From positions 1-57,416 of the forward strand of contig PLLH01000068.1 in NCBI GenBank assembly GCA_003140895.1: a stretch of 57,416 nucleotides of DNA. Direction: 5' to 3'. This document shows positions 1 through 57,416 of this stretch, piece by piece (the stretch's first letter is position 1; the number at the start of each line of letters is the position of its first letter). The notes beneath the pieces are model-generated. The model made no database searches. It saw only the letters and a program-made list of their open reading frames with translations, and was not told the DNA's origin. The translations under genes were made by a program, and so were the position numbers. The DNA is from Elusimicrobiota bacterium. GTDB lineage: Bacteria > Elusimicrobiota > Elusimicrobia > F11.

Positions 1-653
1 AAAAAGAACGGGGCGTGGCGGGAATCTATAGTCATTTGGCGTGCGCGGATTCTGATGAGGCGTACACGCGGCAGCAACTGAGTGATTTCCTGGAACTTAA
101 AAAGACGGCGCGTCAGATGGGTCTGGCCGACACTCGATTTCATATCGCCAATTCGGCGGCGATCGCTTTGATGAAAGAGTCTCATCATGAAATGGTTCGT
201 CCCGGCTTGGCGCTTTTTGGCTCTTCTCTTGTTTCCTGGCCCTCCGGCGTTTCTCTTCAACCGGTGTTGAGTTGGCGAACGAAAGCGGTTTTCATAAAGC
301 GGGTTCCGCCGGGAACGTCGATTTCGTATGGGCGAACCTTTGTGACGAAAAAGGAATCGTTGATCGCCACGCTTCCGGTCGGATACGCGGATGGAATCCC
401 GCGGAGCGTTTCCAACAAAGGGTTTGTTCTTATTAAGGGGAAGCGATGCCCCATTGTGGGACGGGTGACGATGGATCAAATTATGGTTGATGTGACGGGA
501 GTCGACACAAAAGTGGGAGAGGACGTGGTTCTCATCGGCCGGCAAGGGGCCGACACGCTGTCGGCCGCGGACTGGGCTTCTTGGGCTGGAACGATTCCGT
601 ATGAAATTTTCTGCGGGATATCCAAGCGCGTCCCGCGCGTGGGGGTTTCTTAA
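1..653 (+). CDS. alr: Alanine racemase, C-terminal part (5' end outside window)
   Basis: The reading frame is already open at base 3 and ends at 653, so the ORF-track start at 15 is internal and the gene begins left of the window. Alanine racemase interconverts L- and D-alanine with PLP for peptidoglycan synthesis. Visible family motifs are GIYSHLACAD (end of the barrel), RPGLALFG, SYGRTF (carrying the catalytic tyrosine), LPVGYADG and GRVTMDQIMVDVT, ending in the C-terminal beta domain. The PLP lysine lies in the missing N-terminal half. The next gene starts 4 bp after the stop, suggesting co-transcription. Family assignment is firm. Confidence 0.93.
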   Translation, partial: KERGVAGIYSHLACADSDEAYTRQQLSDFLELKKTARQMGLADTRFHIANSAAIALMKESHHEMVRPGLALFGSSLVSWPSGVSLQPVLSWRTKAVFIKRVPPGTSISYGRTFVTKKESLIATLPVGYADGIPRSVSNKGFVLIKGKRCPIVGRVTMDQIMVDVTGVDTKVGEDVVLIGRQGADTLSAADWASWAGTIPYEIFCGISKRVPRVGVS

Positions 654-657
654 TTTT

Positions 658-1446
658 ATGAAGTGGATTAATCACATGGGCCGTTTCATCCTCGAGGTGG
701 CGGAATCCGTCGGGCAGGTGGCGCTTCTCTGGCGGGAGACGCTTGTCTCTTTTGTCCGAGGGCGATGGGAGCCGCGTCTGAGCGTCACGCAGATGGCGGA
801 GATCGGGGTCAGTTCGTTCGCCGTCGTTGGACTGACCTCTCTTTTTACCGGCATGGTGCTCGCGTTTCAAAGCGGTTTCTCCTTTATCAAAGTGTTCAAT
901 GAGCCGCTTTATGTGGGCTCCGTTGTCGGCCTTTCCCTGGTGAAAGAACTCGGGCCGGTTTTGACCTCGGTCGTTTTGGCGGGCCGCGTCGGAGCGTCCA
1001 TCACGGCGGAACTGGGAACCATGAACGTCACGGAACAAATCGACGCGCTGTACACGCTTGGGACAAGCCCCGTGCGCTATCTGGCGGTGCCGCGCTTTAT
1101 CGCCATGATGATCATGATGCCGATTTTGGCCGCCCTCGCCGATATTATCGGCGTTATCGGCGGTTTTCTCGTCGCCAATCTCCAGCTCAAAATCGCCTCC
1201 GGCGTGTATTGGGAAGAAGTCACGACCTTCGTTGATTTAAACGACGTGGCGCACGGCCTCATCAAAGCGTTTTTCTTCGGCCTCATCATCGTGACGACGT
1301 CTTGTTATAAAGGATTCACCTGCTCGGGGGGCGCGGAAGGGGTAGGCCGGGCCACGACATCGGCGGTGGTTATCTCCATGGTGCTTATTTTGGTCGGCGA
1401 TTATTTCCTGAGCGCTTTTCTTGTTTCGATTGGAATCGGCGGATGA
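658..1446 (+). CDS. mlaE: MlaE-family ABC transporter permease
   Basis: About 262 aa. The ORF-track start at 601 overlaps alr by 53 bp; the ATG at 658 (MKWINHMGRF), just after the alr stop, is more likely. The protein has the MlaE/YrbE pattern: an amphipathic N-terminal helix, then about five to six membrane segments. Conserved stretches are VKELGPVLTSVVLAGRVGAS, AELGTMNVTEQIDAL and GFTCSGGAEGVGRATT. MlaE is the inner-membrane permease of the MCE phospholipid transporter that moves lipid between inner and outer membranes. Its stop overlaps the start of the ATPase gene (ATGA), which fits a mlaE-mlaF-MCE operon. Confidence 0.92.
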   Translation: MKWINHMGRFILEVAESVGQVALLWRETLVSFVRGRWEPRLSVTQMAEIGVSSFAVVGLTSLFTGMVLAFQSGFSFIKVFNEPLYVGSVVGLSLVKELGPVLTSVVLAGRVGASITAELGTMNVTEQIDALYTLGTSPVRYLAVPRFIAMMIMMPILAALADIIGVIGGFLVANLQLKIASGVYWEEVTTFVDLNDVAHGLIKAFFFGLIIVTTSCYKGFTCSGGAEGVGRATTSAVVISMVLILVGDYFLSAFLVSIGIGG

Positions 1447-2207
1447 TTTCACTTCAAGGGTTGGAAAAGACATTTGGTTTGAACCGGGTTCTTCGCGGCC
1501 TCGATCTTGAAATCAAGGAAGGAGAAACCATCACGATTATGGGCGGCTCCGGCGCCGGAAAGAGCGTTATTTTAAAACACATCGTCGGCCTCATGAAGCC
1601 GGACAAGGGGCGGATCACCGTGAAGGACGTTGATATCACCTCATTAAAAGGCGACGCGTTAAACGAGATTCAAAAACAGTTCGGCTATTTGTTTCAAGGC
1701 GGCGCGCTTTTCGATTCGTTGACCGTGGGAGAGAATATCGCGTTCGGCCTTCACAATTTGCGCCCGGATTTGGCCCGGCATTGGAAAGATGTGGTGGCTG
1801 AAAAGCTGGGTCTTGTGGGTCTTAAGCCTGAGATCGCCGCCTTGAAACCGGCGGAACTGTCGGGGGGAATGAAAAAACGCGTGGCGCTGGCCCGTGCCAT
1901 CGCCTATGAACCGAGTTATATTTTGTACGATGAGCCGACGACGGGACTGGATCCCATTATGTCCGATGTGATCAATGAACTGATCTTGGGCCTTCAAAAA
2001 AGTCTGGGGGTGACATCCATTGTGGTGACGCACGATATGACCTCGGCCTTTAAAATTTCCAATCGAATCGCGATGCTTTATCAGGGAAAAATCGTAGCCT
2101 TGGGGACGTCGCAAGAAATTCGTCATTCGACGGACCCCTTGGTGAAACAATTTATCACCGGGTCCTCGCGCGGCCCGATTCAGATGCAGGTGCGGGCCAT
2201 TGAGTAG
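1443..2207 (+). CDS. mlaF: MlaF-family ABC transporter ATPase
   Basis: 254 aa, standard length for the ATPase of the MCE lipid transporter. Walker A is GGSGAGKSV (residues about 34-42), the signature motif is LSGGMKKRVALARA, Walker B is ILYDEPTTGLDP, and the switch histidine lies in VVTHDM. The LSGGM form of the signature is characteristic of MlaF/TTG2A rather than sugar importers. It overlaps mlaE by 4 bp and is followed after 27 bp by the MCE-domain gene. It should power lipid transfer through MlaE at the inner membrane. Confidence 0.93.
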   Translation: MISLQGLEKTFGLNRVLRGLDLEIKEGETITIMGGSGAGKSVILKHIVGLMKPDKGRITVKDVDITSLKGDALNEIQKQFGYLFQGGALFDSLTVGENIAFGLHNLRPDLARHWKDVVAEKLGLVGLKPEIAALKPAELSGGMKKRVALARAIAYEPSYILYDEPTTGLDPIMSDVINELILGLQKSLGVTSIVVTHDMTSAFKISNRIAMLYQGKIVALGTSQEIRHSTDPLVKQFITGSSRGPIQMQVRAIE

Positions 2208-2234
2208 ACGTCAAAAATCAGGAGGGAAATAAGA

Positions 2235-3593
2235 GTGAACCAGGAAACAAAAGTGGGGTTATTTTTCCTTCTTTCTTTGGCCGCGATTCTGGGGGGGATT
2301 CTTTTCCTGGGGGATGTCCAACTTTTTTCTCATCGCCATTCCTATTTCGTTGAATTTGACGACGTTCAGGCGCTTCCTCCGAAAGCCGCCGTAAAAATTT
2401 CGGGCGTTGAGGTTGGGAAAGTCAAAAGCATCCAGTTGGTGGCTGGACGGGCCCGGGTTGAGATTGGCGTTGAACCTGGCATCCTCATCTACCAAAATGG
2501 GACGGCCAGCATTGGTTCCACCGGCATTATCGGTACCCGCTTTGTTGACATTAGACCCGGCACCCCTGAGTCCCCGCTTTTGGAATCCGGTTCCATTATT
2601 CAAGGGTTGAAAGGTTCTACGTTAAACAACACGATGGACAGCATCGCGGCCCTTTTTGAAGACGATGAAAAATACGGGAATATCGTCGAAAACTTAAAGG
2701 CCACGGTCTCTAACATCCGGCGAATTTCCGAATCGTTGAACGTGGCTCTGGGCAATCATTCCCAGGACCTTGAGCAAATCGTTTTGAACGTGAGGGATTT
2801 GACTGAAAACACGAAAGTGTTCACGAACGTGTTGGCCGAACTCGGCACGGAAAAGAAAATGGATCTCAAGGTGACGATCGAGAAGTTGCGAGGCATTACG
2901 ACCAAACTCGACGACGTCATGGAACGAATCACGGCCGGGAAAGGAACCATCGGCGCGCTTGTGACGGATGAGGAAACAGCCAAAAACATGAAGTCGGCCG
3001 TCGCGTCTATTAAGGAAACCGCCGGCTCCGCCAGTCAGGTTTTCGGGCGCTTCACCAAATTTAAATTCTACTGGGATTACCGGTACCGGTACGATTTTCG
3101 CGACAAAGAAAGCCGCTCCGACGGAAATATTACGATCGCTCCTCGGCTAGACAAATTTTACACGATTGGAGCGACGAACATAGGGGATCCGATCGCGGAT
3201 GAAAGCCATCAGGCCTACGAGAGGAAGAACCGGATCAATGCCTATATGGGCGGCACGTGGGGCGCCTTTACCGGATACGCCGGAGCCATTAGATCCGCCG
3301 GCGGCGTCGGGTTTTCTGTGAAACCGCTCTGGAAAATCAAACCGCTTCAGGATCTGGTTCGGTTGACCGGAGAAGTCACCGATTTCTCGCGAGACCGCGT
3401 CGTCAAGGGCAACCGCATCAAAGGGGCGTGGGTGGCGGTGGGAGCCGAGGTCTCGCCGATTCATTGGCTTCGCGTGGGGGTCCGAAACGAAGATATTCTT
3501 GAGCGTCCGGCCGTTTTGGGTTATGCCAACGTGCTCATTTCCGACGATGATATCGCCTATTTGCTGGGGTTGGCGACATTGGGCAAACCATAA
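2235..3593 (+). CDS. MCE-domain (MlaD-like) protein with C-terminal beta-rich extension
   Basis: 452 aa. It starts at a GTG preceded by a strong ribosome site (AGGAGGG). One N-terminal membrane segment (about residues 8-27) anchors it in the inner membrane. It is followed by a single MCE domain (HSYFVEFDDVQALPPKAAVK, ISGVEVGKVKSI, to about residue 125) and an extended, probably coiled-coil stretch (about 130-275). E. coli MlaD is about 180 aa, so this protein is much longer. The last 175 residues contain alternating aromatic/polar strands (FYWDYRYRYDFRDKES, YTIGATNIGDP, GAWVAVGAEVSPIHWLRVGV) resembling an outer-membrane barrel or barrel-like domain. It may therefore bridge both membranes. It is the third gene of the mla operon. 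Confidence 0.85.
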   Translation: MNQETKVGLFFLLSLAAILGGILFLGDVQLFSHRHSYFVEFDDVQALPPKAAVKISGVEVGKVKSIQLVAGRARVEIGVEPGILIYQNGTASIGSTGIIGTRFVDIRPGTPESPLLESGSIIQGLKGSTLNNTMDSIAALFEDDEKYGNIVENLKATVSNIRRISESLNVALGNHSQDLEQIVLNVRDLTENTKVFTNVLAELGTEKKMDLKVTIEKLRGITTKLDDVMERITAGKGTIGALVTDEETAKNMKSAVASIKETAGSASQVFGRFTKFKFYWDYRYRYDFRDKESRSDGNITIAPRLDKFYTIGATNIGDPIADESHQAYERKNRINAYMGGTWGAFTGYAGAIRSAGGVGFSVKPLWKIKPLQDLVRLTGEVTDFSRDRVVKGNRIKGAWVAVGAEVSPIHWLRVGVRNEDILERPAVLGYANVLISDDDIAYLLGLATLGKP

Positions 3594-3614
3594 CAATCAC
3601 GCGATTATTGTTTT
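3592..3614 (+). terminator. Possible weak terminator after the mla operon
   Basis: An inverted repeat AACAAT...ATTGTT, extendable through AATC/GATT with a one-base bulge, is followed by TTTTA. It overlaps the MCE gene's stop codon and precedes the next gene by about 70 bp. The stem is short and AT-rich, so it is only a candidate. Confidence 0.4.
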
Positions 3615-3685
3615 AAAGACAGATTATTCTGAGTTTGATATCTTTTCATCGTTAACGGCGGCATGAATTTGTTTGGAGGCTGGTG

Positions 3686-4216
3686 ATGGCGAAGCTCACG
3701 CGTTTGTACTCCTTGTCCCAAGTGGGAGGGCAATGCGTCATGGTTCTGGAAGAGATCGACGGTCCGCGTCTTCTTCCTATTTGGATCGGGCTTTATGAAG
3801 GCGGCGCCATCGGGATGGCCTTGGCCGGGCAACAGTTCCCGCGACCGCTCACTCATGATCTTTTTGTCGTCGTCGTGACCGGCCTTAACGCGAGCATCAA
3901 ACAGGTGGTGATCACCGAGCTCAAAGATTCGACTTTTTACGCCGAAATTTGCATCGAGAAAGATGGCAAAGAAATGGTGGTGGACGCGCGTCCCAGCGAT
4001 TCGGTGGCCTTGGCGGTCAGGGCCCATTGCCCGATTCTCGTCAATGAGCAGGTGTTTGAAGCGTGCCCTGAATTACTCAAGCCGATCAGCGAAGAAGAAG
4101 TGAGTGATTTCAAGAAGAAGTTGGACCATATGACCCCGGAGGATTTCTTCAAGGATTTACAACAGAAGGAGAAGAAGCCGCCGGAGAACCCGCCGCCCAT
4201 TCAGGGCGAGGGATAA
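3686..4216 (+). CDS. Bifunctional nuclease family protein (DUF151-type)
   Basis: 176 aa from the ATG at 3686, which sits 6 nt after GGAGG; the track's GTG at 3683 is one codon upstream. The sequence matches the bifunctional nuclease/DUF151 family: GGQCVMVLEEIDGPRLLPIWIG, EGGAIGMALAGQQFPRPLTHDL, STFYAEICIE, and the typical DARPSDSVALAVRAHCPILV. A UVR-like or charged tail follows (EEEVSDFKKKLDHMTPEDFF). Members have been described as having DNase/RNase activity, but most bacterial ones are uncharacterised, so the biochemical role is inferred from family only. The lysine/proline-rich C-terminus (QQKEKKPPENPPP) looks disordered. Confidence 0.85.
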   Translation: MAKLTRLYSLSQVGGQCVMVLEEIDGPRLLPIWIGLYEGGAIGMALAGQQFPRPLTHDLFVVVVTGLNASIKQVVITELKDSTFYAEICIEKDGKEMVVDARPSDSVALAVRAHCPILVNEQVFEACPELLKPISEEEVSDFKKKLDHMTPEDFFKDLQQKEKKPPENPPPIQGEG

Positions 4217-4234
4217 AAGGAGCCTCGAACCGTT

Positions 4235-5278
4235 ATGTTCAATATTATAAGAGTCTTGGTTGTGATCTTGGGCCCCATTGTGGGCTATTTTTTTGTCGAT
4301 AAAACCTACACCGGTATCTTGGTGGGGTTGGGGTTCGGCGCGGTCATTATCGCGTTGGAGCTGATGATTGATCTTATTCGGTTGGATGTCGTTGTGTTTG
4401 GGTTGATCGGAGCGGTGGGCGGCTTTGTGGTGTCCAAAGGGCTTGATTGGTATGTCCTCCGCCTTGAAAATCCCGTTTATTATCAAGCCCTCACGCGTTT
4501 TTCCGTTTTGATCAATCTCTTTTTGGTGATTTTAGGGAGCATGATCGCCATCCGGAAAAAAGGCGAATTGGATCTTCTCGAGAAAGACATTATCGTCAAG
4601 GGCAAGAAGAACACGGATATTAAAGTGGTGGACACGTCCGTCTTGATCGACGGGCGGATTGCCGACGTGATTGAGACTGGTTTCTTGTCGGGAAAATTTA
4701 TCGTTCCCCGGTTCGTTTTGCACGAGCTTCAAATGGTGGCGGATTCATCGGACGCCACGAAACGCCAGCGGGGCCGCCGGGGTCTGGATATTCTCAAACG
4801 GCTTCAGGATATTCACGGCATCAATCTCAAAATCTACGATCGGGATTATTCTCACATCAAAGAAGTGGATACCAAGGTGTTGGAGTTGGCCAAGGAATTG
4901 GGCGGCAAGGTGGCCACGACTGATTTCAACTTAAACAAAGTCGCGGCCCTTCAAGGGATTTCCGTTTTGAACGTCAATGATTTGGCGGCGGTGTTAAAGG
5001 CGGTGGTTCTGCCGGGCGATTCGCTCAATATTTATTTGGTCAAGGAAGGCAAAGAGAAGTCTCAGGCGGTTGGATATTTGGATGATGGAACGATGATCGT
5101 GGTGGACGAGGGGCGTCGCCATATCGGCAAACGCGTGGGGGTCTACGTGAATTCCATTCTTCAGACGTCGGCGGGCCGGATGATTTTTGCCCGGATTCTT
5201 GATAGTCGCGAGTCAGAGGGGAACGGACGGCCTCCGGTTCAGCTTCCGATTGAGGAAACGACCCCGCCCGCCGTTTAG
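4235..5278 (+). CDS. PIN and TRAM domain membrane protein (YacL-like)
   Basis: 347 aa. About four hydrophobic segments fill the first 110 residues. A PIN nuclease domain follows, with acidic residues in VVDTSVLIDGRIADVI, HELQMVADSSD and KVATTDFNLN (about residues 128-250). A C-terminal TRAM domain, about 270-330 (VGYLDDGTMIVVDEGRR, IGKRVGVYVNSILQTS), is a probable RNA-binding module. This domain order is that of the YacL family, thought to act as membrane-tethered RNA-processing or sensing proteins. It sits 3 bp before ispD, an arrangement frequently seen in other bacteria, so it is likely co-transcribed with the isoprenoid and cysS genes. Confidence 0.9.
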   Translation: MFNIIRVLVVILGPIVGYFFVDKTYTGILVGLGFGAVIIALELMIDLIRLDVVVFGLIGAVGGFVVSKGLDWYVLRLENPVYYQALTRFSVLINLFLVILGSMIAIRKKGELDLLEKDIIVKGKKNTDIKVVDTSVLIDGRIADVIETGFLSGKFIVPRFVLHELQMVADSSDATKRQRGRRGLDILKRLQDIHGINLKIYDRDYSHIKEVDTKVLELAKELGGKVATTDFNLNKVAALQGISVLNVNDLAAVLKAVVLPGDSLNIYLVKEGKEKSQAVGYLDDGTMIVVDEGRRHIGKRVGVYVNSILQTSAGRMIFARILDSRESEGNGRPPVQLPIEETTPPAV

Positions 5279-5281
5279 TCC

Positions 5282-5977
5282 ATGCGTTCCGGAGCGGTGT
5301 TGTTGGCGGCGGGGTCCAGCCGCCGCTTGAAGGGCTCTCGTCCTAAGCAGCTCATGTCGTTCGACGGCGAACCTCTTTTTATGAAATCCCTCCGGGTGTT
5401 TAATGAGGTTCCCTCCATCCGAGAAATTGTGGTTGTGGTTTCAAAGGAGTGCCGATCCTTGATCGATCGCCGGATTCGTTCTTTCTCGACCAAGAAAAAA
5501 ATCAGGTCCGTTCTTGGCGGCGCTTTTCGAGGCGAATCGGTTCGAAACGGCGTCCGCGCCCTCTCCGATCAACTCGATGTTGTTTTGGTGCACGATTGCG
5601 CGCGGCCACTGGTCACGCGTGACATTGTCGAGCGCGTGGAGCGCGCAGCCGGCCTGCGCGGCGTGGCGTTGGCGGCGTGGCCCGTTCCGGACACGCTGAA
5701 ATTGTCAACCATCGACGCGCGCGTGAGAAAAACCATTTCTCGTCAACATATGTGGTTGGCGCAAACGCCGCAAGGATTTAAACGGGCGATCGCTGTTCAA
5801 TGTCTGCTCAAGCCGTCGAAAACGGCGACAGACGATGTTGAGTTGGCGGAGCGGAAGGGATATGGCGTGAGTCTTGTGAGAGGGTCGGCCACGAACGTCA
5901 AAGTGACGGTGCCGGGCGACTTATTGATGTGTCGCACGCTCGTGCGTCGCGCACTGGTGAGGGTGAATGAAAATTAA
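5282..5977 (+). CDS. ispD: 2-C-methyl-D-erythritol 4-phosphate cytidylyltransferase
   Basis: 231 aa, the usual length. The nucleotide-binding signature AAGSSRRLKGSRPKQL is at the N-terminus. VLVHDCARPLVTRD, DTLKLS, QTPQGFK and TDDVELAERKG are also present. IspD transfers CMP to methylerythritol phosphate in the non-mevalonate isoprenoid pathway. The ATG lies 3 bp after the previous stop, and the 3' end overlaps ispF by 11 bp, so the two are translationally coupled. The assignment is secure. Confidence 0.93.
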   Translation: MRSGAVLLAAGSSRRLKGSRPKQLMSFDGEPLFMKSLRVFNEVPSIREIVVVVSKECRSLIDRRIRSFSTKKKIRSVLGGAFRGESVRNGVRALSDQLDVVLVHDCARPLVTRDIVERVERAAGLRGVALAAWPVPDTLKLSTIDARVRKTISRQHMWLAQTPQGFKRAIAVQCLLKPSKTATDDVELAERKGYGVSLVRGSATNVKVTVPGDLLMCRTLVRRALVRVNEN

Positions 5978-6470
5978 CGGACCGCGGACGGGGTTTGGGT
6001 TTGACGCTCATGATTTTTCGAGATCGGGGCCGCTTGTGTTGGGCGGCGTTTCATTTTCGGGAGTTCCTCGCCTCAGGGGCCATTCTGACGGAGATGCCCT
6101 CCTTCACGCGTTGATCGATGCTCTCTTGGGGGCGGCCTGCCTGGGGGATATCGGCGACCTGTTTCCCGATACGGACAAAAAATTCAAGGGAATCGATAGC
6201 CGGAAATTATTGGCCGAGGCGTTGAGACGGGTGCGCCGGGCTCACTTTAAACCGATTCATGTGGATGTGACGGTGGTGGCCGATAAGCCGCGCCTCTCTT
6301 CCCATAAGACGGCCCTCCGGGGGACGTTGGCGGCTCTCCTCTCTTTGCCTCTTTCCAGCGTGAGCGTCAAAGCCAAGACGTCCGAAGGGACTCGGCTCCT
6401 CCGTGCTCGTGGCGGCATTGCTGTCTGGGCTGTGGCGACATTGGTCCCGGTCGCGTCAAAGGGGAACTGA
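5967..6470 (+). CDS. ispF: 2-C-methyl-D-erythritol 2,4-cyclodiphosphate synthase
   Basis: 167 aa. Metal-binding residues appear in FGFDAHDF and in RGHSDGDALLHALIDALLGA. The motifs DIGDLFPDTDKKFKGIDS and VKAKTSEG are standard for IspF, which cyclises CDP-methylerythritol phosphate in the MEP pathway. It overlaps ispD upstream by 11 bp and shares a single base (TGATG) with cysS downstream, so ispD-ispF-cysS form one tightly packed unit. Confidence 0.93.
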   Translation: MKINGPRTGFGFDAHDFSRSGPLVLGGVSFSGVPRLRGHSDGDALLHALIDALLGAACLGDIGDLFPDTDKKFKGIDSRKLLAEALRRVRRAHFKPIHVDVTVVADKPRLSSHKTALRGTLAALLSLPLSSVSVKAKTSEGTRLLRARGGIAVWAVATLVPVASKGN

Positions 6471-7876
6471 TGTCCGACCTGGTTCTTCATAATACAATGA
6501 CCGGCCGGAAAGAAACGTTCACGCCGCTTAAAGCCGGCGATGTTCGGTTGTATGTATGCGGGATCACGCCGTATGACGACGTCCATTTGGGACATGCCCG
6601 GTGTTATGTCGTTTTCGATCTTCTTAAACGCGTGTTGGAACGGCGCGGCCTCAACGTCCGCCATATCCAGAATTTCACGGATATCGACGACAAGATCATC
6701 GACCGCGCCAAAAAAACGAACGCGGATCCTCTCGCCTTTCCTGAACCCTATATTCAAAATTATTTCGACATGATGTCGCGTCTCAATGTGAAACCGGCCG
6801 ATCGATATCCGCGCGTCACTCAGTCCATTCCCTCTATTATGCGTCTCATCGATCGGCTCATGAGAGCCAAAATGGCCTATGCGGCCAAAGGATCGGTTTT
6901 CTTTTCTGTTCGGGCATTTCCCGCGTACGGGCAGCTTTCAAAACGAAAGATTGATGAGTTGGAGTCAGGGGCTCGCGTGGAAGTGGACCCGGATAAAAAA
7001 GATCCGCTTGATTTCGTCTTGTGGAAAGCCGCCAAAGCGGGAGAGCCGTCCTGGTCGTCGCCCTGGGGCTTGGGGAGGCCGGGGTGGCATATCGAGTGCT
7101 CCGCCATGGCGATTGAGCATCTGGGCGAGGAGTTTGATATTCACGGGGGCGGTCAGGATTTGATTTTCCCGCATCATGAGAATGAAATCGCGCAGGCGGT
7201 GGGGGCCACCGGGAAAAGATTCGCCAAGCTATGGATGCACAATGGTTTCGTGACCATCAACGAAGAGAAAATGTCTAAGTCACTTGGGAATTTCTTCGCG
7301 TTGAAAGACGTGTTCGCCAAGGTGGATCCGGTTGTCGTCCGATATTTTCTCCTCTCTCAACATTACCGGAGCCCTCTGAATTATTCCGATCAAGAACTGG
7401 ACGCAGCGAAGGCGGCGTGGTCCGACCGGGTGTGCGGCGCCTATCGGATTGCCCTGGATCGCGAGAAGAACCAGGCGGTGGCGCGCCCGGTGGAGGGCCG
7501 CTTGCGCAAGGAAATCGACGATATCGCCGCTGAGTTTGAGAAATCGCTTTCCGATGATTTAAACACCTCCGGCGCGTTGGGAGCGCTTAACAAAATGTGC
7601 ACGGTCATTTATGAAATGGACAAAGTGACTCCCGTGGCCAATGAAGTGGATTGGAAGGGGCTTTCAAACGAAATGCTTTCCATGATGGAGGCGCTTGGGC
7701 TGAAAGCTCCGGTTGAAGAAGAATGGCCGAGCGAGTTGTTGGCGATGGTTTCTGAACGCGAGAAAGCGCGCAAGGAACGGAATTGGGCCAAGTCGGACGA
7801 GATTCGGGACCGCCTGAAAGCGAAGGGCTTTCTGGTCGAAGATTCGTCTTCCGGCCCCCGCCTTAAACGGATTTAA
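6470..7876 (+). CDS. cysS: Cysteinyl-tRNA synthetase
   Basis: 468 aa, normal size. Class I synthetase motifs are present: CGITPYDDVHLGHARCYV (HIGH-like, with the first zinc cysteine), WHIECSAMA and HGGGQDLIFPHHENEIAQ (other zinc ligands), and KMSKSLGNF (KMSKS loop). The C-terminal DALR-type helical domain is included. The enzyme charges tRNA-Cys. It overlaps ispF by one base; the rlmB-like gene follows after 2 bp. Confidence 0.95.
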   Translation: MSDLVLHNTMTGRKETFTPLKAGDVRLYVCGITPYDDVHLGHARCYVVFDLLKRVLERRGLNVRHIQNFTDIDDKIIDRAKKTNADPLAFPEPYIQNYFDMMSRLNVKPADRYPRVTQSIPSIMRLIDRLMRAKMAYAAKGSVFFSVRAFPAYGQLSKRKIDELESGARVEVDPDKKDPLDFVLWKAAKAGEPSWSSPWGLGRPGWHIECSAMAIEHLGEEFDIHGGGQDLIFPHHENEIAQAVGATGKRFAKLWMHNGFVTINEEKMSKSLGNFFALKDVFAKVDPVVVRYFLLSQHYRSPLNYSDQELDAAKAAWSDRVCGAYRIALDREKNQAVARPVEGRLRKEIDDIAAEFEKSLSDDLNTSGALGALNKMCTVIYEMDKVTPVANEVDWKGLSNEMLSMMEALGLKAPVEEEWPSELLAMVSEREKARKERNWAKSDEIRDRLKAKGFLVEDSSSGPRLKRI

Positions 7877-7878
7877 CG

Positions 7879-8646
7879 GTGTCTTCTTTTCACGGGAAAG
7901 GAAGGGGTCATTCTGAGAATGAAGGGTCGGATTTCGTTTATGGGCGCTGGCCTGTTCGGGAAGCGCTTGAGAGCGGCGCCGTTATCAAGGTGTTTATCGC
8001 CCAAGGGGTGAAGGGCGAGCCCGTCGATCAGATTGTGGAGTTGGCGCGGCAGAAGAAGGTCCCGTTTCATTGGATCGAACGAGTCAAGTTGGAACGCATG
8101 GTAACGGGAAACCACCAGGGTGTTGTGGCGCAAGTGACTCCTTTTCGTTTCTCGGAATTTGACGTCTTATTAAAACAGGCTCTGGCCGCTCAGGTTCGAG
8201 GCCCTTCACTTCTCTTCCTGGATGGAATCACGGACCCGCAGAATCTCGGTTCGATTTTACGCTCGGCGGTTTTCTTTGGCGTTCCCGGCGTGGTGATTCC
8301 CAAATGGCGGGCGGCGTCGGTCACGGAATCGGTCGTCCGCGCCTCCGCCGGCGCGGCGCGCCACATGTCCGTGGCGCAGGTGTCCAATTTGGCGCAATCT
8401 CTGGAACACGCTAAAGAGCAGGGGTTTTGGATCCTAGGAGCCGATATGGGGGGAGATGACGTCAAGAAAATGGACCCTCCGCGGCCTTTCGTTCTGGTTC
8501 TTGGGTCGGAAGGCGAGGGGCTTCATCAATTGATTCAAAAGAAATGCGATGTGGTGGCCCGTATCGTAAAACAACATCCCGGTCCGGGGGTGGATTCGCT
8601 CAATGTGGGCGCCGCCTGCGCTGTTCTTTTGCACGCCTTGGGGTGA
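7879..8646 (+). CDS. rlmB: TrmH/SpoU-family 23S rRNA 2'-O-methyltransferase (RlmB-type)
   Basis: 255 aa from a GTG 2 bp after cysS. The N-terminal substrate-binding domain contains FVYGRWPVREALESG. SPOUT motifs follow: DGITDPQNLGSILRSAVFFG, RASAGAARHM, VLGSEGEGL and VDSLNVGAACAVLLHAL, which bind S-adenosylmethionine in the trefoil knot. The family methylates a ribose in 23S rRNA (Gm2251 in E. coli). The N-terminal residues before FVYG are poorly conserved, so a start nearer 7918 is possible. Exact rRNA target is inferred. Confidence 0.88.
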   Translation: MSSFHGKGRGHSENEGSDFVYGRWPVREALESGAVIKVFIAQGVKGEPVDQIVELARQKKVPFHWIERVKLERMVTGNHQGVVAQVTPFRFSEFDVLLKQALAAQVRGPSLLFLDGITDPQNLGSILRSAVFFGVPGVVIPKWRAASVTESVVRASAGAARHMSVAQVSNLAQSLEHAKEQGFWILGADMGGDDVKKMDPPRPFVLVLGSEGEGLHQLIQKKCDVVARIVKQHPGPGVDSLNVGAACAVLLHALG

Positions 8647-8778
8647 TATAATCTTATTGACAAAAGTACCGCCATTTTGTTTTGTCGACAATCATAATTC
8701 GTAAAGTCATTTGACTGGCTTTTGGAAGATTTAACCCCGCCCTAAGAGCTGCGTTCAGAATAAAAGGAAGGAACCCCA

Positions 8779-10236
8779 ATGAGTGAAGTTAATCGTTATC
8801 AGACTGCGCCGGAAGATCGCATTCCCTATTTTCAACAATTTGTTTATGGACTCGGGTCTCTCTGTAATAACTTGCTCCCCGCCGCTTTGGGCTGCATGGC
8901 CATCGTTTTGAACCTGGGGCTTGGTATGAACCCGGCCTTGATCGGCACCATCTTGGCTTTGCCCCGGTTTGTCGATGCCATCATCGATCCCATCATGGGG
9001 TATTTGACGGATCACACCAAATCCAAGTGGGGGAGACGGAAACCCTACATTTTCGTGGGGGCCCTTTTATCCGGTCTTATTTTTGCCCTGATGTGGCAGC
9101 TTCCCGCCGGCCACAGCCAAAGCTTCTATTTCTGGTTTTTCACCATCGGTTCCATTATTTTCTACATGGCCTACACCGTTTATGCGGCTCCGTTCATCGC
9201 TTTGGGGTATGAAATGACGTCGGATTATCATGAGCGCACGCGGCTCATGGGCGTCAGTAATTTCGTCGGACAATTCGCGTGGGTGGCGGTTCCTTGGTTT
9301 TGGGCCATTATGGCGAACAAAACCCTCTTCGCGACGCCTGTCCAGGGGGCGCGCTCTCTCGCCATCGGGGTTGGAATTTTCGTGGCCGTTGTTGGAATGC
9401 TCCCGGCCATTTTCATTAAGGAACGTTTTTACGCCATCGCTGAGAAAGAAGATAAAGCGGACGCTCCCAAAGTGGCCGTATCTCAGGAAATCATCAACAA
9501 GTTTTCCAATTTCTTTAAAGTGTTCTTTGTCACTCTGAAGAACTGGCAGTTTCTTAAATTGTGCGCGGCGACCTTCTCCGTGTTCAACGGCTTCATGCTC
9601 ATTTCAGGTCTCGGGTCTTACGTGATCATTTATTATATTTTCGGTGGAGATCAGACGGCTGGAGGCAAGTACATTGGATGGTTTGGGACTATTTCGTCCG
9701 TGGCCACTTTCTGCGTCATTCCTCTGATCACGTGGATTTCGACGAAAGTCGGCAAGCGAAATGCCTTTTATATCTCAATGGGAATCGCGATGCTGGGGTA
9801 TGTTCTTAAATGGTTCTGTTACAAACCAGGCCAGCCTCTGTTGATTCTTTTGGCCGCTCCTCTCATCGCGTTTGCGCTCGGCGGTCTCTTCACGTTGGTA
9901 GGATCCATGATGGCCGATTTGTGCGATGTGGACGAGTTGGAAAACGGCCAGCGCCGGGAAGGCATGTTCGGCGCGGTTTATTGGTGGATGGTGAAGCTGG
10001 GAATGGCCGTGGCCTTGTTTATGTCGGGATATCTTCTTAACTGGACGGGTTTCGATGTGGCGCTTGGGAACCTCCAGCCGGCGCGCGCCTTGTTCTTGAT
10101 GCGGGTTTTTGAAATCGGTATTTCGATTGCCACGTTGGGTGTCGCTGTTTTGGCGATTAGCACATACAAAGTAACGGAAGCCAGGGCGCACGAAGTTCGC
10201 CTGGAGCTTGAGAAACGCCGCGGTAAAGCCGCCTAA
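8779..10236 (+). CDS. GPH-type sugar:cation symporter (MelB-like, MFS fold)
   Basis: 485 aa with about twelve membrane segments. The start follows AAGGAAGG at good spacing. The motif DHTKSKWGRRKPYIFVGALL between helices 2 and 3 is diagnostic of the glycoside-pentoside-hexuronide:cation symporter family. A MelB-type loop (DVDELENGQRREGMFGA) appears in the second half. It probably imports an oligosaccharide or glycoside together with a cation. Location beside an ABC sugar importer and a glycosidase supports a carbohydrate role; the substrate cannot be read from sequence. Confidence 0.88.
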   Translation: MSEVNRYQTAPEDRIPYFQQFVYGLGSLCNNLLPAALGCMAIVLNLGLGMNPALIGTILALPRFVDAIIDPIMGYLTDHTKSKWGRRKPYIFVGALLSGLIFALMWQLPAGHSQSFYFWFFTIGSIIFYMAYTVYAAPFIALGYEMTSDYHERTRLMGVSNFVGQFAWVAVPWFWAIMANKTLFATPVQGARSLAIGVGIFVAVVGMLPAIFIKERFYAIAEKEDKADAPKVAVSQEIINKFSNFFKVFFVTLKNWQFLKLCAATFSVFNGFMLISGLGSYVIIYYIFGGDQTAGGKYIGWFGTISSVATFCVIPLITWISTKVGKRNAFYISMGIAMLGYVLKWFCYKPGQPLLILLAAPLIAFALGGLFTLVGSMMADLCDVDELENGQRREGMFGAVYWWMVKLGMAVALFMSGYLLNWTGFDVALGNLQPARALFLMRVFEIGISIATLGVAVLAISTYKVTEARAHEVRLELEKRRGKAA

Positions 10237-10295
10237 TAAAATTCTAAGATTGCATTGAATTTTCCCCTTCGAACAGCTCGGAGTCCCATGGCTGT

Positions 10296-10367
10296 GCCGA
10301 CGTAGCTCAATGGTAGAGCATCTGCTTTGTAAGCAGAGGGTTGGGGGTTCAAGTCCCTTCGTCGGCT
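10296..10367 (+). tRNA. tRNA-Thr (anticodon TGT)
   Basis: A complete cloverleaf is visible. The acceptor stem GCCGACG pairs perfectly with CGTCGGC. The D-arm is GCTCAATGGTAGAGC. The anticodon stem TCTGC/GCAGA encloses loop TTTGTAA with anticodon TGT (reads ACA, threonine). The T-arm has GGGTTCAAGTCCC. The discriminator base is T and no CCA is encoded. It lies between the symporter and the ABC importer genes on the same strand. Confidence 0.95.
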
Positions 10368-10408
10368 TTTGATTTGCCGGTTAATTGAAGATTAAAGGAT
10401 GGGTTTCG

Positions 10409-11710
10409 ATGAAACGATGGTTGGTTTTATCTCCCTTGGCTCTTTTGGCGCTCATGATCGGGTTCGGCGCTTGTAAGAGCCGCGTGAAGCCTGAAAGCAA
10501 TGAGATATTATTCTGGCACTGGATGACCGATCGAGATAAGGTTTTTCAGGAACTCGCCCAGCAATATGAGCAGCAGACCGGCGTGAAAGTCCTTGTTCGT
10601 CTGTATGCGCCGGTGGAAGCCTACTCGCAGAATGTCAGCGTTGGAGCCCAAACCAACAGCCTTCCGGATATTTATGGAATTCTGGGAGACACGAAGATAA
10701 AAGCGAGTTTTATTAAAGCCGGTCACGTGTTGAGATTGGACGAGGCGTTGGATGCCGACAACGGCGCCTGGAAAAAAAGTTTTTATAAAGAAGCGCTGGA
10801 AACAAGTTATTTCCCACCCGTCAACCAATTCAACGTTCCCCAGGGGATCTACGGCGTTCCCATCGATGTGATGACCATCCCCATGATTTACAATAAAAAG
10901 CTTTTTTCCAAGGCCGGGCTTGATCCGAATAAGCCGCCGGAAACCTGGAGCCAGTTCATTGAAGCCGGGAAAAAATTGAAAGAGTCGGGCGTGACGGGAT
11001 TCGTGAGCGGTTGGGCGGAGGGATGGTTGATTTATTCCATGGCCACCGACCTCGCGCACAATCTCATGGGAGCCGACAAGGTCATGGATACCTTTCGCGG
11101 AAAAGTTCCTTATACGGATCCGCAATGGGTGGAGTTGTTGGGAGCCTTCGATGAATTGAAAAAGGCCGGTTTCGCCGATAACAGCATGGTCAGCATGCTC
11201 AATAAATACGCTGAGCAGGCTTTTGCCACGGAACATTCCGGGATCACCTTCAACGGCTCTTGGTCCATCAACGTGTTCGAAGGGATGAACCCCAATCTCG
11301 AATTGGGTGTTTTTCGAGTGCCGGCTCTCAGTAATAAATTTCCTCGAACGGTGTGGGGGGCGGCCGGTTCCGTGTTTAACGTGAACGCCAAATCTCCAAA
11401 TAAAGAAAAGGCCGTGGCCTTTTTGAAGTGGCTGACGGAGCCTGATCAGGCGAAGTTTATGTTGGGGAGAACCAAAAACATCCCCGCCACCAAAGGATTG
11501 GAGAAGGAATTCCCGGCGATTATCAATGATTTCGCCGGCATGATGGACAAGTCCATCCACCCCTCCCGTTTCCCGGTCAGTGAAGAGCCAAAAGTCATTG
11601 AAACGTTCACCAAGGGAATTCAAGCCATCTTGATCGGCGAGAAGACACCGGCGATCGTCTCTCGGGAAGTTCAAGCAGCGAAGGAAAAATCACTGAAGCT
11701 GAACCCATGA
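10409..11710 (+). CDS. ABC sugar transporter solute-binding lipoprotein
   Basis: About 433 aa from the ATG at 10409 (MKRWLVLSPLALL), preferred over the track's TTG at 10385 because it follows an AAGGATGGG site and gives a clean lipoprotein signal ending in GFGAC. The mature protein has the family 1 extracellular solute-binding fold: NEILFWHWMTDRDKVFQEL, PDIYGILGDTK, GVPIDVMTIPMIYNKKLF, TGFVSGWAEG and FNGSWSINVFEG. It captures sugars or glycans in the periplasm for the two permeases encoded immediately downstream; the first overlaps its stop by 4 bp. Confidence 0.9.
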   Translation: MKRWLVLSPLALLALMIGFGACKSRVKPESNEILFWHWMTDRDKVFQELAQQYEQQTGVKVLVRLYAPVEAYSQNVSVGAQTNSLPDIYGILGDTKIKASFIKAGHVLRLDEALDADNGAWKKSFYKEALETSYFPPVNQFNVPQGIYGVPIDVMTIPMIYNKKLFSKAGLDPNKPPETWSQFIEAGKKLKESGVTGFVSGWAEGWLIYSMATDLAHNLMGADKVMDTFRGKVPYTDPQWVELLGAFDELKKAGFADNSMVSMLNKYAEQAFATEHSGITFNGSWSINVFEGMNPNLELGVFRVPALSNKFPRTVWGAAGSVFNVNAKSPNKEKAVAFLKWLTEPDQAKFMLGRTKNIPATKGLEKEFPAIINDFAGMMDKSIHPSRFPVSEEPKVIETFTKGIQAILIGEKTPAIVSREVQAAKEKSLKLNP

Positions 11711-12627
11711 AGGTTTTTTGGAGAGGCATTTTTAGTTCTCTAACCCGGTTTCGCGCGTCCATCGTCAGTAATTATCTGTTCGTATTGCCCGCCTTGATCA
11801 TGTTTCTCACCTTTAATGTGTATCCGTTCTATAAGGTTTTTCAGATGTCGTTCCGTGACTGGAATGGGATTGATCCCGGCGGCGGCACCTTCATTTGGTT
11901 GAATAACTTTAAAGAAGCGCTTTTTTATGATTCGACGTGGTGGGAATCCGTTCGCAACGCCGGAACCATCACTCTGCTCGCGTTGACTCTTCAAAATTTC
12001 CTGGCTCTCGTTCTGGCATGGATTGTCGACCGCGGCGTTCGCGGAGCTCAGTTTTACCGGTCGGTCTTTTTTCTCCCTCCTATCCTGTCCGGCGTTGTGG
12101 TGGGACTTGTCTGGAACTGGATTTTCCGAGGGGAGGCGGGGATTTTGAACCGTTGTCTGACTCAAATCGGCCTAGGTGGTTGGACGCATGCCTGGTTTTC
12201 CGATATTCGGACCGCGCTCCCCGCTTTGGCCGTCGTGCACATGTGGAAGGGGTTCGGCTGGGCGTTTATTATTCTCTTGGCGGGGTTCCAGGGGATTCCG
12301 CGTGAGCTCTACGAGGCGGCGCGAGTGGACGGCGCCAATGAATTCAGCGTGTTTTGGAGAATCACCGTTCCGCTCATGGTGCCCGTTTTTACGCTCGTGG
12401 GCGTTCTGACGATTTTGGGATCCATGCAGCTGTATGATTTGGTGGTGGTGACGACGCTCGGGGGGCCCAGTGGCCATACGGAGGTTCCCATGTTTACGAT
12501 TCTTCGAGAGTTGACGGACAACCCCCGGTTCGGATACGCCTCCTGTCTGGGTGTTGTGTTCGGGTTTATTCTTGTTTTTGTTTCCATCGTTCAACTCCAA
12601 GTGGCCAAGCGAACAAAGGCGGAGTGA
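11707..12627 (+). CDS. ABC sugar transporter permease, MalF type
   Basis: 306 aa with about six membrane segments. The EAA loop that docks the ATPase is present as EAARVDGANEFSVFWRITVPL, and the N-terminal region (NYLFVLPALIMFLTFNVYPF) is typical of MalF/UgpA-like permeases. It overlaps the solute-binding protein gene by 4 bp (ATGA) and is followed after 3 bp by the partner permease. No ATPase gene accompanies the set, so a shared MsmX/UgpC-like ATPase elsewhere is likely required. Confidence 0.92.
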   Translation: MKVFWRGIFSSLTRFRASIVSNYLFVLPALIMFLTFNVYPFYKVFQMSFRDWNGIDPGGGTFIWLNNFKEALFYDSTWWESVRNAGTITLLALTLQNFLALVLAWIVDRGVRGAQFYRSVFFLPPILSGVVVGLVWNWIFRGEAGILNRCLTQIGLGGWTHAWFSDIRTALPALAVVHMWKGFGWAFIILLAGFQGIPRELYEAARVDGANEFSVFWRITVPLMVPVFTLVGVLTILGSMQLYDLVVVTTLGGPSGHTEVPMFTILRELTDNPRFGYASCLGVVFGFILVFVSIVQLQVAKRTKAE

Positions 12628-12630
12628 CGA

Positions 12631-13503
12631 ATGATCCAGGTCGAAAAAAAGATGACGTTTGAGCGCATCACTTTGTCGCTCCGCCGGATTTTATCTTCGA
12701 TTGCGTGTCATGGAATTTTGGCCACCGTCGCGTTTACCTGTCTTTTCCCGCTTGTGTGGATGTTTTCTTCCGCGTTGAAGACTCAGAGGTCTGTTCTGAC
12801 GGACATGAGTCTTATCCCCTCCCATCCTCAATTTGTCAATTTCACGAAAGCGTGGACGGAAGGAAATTTTGGATCGTATTTTTTGAACAGCGTTATTTAT
12901 ACCGTCGGGGTGGTGTTCGGCGTCTTGTTCATTGCCTCGTTGGCGGCGTACGCCTTCGCTCGGCTTCAATTCCCCGGCAAGAACCTGTTGTATTACATGT
13001 TCTTGGCAACCATTATGATTCCCGTCCCAGGGGCGGTCGTGGCCATCTATGTGTTGATCATGAAACTCGGGCTCATCGATACCCGCCTTGGATACATTCT
13101 CCCTCAAATCAACGGAAGTTTCGCCGTCGGATTGTTTATCCTGAAACCGTTTTTCGAGCGAATTCCGATTGAGCTGGAAGACGCGGCCCGGATTGACGGA
13201 TGCGGTCGCATGGGGATTTGGTGGAACGTTTTGATTCCGCTGGCGAGGCCCGCCCTCGCCGTTGTGGCTCTTTTTACAGCGATCACCGTGTGGAACGAGT
13301 TTATTCTGGCGCAGCTTATCCTTCAGGATCAAGCTCTTATGCCTCTGACCAAGGGGCTCCTGACCTTTTGGGGCGGGCGTTTGGCTCAGGATCACCTGAT
13401 GATGGCGGGAGCGACGATCACCGTTGTTCCCATTATCATTGCGTATGTGTTTTTGCAGAAGCACATCATTGCCGGGGCCACCGCCGGGGCCGTTAAGGGT
13501 TAA
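12631..13503 (+). CDS. ABC sugar transporter permease, MalG type
   Basis: 290 aa with six membrane segments. The EAA motif is EDAARIDGCGRMGIWWNVLIP (quoted in part), and the N-terminus carries LFPLVWMFSSALKT, typical of MalG/UgpE. With the upstream permease it forms the heterodimeric channel of a carbohydrate importer. It is the last gene of the three-gene transporter unit; a 130-bp gap with a small hairpin separates it from the glycosidase gene. Confidence 0.92.
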   Translation: MIQVEKKMTFERITLSLRRILSSIACHGILATVAFTCLFPLVWMFSSALKTQRSVLTDMSLIPSHPQFVNFTKAWTEGNFGSYFLNSVIYTVGVVFGVLFIASLAAYAFARLQFPGKNLLYYMFLATIMIPVPGAVVAIYVLIMKLGLIDTRLGYILPQINGSFAVGLFILKPFFERIPIELEDAARIDGCGRMGIWWNVLIPLARPALAVVALFTAITVWNEFILAQLILQDQALMPLTKGLLTFWGGRLAQDHLMMAGATITVVPIIIAYVFLQKHIIAGATAGAVKG

Positions 13504-13585
13504 TTCCCTGATATTTGTTCAAGCGCGGCCAATATCTGTTGCTGAAAGAGAAAAAATTTTCATAGACTCCTGGCTCCTTTCTCCA

Positions 13586-13606
13586 GGCGGCTCCAGTGGA
13601 GCCTCC
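13586..13606 (+). other. Stem-loop between ABC importer and glycosidase gene
   Basis: GGCTCC-AGT-GGAGCC forms a compact hairpin, extendable outward with one mismatch (GGCGGCTCC/GGAGCCTCC). There is no following T-run. It could be a weak terminator, an attenuator, or an mRNA-processing element between the two transcription units. Confidence 0.4.
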
Positions 13607-13631
13607 ACCCCCTTCCGGAGAAAATCTCTTA

Positions 13632-15620
13632 ATGTCATTTCATTACTCTATGGTTGAACGCAAACGGCGTTTGTGGAGGCTCACGATGGTCGCATCGTTT
13701 TGCTCACTTCTATCGACCCTTCCCGGCGCGTCATCCAAACCTCCTTTGCTGTCATCGCTTTCCACAGGCGTCGACGGAATCGTCCCCTATGAGAAATTCG
13801 GCCATTTTGAAAACGTCGGAACGAATAACTATCGATATGTCATTGAAGATCGGGCCGGCTTGGCGGCGGCGGTTGGGGAAGGCATCTATCCGAATGAAAG
13901 AAGCGTGTTTAAAGATCCCCGGTTTTTCTCGCTGAAAAGTTCAAATGAGTTGGAAGGGCCTTTGAGCCGTTTTTCTCCTGATGTTGATCCCGTTCGCGCT
14001 TTTTATAAATGGGCTTCAATGAACGGAACGCCGCAAAAGGGGCTCCGGCTTTTGATGATCGGGCAGAGCTTGGAATGGGGCGGTCAGGACCGACAGGCGC
14101 TCAAGGCGTACTACGCGGTCGTTGTTCATTTCCCTAAGGAAGTGTCATGGGAAGAGGGGAAGATTTCCTACATCGGAATTCGGGCCCTGGATCATGTCTA
14201 TCGCCTTCTGAAAGAGCATCCGGAATGGGGCCTTCGTCTTCAGGGAGGGAGAATACGGGTCAAGAATGGATTCGATAACAAGGTCACCAACGATGAATTT
14301 TCCATTGATCCGGGCCATTGGGTTGATGAATTGGCTGTTGATCAGGGGTCTTGGCTCGATGACCCGATGGCCCTCCGTAAGGAGAAGCTGGGTCCCGTGA
14401 AGAGAACGAGGGGAGGCGGGGCTGTTCAACTCGTTCAAACTTCGAATGGGCACTGGCGGCTTTTGGTGGAGGGGAAACCCTATTTGATCCATGGAATTTG
14501 TTATTCCCCGACTCCGGTGGGCGTCAGCCCGGATTTTGACGGTTCCCGTCCTCACTTGGATTGGATGACGTCTGATTTAAATCACAATGGGAAGGCGGAT
14601 GGCCCCTATGACGCGTGGGTCGACACCAACCGCGACGGCGTTCATGATAGGAATGAAAAACCGGTGGGCGACTTTCAATTGATGAAAGAGATGGGGATTA
14701 ACACGTTGCGTCTCTATCATCACGCCGAGAATCATGAGCTCTTGCGGGATTTGAAGGAAACGTATGGTATTCGCGTGATGATGGGAGACTTTTTGGGGGC
14801 TTATACCATTGGATCGGAGGCCCCGTGGGAGACGGGCACGGATTACACCAATAACGAACACCTGGCGAAAATGACGGAGAGCGTCAAAGAAATGGTTCTT
14901 GAGCACAAAGATGAGCCGTATGTTCTTATGTGGGTTTTGGGAAATGAAAATAACTATGGGTACGGAAACAACGCCAAGGGGAACCCGCTGGCCTTTTATC
15001 GATTTGTTAACTCCCTCGCCCAAATGGTGCATTCACTCGATCCCACTCATCCCGTGGCTCTTTCAAACGGCGATCTTGACAACCTTGATATGATTGCGAC
15101 GGAATGCCCGTCAGTGGACGTGCTGGCCGTCAATTCGTACCGAGGGGCGGATGGGATGGGGTTTAGTTTTTGGGATTCGTTGAGAGAGATTTGGGGGAAG
15201 CCGGTGGTGATTGCTGAGTTCGGGTGTCCCGCTTACGATTCCAGAACGGACCCGTTCACCGCAGAAAAAGAACAGGCGGACTATCTTTTGTCCAATTGGC
15301 AAGATATTATTACCAACACCGCCGGATTTGGGGCGGGCCTCGCCTTGGGCGGCAACATTTTTGAATGGGTTGATGAATGGTGGAAAGAAGGATTCCGGAC
15401 GGATCCGTGGATCCACGATACGGTTCAGCAGAAGAGAGGCCCTTTTCCTGATAACTATTTGTACGAAGAATGGTTGGGGCTGATGTCTCAGGGAGACGGG
15501 CGGCTTTCTCCTTTCCTGCGCCAACCGAGGTTGGCGTATGCTCAATTTAAAAAAAACCAGTGGGCGTTAAATAAAAAAATGAAAAAACAAGTCGGACACG
15601 AACCCCGGATGGAAAGATGA
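13632..15620 (+). CDS. Secreted clan GH-A-like glycoside hydrolase
   Basis: About 662 aa from the ATG at 13632; the track start at 13596 adds an unlikely proline-rich leader, and 13650 is an alternative. A hydrophobic signal (LTMVASFCSLLSTLPGASS) suggests export. The C-terminal half is a TIM-barrel hydrolase like GH2/GH5 relatives: LLVEGKPYLIHGICYSP, GINTLRLYHH, VLMWVLGNENNYG (acid/base Glu) and VVIAEFGCPAYDS (nucleophile Glu). Between barrel strands lie two EF-hand-like loops (DLNHNGKADG, DTNRDGVHD) that probably bind calcium. The N-terminal half is unrecognised. The last codons overlap the beta-barrel gene (ATGA). Substrate is unknown, plausibly the glycan imported by the neighbours. Confidence 0.78.
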   Translation: MSFHYSMVERKRRLWRLTMVASFCSLLSTLPGASSKPPLLSSLSTGVDGIVPYEKFGHFENVGTNNYRYVIEDRAGLAAAVGEGIYPNERSVFKDPRFFSLKSSNELEGPLSRFSPDVDPVRAFYKWASMNGTPQKGLRLLMIGQSLEWGGQDRQALKAYYAVVVHFPKEVSWEEGKISYIGIRALDHVYRLLKEHPEWGLRLQGGRIRVKNGFDNKVTNDEFSIDPGHWVDELAVDQGSWLDDPMALRKEKLGPVKRTRGGGAVQLVQTSNGHWRLLVEGKPYLIHGICYSPTPVGVSPDFDGSRPHLDWMTSDLNHNGKADGPYDAWVDTNRDGVHDRNEKPVGDFQLMKEMGINTLRLYHHAENHELLRDLKETYGIRVMMGDFLGAYTIGSEAPWETGTDYTNNEHLAKMTESVKEMVLEHKDEPYVLMWVLGNENNYGYGNNAKGNPLAFYRFVNSLAQMVHSLDPTHPVALSNGDLDNLDMIATECPSVDVLAVNSYRGADGMGFSFWDSLREIWGKPVVIAEFGCPAYDSRTDPFTAEKEQADYLLSNWQDIITNTAGFGAGLALGGNIFEWVDEWWKEGFRTDPWIHDTVQQKRGPFPDNYLYEEWLGLMSQGDGRLSPFLRQPRLAYAQFKKNQWALNKKMKKQVGHEPRMER

Positions 15621-17590
15621 ACCGGTGTCGATTTTCTCCCTTTTCATTCCCTTTCTTCTTTCTCCTTTCTCTCTCCTTTATCCCCGTTTCCTCCTGGTCA
15701 CTCGATAACGCACCCGCCGATTTAGAACCCGGTTCCCTTCGCTTATCGAATGAATTGTCGTTGGAGGGCGTGTTCCACCATGTGCATCCCGGTTGGCAGG
15801 TGCAGGACGACAAGCTGAACAAAACGTTCAGTAAAACAGGGGAAGAGAAAAATCCGTGGACATCAACGTGGGGGCAGCGCTTGCTGACGGAAGTAGCCGC
15901 TCGCGCGACGCCGGACATTTCAGGACGGCTTCTTTTGGAAGCTCAAGGCGAGTACGCCGATCGGTATTGGCGTCCGATTAATTACGATCATTACCAGAAG
16001 AAGGGTGGACACGATGTGTTCCTGCGCCAGGCCGAAGGGCGGATCGATAAGTCATACGGGTATCTCCACGGGTTTTCCGGAGTGGGACACGGAGATTGGC
16101 AGGGCAAAGGGGATTTTTTCGCTCTGTATCCGGGCGCCATCGGAGACAGCGATTATCTGGGGGCGTCCAGCTTTCTTGGCGTGTATCCCACTCGTTGGAA
16201 CCAAAATCTCTTTTTCAACATGAGCAAGAGGCGGGTTCCGCAAGGCGCTGAAGGCGGGGTGGAGCTTTGGGGCATGGAAGCGGCGGCCGCTTATGGAAAT
16301 GAACTGGCGTGGGGCTATAATCACTCCGCTTTCGGGCGTTTGTCCGCTCCCATCAAATCCTCCAAGCTCACCTTTGTCTATAAGAATGACGATGTCCCTT
16401 ATCAAACCATCCAACGCCGCAACGATCGCAAGGAAGCGTATGCCTTGTCGTGGGATATTCCTTTTGAGGCGGGGCATCGAATCCAAACCGGGGTTCTTTA
16501 CCAGCCGTATTTAGCCGGGAGGACGTACACCATTGATCGCAACGCTTCCGACGGAGCTGGTCTTCAGGGGTCTTCGCATCTGCTTTCCGATAAAACGGCG
16601 GTGAAGGAAGACGGGCTGGGAGAGCGGCTTAAGATTGAACTTCGCCCGGTTTTCTTTGACCGCTTGTGGATCGGGTCCGTCGATCTGACCCATCTTGGGA
16701 TTCTTGCCGGAAACAAAGAGCAGATTGACCTGTTGGTTGGAACCGATATTTCTCAGGATTTCCGGTTTGATACTCAGTATACGGCTCGGCGTCCGATTGA
16801 GGGGCCTTTGCCGTTCTTGTATGAAGGAACCGCCGATAATATGGGCGCTATGATTTCCCTTCCCCGCGGGCCCGAATCTCCCTTTAATGTGGATTGGACG
16901 AATCGAAAAGCCACCTTCCTGACATTTTCCCTTTGGTATGACCCGACTCCGGGATCGCGTATGTTCCTTTATGATCCCCATACGTTTGAATCATGGAACT
17001 TGAATCCGGAGGAATCGTCACTTCTGACACTGGGGCTTCAATTCCGGATCAAGGATTATCCCACCTCAACCGATCGGCAATACTATTACAGTTCCAGCGG
17101 CGACATTGTTTGGGAACCGGCCGGTCACGCCGGCGCGTGGGCCACGAAAAAACCTCTTCAGGAAGCGAGAATTTTGGGTCGCGGCAAACGCGGAACGCTG
17201 GGATGGATGTTGAGCGTCGCGGTGGGAGAGGCGTTGGCGCAATCGGGCTTGTCGTATTCCCTGGATGCGTCAAAGAACAAACCGATTTCAGACTACTATT
17301 CCATTGAAGGCCGCGTGGATTATTGGCCGGTGTCGTTTTGGAGCCATTTCGGGTCCGGAGTCTGGGGGCCGGATGGAAACATTTCGCCCTTTTGGGGGGA
17401 GGCGTTTGATCGGATCTGGGGGGCGGGCGTAAGTTATAATATCACCCGCAACACGACGTGGGATATCGGATATATCGCCGTCCGCCAAGATGACAATTTG
17501 TTCGTCGCCCCTGACTTGGGATCCTATGATGAAATCAGAACCGTTTTTTCTCATCGATTTGGTTTTCAATTCCAATTTCAAGAGCCCTAA
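15617..17590 (+). CDS. Putative outer-membrane beta-barrel protein
   Basis: 657 aa. A signal peptide (FPFFFLLSLSFIPVSSWS) is followed by a long run of alternating hydrophobic/polar strands rich in Trp and Tyr. The C-terminus alternates Phe residues (FGFQFQFQEP), typical of outer-membrane barrels although not ending in Phe. No named family is recognised. It overlaps the glycosidase gene by 4 bp, suggesting that the two act together, for example as a glycan porin or surface complex. This function is inference from context. Confidence 0.65.
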   Translation: MNRCRFSPFSFPFFFLLSLSFIPVSSWSLDNAPADLEPGSLRLSNELSLEGVFHHVHPGWQVQDDKLNKTFSKTGEEKNPWTSTWGQRLLTEVAARATPDISGRLLLEAQGEYADRYWRPINYDHYQKKGGHDVFLRQAEGRIDKSYGYLHGFSGVGHGDWQGKGDFFALYPGAIGDSDYLGASSFLGVYPTRWNQNLFFNMSKRRVPQGAEGGVELWGMEAAAAYGNELAWGYNHSAFGRLSAPIKSSKLTFVYKNDDVPYQTIQRRNDRKEAYALSWDIPFEAGHRIQTGVLYQPYLAGRTYTIDRNASDGAGLQGSSHLLSDKTAVKEDGLGERLKIELRPVFFDRLWIGSVDLTHLGILAGNKEQIDLLVGTDISQDFRFDTQYTARRPIEGPLPFLYEGTADNMGAMISLPRGPESPFNVDWTNRKATFLTFSLWYDPTPGSRMFLYDPHTFESWNLNPEESSLLTLGLQFRIKDYPTSTDRQYYYSSSGDIVWEPAGHAGAWATKKPLQEARILGRGKRGTLGWMLSVAVGEALAQSGLSYSLDASKNKPISDYYSIEGRVDYWPVSFWSHFGSGVWGPDGNISPFWGEAFDRIWGAGVSYNITRNTTWDIGYIAVRQDDNLFVAPDLGSYDEIRTVFSHRFGFQFQFQEP

Positions 17591-17665
17591 CCAGGAGATA
17601 TCTCTTGTGCTGTAAAAACGACGTGTTTGTTTCTAAAGGTACCATAAAAAAAAGAGGAGGATCAG

Positions 17666-18373
17666 ATGTCAAAGCAATTCAAAGCGTTCGGATTGTTCTT
17701 GAGTGCCCTCGCGGTATTCGGAACATTGAGCTATGCGGCTGCCACAAAACAAGCCGTAGTTGATAAAGCCAAAAAAACCCCCGTTGGTGGAGACGTGTTT
17801 TTTGTTTTCCATGAGCGAGGATCCCGTCTGAACCATTATGCTCCCTCGGGCTGGATGGGTGACTACAGCGACCTTCACATCAACATGGGATGGATCAAAG
17901 ATGTGGCCAAGCCCAAAGGCGCGAAGGCGGCGGCGAAAAAGGCGGCGGTGGCGGATGTCGATGCCGATAAAGACGAAACCAGCATGCAATTTAAATACAC
18001 GGCGGAGAGAAAACAAGGCGCTGGCTGGGCTGGCGTTTACTGGCAGCATCCGGCCAACAATTGGGGTGATAAACGGGGCGGCTATGATTTGTCCGGATAC
18101 ACCAAATTGGTTTTCTGGGCCAAAGGTGAAAAAGGCGGAGAAGTGGTTGATAAGTTTTTCATCGGCGGAATCACCGGGCAAACCGAAGAGGGTGACACAG
18201 ACGAAGCCTCTATTTCTCCCGTTCAGTTGACCAAAGATTGGAAAGAATATTCCATTCCGTTAACGGGTCTTGACTTGAGCCATATCATCGGCGGTTTCGG
18301 CTTCGCGATCAATGCCGATTCAAATCCGAATGGAGCGACATTGTTCCTGGATGAAGTGAGATTCGAGAAATAA
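17666..18373 (+). CDS. Secreted jelly-roll (carbohydrate-binding-like) protein
   Basis: 235 aa with strong ribosome site AGAGGAGG and a Sec signal ending near LSYAAA. After a low-complexity Lys/Ala segment (KGAKAAAKKAAVADVDADKD), the body forms a beta-sandwich-like domain: GWAGVYWQHPANNWGD, YTKLVFWAKGEKGGE, DWKEYSIPLTGLDLSHIIGG, TLFLDEVRFEK. The same domain recurs in the next gene with high similarity (GWAGVYW...NNWG, FW.KG.KGGE, L..IIGGF.F). The pattern resembles CBM/CIA30-like galactose-binding folds. A glycan-binding role is inferred from fold and location. Confidence 0.7.
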   Translation: MSKQFKAFGLFLSALAVFGTLSYAAATKQAVVDKAKKTPVGGDVFFVFHERGSRLNHYAPSGWMGDYSDLHINMGWIKDVAKPKGAKAAAKKAAVADVDADKDETSMQFKYTAERKQGAGWAGVYWQHPANNWGDKRGGYDLSGYTKLVFWAKGEKGGEVVDKFFIGGITGQTEEGDTDEASISPVQLTKDWKEYSIPLTGLDLSHIIGGFGFAINADSNPNGATLFLDEVRFEK

Positions 18374-18400
18374 AATTGGTTTTAACCTCGTCGTCTTCTT

Positions 18401-18436
18401 GCTTGCCTTTCTCTGGACGTTCAGAGAAAGGCAAGC
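18401..18436 (+). other. Perfect 15-bp stem-loop in intergenic region
   Basis: GCTTGCCTTTCTCTG pairs perfectly with CAGAGAAAGGCAAGC around a six-base loop (GACGTT). It lies between two paralogous jelly-roll genes on the same strand. It lacks a 3' T-run, so it may be a processing or stabilising element that sets different levels of the two products, or a Rho-independent terminator of unusual form. Confidence 0.65.
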
Positions 18437-18486
18437 GGAGCGATGGGTGTCGTTGTTGACGTGATGCCTTGTTTGGGCGGGAGAAG

Positions 18487-19644
18487 ATGATCAAAAAGAA
18501 TAAACTGAGGGCGTTGTGTGCGGTGGGAGGCCTTGTTCTCCTGCCTCCTTCTGTTTTTTCTAAAGCGCGTCCGCCGGAGCCGACCAAACGAGTTGAAAAG
18601 TATTCTCTCTCCACGGGAGAAATGCTTGAAATCCCGTCGAGGAAAGTGCAATTGCCTTTCACTTTGTACGGGGACGGAGGGCTCAAGAATCCCGCTTTTA
18701 TTCCCAGTGGATACATGGGAGACACGGTTGCCCTTAAACTGTCGCCAATTTATGATTCCGCTCCTTTGGCCTCCGGGGCCCAGGGGCTGGCTTCCATTAA
18801 AATCACGTATTTACCCAAGGGAACCCAGGGATGGGCGGGTGTTTATTGGTTGTCGCCGGCGAACAATTGGGGAAGTGTCAAAGGCGCCGGCTTTGACTTT
18901 AGCAAAGCCAAGCGCCTGACGTTCTGGGTTCGAGGTAATAAAGGCGGAGAACGGATTGCCGAGGTGAAAATCGGTGGAATTTCATCCGGCGCCTATCCCG
19001 ATTCGGATCAGGTTTCTCTCGGTCCTCTTAAACTTTCCACCACGTGGGATCAATACACAATGAATCTTGAAGGGAAGGACCTTCGGCACATCATCGGCGG
19101 GTTTTCTTTTGTGGTGCGGCGGTCCGATAATCCAAGGGGAGCCGTTTTTTTCATTGATGAAATCGTTTTCAGCGGAGACAGGGAGGATGGGACGCCGCTC
19201 CCGACGCCCACGCCGTCCCCAACGCCCCGAGATCGTTTTTCTGTGAGCCGCAGTTCCGCTTCCTATCAATTCACCTATGAATTGGGTGTGGCCACGCCGC
19301 TCATCAAAGAATCCATTCCATATGAGAGCGCCAAAACGGCTTTCTCGGATCAAACCATCAACATTCTGAAAGACATTATTCGTTTGGCGGAACAACGTCC
19401 CAAAAGTTATGTGGTGATCGCCGGTCACACGGATAACGTGGGGCCTGCCGACGTGAACAAGGGTATTTCTCAGGAACGCGCCAAGGCCGTGGCCGATTAT
19501 CTTCAAGCCAATGGATTAAATACAGGTCGGATGGCCATCGTTGGATACGGAGCCGATCGTCCGCTCGCGGTGGATTCAAACAAGACCGAGAACGGTCGTC
19601 GGGCCAACCGCCGAGTCGAGGTTCTTTTATATGAGGATCAATAA
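18487..19644 (+). CDS. Jelly-roll domain protein with C-terminal OmpA peptidoglycan-binding domain
   Basis: About 385 aa from the ATG at 18487; the track start is an upstream TTG. A signal peptide (LRALCAVGGLVLLPPSVFS) is followed by a domain closely related to the preceding gene (GWAGVYWLSPANNWGS, LTFWVRGNKGGE, LRHIIGGFSFVV, FFIDEIVF; about residues 45-235). A Pro/Thr linker (TPTPSPTP) leads to an OmpA_C domain (VVIAGHTDNVG, ISQERAKAVADYL, GYGADRP, ENGRRANRRVEV). The OmpA_C aspartate and arginines that bind peptidoglycan are present. It would fix a presumed sugar-binding domain to the cell wall under the outer membrane. Confidence 0.82.
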   Translation: MIKKNKLRALCAVGGLVLLPPSVFSKARPPEPTKRVEKYSLSTGEMLEIPSRKVQLPFTLYGDGGLKNPAFIPSGYMGDTVALKLSPIYDSAPLASGAQGLASIKITYLPKGTQGWAGVYWLSPANNWGSVKGAGFDFSKAKRLTFWVRGNKGGERIAEVKIGGISSGAYPDSDQVSLGPLKLSTTWDQYTMNLEGKDLRHIIGGFSFVVRRSDNPRGAVFFIDEIVFSGDREDGTPLPTPTPSPTPRDRFSVSRSSASYQFTYELGVATPLIKESIPYESAKTAFSDQTINILKDIIRLAEQRPKSYVVIAGHTDNVGPADVNKGISQERAKAVADYLQANGLNTGRMAIVGYGADRPLAVDSNKTENGRRANRRVEVLLYEDQ

Positions 19645-19647
19645 AAC

Positions 19648-20316
19648 ATGTCGATAAGATTTCATCGTAGGGCGTTTTTTCTCCTCGTGGGGCTCTTGGC
19701 GTTTGCGGGGTGCCGGAAGAATCCGATTGAAAAATTGTCAAACACATTGGCGGACGGGGCTTTGCCGCAATCAAGCGGTACGTTCGTTCTCTATGACGAC
19801 GAGGTGAAAACGGGTGGCGGGGCCGGGTTTATTCCCGGCGGGGAGAATCAGTCCATCAGTTTTGATGATCAGGCGTCACCGGAACAGGGGTATCGCGATA
19901 TTCGCTATATTTGGAGCGGCGCCGATGTGATGGGGTCGACAGAGACGGAACATTTGTTTGCCGGCTTTTCCATGCTGGTCTCGCCGGATTTTACGGCGTT
20001 CAATACGACGCCGGCCCGGGATTTATCGGCTCCGGGGTATACGTCAGTGAAATTGTTTGTCAAAGGGTCTCTTTCAACCGGGACCACTCTGCGCGTTGAA
20101 GGGCCGTCAACCGGCGCTTCTAATTTTGTGGCGGCACGGATCGAGCCAACGCTGACGTCCGACTGGCAGGAAGTGACCCTTCCCATTCCCGCCTCCGATT
20201 TCTCACGTGTGAAGGTGTTTCTGACGGTGTCTCTCCAGTACGCTCAGCCCCCCCGGACCACAGCTCCGGGGAACGGCGGCGTCGTCTATTTGGATAATAT
20301 TCGCTATGTTAAATAA
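19648..20316 (+). CDS. Lipoprotein with jelly-roll (carbohydrate-binding-like) domain
   Basis: 222 aa. The lipobox is clear: FFLLVGLLAFAGC. The remainder is a beta-rich domain of the kind seen in the two preceding genes but more divergent (FVLYDDEVKTGGGAGFIPGG, VKLFVKGSLSTGTTL, DWQEVTLPIPASDF, GGVVYLDNIRYVK). It starts 3 bp after the OmpA-domain gene and overlaps the next gene by 11 bp, so it belongs to the same unit. It is probably membrane-anchored and faces the periplasm or surface. Confidence 0.72.
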   Translation: MSIRFHRRAFFLLVGLLAFAGCRKNPIEKLSNTLADGALPQSSGTFVLYDDEVKTGGGAGFIPGGENQSISFDDQASPEQGYRDIRYIWSGADVMGSTETEHLFAGFSMLVSPDFTAFNTTPARDLSAPGYTSVKLFVKGSLSTGTTLRVEGPSTGASNFVAARIEPTLTSDWQEVTLPIPASDFSRVKVFLTVSLQYAQPPRTTAPGNGGVVYLDNIRYVK

Positions 20317-20905
20317 TCGAACTCTGATCTCATTTTTACTTCTTCTGGCGCTCGTGGCCCCCGTCGCCCCGGTTCGCGCGGAAGAACCGTCCAATGACTA
20401 TTTTAAGAAGGGGGCACCGGGGAAAGGCGTTTTGGATGAAGCGGCCACGTCCATCTTCGGCCGTGTTTTTGGGTTCAGCAAGGCCGAGTCGGAAATTGAT
20501 TATCATGTCGTCGAGCTTTATCGGCCTTCCCCCGCCGCGGCGGCGGTTCGGTCCGCCTTGATTCCCGGTTGGGGACAGTCCTACAACAAACAACAAGTGA
20601 AAGGGGCCCTTTTTTTCCTTTCCTTTGCGGCCGCCACCTACGGGTCCATCAGCCTCTATCAAAAGTCAAACAATTCCTATCATTCTTACATCCAAAACGG
20701 CCAAAAAGACGACCCCCGTTACGACGATTATTCCAGCGAAAGAACCCAGGCGTATATGTTGGGCGGGACCGCGGCCCTCTTGTGGGGGGTTTCGATGATT
20801 GACGCTTATATTCACGGGTATGCTCCTCTCTGGTCTGACAATTCGGCTGTTCAGATCGCTTTGGTTCCCGGAGAAGGATCAGTGGTCTGGAGAAAACGGT
20901 TCTAA
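20306..20905 (+). CDS. DUF5683-like membrane protein
   Basis: 199 aa with a signal or anchor segment (TLISFLLLLALVAPVAPV). The motif ALIPGWGQSYNKQQVKGALF, followed by a second hydrophobic helix and a Ser/Tyr-rich region, matches the DUF5683 family found in Bacteroidetes and related diderms, whose function is unknown. A third hydrophobic segment (AYMLGGTAALLWGVSMIDAY) precedes the C-terminus. It overlaps the lipoprotein gene by 11 bp and the next gene starts one base after its stop. Confidence 0.72.
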   Translation: MLNNRTLISFLLLLALVAPVAPVRAEEPSNDYFKKGAPGKGVLDEAATSIFGRVFGFSKAESEIDYHVVELYRPSPAAAAVRSALIPGWGQSYNKQQVKGALFFLSFAAATYGSISLYQKSNNSYHSYIQNGQKDDPRYDDYSSERTQAYMLGGTAALLWGVSMIDAYIHGYAPLWSDNSAVQIALVPGEGSVVWRKRF

Positions 20906-20906
20906 T

Positions 20907-21860
20907 ATGGCTATGAAAAGTTCATCTCGTTTGTTGATGGGGGCGATGGTTCGGACGGCGCCGATGGTCGGCGTGGTCCTGTTGGGCGCCTGTGTATTTG
21001 GTGGCTGCCATAAAAAAAATCGGTTTGAGGCCAATACGTACAATTTCACGATTGATCCTCCGGCGGTGACGGTGGTGAAGGGGGCAACGCAAGTATTTAC
21101 GGCCCACGCCACGTCTAAAGCGGGTGAAATTGATGTGAGCCCAACTTGGACGGTGTCCCCTTCAAACATGACCCTTCCGACGGGGGAAGTCGTTAATACG
21201 GTTTCGTTCTTAACGTCGAGCATCGGTACGTCTGTTCGATTGACTCCTTTGGCGTTGGGGGATATCGTTTTGACCGCGTCCGCCAATGGGATGCAAACCA
21301 CGGCCTCCGCGGCGGTTGTGACTTATCAGCCCATTGCGACCAACTTTGATGTTTATATGGACGCTCTCCCGACCGGCTCGGGTATCCTCGCGGACATTTA
21401 TGTGACGCCCGGAACCAGCTATCTGTCGCAAATGGCGTCCGGATATACGCCGCAAGGTGTCAATTATCAGCATGTCGAAGCGGGGCCCATTGGATATTTT
21501 TGGGGTGTGACGCTCGATAAAAACAATGCCGGGTTCAAAGTGGATTTGAGCAGTATGACCGGAGGATCACTCAAATTTTCCATTCGGCTTGGCCGGGCGA
21601 TTAACCCAGGAGAATTTATCAGGGTGACGGTTGAAGATACTCTTGGAGCGAAAGGTTTGGCGACCTCTTCAGTGGTTGGTAAGTGGGCCGGTTTCGATCC
21701 GACCCTGACGAATGTGTGGCAGGAAGTCACGATCCAGTTGTCCGGGTTTATCCCGGGCATTAATAAGACACGTGTCAAAGTTCCCTTTGGAATGTCGTTC
21801 GATGGCAATATATCGGGCCCTCTAACTCTGGACGTAGATGCGGTCAGATGGCAAAAGTGA
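20907..21860 (+). CDS. Lipoprotein with Ig-like and jelly-roll domains
   Basis: About 317 aa from the ATG at 20907, one base after the previous stop; the track start at 20799 lies inside the upstream gene. The N-terminus ends in a lipobox-like VFGGC. A bacterial Ig-like domain follows (FTIDPPAVTVVKGATQVFTA, about residues 45-145), then a jelly-roll-type domain (GSLKFSIRLGRAINPGEFI, VWQEVTIQLSGF, PLTLDVDAVRWQK). This Ig plus jelly-roll order also appears in the 1051-aa protein downstream. It closes the carbohydrate-binding-like gene run. Confidence 0.7.
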   Translation: MAMKSSSRLLMGAMVRTAPMVGVVLLGACVFGGCHKKNRFEANTYNFTIDPPAVTVVKGATQVFTAHATSKAGEIDVSPTWTVSPSNMTLPTGEVVNTVSFLTSSIGTSVRLTPLALGDIVLTASANGMQTTASAAVVTYQPIATNFDVYMDALPTGSGILADIYVTPGTSYLSQMASGYTPQGVNYQHVEAGPIGYFWGVTLDKNNAGFKVDLSSMTGGSLKFSIRLGRAINPGEFIRVTVEDTLGAKGLATSSVVGKWAGFDPTLTNVWQEVTIQLSGFIPGINKTRVKVPFGMSFDGNISGPLTLDVDAVRWQK

Positions 21861-21890
21861 TGCTCTAAATTAATAATTGCCCATTGAAAT

Positions 21891-21918
21891 TTGGCTATTC
21901 AAACGCTTTAATTATAAT
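21891..21918 (+). promoter_or_regulatory. Candidate sigma-70 promoter upstream of the cytoplasmic binding protein gene
   Basis: TTGGCT is separated by 16 bp from a perfect TATAAT. The ATG at 21930 is only 11 bp after the -10 box, so either the transcript is nearly leaderless or the element is fortuitous. An in-frame TGA sits at 21921. Confidence 0.35.
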
Positions 21919-21929
21919 GATGAGGGAAA

Positions 21930-23237
21930 ATGATCATTAGAAGCAGCCGTCGGCTCAATCGAACCGAACTCAATTTTTGGGTGATGCCTAACGCGGGCTT
22001 TGCCACTCGCCCTATTTTGGACCAGTATATCCAGGAATTTGAAAAACGACGGCCTGATGTCAAAGTCAATTTAACCATTCATCCCTGGTCCCTCTCATGG
22101 AATCGGTTGATGGACGTCATCAAAGGACGGTTTACGGGAATCCCACCGGATGTCGTTCAAATCGGGACCACCTGGGTCGCCACGCTGGCGTACTTGGGCG
22201 CCCTTGATAAGATTCCGCAGGAAAATGTTCTTCCCGAGGAAGACAAGAATTCCGCTTACATTTGGGATCCCGGCGCCCAAAGTGAAACCGGGAAAGAGTT
22301 GTTCTGCGTCCCATGGTTTATCGATATCCGCGTTCTTTACTACCGAAAAGATTTGTTTCAACAATTGAACATTCCCGTCGAATCTCTTTTTGATTGGAAA
22401 GGGTTTTCAGAGGCGTGCGCTGAAATCCTTAAGCATCTTCGCCGGGGGGGGCCCGTCTCGAATATTATCGCTCCCGTGGCGATCCCGGGGCAAAAGCTGG
22501 GCGTGCTCATGCACGACTTGGCTCCCTGGATTTGGGAGGCCGGCGGTGATTTTTGCTCGGACGATCTGATGCGCGGCCATTTTGATGATGCGGCCACCAT
22601 GCGCGGGTGCCAGTTCTACTTCGATCTCATTCAACAGGGGTTTATGCCGCTTCCGGCCAACGATTTGCCTCAGGGTAATTTTTTCACGGGACACTACGCC
22701 ATGCAGTTTTCCGGCAGTTGGCCGGTGGAGACGTATTTGAATCCAAACAGCCAATATTGTTCAAGGGAGGTGGCGGAGAATTTTGCCGTAGCCCTCCTTC
22801 CCGCCGGCCCGCAGGGCCGCTACACCTTCTTAGGCGGAAGTAATCTGGCCGTGTCGTCCGTCTGTCAAAAAACAGATTTGGCATGGGAATTCATCCACTT
22901 TTTGACGGAACCGTCCCGGCAACTGGAGCACGCCAAGGCGATCGGTTCCTTGCCGGCTCGCATCGCTAGCATGGAGAAGTTGTTCGATAAACATCCGGAG
23001 GCCAAGAAAGTGTTTTGGGATTCGATTGGCCACGCCCGGCGCCTTCCGCGGTTGATCCCCCTGGGGTCGGTTGAGCAAATTATTTCGAAGATGTGCGGCC
23101 GCCTGCTCGCCCTGATTCGGGCCGGCGATTACAATCACAAACGGTTGCAGGACCAGATGCAAATGGTGAACGACGATATCAATTCCGTATTGTCGCTCCA
23201 CCGATATGGTTCGGTTCCCACTGAGAAGGTGCCCTAA
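21930..23237 (+). CDS. Solute-binding-protein family 1 homologue without a signal peptide
   Basis: 435 aa with the fold of sugar-ABC binding proteins: LNFWVMPNAGFATRPILDQY, PPDVVQIGTTWVATL, VPWFIDIRVLYYRKDLF, MQFSGSWPVETY and FLGGSNLAVSS. Unlike the lipoprotein at 10409, it starts directly at the mature domain. An in-frame TGA lies 9 bp upstream of the ATG, so no signal peptide has been missed and the protein should stay in the cytoplasm. Its stop overlaps the start of the diguanylate cyclase gene by one base (TAATG). It may therefore be a cytoplasmic ligand sensor feeding the cyclase; this is inference. Confidence 0.82.
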   Translation: MIIRSSRRLNRTELNFWVMPNAGFATRPILDQYIQEFEKRRPDVKVNLTIHPWSLSWNRLMDVIKGRFTGIPPDVVQIGTTWVATLAYLGALDKIPQENVLPEEDKNSAYIWDPGAQSETGKELFCVPWFIDIRVLYYRKDLFQQLNIPVESLFDWKGFSEACAEILKHLRRGGPVSNIIAPVAIPGQKLGVLMHDLAPWIWEAGGDFCSDDLMRGHFDDAATMRGCQFYFDLIQQGFMPLPANDLPQGNFFTGHYAMQFSGSWPVETYLNPNSQYCSREVAENFAVALLPAGPQGRYTFLGGSNLAVSSVCQKTDLAWEFIHFLTEPSRQLEHAKAIGSLPARIASMEKLFDKHPEAKKVFWDSIGHARRLPRLIPLGSVEQIISKMCGRLLALIRAGDYNHKRLQDQMQMVNDDINSVLSLHRYGSVPTEKVP

Positions 23238-24757
23238 TGTCGGCGCGCGCGCTTCTTCTCTATGAGCGGTTCATTCGGGAACTCCACCAGAATCTCCAAT
23301 TGGCCGGAGGACTGGAGGAAACGCTGGAAGCGGGGCTCGGTTTTTTAATGTCTCGTTTGAAGGTTGAGAACGCCGGCGTTTTCTGGTGGGACAAAGTGAG
23401 GAGCGCCTTGGTCATGCAATACGCGTTCCATGCCGGGACGTTGATGGAAGGGGAAGAGGAAATCCTGATCAACGCCAACAGTCAATTGAATGTTCTTGTG
23501 CTCGAATCCCGCTGCGTGGTGCTTTCGAAAAGCAATCCCTGGATCGTTTATGTTCCTTTGCGGGCGAAGGGGGAATTTGTCGGCGCCTTGCGATTGGAAC
23601 GGCGGCATCCTTTTCCCAAAGGCATGGTTTTTTCGTCGTTGCCCTCCATCCACGCGGATTTAAAACGGGAGTTCCGCGACTATCCGTTTTTGGATGACAT
23701 TTCCGCTCATTTCTCTTTGCATTTGCAGCGTGTTTTTCTTGTCGACGAATCCCGGCGGAAGGAACAACGGTTCCAGGCCGAAGCCGACGTGGCCAAAGCG
23801 GTTGTTGAGACGCCTCGGTTGAAGGACATGTTGGAGGCGGTGTCGCGGGGCATTATTATCCACATGGGGTTTGATCGTATCCGGTTCTATTTAACCGACT
23901 CGGCCCGGTCTGAATTAAGAGGGATTTTAGGCCTTCAGGTTCCCGGCCGGTTCCTCAATTTGGAAAGTGAAAAATATGTTTTAACCCCCGGGACCAATTT
24001 TTTGGTTGATGTCGTTCTGGGCGGAGGAGGGGAAGTTCGCCAGGATCCATCCGGGGACCAGGTGGTGTACGTGCCGATCATGATCAGCGGGCAGACCGTC
24101 GGATGTATGGCGGTCGATAACTTACTCAGCCAACAGGAGATCAATCGGGAGCAGATGACGGCGCTCAAGACGCTCACGGGGCAAATTGGCATGGCCATCG
24201 CCAACGCCCGGTTGTTTGAAGACATAGAGCAGCAAGCCATCACCGATGGGTTGACGAAACTTTATGTTTACCGCTATTTCCAGCAGAGATTGAAAGAAGA
24301 ATTGGACCGGGCTGATCGATATTCCTACAGCGTGGCGTTGGTGATGATGGACGTCGATTTCTTCAAGCATTTCAATGATACGTACGGGCATCCGCTGGGA
24401 GATAAAGTTCTTGAATTCCTCTCTCATACCATTCGAGGCAATATTCGCCGCATCGATTTGGCGTCCCGTTATGGCGGCGATGAATTTGTACTCCTCCTGC
24501 CTGAAATAACGGAGCAAGAAGCCTGGCTTATGGGCGCTCGGTTGCTCAACGCCCTCAAGCATTGCTCGTTGAAAGCGCCCACGGGCGAGCTGATCAAAGT
24601 GGGGGTGACGATGGGCGTGGCTTTGTACCCTCACGATGCCGGCAATGGGCGCGATTTGATCGAATGTGCCGATAAAGCGCTCTATTGGGCCAAACGGAAC
24701 AATCGGGGAGATATTTGTTTCCATCGCAATACCGCCGCCAAAGAGAAAAAAGCCTGA
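23237..24757 (+). CDS. GAF-GAF-GGDEF diguanylate cyclase
   Basis: 506 aa, no membrane segment. Two GAF-like sensory regions (about residues 20-170 and 185-325; VYVPLRAKGEFVGALRLERR and VYVPIMISGQTVGCMAVDNL are typical core strands) precede a GGDEF domain. The active site is intact (RYGGDEFVLLLPE), with DVDFFKHFNDTYGH. An inhibitory I-site RRID lies exactly five residues before GGDEF. It should make cyclic di-GMP with product feedback. It is translationally coupled to the cytoplasmic binding protein. Confidence 0.93.
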   Translation: MSARALLLYERFIRELHQNLQLAGGLEETLEAGLGFLMSRLKVENAGVFWWDKVRSALVMQYAFHAGTLMEGEEEILINANSQLNVLVLESRCVVLSKSNPWIVYVPLRAKGEFVGALRLERRHPFPKGMVFSSLPSIHADLKREFRDYPFLDDISAHFSLHLQRVFLVDESRRKEQRFQAEADVAKAVVETPRLKDMLEAVSRGIIIHMGFDRIRFYLTDSARSELRGILGLQVPGRFLNLESEKYVLTPGTNFLVDVVLGGGGEVRQDPSGDQVVYVPIMISGQTVGCMAVDNLLSQQEINREQMTALKTLTGQIGMAIANARLFEDIEQQAITDGLTKLYVYRYFQQRLKEELDRADRYSYSVALVMMDVDFFKHFNDTYGHPLGDKVLEFLSHTIRGNIRRIDLASRYGGDEFVLLLPEITEQEAWLMGARLLNALKHCSLKAPTGELIKVGVTMGVALYPHDAGNGRDLIECADKALYWAKRNNRGDICFHRNTAAKEKKA

Positions 24758-24961
24758 AAATACCTGATTATCAGATAGTCTAAAAACCACCTTGGTTTTC
24801 CTTTTCCGCGCCGTCTGATCCCTTGCCGGATTTTACTTGCTTTTCCGTCGACAATTTTGATAAAAAGCTTTCGACGAGAGGCTTCCCTTCATTTGGTTCC
24901 CCCTAACCTAGCCGAAAAGTCGTTTTCACGCTGTGTTGATGCGTTCTTTTTCGCATAAAAT
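24758..24961. other. Intergenic region between cyclase gene and barrel gene
   Basis: The whole gap to the next start (25064) is about 306 bp. This first part holds the terminator-like hairpin listed separately and otherwise no ORF or repeat that I recognise. Confidence 0.5.
24783..24804 (+). terminator. Candidate terminator after the diguanylate cyclase gene
   Basis: AAAACCA-CCT-TGGTTTT is a 7-bp hairpin, followed by CCTTTT. It is located 26 bp after the stop codon. The stem is AT-rich, so strength is uncertain. Confidence 0.5.
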
Positions 24962-25005
24962 GTTTACAGAATGTTAACGACTTCTTAATGCGTTCTTAAT
25001 ACTGA
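24962..25005 (+). promoter_or_regulatory. Array of four 11-bp-spaced TTAA-type repeats (PhoB/OmpR-like box)
   Basis: TTTACA, TTAACG, TTAATG and TTAATA begin at 24963, 24974, 24985 and 24996: exactly 11 bp apart. Head-to-tail repeats of this spacing are bound by OmpR/PhoB-family response regulators. The last repeat overlaps the -35 position of a candidate -10 (TATAAG at 25017), the geometry expected when an activator replaces the -35 contact. A similar array lies before the giant gene. Confidence 0.6.
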
Positions 25006-25016
25006 CTAACGTAAGA

Positions 25017-25022
25017 TATAAG
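25017..25022 (+). promoter_or_regulatory. Candidate -10 element of the barrel-gene promoter
   Basis: TATAAG lies 15 bp after the last hexamer of the 11-bp array and about 42 bp before the ATG at 25064. The leader carries GAGGGAG as ribosome site. Confidence 0.4.
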
Positions 25023-25063
25023 TGAATCTGATCAACCCAATCCGTTGTTCGAGGGAGAATAAC

Positions 25064-26050
25064 ATGTACGGGCGAGTCGGCACTCCATATCGAAGACATC
25101 CCCGGGCCCAACTAGCCATTGTAGTGGGGTTGTTCCTTCTTCTGTTGAGTGTCCCCGTCTCTGCCGCCTTCCAGGAAGCTCTTTGGGGAGCGCGTCCCTC
25201 CGGAATGGCCGGCGCCTTTACCGCCCTCGCCGATGACGCCAACGCCCCCGCCTACAACCCCGCCGGTATCAGCCTCCTCCGGAAAAACGAAGCCACGTTC
25301 ATGTATGCGCAGCTCTATTCCGGGGTCAATTTCAACGCCGGAAGCGACAAATCAAATTTAGGCCTCGGATACTTCAGTTTCGCCCCCCAAATCAAAGAAC
25401 AACGCTACGGCAGTTATGCCGTCAGCCTCACCAACCTCGTCGCCACGAACCTCTACCGGGAAGACAGCTTTTCGTTGACTTTCGCCGACTCGTATCAATT
25501 CGATTCCGAATCGCAGCCGCTGTTGGGATACGGGCTTAACCTCAAGTATTTGAGGCGGTCTTTTTCAACGGACTCCCGAACGGACGCGGATCCCGTGTTC
25601 AGAGGCGGTCGCGACTCCGGCGCCATCACGGCAGACCTTGGGGCTTTGTTGCGGCCTCATTGGACCGTTTTGCCAGGCCTCAAGTTTGGTTTGTGCGCTC
25701 AAAATATTACGCAGCCGGACATGGGCTTGGCCGCCACGGATCGCGTCCCGGCTCGCTACACCCTCGGAATCGCTTACCAAGAACGCGCTTATTCTTTCTT
25801 CAACCCCGCTTTGGATATTTCCCGTCGTGACGGCCGCACGCTCATGACGGCCGCCTGGGAAGGATGGTTGGCCAAAAATACCTTTGCCTTCCGCATGGGA
25901 GGCAATGCCGACGAGCTGGGCGGCGGTCTCGGATATCAATTTCGCTTGTTTGATGGAGTTTATATGCGGTTGGATTATTCTTTGATATGGCCCTTTGATG
26001 TGAAAGGGTCCAATGGGAGCCATCGTGTTTCTATTACGACAAGTTTCTAA
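25064..26050 (+). CDS. PorV/UPF0164-like outer-membrane beta-barrel protein
   Basis: About 328 aa from the ATG at 25064 (after GAGGGAGAATAAC); the track's GTG start at 25022 is upstream. A signal peptide (LAIVVGLFLLLLSVPVSA) is followed by the hallmark of the UPF0164/PorV-PorQ family: GARPSGMAGAFTALADDANA, PAYNPAGIS. The rest is a FadL-like barrel ending FDVKGSNGSHRVSITTSF, with a terminal Phe. In type IX secretion PorV shuttles cargo at the outer membrane; related proteins occur widely in diderms without that system. It heads a block of secreted-protein genes and has the 11-bp repeat array upstream. Confidence 0.82.
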   Translation: MYGRVGTPYRRHPRAQLAIVVGLFLLLLSVPVSAAFQEALWGARPSGMAGAFTALADDANAPAYNPAGISLLRKNEATFMYAQLYSGVNFNAGSDKSNLGLGYFSFAPQIKEQRYGSYAVSLTNLVATNLYREDSFSLTFADSYQFDSESQPLLGYGLNLKYLRRSFSTDSRTDADPVFRGGRDSGAITADLGALLRPHWTVLPGLKFGLCAQNITQPDMGLAATDRVPARYTLGIAYQERAYSFFNPALDISRRDGRTLMTAAWEGWLAKNTFAFRMGGNADELGGGLGYQFRLFDGVYMRLDYSLIWPFDVKGSNGSHRVSITTSF

Positions 26051-26155
26051 CTTATCCAGATTTGTTTGGATGAACGGCCACTCGAACCTAGTTTCGATTT
26101 GGCCACGACATCATTCACCTGCAGCCAGGAGTATGGGTGGCCTGTCCACAGCGAG

Positions 26156-26184
26156 TCTTCTCGCGGGACGTCAAGGCGAGAAGA
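26156..26184 (+). other. 9-bp stem-loop in the leader of the small secreted protein gene
   Basis: TCTTCTCGC pairs perfectly with GCGAGAAGA around an 11-nt loop. Flanking GTCCA and TGGAC could form an outer helix. It lies about 100 bp before the ATG at 26282 within a 231-bp gap. A structured leader or terminator of the barrel gene is possible; no T-run follows. Confidence 0.5.
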
Positions 26185-26281
26185 AATGTTCTGGACCGCG
26201 TGATGTGGTCATTCATTCAAATAAAAAAATGAAAGTGTCCCTCGCTTATCGTGAAGGCACTTGTAATAAAGGAGAAATACA

Positions 26282-27013
26282 ATGAAAAAACAACTAGTCG
26301 CATTTAGTTTGGTTGTTGCTGCTGTTTGTCTCGTGTCAGCGCCTTCATGGGCTTTCACATCGAAAAAAATCCAGGCTGTTAACGCCAGCGCTTCCGTGGG
26401 CGGCGTGAAAGACGCCACCTTCACACTGGTTCTCCGGAACCTGAGTGACACGGCCGATGCCGCTTCCATCGCGTTCAGCGGTGTGACGGCGGGCTCAACC
26501 GGATGGAAAGTTGCGGACAACCTAATTAAGCTCACATGGTCCGTGACCGACTTTGCCGGTGGTATTCAACTCTACACCGACAGCGAAAATGCAGCCGCTT
26601 CGCCAAAGTACACGGGGGTTGCTGTGAACCCGGGTGGTTTGGTGTGTAACCAGGATACGACTCAATATCTTCCGGTCGCTTGGAGTATTAAAGCGGACAC
26701 GAAGACCATTGAGCTTGCTGATGCAAATCGAGGTCTTGGCGCTTCTGATCCCAACTCAGGAGCGGTAACGGGATACAACAATAAGTATCAGTGGTTCTGG
26801 GCCATTGATAAGTCGTCACCGTCATTTACCAATGCCACGCCATTTATAACAGTGGCGAAATCGGCCGGTATCCACTTCAGCCAAGGGGACGGGGAGTTCG
26901 GGCCCGACGCTGTTCAGCCTTCCTATATGTATTTGGAAGCGAACTTCTCAGTGGCCGGAGCTGGCGCGACGTATGCGACCAACAATCTGACCTTGGAGGC
27001 CTTCATTCAATAA
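26282..27013 (+). CDS. Small secreted beta-rich protein (domain shared with the 1051-aa protein)
   Basis: 243 aa with a good ribosome site (AAAGGAG) and signal peptide ending in APSWA. The body is rich in Ala, Ser, Thr and Asn. It shares a domain with the C-terminus of the 1051-aa protein downstream: GIQLYTDSENAAASPKY here against GIQIYTDNKNASSAPQF there, LPVAWSIKADT against LPIAWSIKKDT, and YQWFW against YQWLF, each ending in LTLEAFIQ or LTLEFFTE. It precedes a chaperone-like gene, which hints at a surface fibre or appendage subunit. Function is unknown. Confidence 0.7.
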   Translation: MKKQLVAFSLVVAAVCLVSAPSWAFTSKKIQAVNASASVGGVKDATFTLVLRNLSDTADAASIAFSGVTAGSTGWKVADNLIKLTWSVTDFAGGIQLYTDSENAAASPKYTGVAVNPGGLVCNQDTTQYLPVAWSIKADTKTIELADANRGLGASDPNSGAVTGYNNKYQWFWAIDKSSPSFTNATPFITVAKSAGIHFSQGDGEFGPDAVQPSYMYLEANFSVAGAGATYATNNLTLEAFIQ

Positions 27014-27074
27014 ATTGGGATGAGGCAACGTCTTAAGAAACATCTGTTAGACAAGTCTTAGAAGTGTTGGGTTT

Positions 27075-27126
27075 GAGGCCTCCTCACCCCTTTTCTCTCT
27101 GAGAGAAGGGAGTGAGGAGGAGCCTC
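27075..27126 (+). repeat. Long imperfect hairpin (intergenic, REP-like)
   Basis: Arms GAGGC / CTCCTCAC / CCC / TTCTCTC pair with GAGAGAA / GGG / GTGAGGAG / GCCTC, about 23 bp in total with small bulges. It sits between the small secreted protein gene and the chaperone-like gene. The CCTCACCCC head resembles those of the elements at about 34335 and 45211. Confidence 0.6.
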
Positions 27127-27155
27127 GGCCCGAAAGAAGAAAAAAAGGAAGTGCC

Positions 27156-27923
27156 ATGAAGATGAAACGAGGAATAGTTGCGGGATCAATGGTGTGTTTG
27201 TTTTGGGGAAGCGTGATGGCGGCCAATATCGCTCCTCGCTACCAATTTGTGACGTTAAAACCAGGGGAACACGCGTGGGGCATTTACACACTGACCAACG
27301 ATGAGAACGAGAAGTTGAACGTCACCGCCGAGGCCAAAGACTGGTTTGTGTTGCCGGAGAACAATGGAATAGGCGCAACAACGTGGCTTACTTTTAAAAA
27401 GCCGAAATTTTTATTGAAGAAGGGAAAGACGAAGAAAGTGAAATTTTATGTTGTGGCCCCGGAAAAAGCCAAGGGGGAATTGGTTGGGATGGTTTCTTTT
27501 TTAATCGAAGGCGAGAAGGTCATGGATTTGAACCGCCGTTTGAGCTCCGCCGTCTACGTCGGCATTGAAGGGACGGAAGAGTTGAAAGGTGAGTTGTCCG
27601 CTTTTTCAATCAAGCTCGGGACCAATTCCGTTTCAGCGGGGGTTGTCGTCGAAAATAAAGGGAACGTGCATCTTCGCCCCAAGGGTCATTTTGATATTTC
27701 GACGTCCAGTGGACTTCCTGTGGCGGCCCTCTCTATTGATGAAGGAGGAGTGGCTTATCCCGGGAAGAATCAGAGTTTTTTTGGCACCTTAAACGGAGTG
27801 TCTCTTGGCGAAGGGGAATATGTAGTCAAGATTAGCCTGCAAGATATTGATCGCCAGAAGGAATTTGTCCAAGTTGAAAAAAAGTTTCTCATCAACAAGG
27901 AGGGCCAGGTTGAATTGAAGTAG
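27156..27923 (+). CDS. Secreted Ig-fold protein resembling pilus-type chaperones
   Basis: 255 aa with a signal peptide (GIVAGSMVCLFWGSVMAA). The two-part beta layout recalls PapD-like or DUF916-like Ig-fold proteins: a first half with FVTLKPGEHAWGIYTLTNDE, LLKKGKTKKVKFYVVAP and GMVSFLIEG, and a second half with VVVENKGNVHLRPKGHFDI and YPGKNQSFFGTL. The second half resembles the additional domains found in secreted proteins with the DUF916/DUF3324 arrangement. It may chaperone or scaffold the neighbouring secreted proteins. No membrane anchor is seen. The family label is tentative. Confidence 0.6.
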   Translation: MKMKRGIVAGSMVCLFWGSVMAANIAPRYQFVTLKPGEHAWGIYTLTNDENEKLNVTAEAKDWFVLPENNGIGATTWLTFKKPKFLLKKGKTKKVKFYVVAPEKAKGELVGMVSFLIEGEKVMDLNRRLSSAVYVGIEGTEELKGELSAFSIKLGTNSVSAGVVVENKGNVHLRPKGHFDISTSSGLPVAALSIDEGGVAYPGKNQSFFGTLNGVSLGEGEYVVKISLQDIDRQKEFVQVEKKFLINKEGQVELK

Positions 27924-27942
27924 GTTCAGCCTGACGGCTTGA

Positions 27943-29235
27943 ATGAATAGAGAACGGATCGTTTATCGGAGGATAAGGCTCGCACTCGCGTTGGCCCTCA
28001 TCATGGGGCCGGCGGCGACGGCTCAGGCTCTGTATTCCTCTCGTAAAAAGACCGCCCTGTCCGTCACCGCGACGGTGGGGGGGACGGCCGCTCTCTCTGC
28101 GCTTCAAATCCGCCACACGGCGCTCGCCGGCGTATCCAATGTGTCGAAGATGGCCATTATTCAAGGGGAAGTAGGAACCAGTTTTAATGGAGTTCAAACG
28201 GATTTCCCGTCTCGTATAACACCGGAAGCGAAAGCCAAATCCGCTCAAACAGTAAAGGTGTATCTCCGGTTTAGAACGATCTCGTCTTCCGGGCTTGAGA
28301 CCACCCCCGTCACCGAGTTGGGGCCCATTGAAGGGCCGGATCCTCTTTCTTTCGCTTTCCAAATTCCTCCGAGTACCATTCAGGCCGGGCATCTTCAATA
28401 TCAAATCATCGCTCAACGGTCCTCCGATAATGCCACGACGTATTTCCCCAAGACGGCGGCCGCCGATCCGACAGGACCCGACGCTTTCGTCGACGTGGGG
28501 GTTCAGGCCTCGGCTCTCTTTGTGTTTGACGTGAATGGGGGGCGCTTGATTATCCCTGAGGGAAATCCCAATGTGGGGCACAGTTCGATTGACGTTCCGG
28601 CGGGACTCTTTACTTCTCCGACCACCCTTTCTCTGATCGAGATTCCTGTCGATGTCCCAACAGCGCCGTCCTTGGCCGCTCAACCTCAACCGACCGTGGC
28701 TCTTTACCGGTTTGATTCCGATAGGTTGTTTAACGGGGCCGTCAAAGTCACGCTTCTCTATCCCGATTTTATTTTCCCGCAAGGCCAGCGGGGGATCTTG
28801 AATGGAACGCAAATTCCCGAGACGATGGCGTCGGTGATCGGATGGGACGGCTTTGAGTGGCGGCGCTTGGGCGGCGCCCGTGACACGAGCCTGAACACGT
28901 TGTCTTTGCGAGTGGGGAACGCGTACCGCTATTTCGCGATTGTTCCGATGGCGGCTTTGTCGGCGGACGACCGGCGTCCCATGGAAAAAGTCATTACGCC
29001 GAATGGAGACGGCATTAACGACGAATTAAATTTCTCTTTTGGCGACTTGACGCAAAGTGTCGATGTGGATATTTTTGATGTCAATGGACATCGCGTGCGA
29101 TCGTTGGCGTCTCCCAATAATCTAAAGTGGGACGGCCGGGACGATTCAGGGAAAGTTGTTGAGAGCGGCGTTTATATCTATCAATATACGGTTGACGGGA
29201 AACGGGTCAGCGGACTCGTGGCGGTGGCCAAATAA
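27943..29235 (+). CDS. Secreted protein with FlgD/CHU_C-like C-terminal domain
   Basis: 430 aa. The N-terminal hydrophobic stretch (LALALIMGPAATAQA) is a signal peptide. The central region is not recognised, though it has the appearance of ZU5- or Ig-like beta domains (GGRLIIPEGNPNVGHSSIDV). The last 85 residues form the FlgD Ig-like/gliding-associated tail: VITPNGDGINDELNFSF, VDVDIFDVNGHRVRSL, WDGRDDSGKVVESGVYIYQY. In Bacteroidetes such tails direct export or surface attachment; elsewhere they are general surface-protein ends. The stop overlaps the start of the 1051-aa gene (TAATG). Confidence 0.75.
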   Translation: MNRERIVYRRIRLALALALIMGPAATAQALYSSRKKTALSVTATVGGTAALSALQIRHTALAGVSNVSKMAIIQGEVGTSFNGVQTDFPSRITPEAKAKSAQTVKVYLRFRTISSSGLETTPVTELGPIEGPDPLSFAFQIPPSTIQAGHLQYQIIAQRSSDNATTYFPKTAAADPTGPDAFVDVGVQASALFVFDVNGGRLIIPEGNPNVGHSSIDVPAGLFTSPTTLSLIEIPVDVPTAPSLAAQPQPTVALYRFDSDRLFNGAVKVTLLYPDFIFPQGQRGILNGTQIPETMASVIGWDGFEWRRLGGARDTSLNTLSLRVGNAYRYFAIVPMAALSADDRRPMEKVITPNGDGINDELNFSFGDLTQSVDVDIFDVNGHRVRSLASPNNLKWDGRDDSGKVVESGVYIYQYTVDGKRVSGLVAVAK

Positions 29236-32200
29236 TGAGGACCATGAAATTGACGCGGCGAACTCGAATGCTTAACGCATGGAAACTATTCGGAATCGTT
29301 CTTCTCCTGAGCGCCTTTGCTCAGAACGCCTCCGCTACAATAGTGCATTTGATGACGGCAGACGCTCCTTTGAACACGGGTGGCCTGGGGCGTTTCGCCA
29401 TGATCATCACGTATGCCAACGCGGGATCAAATTTGGTTTTGGACAGCGCTTATACAGGGGATCCAACGCCTCCCGAGGGGGATCGAGTTCTTAAAACGAC
29501 TCTCTCCACGAGTTGGGGCGGGTGGGGATTTTTAAATACATCAGTCGCTAATAATGCGAACTACGTTTGGTGGCAGGATTTTACCGGATATGAGAATGGC
29601 AGCATCCGGTTCTGGCTTAAAAGCGATTCAACGCTCACGCTCGAGGTTAAATTTGTCGGCATGTGGGGTGATGAAACACGGCCTTACAATATCCCTTCAA
29701 CAGGGGGAGTATGGAAACCCATGGTGGTTCCGATGAGCAGTTTTGCTCCGGGAATTGATTTCAGTTATATTCGGTGTCCTTTTTTAATCACCGCGCCCGA
29801 CACCCCCGGTGCAAAGACATGGTCCGTCGATGACGTGAAGTGGGATTCCACTGTCCCAGGCGCGTTGGCTTCTATTCAGATCGCCACCACTCCCGCGGTG
29901 GTTCCTCTTGGATTTCAGCAGGTTTTTATCGCCTTGGGTTACGATTCAGTGGGGCGTTCCGTCGACATTTTACCCACATGGAGCGCCGGCAGTTTGGGGA
30001 CATTCAATCGCACGGCTGGAGGGATGGTGAGGTTCTTCGCAACAAACACACCTAGTTCGGGCAATTTAACCGCCACCTACAGCGGAGTAACGGGATTGGG
30101 CTCAATTTCGGTCCAGAATGTGAATTTCACTCAGTACAATGTTTACTCCGATATAGGAGCCGGGGGGTATGTGGGCGCTTCCCCCGCGGGAGGAAACCCG
30201 ATTCTCACTGAAATAACGGACGCGTCGGCGCCGGAAGGAACGAAATATATGAGGGCCACATATTATTTGGCCACATCGCTTGATTGGTCGGTATGGTATG
30301 TGAGCCAGCAAGATTATGCCCGGTATATGAAACCCTATGAGAACGGTTACTTAAGGTTCAACGTTCGTTCCACCAAGAACCTCCTCGTGAAAATCAATTC
30401 AAATAACATTCCCGCCGGGACCGAGCAATCGAAGATTAATCTGGATGAGCTGGGGTTTATTCCCAATGGACAGTGGCAGGATATTATCGTCCCGATGGCG
30501 CTTTTCAAAGTGAAAGAGCCGAATTTAGACTTTACGCAGATTAAAACCTATTTCACGATTGGAACTCTGTACGATTTGGTTGGGGCTGTTCCAAGCGGAA
30601 CGTTCGATGTGGACAACGTGAGATGGTTAACGACGAGCCAGGACGCGCCGGATCCGGCGAAGGTTCTGCAAGGGCTGGTTGAGAAACAAAATTCGACGAC
30701 GGGTCTCCTGGCGTCTTTCGATACCGTCAATCAAGCGGTGACCTACGATCAAGCGTTGGCGGCCATGGCGTTCACGTTCAGTAAGGATTTTACGCACGCC
30801 CAAAATATTTTCAACGCCTATCAGTCTCTCTATAGCGCCGGGCAAGGGTTTGCCGATACGTATCGGGTTGACACCAAGGCTGTCCTTGATAATGACCGTC
30901 TCTGCGGTCCCAATGGATGGATGTTGCTGGCGTTGATTCATTATCGAAATGTCTCTGGATCAACGGCTTACGATACGATGATCGACGGGTTGGCCGCTTG
31001 GTTAAAAGGATATCAGGATTCAACGGATGGCGGTATTAAATTTGGTAATCCCGTGAACGCGGGAGAGATCAACGTGAAATCAACGGAACATAACTTTGAC
31101 GTCTATGCCGCTTTTCGCGCTTACGCCATGCTGAGAGGAAACGCGGCGTACAACACAGCGGCGGACCAAATTATGGGGTGGATAAACTCAACAGCCTGGA
31201 ACGCCGCTGAAAAACGGTTCAACGTCGGAGAATTCCCCGCCGGTGGGGCCGATACCGACAAAGCGTTGGACGCCTACTCATGGGCTCCGTTGGCCTTGGG
31301 AGTGGAAGGGGCGTTTCCCTATGCCACGGTTTTGGCCAATGCCGAAACGACGTTCGGGACGACCAAGGTGAATAGCAACAACGGGAATGCCATCACGGGT
31401 TACGATTTTGGCGCCGCGGCGGGGGTCGCCCCGGATAAAGATTCGGTTTGGCTGGAAGGGACGGGGCAGATGGCCATGGCGTATCTCGCCATCGGAAATG
31501 AAACGAAGGCCAATGCGATTCTTGATCAATTGCGCCGGGCCGTTTTCAGCGTGTCTCCCACGGCTCAAGGGATGACCTATGCAACCAATATGGGAACGGC
31601 GTATGGCGGATGGATGATGGATGCCACCAATGCGGCCATTAGCCCCGCGGCGTGGTATCTGTTTACCGAGTGGAATTTTAATCCGTTCAGACCGTATTTC
31701 CTTCACTCGGTGACTGTTAAAAACGTGAGCGACAACAGTTCGGCGTCGGAGATGTCATGGCTTGGCGTGAACGCGCGCGATGGATGGAGATTGGCGAAAC
31801 AATACATTCAGCTCGATGCCCAACCGATTTCGAAGGACCCGTGGGGGATTCAGATTTACACGGACAATAAAAACGCCTCGTCAGCGCCCCAGTTCGTGGA
31901 TCCCTCGCCAACGAATACAACCAATATGGATTCCAATCCGGCGGGGCTTCTGATCGATATCCCGGGACAAACCACGACCTATATGACGTTGCCCATTGCC
32001 TGGTCTATTAAGAAAGATACGACAACGGCTCCTGTCGCGGCCAACCCCAATGACAATGGAATAAACGGACATCCCACCGATTCAAATAGTTACCAGTGGC
32101 TTTTTATGAAAGATCGGGGAACGCCCACCATGGACGGAGACGGGGATGGACTGACTGGCGGGGCCTTTGATATCACCGCGTTTGCGGATGGAGACCGCTA

Positions 32201-32390
32201 CATTCGTGTGATGCAGAAATCAACGATCTCCGGCGCTCGTGGCTCCGTCCATATGTTCTCCGGCCCCGTTGGAAACGATTTTTTTGACACCCTCTCGCCT
32301 AACTTTCTCTTCTTCGAAAGTGATTTTACCGGCGCGCCGGCTCAGGTGACGTATCGGACGAAGTTGACCCTCGAGTTTTTCACCGAATAA
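29235..32390 (+). CDS. Large multidomain secreted protein: two jelly-rolls, Ig-like, helical toroid, shared C-terminal domain
   Basis: 1051 aa with a signal peptide (LFGIVLLLSAFAQNASA). Domain order as read: jelly-roll 1 (about 35-215, ENGSIRFWLKSDSTLTLEVK to WSVDDVKWD), an Ig-like segment (about 215-300), jelly-roll 2 (about 305-480, ENGYLRFNVRSTKNLLVKI to FDVDNVRWLT), a helical region like the alpha/alpha toroids of glycosidases and lyases (about 490-820, STEHNFDVYAAFRAYAMLRG, LEGTGQMAMAYLAIG), then a C-terminal domain homologous to the 243-aa secreted protein (about 830-1051). Catalysis is not proven. It looks like a surface glycan-binding or glycan-processing protein that shares an attachment domain with the small subunit. 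Confidence 0.72.
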   Translation: MRTMKLTRRTRMLNAWKLFGIVLLLSAFAQNASATIVHLMTADAPLNTGGLGRFAMIITYANAGSNLVLDSAYTGDPTPPEGDRVLKTTLSTSWGGWGFLNTSVANNANYVWWQDFTGYENGSIRFWLKSDSTLTLEVKFVGMWGDETRPYNIPSTGGVWKPMVVPMSSFAPGIDFSYIRCPFLITAPDTPGAKTWSVDDVKWDSTVPGALASIQIATTPAVVPLGFQQVFIALGYDSVGRSVDILPTWSAGSLGTFNRTAGGMVRFFATNTPSSGNLTATYSGVTGLGSISVQNVNFTQYNVYSDIGAGGYVGASPAGGNPILTEITDASAPEGTKYMRATYYLATSLDWSVWYVSQQDYARYMKPYENGYLRFNVRSTKNLLVKINSNNIPAGTEQSKINLDELGFIPNGQWQDIIVPMALFKVKEPNLDFTQIKTYFTIGTLYDLVGAVPSGTFDVDNVRWLTTSQDAPDPAKVLQGLVEKQNSTTGLLASFDTVNQAVTYDQALAAMAFTFSKDFTHAQNIFNAYQSLYSAGQGFADTYRVDTKAVLDNDRLCGPNGWMLLALIHYRNVSGSTAYDTMIDGLAAWLKGYQDSTDGGIKFGNPVNAGEINVKSTEHNFDVYAAFRAYAMLRGNAAYNTAADQIMGWINSTAWNAAEKRFNVGEFPAGGADTDKALDAYSWAPLALGVEGAFPYATVLANAETTFGTTKVNSNNGNAITGYDFGAAAGVAPDKDSVWLEGTGQMAMAYLAIGNETKANAILDQLRRAVFSVSPTAQGMTYATNMGTAYGGWMMDATNAAISPAAWYLFTEWNFNPFRPYFLHSVTVKNVSDNSSASEMSWLGVNARDGWRLAKQYIQLDAQPISKDPWGIQIYTDNKNASSAPQFVDPSPTNTTNMDSNPAGLLIDIPGQTTTYMTLPIAWSIKKDTTTAPVAANPNDNGINGHPTDSNSYQWLFMKDRGTPTMDGDGDGLTGGAFDITAFADGDRYIRVMQKSTISGARGSVHMFSGPVGNDFFDTLSPNFLFFESDFTGAPAQVTYRTKLTLEFFTE

Positions 32391-32493
32391 GGTTTTTCGC
32401 CTTCATTTTTCAACCTGTTCCTTCTCTGTGACTTTCAACATAACCTATGGCATTCCTGTGACATGGCGGTTACAATAATGTCAGGAGGATAAC

Positions 32494-33333
32494 ATGGGAA
32501 TTGATGTCATTCGGTTAGGCGGAGATCAAACTCAAGTTGAGCCCCGGATGGGCGTCGACCAACTGGCTCAACCGTCTTTCCAGTACTATAACCTCCCCAA
32601 TCCTTCTCTTTCCATATGGCTTATGTCCATGCCAACCCAGCAGTCGGTTTTTCCCTGGTGGCGCTACGAGTCCAAAATTGACGAAGATATCCATGCGTTA
32701 AGTGAATCATGGGCCGTTTCCAACCCTCAGAGCCTTTTTGATTGCCTGTTTCTCACCCATCTCCAAAAGAGCGTTGGAGCCAATTGGTTTGTTGTTTTCC
32801 CTGGCAACATCAAAACTCAGGGGTGGGGATCCTTGCGTGAAATGGACCGGGAATCATTTAAGCGCGGACAATCGTGCGTTTACCATCTTCACGCGGCGTT
32901 CCAAGACCGGTTGACGGTCAACTGGGTTCCCTTTTGGGAGCCGCAAAGTATCGTCAGAAACCCCGGATTTGGAAGCTTGTGGCGCCTTTTCTCATCCAGT
33001 CCCGGCGACGAAGTGACGCGGTGCGTGACCTTTTTCTCGTTATCAAACCCTCGGTTTTTGCCGGACGTCGTCAAACTCTTTATAGAAAACAGTGATCACC
33101 GTTCGGAAAAACTGGCGGCCCTCACGGATTGGTTCGGGGTGTATTCGTCGCCGCTCAGCGCCAACCATGCTGCCTGCGCGGTTTTCTATTCCCAATCGAA
33201 AGAGGTTATGAAACGCTTAGAGATTCTCAAGGGAGAGTTTATGGCAACCCTGAAAGAAGCCCAACGCGAAATGGTTTCAGATACCCGCCCGAGGAATGCC
33301 ATTCGCATTCTGTCGCGCTTGATTGCTTTGTAG
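32494..33333 (+). CDS. Unrecognised protein
   Basis: 279 aa. A strong AGGAGG ribosome site lies 5 nt before the ATG. No signal peptide or membrane segment is visible and I recognise no family. It is rich in aromatic residues (FPWWRYESK, NWFVVFPGN, VNWVPFWEPQ) and ends in a helical basic stretch. It stands alone between the surface-protein block and the DUF922 gene, with a possible promoter upstream (TACAAT at 32471). A cytoplasmic role is likely but unspecified. Confidence 0.6.
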   Translation: MGIDVIRLGGDQTQVEPRMGVDQLAQPSFQYYNLPNPSLSIWLMSMPTQQSVFPWWRYESKIDEDIHALSESWAVSNPQSLFDCLFLTHLQKSVGANWFVVFPGNIKTQGWGSLREMDRESFKRGQSCVYHLHAAFQDRLTVNWVPFWEPQSIVRNPGFGSLWRLFSSSPGDEVTRCVTFFSLSNPRFLPDVVKLFIENSDHRSEKLAALTDWFGVYSSPLSANHAACAVFYSQSKEVMKRLEILKGEFMATLKEAQREMVSDTRPRNAIRILSRLIAL

Positions 33334-33378
33334 AGTATCATCCCTCCCATAAAATGTTTTGTAGATCGCCTCAAATTC

Positions 33379-34275
33379 ATGTCTAATATTTATATGAAAG
33401 CCATCCCCGTTTTCTCGCTGTTTGTCCTTTCCCTTTCCTTGTTCAACCCCTGCGCCTTCGCCGACCAGATCGTTTTAAAAGAGGGGAAAATCCTCTCTGG
33501 GAAAATCACCAAAGAAGATTCTTCCGAGGTCATGATCAACGTGGGCGGGAATATGTTTTTGCGTATAGAAAAATCAAAGATTCGGGATATTGTTAGAACT
33601 CCCAAGCCTGAACAAACTCGGAGGGTGATCACGGTGGTTCATCCGAAAAAAGTGCCGACACCTCAGGTGTCCACCGCGCCTGTCGCCGGGAACGATGCGG
33701 GTCCCGTCAGGAACCCCGGCGAGGGCTTCAAGGTGTTTAACTATGAAAAACCGGAGTACCGGATTAATGAAATCCTGTGGACGAAACCCTACGTTGTGAA
33801 GGGGGAGACGTTTGAAGAGATACGGAAAAACTGTATCGATCATCGACAAGCCGATGGGAATAAACGGGCCCCTATGAATGACGTGTCCGAAGTCGCGTTG
33901 AAGGTCGCGTGGGCCGGGAAACCGGCGACAGAAGAGGGAAAATCAAAATGGACGGCCGTGGTTTTGGCTTCAACTATTTCCGTGAACACGCCTTTGTGGG
34001 CGGCGCCCAAAAAGGCGTCGCCAGGAACAGCAGCTCAATGGAACTCTTTTGCGACCCGGCAAGCGGAGCACGATAAAGGGCATGTGTCGATTTACGAAAA
34101 TACATTGACGGCCCTGGCCGAATCGCTGGTTCATATCCGGGCGGAAGACGCCCCAAGCCTTCGAACGGAGTCGGATGATCTTGTTCGGCAAATATTGGAG
34201 CGGACAGAAAAGCAGCAACAAGGGTACGATCGGCGGCAACGTTTGAAGCCGGTCGAACCAAAGAAAAAAGATTGA
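33379..34275 (+). CDS. DUF922-type secreted protein (putative zinc protease)
   Basis: 298 aa; ATG at 33379, with 33394 as an alternative. A signal peptide (FSLFVLSLSLFNPCAFA) is followed by a short SH3-like beta region (IVLKEGKILSGKITKEDSSE), then a domain with RQAEHDKGHVSIYENTL preceded by YRINEILWTKPYVVKGETF. The EHxxxH-like motif and its surroundings match the DUF922 family, described as predicted secreted zinc-dependent proteases; activity is unproven. The C-terminus is charged (KPVEPKKKD). No operon partner is evident. Confidence 0.72.
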   Translation: MSNIYMKAIPVFSLFVLSLSLFNPCAFADQIVLKEGKILSGKITKEDSSEVMINVGGNMFLRIEKSKIRDIVRTPKPEQTRRVITVVHPKKVPTPQVSTAPVAGNDAGPVRNPGEGFKVFNYEKPEYRINEILWTKPYVVKGETFEEIRKNCIDHRQADGNKRAPMNDVSEVALKVAWAGKPATEEGKSKWTAVVLASTISVNTPLWAAPKKASPGTAAQWNSFATRQAEHDKGHVSIYENTLTALAESLVHIRAEDAPSLRTESDDLVRQILERTEKQQQGYDRRQRLKPVEPKKKD

Positions 34276-34332
34276 TTCCCTAAATAAAAGATCTATTATC
34301 TAAGCCTCCTCTGAAGCATTCCCTCTAGAAAC

Positions 34333-34374
34333 CCCCCCTCACGGCCTTAGCCGTGTTCCCTTGGTTTCCCCTCC
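34333..34374 (+). repeat. Small intergenic hairpin with C-rich flanks
   Basis: CACGGC-CTTA-GCCGTG is a 6-bp hairpin flanked by CCCCCCTCA and CCCCTCC, just upstream of the Tad cluster. The layout recalls the elements at 27075 and 45211. It has no T-run. Confidence 0.45.
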
Positions 34375-34389
34375 AAAAGAAGGAAATCA

Positions 34390-34836
34390 ATGAAAATGAC
34401 GTGTGCGATCCGCGTCTCTCGCGGTCAGATGATCGTCGAATTTATTTTGGCGTTCCCTGTGTTCTTGATGCTGGTTTTTGGAGCCATGGACTTTGTCGCG
34501 ATGGGGATTGAGAAAATAGTGTTGGAGAGCCGATGCCGGAGTTGGGCGCGGCGTCTCGCCATGAGCGCTCTTCAGTCCCCTGATCAAATGGAAGAGCGGG
34601 TGGCAGGCGGTCTCCCCGCGTCACTTCGGAGCGCAACCGAGATCGAGGTTCAATTGCGTTTTCTCCCGGTTCTCCCCGATTCTCAGCCTCTTCGCCGCTC
34701 CAAAGAGGTTCAGATCCTTTCCTTAACTCTCCGTGAACGCATCAGGCCTCGTTTCCCCTTGGTTCGTGAATTAATGACGAATATTCCCTTTACGCTGACG
34801 GTGTGTTGCCAGGAAGGGCGTGTAATAGGCCGATGA
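34390..34836 (+). CDS. TadE-like pseudopilin
   Basis: 148 aa. The N-terminus carries GQMIVEFILAFPVFLMLVFG, the TadE-type hydrophobic segment with its conserved Glu after a Gly, which is the prepilin peptidase site region. TadE-like minor pilins help assemble Flp pili in the Tad system. It starts the cluster, following a ribosome site (AAGAAGG), and overlaps the next gene by 4 bp. Confidence 0.82.
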   Translation: MKMTCAIRVSRGQMIVEFILAFPVFLMLVFGAMDFVAMGIEKIVLESRCRSWARRLAMSALQSPDQMEERVAGGLPASLRSATEIEVQLRFLPVLPDSQPLRRSKEVQILSLTLRERIRPRFPLVRELMTNIPFTLTVCCQEGRVIGR

Positions 34837-35597
34837 AGAAGGACACGGGGGCGATTCTTCTTTTGTTCCTCCCCATTTTTCTGAGTCTTTTTCTTATGTT
34901 GGGTTTGGCGCTTCATATGGGGCAGGCCCACGCGTCGCGAGATGAAATGCAAACGGTGGTGGATCATGTGTTGATTTCCACTCTGCGAATTCGAGAGGAG
35001 GGGTTGTCGAAAATGGCCGATCGGTGGTCTTCGATCGGCCAACTCATGGCTGAGGGAGATGATCAGGGCGGAACGATTCTTTCGACTCAATGGGACAGTT
35101 TGGAAAACGCCGCGCACACATGGAGCAACGCCCTTTCCGGATATCAAGGACGCGTCAAAGCCGTGATGACGGTGGTGATGGAAGCCAATCGGGCTCGTCG
35201 CGAGGATCTGACTGTTCAAGATGACGCCTCGCTCTCTCTTGGAATCTCACTTCAGCCTGTCATGGTTCGAGATGAGGCGAACCGGATGAAGCAGGTTCAC
35301 GATGCGTGGCCCTCTCGCCAATGGGCTCCTGAAAACCGTTTAGGGGAGCCGGACGAACGCCTTGTTTTAATGATTCAAACTCCCATGAAGCCGCTCCCCG
35401 TCCCGTTTATCCCGGCTCCTCAATGGACTCTCCGAGCCGGGGCGGGAGGCCGGCTTCGTTGGGATGTGGATCAACGCGACCCGTTGATCCAGCTGACCGG
35501 TAATGGAGGGTTTCCTCGGACGTGGGAGGAGGCTCTCAATGGGCCTCGCGTGGACCCATTTCGAACCGCTTTGTACCGGTCGTCATTGGATGAGTGA
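34833..35597 (+). CDS. TadG/TadE-like pilus assembly protein
   Basis: About 254 aa from the ATG at 34833 (MKKDTGAILLLFLPIFLSLF), overlapping the preceding stop; the track's start at 34803 is internal to the upstream gene. A single N-terminal membrane helix is followed by a periplasmic region with heptad-like helices (ADRWSSIGQLMAEGDDQG). Its position between two TadE-like genes and its helix start suggest a TadG-type component, but sequence similarity is weak. Confidence 0.6.
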   Translation: MKKDTGAILLLFLPIFLSLFLMLGLALHMGQAHASRDEMQTVVDHVLISTLRIREEGLSKMADRWSSIGQLMAEGDDQGGTILSTQWDSLENAAHTWSNALSGYQGRVKAVMTVVMEANRARREDLTVQDDASLSLGISLQPVMVRDEANRMKQVHDAWPSRQWAPENRLGEPDERLVLMIQTPMKPLPVPFIPAPQWTLRAGAGGRLRWDVDQRDPLIQLTGNGGFPRTWEEALNGPRVDPFRTALYRSSLDE

Positions 35598-35606
35598 GGA
35601 GCCAGG

Positions 35607-35999
35607 ATGAGGATCCGCGGGAATGCCATCGTCGAACTTGTGTTGTGCCTCCCCTTTATCCTGCTGTTTGTTTGCGCGGCGAGGTCTTTTATGAAAGTCA
35701 ATTCCATGCGGCGCGCTGTGGCCGGAGTTGTTCGAGTGGGAAGCGTGTTGGCGGGGAGCGGTCTCGTCTCCAAGGAGGAGGTTCTTTTGTCCATGGAGAG
35801 CGCCGCTCACGACCAAACGGGATTGCCTTCATCGGCATGGACGTTTACCGTCGACCGGTTCACGGAGACTCCCGCCTCAAAATTTTATCGTCTCATCGTC
35901 GCCGGTGCGGAGTGCCGGACTGACGATGATCTCCTCCGGAACATGGGAATTGAATCACCCGTGATTCGAAAAAGAGCTGTATTGGAGGAGGGAAGATGA
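35607..35999 (+). CDS. TadE-like pseudopilin (second copy)
   Basis: 130 aa. The start MRIRGNAIVELVLCLPFILL contains the G...xxVE hydrophobic pilin-like signature, as in the first TadE-like gene. The tail is a small periplasmic domain. It lies 9 bp after the TadG-like gene and overlaps the CpaB gene by 4 bp (ATGA), so it belongs to the same transcript. Confidence 0.75.
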   Translation: MRIRGNAIVELVLCLPFILLFVCAARSFMKVNSMRRAVAGVVRVGSVLAGSGLVSKEEVLLSMESAAHDQTGLPSSAWTFTVDRFTETPASKFYRLIVAGAECRTDDDLLRNMGIESPVIRKRAVLEEGR

Positions 36000-36760
36000 G
36001 TCCGAAGTTGCGAGGCATTGTTTGTTTGGGGTTAAGCGTCGTTGTGGGGGGAGCGGTCTGGATTTATCTTCGCCGGGCGGAACAAAAGATCCAGTCCCTT
36101 TATAAGATGACCACTGTTTTGTGCGCCCGAAAATACGTGGCATCGGGAAAGGTTGTTTCTGAAGACATTCTTGAATCGGTGCCGGTGCCCGTCGCCTTTC
36201 TTCAGCCAACCGCCGTTCAAAAGAAGGAAGATCTTTTGGATAAAGACGGGAAGCCGTGTTATCAAACACGCATCGGGCTCCTGAAGGGAGAGCAGATCAC
36301 CAAATCCAGGCTCGTGTTGGCCGGCGTTTTCTCGGGGCTCTCCTGGATTCTTCCCGACGGCGTCACAGCGCAAACGTTGAAACTCTCGGCCGAACAGGCG
36401 GTGGGAGGGCTTGTTCAACCCGGTGATTGGGTGAATCTTATCTGCGTCATCGATAAACAGCCGGGGTGGGGGAAACTTCAGGCGCTGACACTTCTTGAAC
36501 GGGTCCGTGTTTTGGCGGTGAATCAGTCGCTGTGGGATCCGGCGTTGGCCGCGGGTGAAAAGGGCTATTCGAAGACGGAGGGGGGCGAGTCTTTCTTGGT
36601 GACGGTGGAAGTGGCGCCAACCGATGCGTCCCTGGTGGCATTGGCCTCAGAGAAAGGTAGAATCATATTGACCTTGGTATCGCCCGTTGATAGGTGTAAA
36701 TACGCCCCTCCACCGGTTGGGCTGTCGGATTTAAAAGGTGATCATGGACCATCAGGATAA
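35996..36760 (+). CDS. cpaB: Flp pilus assembly protein CpaB/RcpC
   Basis: 254 aa. An N-terminal membrane helix (IVCLGLSVVVGGAVWIYL) is followed by a SAF domain (VLCARKYVASGKVVSEDIL) and the CpaB core (LKLSAEQAVGGLVQPGDWVN, TLLERVRVLAVNQ, VTVEVAPTDASLVALASEKG). RcpC/CpaB is a periplasmic component of the Tad machine that helps the secretin channel. The gene overlaps its upstream TadE-like gene by 4 bp. Confidence 0.88.
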   Translation: MSPKLRGIVCLGLSVVVGGAVWIYLRRAEQKIQSLYKMTTVLCARKYVASGKVVSEDILESVPVPVAFLQPTAVQKKEDLLDKDGKPCYQTRIGLLKGEQITKSRLVLAGVFSGLSWILPDGVTAQTLKLSAEQAVGGLVQPGDWVNLICVIDKQPGWGKLQALTLLERVRVLAVNQSLWDPALAAGEKGYSKTEGGESFLVTVEVAPTDASLVALASEKGRIILTLVSPVDRCKYAPPPVGLSDLKGDHGPSG

Positions 36761-37130
36761 AGTAAATAAATCTTTTTTGGTGAATCATGTCGCTTGTCCC
36801 TCTTGTGGGGCCATTAATCCAGACACCGCGTATGCGTGTATTACTTGTTATAAGCGCATGTTCGTGAAAGACGAGTTGTCCTTTTGGCAAACACAGATCC
36901 GGCCCGGCACCAAGGGAGTTGTCCTCGCGATTGTTGTAGCTGTGGCGCTTCTTTTCCTGTTGAAACAGTGGTTGGATAACATCGACGCGCAAATGACCGT
37001 TAATTGTAACTCGGCCGAGTACAGTATGTCGTTTGTCGCCGAAAAAAAGAGACAGCATTTCTGGACTCATACGTTGACGGACAACAGAAGGGTCTCCTCC
37101 CCCCAAGAAAAACAACATCCCTCTCGTTAG
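36744..37130 (+). CDS. Small zinc-ribbon membrane protein in the Tad cluster
   Basis: About 128 aa from the ATG at 36744, overlapping the end of cpaB by 17 bp. The N-terminus has a zinc-ribbon pattern: CPSCGAINPDTAYACITC. A single membrane helix follows (VLAIVVAVALLFLL) with a short tail that contains one Cys. This domain pair is common in uncharacterised bacterial proteins. Position inside the cluster suggests an accessory role in Tad assembly or regulation; no specific function is supported. Confidence 0.65.
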   Translation: MDHQDKVNKSFLVNHVACPSCGAINPDTAYACITCYKRMFVKDELSFWQTQIRPGTKGVVLAIVVAVALLFLLKQWLDNIDAQMTVNCNSAEYSMSFVAEKKRQHFWTHTLTDNRRVSSPQEKQHPSR

Positions 37131-37177
37131 TTTTTAATTTTTTCTTCCCCCTCCAGAGAATCGCCTAAGGAGGATCT

Positions 37178-39037
37178 ATGCCGTTCGTACTTGGTTTCAT
37201 TCCCCCGTTCATCGATGGATTGGGAAGCGCGTCCGTTTTTTGGTCGTTGGCGAAAAATATCAAAGACAGTGCCGGATCTGTTTTATGTTTTAGCCCGGCG
37301 AGATCTCTCTATCCCCGTTTAAACGATGAATTCAAACCTTTTCCGTGGACGTCGTTTAAAGAAGGGAGGCACAGCGCTTCCTTGTCCGGCAAGACGGATG
37401 GCCGGGACCTGTTTAAACAGGTCTCACCCCCGGCCGCTTACCTCGATTGTTTTGATCCGGATATGGCATCGCTCCTTGACGTGTGCGGCCCCGCGATGAT
37501 TTGGATGACGCCAAGCTTCATGCTCTCACAACTCGCCGATCCGCCACTGATTCGAAAAGTTTCCGTGGTGGTCATCGGCGTCGCGCCGACCTTGGAGGGG
37601 ATTGAGCAAGCTTTGTTCGAGCGGGGCCGTCTCTTAACCAAGGGGGTATCGGCGGAGGACATCGAGTTCCATCTTCTTAACGCCGGCATCCCCGGCGGGA
37701 TTCCAGTGGAGATGATTCGGGAACACGTGGGACTTTTGAGCGCCGTCTATCCGTATGATCCCGAACCCCTGCTCCACTCAGAGAGCGAAGGGAAACCCAT
37801 CCAGTCGATCGCGCCTCGTTCATCGTTGGCCGCAGCGTTACGGGCGGCCACCGAAGGAATGTTGGAACGGGCGAAGAGTAGAGAAGCGCGGCGCGGAGCG
37901 GCTCCCGCGCCTTCGTTGAGCGAGGCCCAGATCGAACGGAGGGTCATTGAACGGTTGTGGCGCCGGTTGGGACCGGCAGAACAGACCGGTTCGTGGACGC
38001 CGGGCCAAATCGATCACCAGATTGAACGGGAACTTCACGCGGTCCTGTCGGAAAACGCGGTCTCCGGCATGGGCGAGGAGGAGGTGAAAAAAATGACTCA
38101 ATGCGTTCGCGACGGCGTGATGGGGCTTGGACCCTTGGAGAAGTTAATGAGGGATGATTCGATCAGCGAAATTATGGTCAATGGCCGGGATCAGCTTTTT
38201 GTTGAGCGCGAGGGGCGTCTTGAGCCGTTTCCCGAGGCCTTCGTTTCGGATGTTCAGTTGAAGGTGGTGATAGATCGAATCGTGGGGCAGATGGGCCGTC
38301 GAGTGGACGTGTCATCTCCGCTCTGCGACGTCCGCACGCGAGACGGGTCTCGCGTCAACGTGGTTTTGCCGCCGGTTTCCATCGGGACTCCGGTTGTGAC
38401 CATTCGCCGTTTTCGTCGTTCGCTTCTGTCGTTCGATGATTTGATCGCGCGCGGGTCGCTTAAGCCCGAGGACGCCGAACGGTTAAAACGGCATGTGTCG
38501 AACAGAGATAATATTCTGATCGCCGGGAACAGCGGTTCGGGGAAAACAACGCTCCTCAATATTCTCTCCGGAGTGATTGATGAGACCGAACGCATTATCA
38601 CCTTGGAGGACGCGGCGGAGCTGAAGCTTCAGCAGCCTCATGTGGTTCGGCTTGAGACGCGTCCCAAAAACACCGAAGGAGAGGGGGAGGTGACCATGCA
38701 TGCCCTCGTCGTTAATTCGCTGCGCATGCGTCCCGACCGGATTATCATCGGGGAGTGCCGTGGGGCGGAAGTGATTCCCATGCTTCAGGCCATGAACACG
38801 GGGCACGATGGGTCGATGACCACCCTCCACGCCAATTCGGCGGAAGACGCGCTTCAGCGGCTTGAGTCCATGATTTTGTTGGGGGCGCCTCAATGGCCGT
38901 TGGATATTGTCCGCCAGCAGATTGCGTCGAGTTTGGATCTTATTGTGTATCTGAAACGAGAGGGAGCCCAGCGCCGGTGTACCGGGATCAAAAAAATTTA
39001 TTTTGACGCGGGTCGCCTGGCCCTTCTAGAGGAGTGA
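37178..39037 (+). CDS. cpaF: CpaF-type secretion ATPase with fused CpaE-like N-terminal domain
   Basis: 619 aa. The C-terminal two thirds are a CpaF/TadA ATPase: [20 protein letters not shown], Walker [15 protein letters not shown], the Asp box [13 protein letters not shown], Walker [12 protein letters not shown] and [13 protein letters not shown]. It drives Flp pilus assembly at the inner membrane. The first about 200 residues look like a degenerate CpaE/MinD-type domain: [20 protein letters not shown] stands where CpaE has its P-loop, followed by [19 protein letters not shown] and [10 protein letters not shown]. The Walker lysine pattern is missing. No separate cpaE gene is in the window. 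Confidence 0.9.
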
Positions 39038-39040
39038 GTC

Positions 39041-39712
39041 ATGATGACAACGGTTGTCGTTCTTGGCGCGGGAATCCTGGGGGGAATTGGAATGTGGATG
39101 GTTTCTGATCCGGCGGCCCTGTCTGCTTTGGCCGGTCGGCTCAAAGAGGCGGTTCACCGATGGGAACGGTTTCGCTGGCGAGAGAGAATCATTGATCAGT
39201 GGCCGGACGGATTGACCTTGCTCTCCGGGGCAGTCAAAGCGGGTCTCACGCTGGATGAAGCGTTGACCGTTCTTATGACGGAGTCTCCGCAGCCGCTCAG
39301 AAATCATATCGCGCGCCTGTTGGGCGAGGCGTCTCATTGGCTTCCATTCCAAGTTCGCGTCCAGATTCTTTTCAAAGACCCGTCTTTATCCTTGGCGCGG
39401 GCCACCTTGCTCTTATCTCACGCCGCCGGCGGGCGCGCGGCGGATTTGTTGGAATCGTGCGCGCGGATTTTAAGACGCAAGAGCGAGCTTCGGGAAAAAG
39501 CCCGCATGCTGACCGCTCAAGCGCGCTTAACAGCGTGGGTTGTCGGCTTGTCTCCGTTCGTTTTGATGGCGTTGCTTCAGGTTTTATCGCCGGAACTCAT
39601 TCGCCCGTTTTTCGCGTCAAAGGCGGGGCTATTCCTTTTGGCGTTGGTAATTCTTCTGGTGACGGCGGGTCTTTGGACCGTTCATGTGATGGCGAAAGGA
39701 TTGGACGCGTGA
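39041..39712 (+). CDS. tadB: TadB-like inner-membrane protein
   Basis: 223 aa. An N-terminal helix (VVVLGAGILGGIGMWMV) and a GspF-like region (DGLTLLSGAVKAGLTLDEAL, LSHAAGGRAADLLESCARIL) lead to two C-terminal helices (LFLLALVILLVTAGLWTV). TadB and TadC form the membrane platform for the CpaF motor. It starts 3 bp after the cpaF stop and overlaps tadC by 4 bp (GTGA). It is shorter than typical TadB (about 300 aa), lacking the N-terminal portion. Confidence 0.82.
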   Translation: MMTTVVVLGAGILGGIGMWMVSDPAALSALAGRLKEAVHRWERFRWRERIIDQWPDGLTLLSGAVKAGLTLDEALTVLMTESPQPLRNHIARLLGEASHWLPFQVRVQILFKDPSLSLARATLLLSHAAGGRAADLLESCARILRRKSELREKARMLTAQARLTAWVVGLSPFVLMALLQVLSPELIRPFFASKAGLFLLALVILLVTAGLWTVHVMAKGLDA

Positions 39713-40455
39713 AGACGAGCGTCGTTCTCTTCTTTTCGATATCCGTTTATATCGCCTGCCAGGCTTTCTTCGAACTTCATTGGAAGAGCCGTTTGCGCCG
39801 GCGATGGGCGGAGGCGTCCCTGACGCCGTCCTCGCTCGGCGTCCGCCGCTGGTTTTTGTGTGGGGCGTGGGGCGCGATCGGCGCTCTTCTCCCATGGCTG
39901 GTTTTTCAAGATCAGGCGTGGCTTGCTCTCGCCGGCGGCGCTTTTGGGGTGTGGGTTCCCTTCCACATCGTTCGTGAAGAGAGGCGGAAGAGGACGTGGG
40001 CGAACTGGACACAATTTCCTGATTTTTTGGAGCTTTTGGCGATGGGGTTGTCCGCCGGGATCACGCTGGAGAAATCGTGGGAGCTGGCCTCCGGGCATTT
40101 GCCGGAGGGATCCTTGCGGAGCGAACTGATTCAGGCGTTCCGCTCCATGGAATGGGGTCAGTCCCGCGAGGAGGCGTTCCATTCACTTCAACAACGGTTG
40201 GATGATTCCCGGGTTTCGTCGGTCCTCGTGTTGATCCACCAGGGGATGAAACGAGGCGTTTCTCTGCATTCGCTTCTTTTGGATCTCACGGAATCGATGC
40301 GGTTGTCGGCGTCGCTCACCGTTGAGAAAAAGGCGCATACCATGTCGATTCGCCTCCTCTTCCCTATCATGATTTTTATTTTCCCGAGCTTGTTCATCAT
40401 TCTCTTCGGGGCGCTTTTTCTCCAATACCTCCAAAACGGGGCCTTTGTTTTTTGA
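39709..40455 (+). CDS. tadC: TadC-like inner-membrane protein
   Basis: About 248 aa from the GTG at 39709 that overlaps the tadB stop; the track start at 39337 is out of place, inside tadB. Helices at the N-terminus are followed by the GspF-like domain: [40 protein letters not shown], and two C-terminal helices ([20 protein letters not shown]). Together with TadB it forms the CpaF platform. It ends the Tad gene run. Confidence 0.85.
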
Positions 40456-40510
40456 TCATCCTTCCGTCATTTGTTTTAATGTGCCATCCGAAAGCGAGAA
40501 GGAGATCTGT

Positions 40511-41473
40511 TTGAAACTAACAGGACTCAAAAATAAACGTGTGTTGGTGACCGGAGGAGCCGGATTTCTGGGGAGTCATTTGTGTGACCGGCTCGTTCGG
40601 CTGGGGGCCGAGGTGATTTGCGTCGATAACTTCCTGACCGGCCGTCCGGACAACATTTCCCACCTCATGGGGCATCCTCTTTTTTCTTTTATCCGGCATA
40701 ACGTGACGCAGGATCTCTATATCACCAAACCGCTTTTTGCGGTTCTCCATTTCGCCAGCCCCGCCAGCCCCGTCGATTATTTGGAATTTCCGATCGAGAC
40801 CCTGAAGGTAGGCGCGTTGGGAACGCATAAAATGCTGGGGCTGGCCAAAGCCAAGAAGGCCCGGTTCCTGTTGGCGTCCACGTCGGAAATTTACGGCGAT
40901 CCCAAGGTGCATCCTCAGCCGGAATCGTACTGGGGGCATGTGAACCCGGTGGGTCCGCGCGGGGTCTACGATGAAGCCAAACGTTACGCGGAAGCGCTCA
41001 CGATGGCGTACCACCGCGTTCACGGCGTCCCCGTCCGGATCGTCCGGATTTTTAACACCTATGGTCCCCGCATGCGGCCCAACGACGGCCGCGCCATTCC
41101 GGCGTTTATTTCCCAGGCGTTGTCGAATAAACCGGTCACTATTTTCGGCAGAGGGAATCAAACGAGATCTTTTTGTTTTATCGACGATGAAGTGGAGGGA
41201 ATTCTCCGGTTGCTTCTGTCGGACGCCACGGGGCCGATGAACATCGGAAATCCGAACGAGATGACCATCGCCTCCTTGGCGCGGCTTATTATCAAGATCA
41301 GCAAGAGCAAAAGCCGTCTTGTCTTTAAGAAACTTCCGGTGGACGACCCCAAGGTTCGGCGGCCCGATATCGCGTTGGCCCGCCGGCGGCTTCGTTGGGC
41401 GCCGAGCGTGGGTCCCCGGGAAGGTCTTAAAAGAACGATCGAATGGTTTCAAGTGGTTCGTCCCTTATCTTAA
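40511..41473 (+). CDS. UDP-glucuronate decarboxylase-like SDR (UXS family)
   Basis: About 320 aa from TTG at 40511, which has GGAG six bases upstream; the track start at 40445 runs inside the tadC end. Extended SDR motifs are [20 protein letters not shown] (NAD-binding glycine loop), [20 protein letters not shown] and [11 protein letters not shown] (YxxxK catalytic pair). [20 protein letters not shown] is diagnostic of UDP-xylose synthases, which convert UDP-glucuronate to UDP-xylose for surface polysaccharide. UDP-glucose 4-epimerase-like activity is less likely. Confidence 0.88.
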
Positions 41474-41500
41474 TCTGATCCCACTCTCTGAGGTGAGTTT

Positions 41501-43546
41501 ATGCTGAAAAGTCACAACACGCGTGCCTTCATGATTTGTCTCGGCGTCACGAGTTTGGTCCTTTTCGTCTATTTGAGGACGAATATTTTTGATTCATTGG
41601 AAATGAAGTCGATTGATTACCGGTTCCAGTGGCGTGGCAATCGCGCCGTCAATTCGGACATCGCTGTTATTACCGTCGACGAAGAATCCATCGACCAGTT
41701 GGGCCGCTGGCCGTGGCCGCGCGCGACTCACGGCAAAATGATTCGCCTTTTGAAAAAGGCCGGGGCCAAGGTGGTGGCGTTCGATAGCTTGTTTACCGAG
41801 CCCGATCTCCAAAATAAACCATCGGATGTGGAATTGGCGCAGGCCGCGAAAGACACCGGAATCGTTGTTTCCGCTTTTTTTTATAAAGAGGGTGTTCAGG
41901 AATGCGTGGGGCGGTCTCCTCTCATGCCGTTTAATCCATTGGGGAAAGACAGCCACCTTGGTTTTGTTAATTTGGAACCCGATGCGGACGGAGTGACCCG
42001 TCACGCGCCGCTGATCGCTTTTGAAGAAGTGGAAAAAGGCCGCTTCCAGATCCGCCCGTCATTGGCGGTGGCGGCCTGGGCTTTGGCTCGGGGAGAGTCT
42101 CTGGAGACGATTCTTCCTCAGCTTCCCGTTTCCATCGACAAATCGGATGTGACCCTTTCCCAAAATCGTCTTTTCATCAATTACGCGTTCGCCAAAGACA
42201 GCCCGACCGGTTACGCCTACCCCATTTACTCCTATGTGGATGTTCTAAAGGGGAAAATCAACGCCGGGAAAGAATTCAAAGGGAAAGCGGTGTTCGTGGG
42301 GGCGACGGCCGCCGCCCTGTATGATCTCAAGGCGATTCCCTTTATCTCCATTCATCCGGGCGTGATGGTGCATGTCAACGTCTTGGATAATTTGATGGCC
42401 GGTAATCACATACGAGAATCTTCGGTTGAGATCTCGTTGCTGCTGATCTTGCTCACCGGCGTCCTGTTTGGATTCCTTCTCTCTCGCGTATCGCCATGGG
42501 CTAAATTAGGGCTCTTCTTGGCGCTTGTGGCAGGATGGATCAGCGCGGGCTATTGGCTTTTTGCCTCTAAAAATTACGTTCTTCATTTGGTCCCGCCCCT
42601 CGTCACGGCTATTGGATGTTATGGCGGGATTCTTTTCTATCGGTTGCTCATCGAAGAGCGGGAAAAACGGAAGATCAAAGGAAGTTTCAAACAATATTTG
42701 TCTCCGAAAATTATCGACATCATCACGAAAGATCCATCCAAGTTAAAGTTAGGCGGCGAAGAACGGGAGGTGTCGATTTTCTTCCTTGATATCGCCGGTT
42801 TTACAACGATGTCGGAAGCGCTCAAACCCGCTCAGCTGGTTGAAGTGATGAACCACTGCCTGACGGTTTTTAGTCAAGTCATTCTCAAACACGACGGACT
42901 CATTAATAAATATATCGGCGACTGCATCATGGCGTTCTGGAACGCTCCCGTGGATCAGCCTCGCCACGCCGGACAGGCGTGTTGGGCCGCTTTGGATTGC
43001 ATCGCGGCCATACCGGAGCTCAACCGTCAACTTCAGGCCAAGGGACTCCCCAGCATTGATTGCCGGGTTGGAATCAATACCGGGACGGTCGTGGTGGGAA
43101 ACATGGGGTCTATTGAACGTTTCGACTATACGGTCATGGGAGACCCGGTTAATTTGGCTTCGCGTCTTGAAGGCGCCAATAAAGAGTATCGAAGCCATGT
43201 CATGGTGTCGGATGTGACCTTCGAGCAGGCTAAAGAGATGATTGAAGCGCGTGATTTGGATTTGATTCGGGTGAAAGGCAAGAGAGAGCCGCGAAAAGTG
43301 TTTGAGGTGCTCTGTAAGAAAGGGGAAATGTCGGAGGAGTTGGCCGCGGGTCGGGACAAATATCACACCGGACTGGGCCTTTATCGCCGGCGGAATTTCA
43401 CCGAGGCCATCCAGTCATTCGAGGAAGTCTTTTCCTATCTTCCGAACGATCACCTTACCCGGATTTATCTCGAACGCGCGCGCGCCTTCGCCATCAACCC
43501 GCCCCCCGCCACCTGGGACGGCGTTTTCGAGATGAAACACAAATAA
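41501..43546 (+). CDS. CHASE2-domain class III adenylate cyclase
   Basis: 681 aa. An N-terminal helix is followed by an extracytoplasmic CHASE2 sensor (KSIDYRFQWRGNRAVNSDIA, DEESIDQLGRWPWPRATHGK, VVAFDSLFTEPD; to about residue 300). Three membrane helices come next (about 305-385), then a class III nucleotide cyclase (about 415-600). Metal aspartates sit in FFLDIAGFTTM and KYIGDCIMAFW; GINTGTVVVGNMGS and DPVNLASRLEGAN are typical. A short TPR-like tail follows (GLYRRRNFTEAIQSFEEVF). It should make cAMP in response to an external signal. It is the second nucleotide-messenger enzyme in the window. Confidence 0.93.
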   Translation: MLKSHNTRAFMICLGVTSLVLFVYLRTNIFDSLEMKSIDYRFQWRGNRAVNSDIAVITVDEESIDQLGRWPWPRATHGKMIRLLKKAGAKVVAFDSLFTEPDLQNKPSDVELAQAAKDTGIVVSAFFYKEGVQECVGRSPLMPFNPLGKDSHLGFVNLEPDADGVTRHAPLIAFEEVEKGRFQIRPSLAVAAWALARGESLETILPQLPVSIDKSDVTLSQNRLFINYAFAKDSPTGYAYPIYSYVDVLKGKINAGKEFKGKAVFVGATAAALYDLKAIPFISIHPGVMVHVNVLDNLMAGNHIRESSVEISLLLILLTGVLFGFLLSRVSPWAKLGLFLALVAGWISAGYWLFASKNYVLHLVPPLVTAIGCYGGILFYRLLIEEREKRKIKGSFKQYLSPKIIDIITKDPSKLKLGGEEREVSIFFLDIAGFTTMSEALKPAQLVEVMNHCLTVFSQVILKHDGLINKYIGDCIMAFWNAPVDQPRHAGQACWAALDCIAAIPELNRQLQAKGLPSIDCRVGINTGTVVVGNMGSIERFDYTVMGDPVNLASRLEGANKEYRSHVMVSDVTFEQAKEMIEARDLDLIRVKGKREPRKVFEVLCKKGEMSEELAAGRDKYHTGLGLYRRRNFTEAIQSFEEVFSYLPNDHLTRIYLERARAFAINPPPATWDGVFEMKHK

Positions 43547-43591
43547 AGAGGCCTTCGTCACTTGCTGCGGGTGGGGATAAACAATCAGGGA

Positions 43592-44401
43592 TTAGTAGTG
43601 ATTGAGGGTTCCGTCCATCTGTGAGCGTTGAAGAGCGATTTTGAAGGCCAGCGTTCCCACCGGCCAAATCACCAACGTGAAGCACCCCAGATAGAGGAGA
43701 TGATGCGAGATATCGGAGAATCCCGCGTTTGAGAGAAGGCTGTCTCGAAGAGCGGACAAGGCGTGCGTCATCGGAATCCAATCCGAAACGGATTTGAGCC
43801 AATTCGGTAAGATTTGAGTCGGAAAATAAACGCCGCCCAAGAGCTCGCTAAAAGTGGCGATGAGCCACGCCACGGGATTCCCCCGTTTAAACCGCAAGAT
43901 AAACGCCGCCGCGAGGACCCCCAACCCCATAAACGATGAGAGCGTGAGAAGAAGGGCCACCAAGGCGGGGAGAATGTTGGCTTGAGGGAGCACGAGTCCA
44001 AAGGTGGTGAACCCGACGATGAAATAGAGGATCACTTCGATGGTGGCATACGAGAAATCCCACAGGGCGGAGCCCGCCAAGAACGTGGGAATGCGGACGG
44101 GAGACACGAGGATGGATTCCAAGGTTCCCAGGAATTGCTCTTGTCTTAAGTTTTGCGAGAAGGAGTTGAGCCCCACCGATTGATAGGTTGAGAAGGCGAT
44201 CCCGATCAAAACAAAGGGGAAGTAAGCGCCGCCATAAGAGGAGAGAAAGGGGGAAGGGGCGGAATCAAACATCCGGGAGACGAAATAGAACGTGGCGGCG
44301 TTGAAGAAGACGCTGGCCATGTCCAGCACAAAAGCGAAACGATAGCTCGTGGCCTGCCGGGCATCCCGAAGGATGAACGAGAACAACGTTCTAAAAATCA
44401 C
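43592..44401 (-). CDS. ABC-2 type transporter permease
   Basis: 269 aa with six membrane segments, an ABC-2 layout (MIFRTLFSFILRDARQATSY at the N-terminus, GLGVLAAAFILRFKRGNP, LGGVYFPTQILPNWLKSVSD). It pairs with the ATPase gene whose stop it overlaps by 4 bp. Such pairs export drugs, lipids or polysaccharides; the cargo is not evident. The gene is convergent with the CHASE2 cyclase, leaving a 45-bp gap. Confidence 0.88.
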   Translation of the reverse strand: MIFRTLFSFILRDARQATSYRFAFVLDMASVFFNAATFYFVSRMFDSAPSPFLSSYGGAYFPFVLIGIAFSTYQSVGLNSFSQNLRQEQFLGTLESILVSPVRIPTFLAGSALWDFSYATIEVILYFIVGFTTFGLVLPQANILPALVALLLTLSSFMGLGVLAAAFILRFKRGNPVAWLIATFSELLGGVYFPTQILPNWLKSVSDWIPMTHALSALRDSLLSNAGFSDISHHLLYLGCFTLVIWPVGTLAFKIALQRSQMDGTLNHY

Positions 44402-45168
44402 TTTTTCTCCTCCGCGTCGACGGTCTTTAAATAGAATTCTTCGACGGACATATGCTGAAGTTCTTTTTGAAGGTCCCGAGCCTCGATATTCTTGATGATT
44501 TCCCCGTTGTTCAAAATGACGATGACATCGGCTATGCGCCGGGCTTCTTCCAATTGGTGAGTGGAGAGGAGCACTGTTCGTTTGTGGACGCGGGCGAGGT
44601 GATCTTTGAGGAGCCGCCGGAAACGTAAGATGGTGTGGGGGTCGAGATTTCGCATGGGTTCATCCAACAAAAGAACCGATGGGTTATGAAGAAGCGCGCG
44701 TGTCAGGGCTATTTTCTGCCGGGCGCCGCCCGACACCTTGAGCATGGTTTGATCCAACTCATCATGCATGTCCAACTGAAGCGATAGATTGCCGAGGAGA
44801 CGGTCGATCTCCGGTTTAAGAAGGTTGTGCAGAGAAGCGAAAAATTCGATGTTTTGCCGCCCCGTCAATCGCCCATAGAAACCGCTCCGGTCTTCGGCGG
44901 GCATCCAACCGATGTGGGAACGGGCCATCGACGGGTTGTGCGCCAAATCGATTCCCATAATGGAGATGGATCCTTCGGTCGGCTCCAGGAGCCCCGCCAC
45001 TGTTTTAAGCAGCGTTGTTTTGCCGGATCCATTGGGTCCCAAGAGACACACGATTTGCCCCAGGGGGATTTCCAGCGACACATTGTTAAGCGCCGTTTTC
45101 CCCGTCGCGGATTTCCCGAAGCGTTTCGTCACATTTTTTATGTCTATTATGATGGGCGAATGTTCCAT
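44398..45168 (-). CDS. ABC transporter ATPase (ABC-2 exporter)
   Basis: 256 aa. Walker A is [15 protein letters not shown], the signature motif VSGGARQKIALTRALL, Walker B SVLLLDEPMRNLDPHT, and the switch histidine lies in LLSTHQLEE. The D-loop region reads MRNLD where most family members have TNGLD, a mild deviation. It is the first gene of a minus-strand pair with the ABC-2 permease. The region upstream holds the repeat cluster at 45211 and separates it from the divergent FecR-type gene. Confidence 0.92.
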   Translation of the reverse strand: MEHSPIIIDIKNVTKRFGKSATGKTALNNVSLEIPLGQIVCLLGPNGSGKTTLLKTVAGLLEPTEGSISIMGIDLAHNPSMARSHIGWMPAEDRSGFYGRLTGRQNIEFFASLHNLLKPEIDRLLGNLSLQLDMHDELDQTMLKVSGGARQKIALTRALLHNPSVLLLDEPMRNLDPHTILRFRRLLKDHLARVHKRTVLLSTHQLEEARRIADVIVILNNGEIIKNIEARDLQKELQHMSVEEFYLKTVDAEEKK

Positions 45169-45210
45169 AGGGTCAATTGTGTTAATTTTTCAGCCTGAAT
45201 ACAACAATGC

Positions 45211-45294
45211 CCTCACCCTTCGAGCCTTCGGCTGAAGCCTTCGGCTGGAAGCCTTCGGCTCGAAGCCCTCTCCCATTAATGCGGGAGAGGGGAC
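45211..45294 (+). repeat. Tandem AGCCTTCGGCT units followed by a 9-bp hairpin
   Basis: Three AGCCTTCGGCT units follow each other (about 13-14 bp period, 45225-45265), themselves flanked by CTTCGAGCC and GGCTCGAAG, which pair as an outer 9-bp stem. Next comes CCCTCTCCC-loop-GGGAGAGGG (45268-45293), also perfect. The head GCCCTCACCC resembles the elements at 27080 and 34335. It lies between divergent genes, so it may be a REP-like element, or act as a terminator for neither side. Confidence 0.65.
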
Positions 45295-45387
45295 GCAAAT
45301 TCGAACAACAAGTGTGGCGCTTGGGACATAAAAAAGTGAGAATTTAAACCACACTTTATCTCAGATATTTTATCAGGAGGAGAACGT

Positions 45388-46353
45388 ATGTTGCGACGGG
45401 GACTATTGATGACATCTTTTGTTTTGTGCGCTTTCTCTATTGTGGGAGCGCAAGAAAGGCCGTCTCAGGAATACCGGGTCACGGATGTTCAAGGCCCCGC
45501 CGGCATTGTTCCAAAGCAGACGCGAGAACCTTCGCCCGCCATTAAAGGGTTGCTTCTTTTGCCGGGAGACCGGCTGATCACCGGGAAAGGGGGGCGGGTT
45601 GAAGTGGCCACGAAACAAGGGACGGTGATGGAGCTCAAGGAAGAGTCCAATTTGCGCGTCGACGCCATGTCTGAAAACGGGGGCGCCTTTTTCTTGAAAA
45701 TCGGGCGTTTGTTGGGGCGCTTTGCCTCAAAAAAAGACACCGGAAAGAACATGTCGTATCGTATTCGAACGCCGATGGCGGTGGCGGCGGTGCGCGGCAC
45801 CGAGCTTGGCATCGTCGTGGATGAAAACAAAGAAATGCAGGCCGGCGTCGTCGAAGGAGAAGTGGCGTTTGGCCCGGATGTGGAGCCGTCAACGTCCGAT
45901 GTCAAAACAGATGAGGCCACTCCTGTTCAAGTCAGTTCAGCGTCCGTCGAGGGAAGTTCTGCGACCATTGTGATGGACCGTGCCGATGATGACGTGTCCG
46001 CCTCCTCCGCCCCCCAAAGCGGGGAGATTGTTGTTCACGGATCTCAGGGAGTGGTGTATAAGCCGGGTGTCTCCCCGGTCAAAATGGCTCAGATTCCGCC
46101 CCTTGTTGTCAGCTCGCTCGATTGGTTTCAGAGCGTTCGCGCGCGCGTCCCCGCTCTCAGAGAGCAATGGAAAGAGTTGGATACGCCTTCCCAAATGAAG
46201 CTCCGCGCGGGGGCGTTGCGGGAAAAAATCACCTGGACCGTGCCGGCCAAACTGGGCGACGACATTATTTCCCCATCAAAAAGCATGGAAAAGAAACGCA
46301 TCCAGCCTGAAAAAATTCAGATCGAGAAACCGCGAGTCCCAAAACCGCAGTAA
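45388..46353 (+). CDS. Secreted FecR-domain protein
   Basis: 321 aa with a strong ribosome site (AGGAGGAGAACGT). A signal peptide (GLLMTSFVLCAFSIVGA) is followed by a FecR domain: GDRLITGKGGRVEVATKQGT, VMELKEESNLRV, YRIRTPMAVAAVRGTELGIV, EMQAGVVEGEVAF (about residues 50-155). The tail is Ser/Pro-rich, then helical and charged, ending KIQIEKPRVPKPQ. No N-terminal anti-sigma domain or sigma factor gene is present, so it is probably not a TonB-type regulator. Such FecR proteins are common in extracellular, cell-wall-linked settings. It precedes the giant gene. Confidence 0.82.
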   Translation: MLRRGLLMTSFVLCAFSIVGAQERPSQEYRVTDVQGPAGIVPKQTREPSPAIKGLLLLPGDRLITGKGGRVEVATKQGTVMELKEESNLRVDAMSENGGAFFLKIGRLLGRFASKKDTGKNMSYRIRTPMAVAAVRGTELGIVVDENKEMQAGVVEGEVAFGPDVEPSTSDVKTDEATPVQVSSASVEGSSATIVMDRADDDVSASSAPQSGEIVVHGSQGVVYKPGVSPVKMAQIPPLVVSSLDWFQSVRARVPALREQWKELDTPSQMKLRAGALREKITWTVPAKLGDDIISPSKSMEKKRIQPEKIQIEKPRVPKPQ

Positions 46354-46388
46354 GGTCATTCTCCCAACTAAAAACGAGGCCAAAAAAC

Positions 46389-46410
46389 GCAAAATAACGC
46401 GTTATTTTGC
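46389..46410. promoter_or_regulatory. Perfect 22-bp palindrome
   Basis: GCAAAATAACG is followed immediately by its exact reverse complement CGTTATTTTGC. An A6 run precedes it, which on the minus strand would be a T-run after the stem. It could be a terminator (either orientation) after the FecR gene or an operator. It lies 179 bp before the giant gene start. Confidence 0.6.
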
Positions 46411-46464
46411 CCGGTCGCCCTGTTGCTCCCAGCTTAATCCTTTTACCGCCAATCTTTATCACTT

Positions 46465-46517
46465 TTTAACCCCATCTTAAGGCCAACTTAACCCCGCGCC
46501 TTTACAATTTGTTTACA
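46465..46517 (+). promoter_or_regulatory. 11-bp-spaced TTAA/TTTACA repeats upstream of the giant gene
   Basis: TTTAACC, CTTAAGG and CTTAACC start at 46465, 46476 and 46487 (11 bp apart), and TTTACA occurs at 46501 and 46512 (again 11 bp). The pattern matches the array at 24963 before the barrel gene. CATAAT at 46519 is a possible -10. Spacing is that of PhoB/OmpR-type response-regulator boxes; the regulator itself is not in the window. Confidence 0.55.
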
Positions 46518-46588
46518 CCATAATTGTTTCAAAAATGTCGCTGAATTTTCGTCCAGGTCAGGGTAGGCTAAGGAGAAATCACGCTCAC

Positions 46589-49500
46589 ATGATGAACCCA
46601 CGCGAAAAACACTTGTACCGTAAGGTGACTGCGGTTATTGTGGCGCTCGCACAATTGCAGACTCAGGTCCTTTGTGCCGGGCTCCCCTTTGTAACCGGCC
46701 TACCCCCCGGGTTCGACACGCTTTCTCTGAAGGCTTCGTTGTTCGCGAAAAAATTGATTTCAAACGGTGTCGTTGTCTTTCACGCTTATCCCTACTCCAC
46801 CTTCATCGATCCCCGCGGCAAGACAGACCTTCCCCAGGAATCCCGCAGCACGCCCGAGCAAGCCCTTGAACGAGAAGAACAGCAGATGGGCATTTTAAAG
46901 AAGATGGAAGAACTCCAGATCTTCGCTCAAGAGACGTTTCAAAACCGTCCCAAACTTCCCAACAGCCCCATCGATATTCTGGACAGTATCTCCACCTACC
47001 GGTTGAATACCAACGTGGCCAAGGAAGTGAAAAAGGTGTACGAGAGCCGGCTGAATTCCGAACAAGCCATCGATCAGGAAATACAAACCATGCGCAAAGC
47101 CGTGACAGGCGCCGGCGGGTCCATGCGCACGCAGAGCGACGGATCCCGCTGGTTCTATATTCACGGCCTCTTGGCGTCCATTCGAGGTCAACGATACGTT
47201 GATGGAAACGGCCAGATCACGACGGTGGATACGCGCCGCATCAAGTACGACAAAGAGCGCCGGCTCCAACGGGGATCCACGCGGATTTCCAAGGATAGTT
47301 TGGGGAACGTGACGGTCACGGTGCGCTCCGATACGGAGTACACGAAAGAGTCCAATGAGCACGGCACGCAAATCGTCACCGATTACAAGGACACGATTCT
47401 GGACCCGAACGGAAACGTTCGCGTCGTCGAACGGCACAACATCACCTATTTGCAGGGGCCCGACGTCGACAAGAAGCAGAAGGGCGTTTACGTGACGTCC
47501 TATGACGAGACCGAAACGGATCAATTCGGGAACAAAACGACGCGGAGCTGGGACAACGGGACCTATATCAAACTGGGGCAGCAGAAGGACTGGTATCTCA
47601 CCGGATACAACCAGACGGAAACCGATGCCGATCACAACACGACGGTGACCCGCTGGAGCGGCGGGACCTACGTGCACAACGCGAACTATCAGAAGCTTCA
47701 TTCCATCAACACCACCCGGCAGGAATATGTGCTGGGGAGTTATATCCAGGAAATCACCGACGCGAAGGGACTGGTCCGGACGGAAAAGTGGACGAACGGA
47801 ACGTATGACAACCGGGACAACCTGGCTTCGTTTGATCAGACAAATTTAAACGCCGCCGGGGAGCTTCCCACCTTGATCGAGTTTCGGAACGGCGTTTACG
47901 ATTCTCGTGGACGCCAAATCGCTTACGCGCGGACGGAAAAAATGGCGGACGGATCTCAAACCAAAGTGACCCGCTTGAGCACCGCCTACAACACCCTCGG
48001 TGATACGACGTCTTACACGGAGCGCGTGGAAGGAAGCGATGGGCTGGTCCTTCGCGTTGACCGGTTCGGCATCACCTACAACAAAAAGCGGCAGCAACTC
48101 GCCTACAAAGAAACGCGCATGGATCAGGAGGGAGGCCTCATCGCTTTCGCGTGGTCGGCGCTGGAAAGCGGAGTGGACCAAGAGGCTGTGGCCCGTTCCG
48201 GGGAGAAAGGCTACGACTCCCGAGGCCGTTTGATCGGGTATCAGGAAACGACCGAGGCGGAGGGGCTTGTTGTCACCCATTTAACCACGGGGGTCACGTT
48301 TGACGCGCGCGGCGGACGAGCCAGCTCGACGGAAGTCACCCAAACGACGGGCGTGTTGGACGGCGCGGATGTCGATGTGACGCACATCGTTGAGACCAAG
48401 CGGCTCGACACGCAGTATGGAGACAATGGGCAGGTCGGCTCGTATCGGGATGAGATCATGGATTGGGCCCAGGACAACAACGACAAGGATAAAACGATTT
48501 TGCGGGATGTGCTCACCATGCTGGTCCGGGAAAATATTACCACCAGCGGTTATGTGGAAACGAAGGCCACGACGGGCGGAACCAAACGAACGGAGGCGGG
48601 GCAAGACGATTCGGAAACGATCACGACGCAGGTGGTCACCCAGCAAACCGACACCGTCTATGACGGGAGCGGCCGCGTGAACAGCTATAAACAGCGCGTG
48701 ACGGATTCAACCGATCCGGAGAAGGTGACGAGCAGCGTGTTTTCTCATTTGTTGTATGACACCCAAGGGCGTCTGATTCATTCCCTTGAAGAGGCGCAGA
48801 TTGATTATGTGACCAGCGATCCTGCTTACAATCGGTCCTATACCATGGAAACGGAACGAGGAAAGATGGTCTATGACGCCTTTGATCGGATTTCGAGCGT
48901 TGAGACCCGGACTCGAACCCTGACGTCCGGAACGGACACCACCACCGTCGCCAATCGAACCAACGTGGTTTATAACGCCATGGGGGATATCGCCCGCTAC
49001 ACCGAAAGCGTTGAATCGAGCGCCTCTCCCAATCTCACGGAGACGACCGTTTGGCAAGGAGAGAGCTACACGGCTCTCGGGCGCTTGAACGCGTCTCTTC
49101 AAACGCAGCGGAGCGCAGGCCGGGACGAAAACGGCAATCAACTGGATAGCTCCCGCACCATCCATACGACCAACATGGCGTATGACGATCGAAACCGGTT
49201 GACGCGATATACCGAGGTCGTCAATGGGTCGGACGCGCCGGGTGTGACGACGACCAATCAGATTAACGCCATCGCCTACGATGCCAAGAATCATCAAACC
49301 ATTTTGGACCAAACCACGTTAAGAGAAGGAGCGGGCGTTTATGAATTAACCACCACCAAACGCCGGATCCTGGAACCGTCGGATGGAACGGGCGTCGTTA
49401 AAAAATTCGAGGAAACCATCACGACGCCGGACGGCGTCACGACAACCAACACGCAAACGGTGGATTGGACGGATTGGGGCTTCAATGACCAGGTTCTATC

Positions 49501-52500
49501 GCGATTGACGGAATCGATCAGTTCCGAGGCGACGGGTGTTTTGACGATAACGCAATACGCCGCCCTCTTTGATCGAACCGGGCGAGCCATTCAGACCGAT
49601 GAGGCGATCCATAAAACCGGGCCGTCCGTTGGAAGCGACGGCGCCCTGGACATTGAAACCACTCGCCAAACGTTAATGACCTATAACGCGCTGGGTCAGC
49701 TGGGTAAGAGAATTGAAAAGACGGATAACCAAAAGACACGCACCAGTTCCGTTGTCACACAGCTTTCGTCTTATGATACCGAAGGGCGCCTTTTCTCGAT
49801 GACGGAAACCAATGAAACTCAGGGGGAAGGGTATTCGCGCCAGCAGCAAACGACAACCCATAACTACCAATATACTGATTCCGGCCGCGTGAGTGGATTC
49901 ATCCAAGAGGTGATGTCGTCCGATTCGCCGAGCTTGGTCACTCAAACAACCCGGTCCGGCGCCTCCTATAACCTGGCCGGGCAACAAACCGGATACACCG
50001 ATGTGGTTTCTGAGAAAGGCGGCGACCTGGATCACGTCACCACGACGATTCGGAGCGGGGTTGAGTACGATTTGGGCCGCCTGAAAAAATACAAGGACGT
50101 GTCCTTTGACGGAACAACGCAGGAGGCCGACGAGGTCACAAAGGTCACCGAAACATTGGACACGACCTATGACGCGGCGAGCGGCATGGTGACCGGGAGC
50201 CACATTTTAACCACAGAGACAGGAGCGGGACTCCATCACACGCGCGACGTGGTCCGCAGTGGCGTGGAATACAACACGCAGGGGCAGGAAACGAATTACG
50301 TCGAAACCATCAACGATAGCGCAACACCTCTGATCACAGAAACAGTCACTCGCACGGGCGCCTCCTATAATTACGGGCTTCTGGCAGGCTACGCGGAAGT
50401 CACTCATCGAACTGCGTCCGACGGAAGTCTGGATACGACTTCAACTGTTCAACATTCGCGCTTGGCCTACGACGCCTTCGGGCGTTTGGCGGAAGATGAA
50501 AGCCGTGACACGGATATTTATGGAGCTGTGACCTTTCGTCTGCACACGCAAGCGTATGGCGCGACGGGGCGTGTGAATGAAACATTGGATCGGGCCGAAC
50601 AACAAGGGACGGACATCGTCACAACCACTCATCGAACCGACATCCACGTCACCAAATGGGGAGATCAGGCCTCTTACACAGAGACCCAGCAGTCGACGGA
50701 TAAGCCAGGCGTTGTTACCACTGTCATGTGGACGGCGCAGGGAGGAGCGCGAAGCGGCTACAATAACCTGGGTCAGTTGGCCGGGTTTCATCAAGTTGAG
50801 ACGACAAAGGGGCCGACCTTAAACCAGACCCTTCAAACAGACCGTTCCAATATCGGATACACGGAGGCCGGGCAGATCGCTTCGTATAACGAGATCCGGT
50901 TGGACGCGTCCACGCCTGATTTAGCAGAACAAATTTCCTGGACGATAGAAGAGAACGGCTATAACGGCTTGGGCCAACAAACCGGATACAATTTGTCGAC
51001 GCGCCGAATTGACCGGTCGGGTCAAGGCCGTCTGGATGTCATCACCCGTCAGGAGTATCGGGAGCTCAAATACAATCTGCTGGGCCAGTTGACGGATTCA
51101 TCCCTCACCAATATCCAAACGGGATCCGGTCTTAACTCAACGACGAGCGAAAAACGTTCTTCCATCGCCTATGACATCTATAACCGCCAGTTGGGATATA
51201 CGTTGGTCTCTACCGACGCGTATGGAAACCAAACGACCGCGGTTCGGACGAATGTCATCTACGATAATCTGAGCCATTTGATCCATTATGAAGAGAGCAT
51301 TCAGGATCCCGTCTATGACGGATCGAATACGTCATTGACGCATGAAGTCATCTGGGATGGGACCGGATATAACTCAGAAGGACAGCTGACGGGATTCGTG
51401 AAAGACGATCGTGAATTTGAAGACGGTGTTTTAAGAGACGCCACTCACACCGAGAGATCTTTTATTACGTATAGCGCGGCCGGAACAGAGTCGTCTTATC
51501 ATGATTTGACTCACCAGATTTGGAGTGACAACGCGGAAACCCTCACCGAAGCCGACCGAAAAAACATCGCGAACAACTCCTTGGGTCAATTGGCGTCATG
51601 GGAGGAAAAAGGAATCACCACCACTCTGCAGGACGGTTCCGTCCTGCGCGAATTGGCGGTCAGCACCACTTGGCGGGCGGGTAGTTCCAGCGGCGACTGG
51701 GGCTACTCCCAAAACGGGCTCACGGCCGCCTATGAACAGGTCGTGACAAGCGCGTCGTTGTTGGATACGTATCAAGCCACCGAAACCACTCGCTGGTCCG
51801 GCGGGGTGTACAACGCCAAAGGCTCGTTGATTCAATTTACCCAGACGGTGCAGAAAGCGGGAGCGAGCCAGGAAGCGCTGGTCATCCCGGCGGAATGGGA
51901 CGCCTTCACGGAGTTGCAGAAGGCGGAATATTTGAGCGCGTATAGTTTTGTTTTGGACAACGGGCAGGTGGTGGATTGGAGCGATTTGCCAACGCTCGCG
52001 CGGGTGAGTCTTGTGGCCATTGGGAAAGCCGTCATTAATGGAAAGGACGTGAAACTCCGGAACATGATCGTTCGGAGTCTGTTGAACTCCTCCGTGACGA
52101 CGGAACGCTTGGGAACCGCCTATAATTCACTGGGATTGGCGCAACGCACTCAAGAAAACATCAATGAGAACAATCTGAAAACGAGTCGCGTGTGGGAAGC
52201 TCTCACGGTCAACGCGCGCGGCCAAGCGTTAAGCACGGGCGAAGACACGACGGGGGCGACGGGGGAACTGACTCATTCCGACAAAACCGGCATTGTTTAC
52301 GATCTGCATGCCCGTATCAAAAGTTATCACGAACGATCGACCGTCAGCACCTCCGACGTGTTGACGGCGCAGGACGTTCAGTCTGTTTATGACGCGCTGG
52401 GACGCCTGACCGATCAAGAGAGAGTGGCGCGTGAGGATTCCGTGGATGTCAACGGCACCGTGAAAACGGGCGGAATCCACAAGGATTCGACGGTGCTTCT

Positions 52501-55500
52501 CCGGGGAATTCAGTACGACCGGTTTGACCGGCAACTCGGATACGATCAGATTCAGTTTGAAGGAACCGCCATCGTGATCGGTGGGACATCGTATCGTTGG
52601 GACGCGCTGACGATCGATCAGCAGAACGACATATTGTCCGGCCGCGCCGTTGCCGATCAGTTGATCACGGTCACATCCATGCGGGGTATTAATTATGACT
52701 TGGCCGGGAGTCAATCGGGCTTCTTAAGGCTTCAGCTTCAAGCGGGCCTTCAAACAGGAACGGTGGATTCTGGCGCGACCACGCTTGAAACGGCTCAGTC
52801 CACGGTCCGTTCCGGCGCGCGGTATTACCAATCGGGGAATTTGTCCGGGCTTGCCAGCGGTTATAAGGAAATTACCAAGACAAGCGGATCGGACCTTCAG
52901 ATAAAAACTTTGACCCAGGGCATCAAATACGATCAGGGTCGGCAGACGAGTTTGAACATTCAGAGCGAAACGATCGGGAAAGTCGGTACGGAGGCCATCG
53001 AGAAGAAGACCCTGATCTCGCGGCACAACATCACCTACGACGCCTCGGGGATTCAAACGTCGGCGATGGAGGATTCAACCGAGAACGGCCTGCGGACGAC
53101 CGCGATTTCCCAGACGTTGTCATACGACGCGAAGGGCCGCGCGTTGGAAACCAAGACCGTGAGCATTGTTGAAGGGGAAACCACGGCGGCTTCTTATTAT
53201 TTGAACGGCGAGGAAGTGGATCCGTCAGTCGTTGAACAAATTTTAGCGAATGATCCGAACGCGGTCTTAAGCGGTCTCATGACCGAAGTGGACGGCCCGC
53301 ACCGCGTGAGCGAAGTGACGTCCTCCAGCCGGAAAAATATTTCTTATGACAACCTGGATCGGCAAATCGCCTACACCGAGGAAACCGTTTCCCCGGGGGA
53401 CGTGTTGACCCGGACCGTTGTGGACGGCATCCAATTTGACAGCCTCGGACGGCAACTGGCGTATCACAGCCTCACTCAATCCGAAGGATGGACGCTCATG
53501 TATTATTTCAACGGAGTCGCGGTCGACCCGGAACGGCTCGTCGACACGTTGAAAAGTCAGGGGGTCTCGTTGTGGGACGCTCTGGCCTCAGGACTCGTGG
53601 CCGCCGCCTACGAAAAATCCAATCTTTCAACGCCCAAAGAATCCTATCGTTATGATATGGGATACGACGAGAACGGATCCTTGAGCGGATATAAAGAATT
53701 TACGCGGGATTACGCGGCGGGACTTTTGGGGCAATACACCGACGTCACGCAGATTTCCTACAACAAGTACAACAAGATCGCGTCCCAAACCAGTCGAACC
53801 TCCTCGTTGAACGGCGTTTTCCTCGGCCAGGAACAGAGCGTTAAAACCAAAGCCGATATCAACTATCAAATGAATTCCCTGTGCGGGGACCATCCCGATT
53901 ATTGCCAGTCCAAGTCGATGACGGAGAGCACGTTGACCTACTCTTATTATTCCAATGGGAATCTAAGTGGGGGGCAAAGCCATTCCGTCACTTCTAGCGT
54001 TGATTTGGTCTCTGAGGGCCAGACCCAAACGGTGAGTGATGATTACCTGACGATGGTCGGTTCTCAGGCCAAAACCCTCATGACGCTGTCGTCTTCGAAA
54101 ACGGTGGGCAAAGATTCCACGGTCACCGAAGGGCAATCGCTTCGCCTCAATAATTACAACCGGCGGGACGGTTCTCTCACTTCCGCTTATGAGTTGGGGT
54201 CTTCCCGCACCATCGATCCGGCGGCGAAAACAGACACCCTCACCCAGACTCGTCAAATATTGGGCTCCGTCGGCGGCGACATGAAGGTCCTCTTTACGTT
54301 TAACGACACCAAGACTACTTATCCGACGGATCCGGTCCAGCCGACGCGCCTGGGGCGTTCTTCGATGGTCAATCATTATGACGAGCAAGGGCGCCTCTTG
54401 AACGCCGTCGGGTTTGATGAATCCATTTCCAACGACGGGTACGACAACATCACGACCAGCCGGTCCCGGCAAACGTACGCGTCGGTGGGCGACCGCGCCC
54501 GTCTTAAACAGGTCGTCAATGAATCAACCACTCTTAAAGTGGAAGGCAGCACGTCTTTAAGCCACAGCGTCATCAATTACACGATCGATTCCCAGACCGG
54601 CCTGGTTCAAAGCGCGATGGAAACCGGCGACTTTATGAACCACGAGAGAGTGATCACGACCGACGCCGACGGAACTAGTACGGGAAGCGGGTTCGTCGAT
54701 TCCACGGGAACGACGCAAAATTTCTACGAGGATGTCCGCCTGGGAGAAGTCAAACTGACCCGCTCCCTTTCGAACACGACCAGCGCCGCCCGCGCGGACG
54801 GAACCCTCACAACGGACAGCCGGTATACGGAATATTTTTATGACGACGTGGGGCGGCTCATCTCCGCCGTGGGAGACAAGGCGCACTTCACGCGTTCCAA
54901 TTGGGCGTCGTACGTCGGGAGCCGTTCCCGGGGCGGGCAAAGCGAGACGCGCACGTATTCAGAAAACGGCCAGCTTATCAGCGAAACTGCCAATGATTCC
55001 GATTCTTACTACGAGATCATCAATAATCAGGCCCGGCTCGTCAAAACCGATTCGATTTCACAAAGCGCCAACCGGTTGGACGGAGATGGGTCCACCAGCG
55101 TTCAGGAGATTCAGGTGATTTACGTGAACGATCAGAACACCGGCCGCGCGCTGAGCGCCGAGGGCACGGGAAGTTTCACCAATCATGATTGGGCCCTGTT
55201 GGATTCGAGAAATCAAAGCACGGGAGAGGTGAGCACCACGACGGGTGAACTGAGGCAGTCTTATTCCCTGATTCGCGGGGAGGCCCGCCTGGTGAAGAGC
55301 CTGTCATGGAGCCGGACAGCGAATATCGATGGATCGGAGTCGGTGATTGAGGAGTCCGATCCGAGCGTCACCACGTATCTCTACAACAACCTCGGCCAGA
55401 TGACCGGCGCCGTGGCCACAAACAATTCCAAGACCAATGAGGTGGGACTCACGTCGGCAACCGACCCCAGCCAGGGGATTCTCGAGACGTCTCGCACGAC

Positions 55501-57416
55501 AACACGGTCAACTCAGAAAATGATTATCGTGATGGGAGAGTCCCGCGTTTTGTGGAGCGATTCCACCTCTCACACCACGCAGTTGGATGCGGCCGGGAAC
55601 CCGGAAGGGTCTACGTCCGACCAAGTCATGCATGTGGAGTATTCCTACGATGCCCAGACAAGCCGCGTGACGGGGGCACAGGGAACCGGCACAACGAGTT
55701 CCCGGGACTCCTACGGGAATGTGTCCAAGGGGACCGTCGATCAGGCCTATGTCGTTGTCGCCAATCAGGCGCGGGTCGCCAAATCGGTAACGTCCACCGT
55801 CACGGAGAACATTGATCTCTCTTACGCTCAGCAAAAGATGACGACGGAAAACGTGTACGCCGACAATGGATTCTTGAAGGGCGCGATTTCAGAAGGGTTC
55901 TCCGTCAATATTAATGAGTCGGGCGACGCGTCGGACGGGACCATCAAACAAACATTCCGCGTGGTGAACGGCCAGGCCAAACTCTCAACGAACACAACGG
56001 TCACCGATTCGGCCGGCTCCGACGGCGGCACGAACCATCAGTCCGTCCGGGTCCGCTACGACTACAATTCCAAGGGATTCTTAATTAGCGCGACCGTCGG
56101 CGAGGGCGATGGATCGTTGGACGGCGTCGATTCAGAAGGAAATGTGACGTCGGGTTCGATCACGCAGACCTATGAAATCATCTTGAACCAAGCGCGGGTT
56201 CTTGAATCAAGAACCGCGACTCACGTGTCTTACGTGGACGATGCCGTGACGGAACAGACCTTGGTTATTCGATATGAGAACGACTCCAACAATGGACATC
56301 TCACCAACGCTTATACGCCGGCCTCATCGGGGGCCGTCAACCGGTGGACCACGACTGATCCCAATGGGGCCACCGTCAGCGGATCCATTCAGCAGACGTT
56401 TAATGTGGATCAGATCGCGAAAACAGGGCAGGCCAAAGTGGATGAGTCCTGGAGTCTCGCTGACGGCGTCACCTTCAACGGGACCGACTTCGTCGGATCG
56501 ATTCCGACAACGGCGCACACCGATTCCTACAGCAAGAATATGTACGAACCAACGTTTGGGTCGTTGACGAGTTCCTTCTCCATTTCTCGCCGCATCAATG
56601 TGGCCGGTGAGATCACGAAACAGACTCAGACCGCCGACTACACGGTTCATGATTCCGATGATCCCGGCGGGACGTATAAAAAAGGATACCGCGAGGCAGG
56701 GCATATCTACGGGTCCACCGTTCGTCTTGGGACCGACAACGCGGTTCTTGATTCGACGGACTTCGACACCGTTGAAACCTATACCACTCTTCCTTACACA
56801 AGCTTGAATGGCGATAAGCTCTTCCGCGCCCGCCGGACAGAGTCTTTCACCCGGTCGACCAGCAAGGCGATTGACGGCGGCGACAGTCACACCGAAACCA
56901 ACACCTTCTACGCTTATGATAAGGACGGGCGGATGGTTCTTGAAAATGACGAAGGGAAAAAGACGGTTGGCGCCGGGTTCTCCATCAGCCATTCGGGGTT
57001 CAGCGCCGATGGAACTCCGTGGGACGAGGTGAGGACGATTATCAGCCAGGTTTATGAAGTGATTCAAGTGGGAATTGGCGTGGCCAAATTGAAACAAAAC
57101 ATTTCCATCTCGGATACCTACCATTATGACAACGCCGCCGGGTGGCAGCAGCAAAACGCCATTTTGGCGGAGCGCAGCGGGAAAAATAAAGTGGACGCTG
57201 GCGGGAACGCGTTTTCCGTGACCTCGCTGGCGGGCCTGGACGCGGGGACGGCGCTCTTGGGCGGACGCGACGGGACAACCAACCATCAGGAGTTGTCCGT
57301 CATGTATTTGAACAGCGAGAGCTCCCGGGTTCTTAAAGCGCAAGGGATCGGGCAATCCGTTCAAATAGACAAATACGGGAACAAAACGATCGGGAAGATT
57401 TATCAGGAGTACGATT
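46589..57416 (+). CDS. Giant secreted YD/RHS-like repeat protein (3' end outside window)
   Basis: This reading frame is open from ATG 46589 (or 46592; ribosome site AAGGAG at 46570-46575, spacing 13 or 16 nt) to the window edge: 3,609 codons with no stop. It is absent from the supplied ORF track. I read the frame through the whole stretch and found no break. A signal peptide opens it (KVTAVIVALAQLQTQVLCAG), followed by a helical region to about residue 190. About 60 YD-like units of mean length about 40 residues follow (examples: YDSRGRLIGY, YNNLGQLAGF, YDALGRLTDQ). From about base 54,960 a second class of 65-80-residue repeats takes over (QARLVKTDSISQS, GEARLVKSLSW, NQARVLESRTAT). It is Thr/Ser/Gly/Asp-rich and nearly cysteine-free. 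Probably a cell-surface fibre or RHS-like shell; function unknown. Confidence 0.9.
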   Translation, partial: MMNPREKHLYRKVTAVIVALAQLQTQVLCAGLPFVTGLPPGFDTLSLKASLFAKKLISNGVVVFHAYPYSTFIDPRGKTDLPQESRSTPEQALEREEQQMGILKKMEELQIFAQETFQNRPKLPNSPIDILDSISTYRLNTNVAKEVKKVYESRLNSEQAIDQEIQTMRKAVTGAGGSMRTQSDGSRWFYIHGLLASIRGQRYVDGNGQITTVDTRRIKYDKERRLQRGSTRISKDSLGNVTVTVRSDTEYTKESNEHGTQIVTDYKDTILDPNGNVRVVERHNITYLQGPDVDKKQKGVYVTSYDETETDQFGNKTTRSWDNGTYIKLGQQKDWYLTGYNQTETDADHNTTVTRWSGGTYVHNANYQKLHSINTTRQEYVLGSYIQEITDAKGLVRTEKWTNGTYDNRDNLASFDQTNLNAAGELPTLIEFRNGVYDSRGRQIAYARTEKMADGSQTKVTRLSTAYNTLGDTTSYTERVEGSDGLVLRVDRFGITYNKKRQQLAYKETRMDQEGGLIAFAWSALESGVDQEAVARSGEKGYDSRGRLIGYQETTEAEGLVVTHLTTGVTFDARGGRASSTEVTQTTGVLDGADVDVTHIVETKRLDTQYGDNGQVGSYRDEIMDWAQDNNDKDKTILRDVLTMLVRENITTSGYVETKATTGGTKRTEAGQDDSETITTQVVTQQTDTVYDGSGRVNSYKQRVTDSTDPEKVTSSVFSHLLYDTQGRLIHSLEEAQIDYVTSDPAYNRSYTMETERGKMVYDAFDRISSVETRTRTLTSGTDTTTVANRTNVVYNAMGDIARYTESVESSASPNLTETTVWQGESYTALGRLNASLQTQRSAGRDENGNQLDSSRTIHTTNMAYDDRNRLTRYTEVVNGSDAPGVTTTNQINAIAYDAKNHQTILDQTTLREGAGVYELTTTKRRILEPSDGTGVVKKFEETITTPDGVTTTNTQTVDWTDWGFNDQVLSRLTESISSEATGVLTITQYAALFDRTGRAIQTDEAIHKTGPSVGSDGALDIETTRQTLMTYNALGQLGKRIEKTDNQKTRTSSVVTQLSSYDTEGRLFSMTETNETQGEGYSRQQQTTTHNYQYTDSGRVSGFIQEVMSSDSPSLVTQTTRSGASYNLAGQQTGYTDVVSEKGGDLDHVTTTIRSGVEYDLGRLKKYKDVSFDGTTQEADEVTKVTETLDTTYDAASGMVTGSHILTTETGAGLHHTRDVVRSGVEYNTQGQETNYVETINDSATPLITETVTRTGASYNYGLLAGYAEVTHRTASDGSLDTTSTVQHSRLAYDAFGRLAEDESRDTDIYGAVTFRLHTQAYGATGRVNETLDRAEQQGTDIVTTTHRTDIHVTKWGDQASYTETQQSTDKPGVVTTVMWTAQGGARSGYNNLGQLAGFHQVETTKGPTLNQTLQTDRSNIGYTEAGQIASYNEIRLDASTPDLAEQISWTIEENGYNGLGQQTGYNLSTRRIDRSGQGRLDVITRQEYRELKYNLLGQLTDSSLTNIQTGSGLNSTTSEKRSSIAYDIYNRQLGYTLVSTDAYGNQTTAVRTNVIYDNLSHLIHYEESIQDPVYDGSNTSLTHEVIWDGTGYNSEGQLTGFVKDDREFEDGVLRDATHTERSFITYSAAGTESSYHDLTHQIWSDNAETLTEADRKNIANNSLGQLASWEEKGITTTLQDGSVLRELAVSTTWRAGSSSGDWGYSQNGLTAAYEQVVTSASLLDTYQATETTRWSGGVYNAKGSLIQFTQTVQKAGASQEALVIPAEWDAFTELQKAEYLSAYSFVLDNGQVVDWSDLPTLARVSLVAIGKAVINGKDVKLRNMIVRSLLNSSVTTERLGTAYNSLGLAQRTQENINENNLKTSRVWEALTVNARGQALSTGEDTTGATGELTHSDKTGIVYDLHARIKSYHERSTVSTSDVLTAQDVQSVYDALGRLTDQERVAREDSVDVNGTVKTGGIHKDSTVLLRGIQYDRFDRQLGYDQIQFEGTAIVIGGTSYRWDALTIDQQNDILSGRAVADQLITVTSMRGINYDLAGSQSGFLRLQLQAGLQTGTVDSGATTLETAQSTVRSGARYYQSGNLSGLASGYKEITKTSGSDLQIKTLTQGIKYDQGRQTSLNIQSETIGKVGTEAIEKKTLISRHNITYDASGIQTSAMEDSTENGLRTTAISQTLSYDAKGRALETKTVSIVEGETTAASYYLNGEEVDPSVVEQILANDPNAVLSGLMTEVDGPHRVSEVTSSSRKNISYDNLDRQIAYTEETVSPGDVLTRTVVDGIQFDSLGRQLAYHSLTQSEGWTLMYYFNGVAVDPERLVDTLKSQGVSLWDALASGLVAAAYEKSNLSTPKESYRYDMGYDENGSLSGYKEFTRDYAAGLLGQYTDVTQISYNKYNKIASQTSRTSSLNGVFLGQEQSVKTKADINYQMNSLCGDHPDYCQSKSMTESTLTYSYYSNGNLSGGQSHSVTSSVDLVSEGQTQTVSDDYLTMVGSQAKTLMTLSSSKTVGKDSTVTEGQSLRLNNYNRRDGSLTSAYELGSSRTIDPAAKTDTLTQTRQILGSVGGDMKVLFTFNDTKTTYPTDPVQPTRLGRSSMVNHYDEQGRLLNAVGFDESISNDGYDNITTSRSRQTYASVGDRARLKQVVNESTTLKVEGSTSLSHSVINYTIDSQTGLVQSAMETGDFMNHERVITTDADGTSTGSGFVDSTGTTQNFYEDVRLGEVKLTRSLSNTTSAARADGTLTTDSRYTEYFYDDVGRLISAVGDKAHFTRSNWASYVGSRSRGGQSETRTYSENGQLISETANDSDSYYEIINNQARLVKTDSISQSANRLDGDGSTSVQEIQVIYVNDQNTGRALSAEGTGSFTNHDWALLDSRNQSTGEVSTTTGELRQSYSLIRGEARLVKSLSWSRTANIDGSESVIEESDPSVTTYLYNNLGQMTGAVATNNSKTNEVGLTSATDPSQGILETSRTTTRSTQKMIIVMGESRVLWSDSTSHTTQLDAAGNPEGSTSDQVMHVEYSYDAQTSRVTGAQGTGTTSSRDSYGNVSKGTVDQAYVVVANQARVAKSVTSTVTENIDLSYAQQKMTTENVYADNGFLKGAISEGFSVNINESGDASDGTIKQTFRVVNGQAKLSTNTTVTDSAGSDGGTNHQSVRVRYDYNSKGFLISATVGEGDGSLDGVDSEGNVTSGSITQTYEIILNQARVLESRTATHVSYVDDAVTEQTLVIRYENDSNNGHLTNAYTPASSGAVNRWTTTDPNGATVSGSIQQTFNVDQIAKTGQAKVDESWSLADGVTFNGTDFVGSIPTTAHTDSYSKNMYEPTFGSLTSSFSISRRINVAGEITKQTQTADYTVHDSDDPGGTYKKGYREAGHIYGSTVRLGTDNAVLDSTDFDTVETYTTLPYTSLNGDKLFRARRTESFTRSTSKAIDGGDSHTETNTFYAYDKDGRMVLENDEGKKTVGAGFSISHSGFSADGTPWDEVRTIISQVYEVIQVGIGVAKLKQNISISDTYHYDNAAGWQQQNAILAERSGKNKVDAGGNAFSVTSLAGLDAGTALLGGRDGTTNHQELSVMYLNSESSRVLKAQGIGQSVQIDKYGNKTIGKIYQEYD

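Follow-up and report, generated by a model that had tools for sequence, protein, structure and literature searches.

A proposed chaperone-assisted donor-strand fibre with a type IX secretion anchor, and no usher, in the phylum Elusimicrobiota

What might an Elusimicrobiota bacterium build from a chaperone with a PapD-type fold, a small secreted protein, a large protein that ends in the same domain, a CHU_C-tailed protein and an outer-membrane barrel, all encoded side by side? The first-pass annotation of the window (the whole 57,416-nucleotide stretch of DNA analysed) had suggested a surface appendage, and the four open reading frames it drew on were all recovered, together with the barrel gene upstream. 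We propose that these genes, which come from a genome of 99.8% completeness, encode a chaperone-assisted donor-strand surface fibre that is anchored via type IX secretion and dispenses with an usher, a reading to which we assign a probability of roughly 60%. The features of the locus are listed here, with the supporting evidence in parentheses.

25022..26050, + strand: PorV/FadL-like outer-membrane barrel, 342 aa from a GTG codon, a later ATG being a possible true start, and a proposed holder or shuttle of the CHU_C protein (NF033709, UPF0164, conserved neighbourhood)
26282..27013, + strand: 243-aa small (major) subunit with signal peptide 1-24, N-terminal extension ~25-43 and folded core ~44-243 (homology, AlphaFold2)
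26354..26410, + strand: N-terminal extension of the small subunit, FTSKKIQAVNASASVGGVK, a proposed donor strand (genome-matched with the 430-aa N-terminus)
27067..27133, + strand: stem-loop between cistrons, following the small-subunit gene, with a proposed role in dosage control (folding energy z)
27156..27923, + strand: 255-aa Ig-like chaperone of two domains, with no apparent transmembrane helix (AlphaFold2, Foldseek)
27943..29235, + strand: 430-aa CHU_C-tailed protein, which would serve as fibre base and surface anchor (CHU_C, TIGR04131, conservation)
28030..28083, + strand: donor-like N-terminus of the 430-aa protein, YSSRKKTALSVTATVGGT (match to the small-subunit N-terminus of the same genome)
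28984..29193, + strand: CHU_C / T9SS type B sorting domain of the 430-aa protein (PF13585, own-genome search)
29235..32390, + strand: 1051-aa large protein, proposed tip, with CBM-like regions, an alpha-helical domain at ~485-819 and a C-terminal subunit domain (profile matches, relatives)
31701..32390, + strand: C-terminal subunit domain of the 1051-aa tip, without N-terminal extension (homology to the 243-aa protein, alignments)

The 243-aa protein and the C-terminus of the 1051-aa protein had been seen to align, and they are indeed homologous. Over ~230 residues (825-1051 of the large protein) BLASTP gave 91 bits, E=5e-25 and 30% identity in 237 columns, and the Smith-Waterman score of 243 was far above chance (shuffled mean 35.1, sd 5.6, maximum 64, n=1000). 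Both proteins end in the last strand of the domain, mostly of the form hydrophobic-x-hydrophobic-E-x-aromatic, and both are without a type IX tail. In the AlphaFold2 model of the small subunit the core is confident from residue ~40, and residues 1-39 are unstructured (pLDDT < 50). This model had no significant fold match among known fibre subunits (best E=0.1), and no match to pilin families was found; PDB sequence searches with the subunit, chaperone, barrel and SprA sequences were empty or at chance level. The weak fold list of the subunit model includes TasA, CanA, SafD, FimI and PapA, which we do not count as evidence.

The call of an Ig-fold chaperone-like gene proved correct. AlphaFold2 returned a confident two-domain beta model of the 255-aa protein (pLDDT 90), for which Foldseek listed WxLIP (9i25, E=9e-12) as the best match, followed by YadV (6e-10), CfaA, Caf1M and FimC, among others. 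The best PDB matches are thus Enterococcus faecium WxLIP, first in its complex with long WxL, and the model resembles PapD-type chaperones as well. The latter resemblance is by fold only, as no sequence match to PapD was obtained. PF06030 (WxLIP, DUF916) was the family most often matched, weakly, by 11 of 16 chaperones (best 6e-5), and scored 13.1 bits against a cut-off of 27.3 on the 255-aa protein.

The 430-aa protein carries a tail that matches CHU_C above the Pfam cut-off (PF13585, E=9.8e-10), as had been read from the letters, with the T9SS type B model TIGR04131 at its cut-off (35.0 vs. 35) and the type A model TIGR04183 above it (24.5 vs. 23). Profile searches gave matches for the barrel gene too: it matches the PorV/PorQ family NF033709 at E=6e-11, but with 42.5 bits against a cut-off of 90, and UPF0164 at E=0.008, so that its product, judged by these matches, is a distant relative of the PorV family. 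Its gene is conserved beside the other genes of the set, and named relatives occur in Elusimicrobia bacterium RA.bin92 and Candidatus Obscuribacterium magneticum, both of which NCBI places in the phylum Elusimicrobiota, class Elusimicrobia. There are 11 CHU_C matches in the source genome, and a PorV-like barrel gene adjoins 8 of them, the window's own included. Bacteroidetes keep type B cargo on the cell with a cognate PorP-like barrel, as in SprB-SprF and PG1035-PorP (PMC9143113), and by analogy the CHU_C protein and adjoining barrel found here fit this pattern. Like those cargoes, the 430-aa protein has a CHU_C/type B tail and a cognate barrel next to it; unlike them, it is paired with a PorV-family barrel, starts with a donor-like segment and adjoins a chaperone.

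Type IX secretion genes elsewhere in the genome bear on this pattern, and a divergent SprA-like translocon was found. Weak SprA_N matches pick out ~1800-aa proteins in 9 genomes, and one of these, the query from genome G007, has a relative in 39 of 41 genomes, including the source genome (G000:C32:19269-24518, E=4e-258). Against TIGR04189 the query scored E=3e-39 and 134 bits, short of the equivalog cut-off (200), a further difference from the Bacteroidetes systems. Searches of the source genome for PorU (C25, PF01364) and GldL (TIGR03513), both run without a positive control, gave no match.

The evidence that most directly connects the 430-aa protein to the fibre subunit lies at its N-terminus. 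The first ~18 mature residues of the small subunit resemble those of the otherwise unrelated CHU_C protein of the same genome, and these segments are alike within a genome but different between genomes. Pairs of small subunit and CHU_C protein from the loci L016 (ATPVAGSARVFLASATTGG / ASPVPGSAQVFTAGVTVGG), L017 (FQSVGRSTFTAGLTTGGV / FQSRGKQSFAAGLVTGGV), L109 (FSGSISSTTITASATF / YSGSISSSTITCSVTL) and L113 (FQSIRISTITAQA / FQSISISTVVAEA) illustrate this. With six genomes, the true pairing of subunits and CHU_C proteins was the best of all 720; with 14, the matched mean score was 36.8 vs. 18.5 for permuted pairs (p=5e-6), a result that holds after composition correction. Loci were picked by gene homology, independently of the segment, and cleavage sites were predicted, a few being shifted some residues by eye; L112 (ambiguous start of the anchor gene) and loci with a subunit domain on the anchor were excluded. 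No pairing signal was seen in the segments neighbouring the matched N-terminus, and the large protein (p=0.38) and chaperone (p=0.19) likewise showed no match at their N-termini. In both the small subunit and the CHU_C protein, hydrophobic residues recur in the segment with the two-residue period of a beta strand (p about 0.01). The first-pass annotation had missed this common segment.

Ancient duplication alone gives no within-genome excess of similarity, and therefore the segments have been kept alike by a common constraint or by repeated copying. Since the match lies outside the subunit fold, it fits what donor-strand complementation predicts. Alignments show that the subunit domain of the 1051-aa protein starts after the segment position, i.e., without the extension. 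FimH-type two-domain tip adhesins likewise have no donor segment on the tip. The pattern of presence and absence therefore suggests three roles, with a groove only in the large protein, a groove and a strand in the small one, and a strand only in the CHU_C protein. Because it carries the donor-like N-terminus of the subunit, the 430-aa protein is most likely an anchor or terminator.

Dosage may be set in the gap between the small-subunit and chaperone genes, which contains a near-perfect stem-loop (-59.9 kcal/mol, z=-4.5). The same gap has z < -3.5 in 14 of 16 loci, with unrelated sequences, compared to 3 of 14 control gaps, and in L111, which has two small-subunit genes, the stem-loop is present after the second one only. 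Such a structure is in keeping with a major subunit produced in larger amounts than the chaperone, tip and anchor, an argument that is supportive only, because 3 of the 14 other gaps fold well too.

The first reading had also made conservation of the gene order a point on which it depended, and the set is kept in at least two classes of the phylum, in two main gene orders. The order runs barrel, small, chaperone, CHU_C, large in L016, L017 and L018 of the same family and in L019, and small, chaperone, large, CHU_C, barrel in other classes (L108, L109, L111, L113). Relatives of the chaperone-like gene are present in 12 of 41 near genomes, 19 of 235 genomes of the class and 52 of 341 of the phylum; a contig scan with the chaperone protein found no relative. 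The whole or a partial set was present at 9 of 10 loci opened outside the class, where L115 has the chaperone gene alone. The CHU_C proteins of L024, L072, L078 and L110 begin with a subunit domain instead of the donor segment (L110_8719 matches the subunit at E=1e-24 and the anchor at E=2e-79). This variant keeps the partner relation with reversed polarity and counts against our model.

In the fibre that we propose, the 243-aa protein would be the repeating subunit, a grooved core whose N-terminal ~18 residues would fill the groove of the next copy and so allow polymerisation. The 1051-aa protein would be the tip, with carbohydrate-active domains ahead of a groove domain that has no donor strand. 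The base would be the 430-aa protein: its own donor strand would close the last groove, and its CHU_C domain would pass it through the type IX translocon of SprA type and fasten it at the surface to the PorV-like barrel encoded in the operon. Before assembly, subunits would be held by the 255-aa chaperone, and the stem-loop after the subunit gene would keep the subunit in excess. Subunit and tip may leave the cell in a chain with the anchor, which is a guess. The appendage first suggested, a fibre with a small subunit, a chaperone, a large tip and a link to type IX secretion, thus gained support in each of these parts, and we infer fibre formation itself from them. What changes is the reading of the CHU_C protein, most likely an anchor or terminator, and of the barrel, more likely its type IX partner.

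The same genes could instead make a glycan-binding surface patch like that of WxL/Csc systems, with the small, large and two-Ig proteins present in one or few copies, paired perhaps by strand exchange but forming no polymer. Gram-positive WxL/Csc clusters (CscA-D; WxLIP) encode small domain-only, large C-terminal-domain, two-Ig and small anchored proteins with a link to carbohydrates (PMC1534035, PMC10599100). The gene logic is the same here, the chaperone has its best fold match in the complex of WxLIP with long WxL, and PF06030 weakly recognizes most of the chaperones. However, the chaperone sequence has no C-terminal membrane helix to keep it on the surface, the subunit combines a donor-like N-terminus with a groove domain, which would allow chains, the stem-loop suggests an excess of subunit, and L112 has three small-subunit genes. 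We therefore consider a patch unlikely. The set also differs from the WxL/Csc clusters: the phylum has an outer membrane, the PF06030 score is below the cut-off, and a CHU_C anchor stands in place of LPxTG. Membership of WxL/Csc was rejected since no WxL domain (PF13731) was found in 18 subunit domains at E up to 10.

The matched N-termini might also be a sorting or processing tag, e.g., for the type IX machinery or a peptidase, rather than a donor strand, since the segment directly follows the signal peptide in both proteins and often reads F/Y-x-S. A genome-wide tag would be expected on other CHU_C proteins, though, and by eye their N-termini in the source genome differ; moreover, between genomes the segment varies freely, whereas the two copies in one genome change together, and it has the beta alternation noted above. 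Given these points and the flat controls, a generic tag seems quite improbable. A chaperone-usher pilus with an usher that has diverged beyond detection, or with the PorV-like barrel acting as usher, would account for the chaperone fold and the donor-strand logic. However, the usher family PF00577 was found in 0 of 41 genomes, with a positive E. coli control, and the sole conserved barrel gene encodes ~310-340 aa near PorV, short for an usher with extra domains. The barrel is too small for that role and more likely the type IX partner of the CHU_C anchor; we regard a hidden usher as very unlikely, and membership of the chaperone-usher pili was rejected because of its absence from the 41 genomes.

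The donor-strand fibre proposed here is therefore analogous to chaperone-usher pili and to WxL/Csc clusters but, by the tests made, a member of neither. With the classical, alternative and archaic chaperone-usher pili it has in common a PapD-type chaperone fold, a small subunit and a large tip with a C-terminal subunit domain, and a donor-like N-terminal extension on the subunit but not on the tip; it differs in having no usher, no pilin-family match and an anchor with a type IX sorting domain. The type V pili of Bacteroidales (FimA, Mfa1) are donor-strand fibres with separate tip and anchor, in hosts with type IX secretion, and are alike in these respects. They are lipoproteins matured by a protease and have no chaperone gene, in contrast to the set described here, a distinction drawn by description and not by structure. 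The combination of an usherless chaperone fibre, a carbohydrate-active tip and a type IX anchor appears to be described for no known pilus, and no description of such a system in Elusimicrobiota was found in the literature covered, which largely left out subscription journals and preprints. We tentatively suggest, with somewhat less than even confidence, a separate pilus class across Elusimicrobiota, in which the type IX route and a CHU_C anchor replace the usher and which links chaperone-usher pili to WxL/Csc. If true, this would add a type of pilus with a PapD-like chaperone and no usher, and show one way in which donor-strand fibres could be coupled to type IX secretion. The reasoning extends to Csc clusters, whose CscD peptides would then act as donor-strand anchors, a testable explanation for these very short Gram-positive proteins. 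The genome-matched N-termini of two unrelated proteins offer a cheap biochemical test.

Finally, we considered what such a fibre might bind. The 1051-aa protein matches the galactose-binding-like Exop_C family at E=0.005, below the cut-off, and its residues 485-819 match free-standing proteins that adjoin the operon in other classes. A GH72/GH2-like enzyme carries the subunit domain as a C-terminal fusion in L076, L112 and L021, and a sugar-type solute-binding protein and a GH2_C/GH72-like enzyme are encoded upstream in the window. From these fusions, operon-adjoining relatives and upstream sugar genes, it seems likely that the fibre binds or cuts glycans. The glycan-binding tip of the first reading draws on weak CBM-like matches and the GH72-like fusions in relatives. 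Cellulose particles enriched an Elusimicrobia population ~500-fold (PMC7031533), an observation on a different organism that is in line with a glycan role.

Almost all members of the class, 39 of 41 genomes, carry a divergent SprA-like translocon of about 1800 aa, whereas the Pfam SprA_N model detects the protein in only 9. Its gene is often adjoined by gapA/pgk-like genes (as at loci L069 and L101). In G000, the window's own genome, a PorV-like barrel gene lies beside the CHU_C match in 8/11 cases, which suggests one dedicated barrel for each type IX cargo.

G000, contig C32, 19269-24518 (L101): SprA-like translocon
G000, contigs C16, C59, C71, C87, C113 and C118, and window 25022-29235: CHU_C/PorV-like barrel sites

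Small secreted proteins also occur in other arrangements. At L074, in genome G180, those beside a related chaperone end in WTVTYTLTTTF-like strands and have no Pfam match; together with this chaperone they are possibly a second fibre type. Where the CHU_C protein carries its own subunit domain, a different family stands in for the usual small subunit.

L074, 5162-7087 and 10249-10902: related chaperone and other small secreted proteins
L024, 8132-8701, and L026, 6970-9142: different family of small secreted proteins, ~190 aa

Downstream of the set in the window lies a DUF922 protein gene, in the same order at locus L018. A putative Tad pilus cluster, recognised from sequence, is close downstream of the set and appears likewise to adjoin it at L018.

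Window 33379-34275: DUF922 secreted protein (E=2e-19)
Window 34390-40455: TadE-like, CpaB-like, CpaF-like ATPase and TadB/TadC-like ORFs
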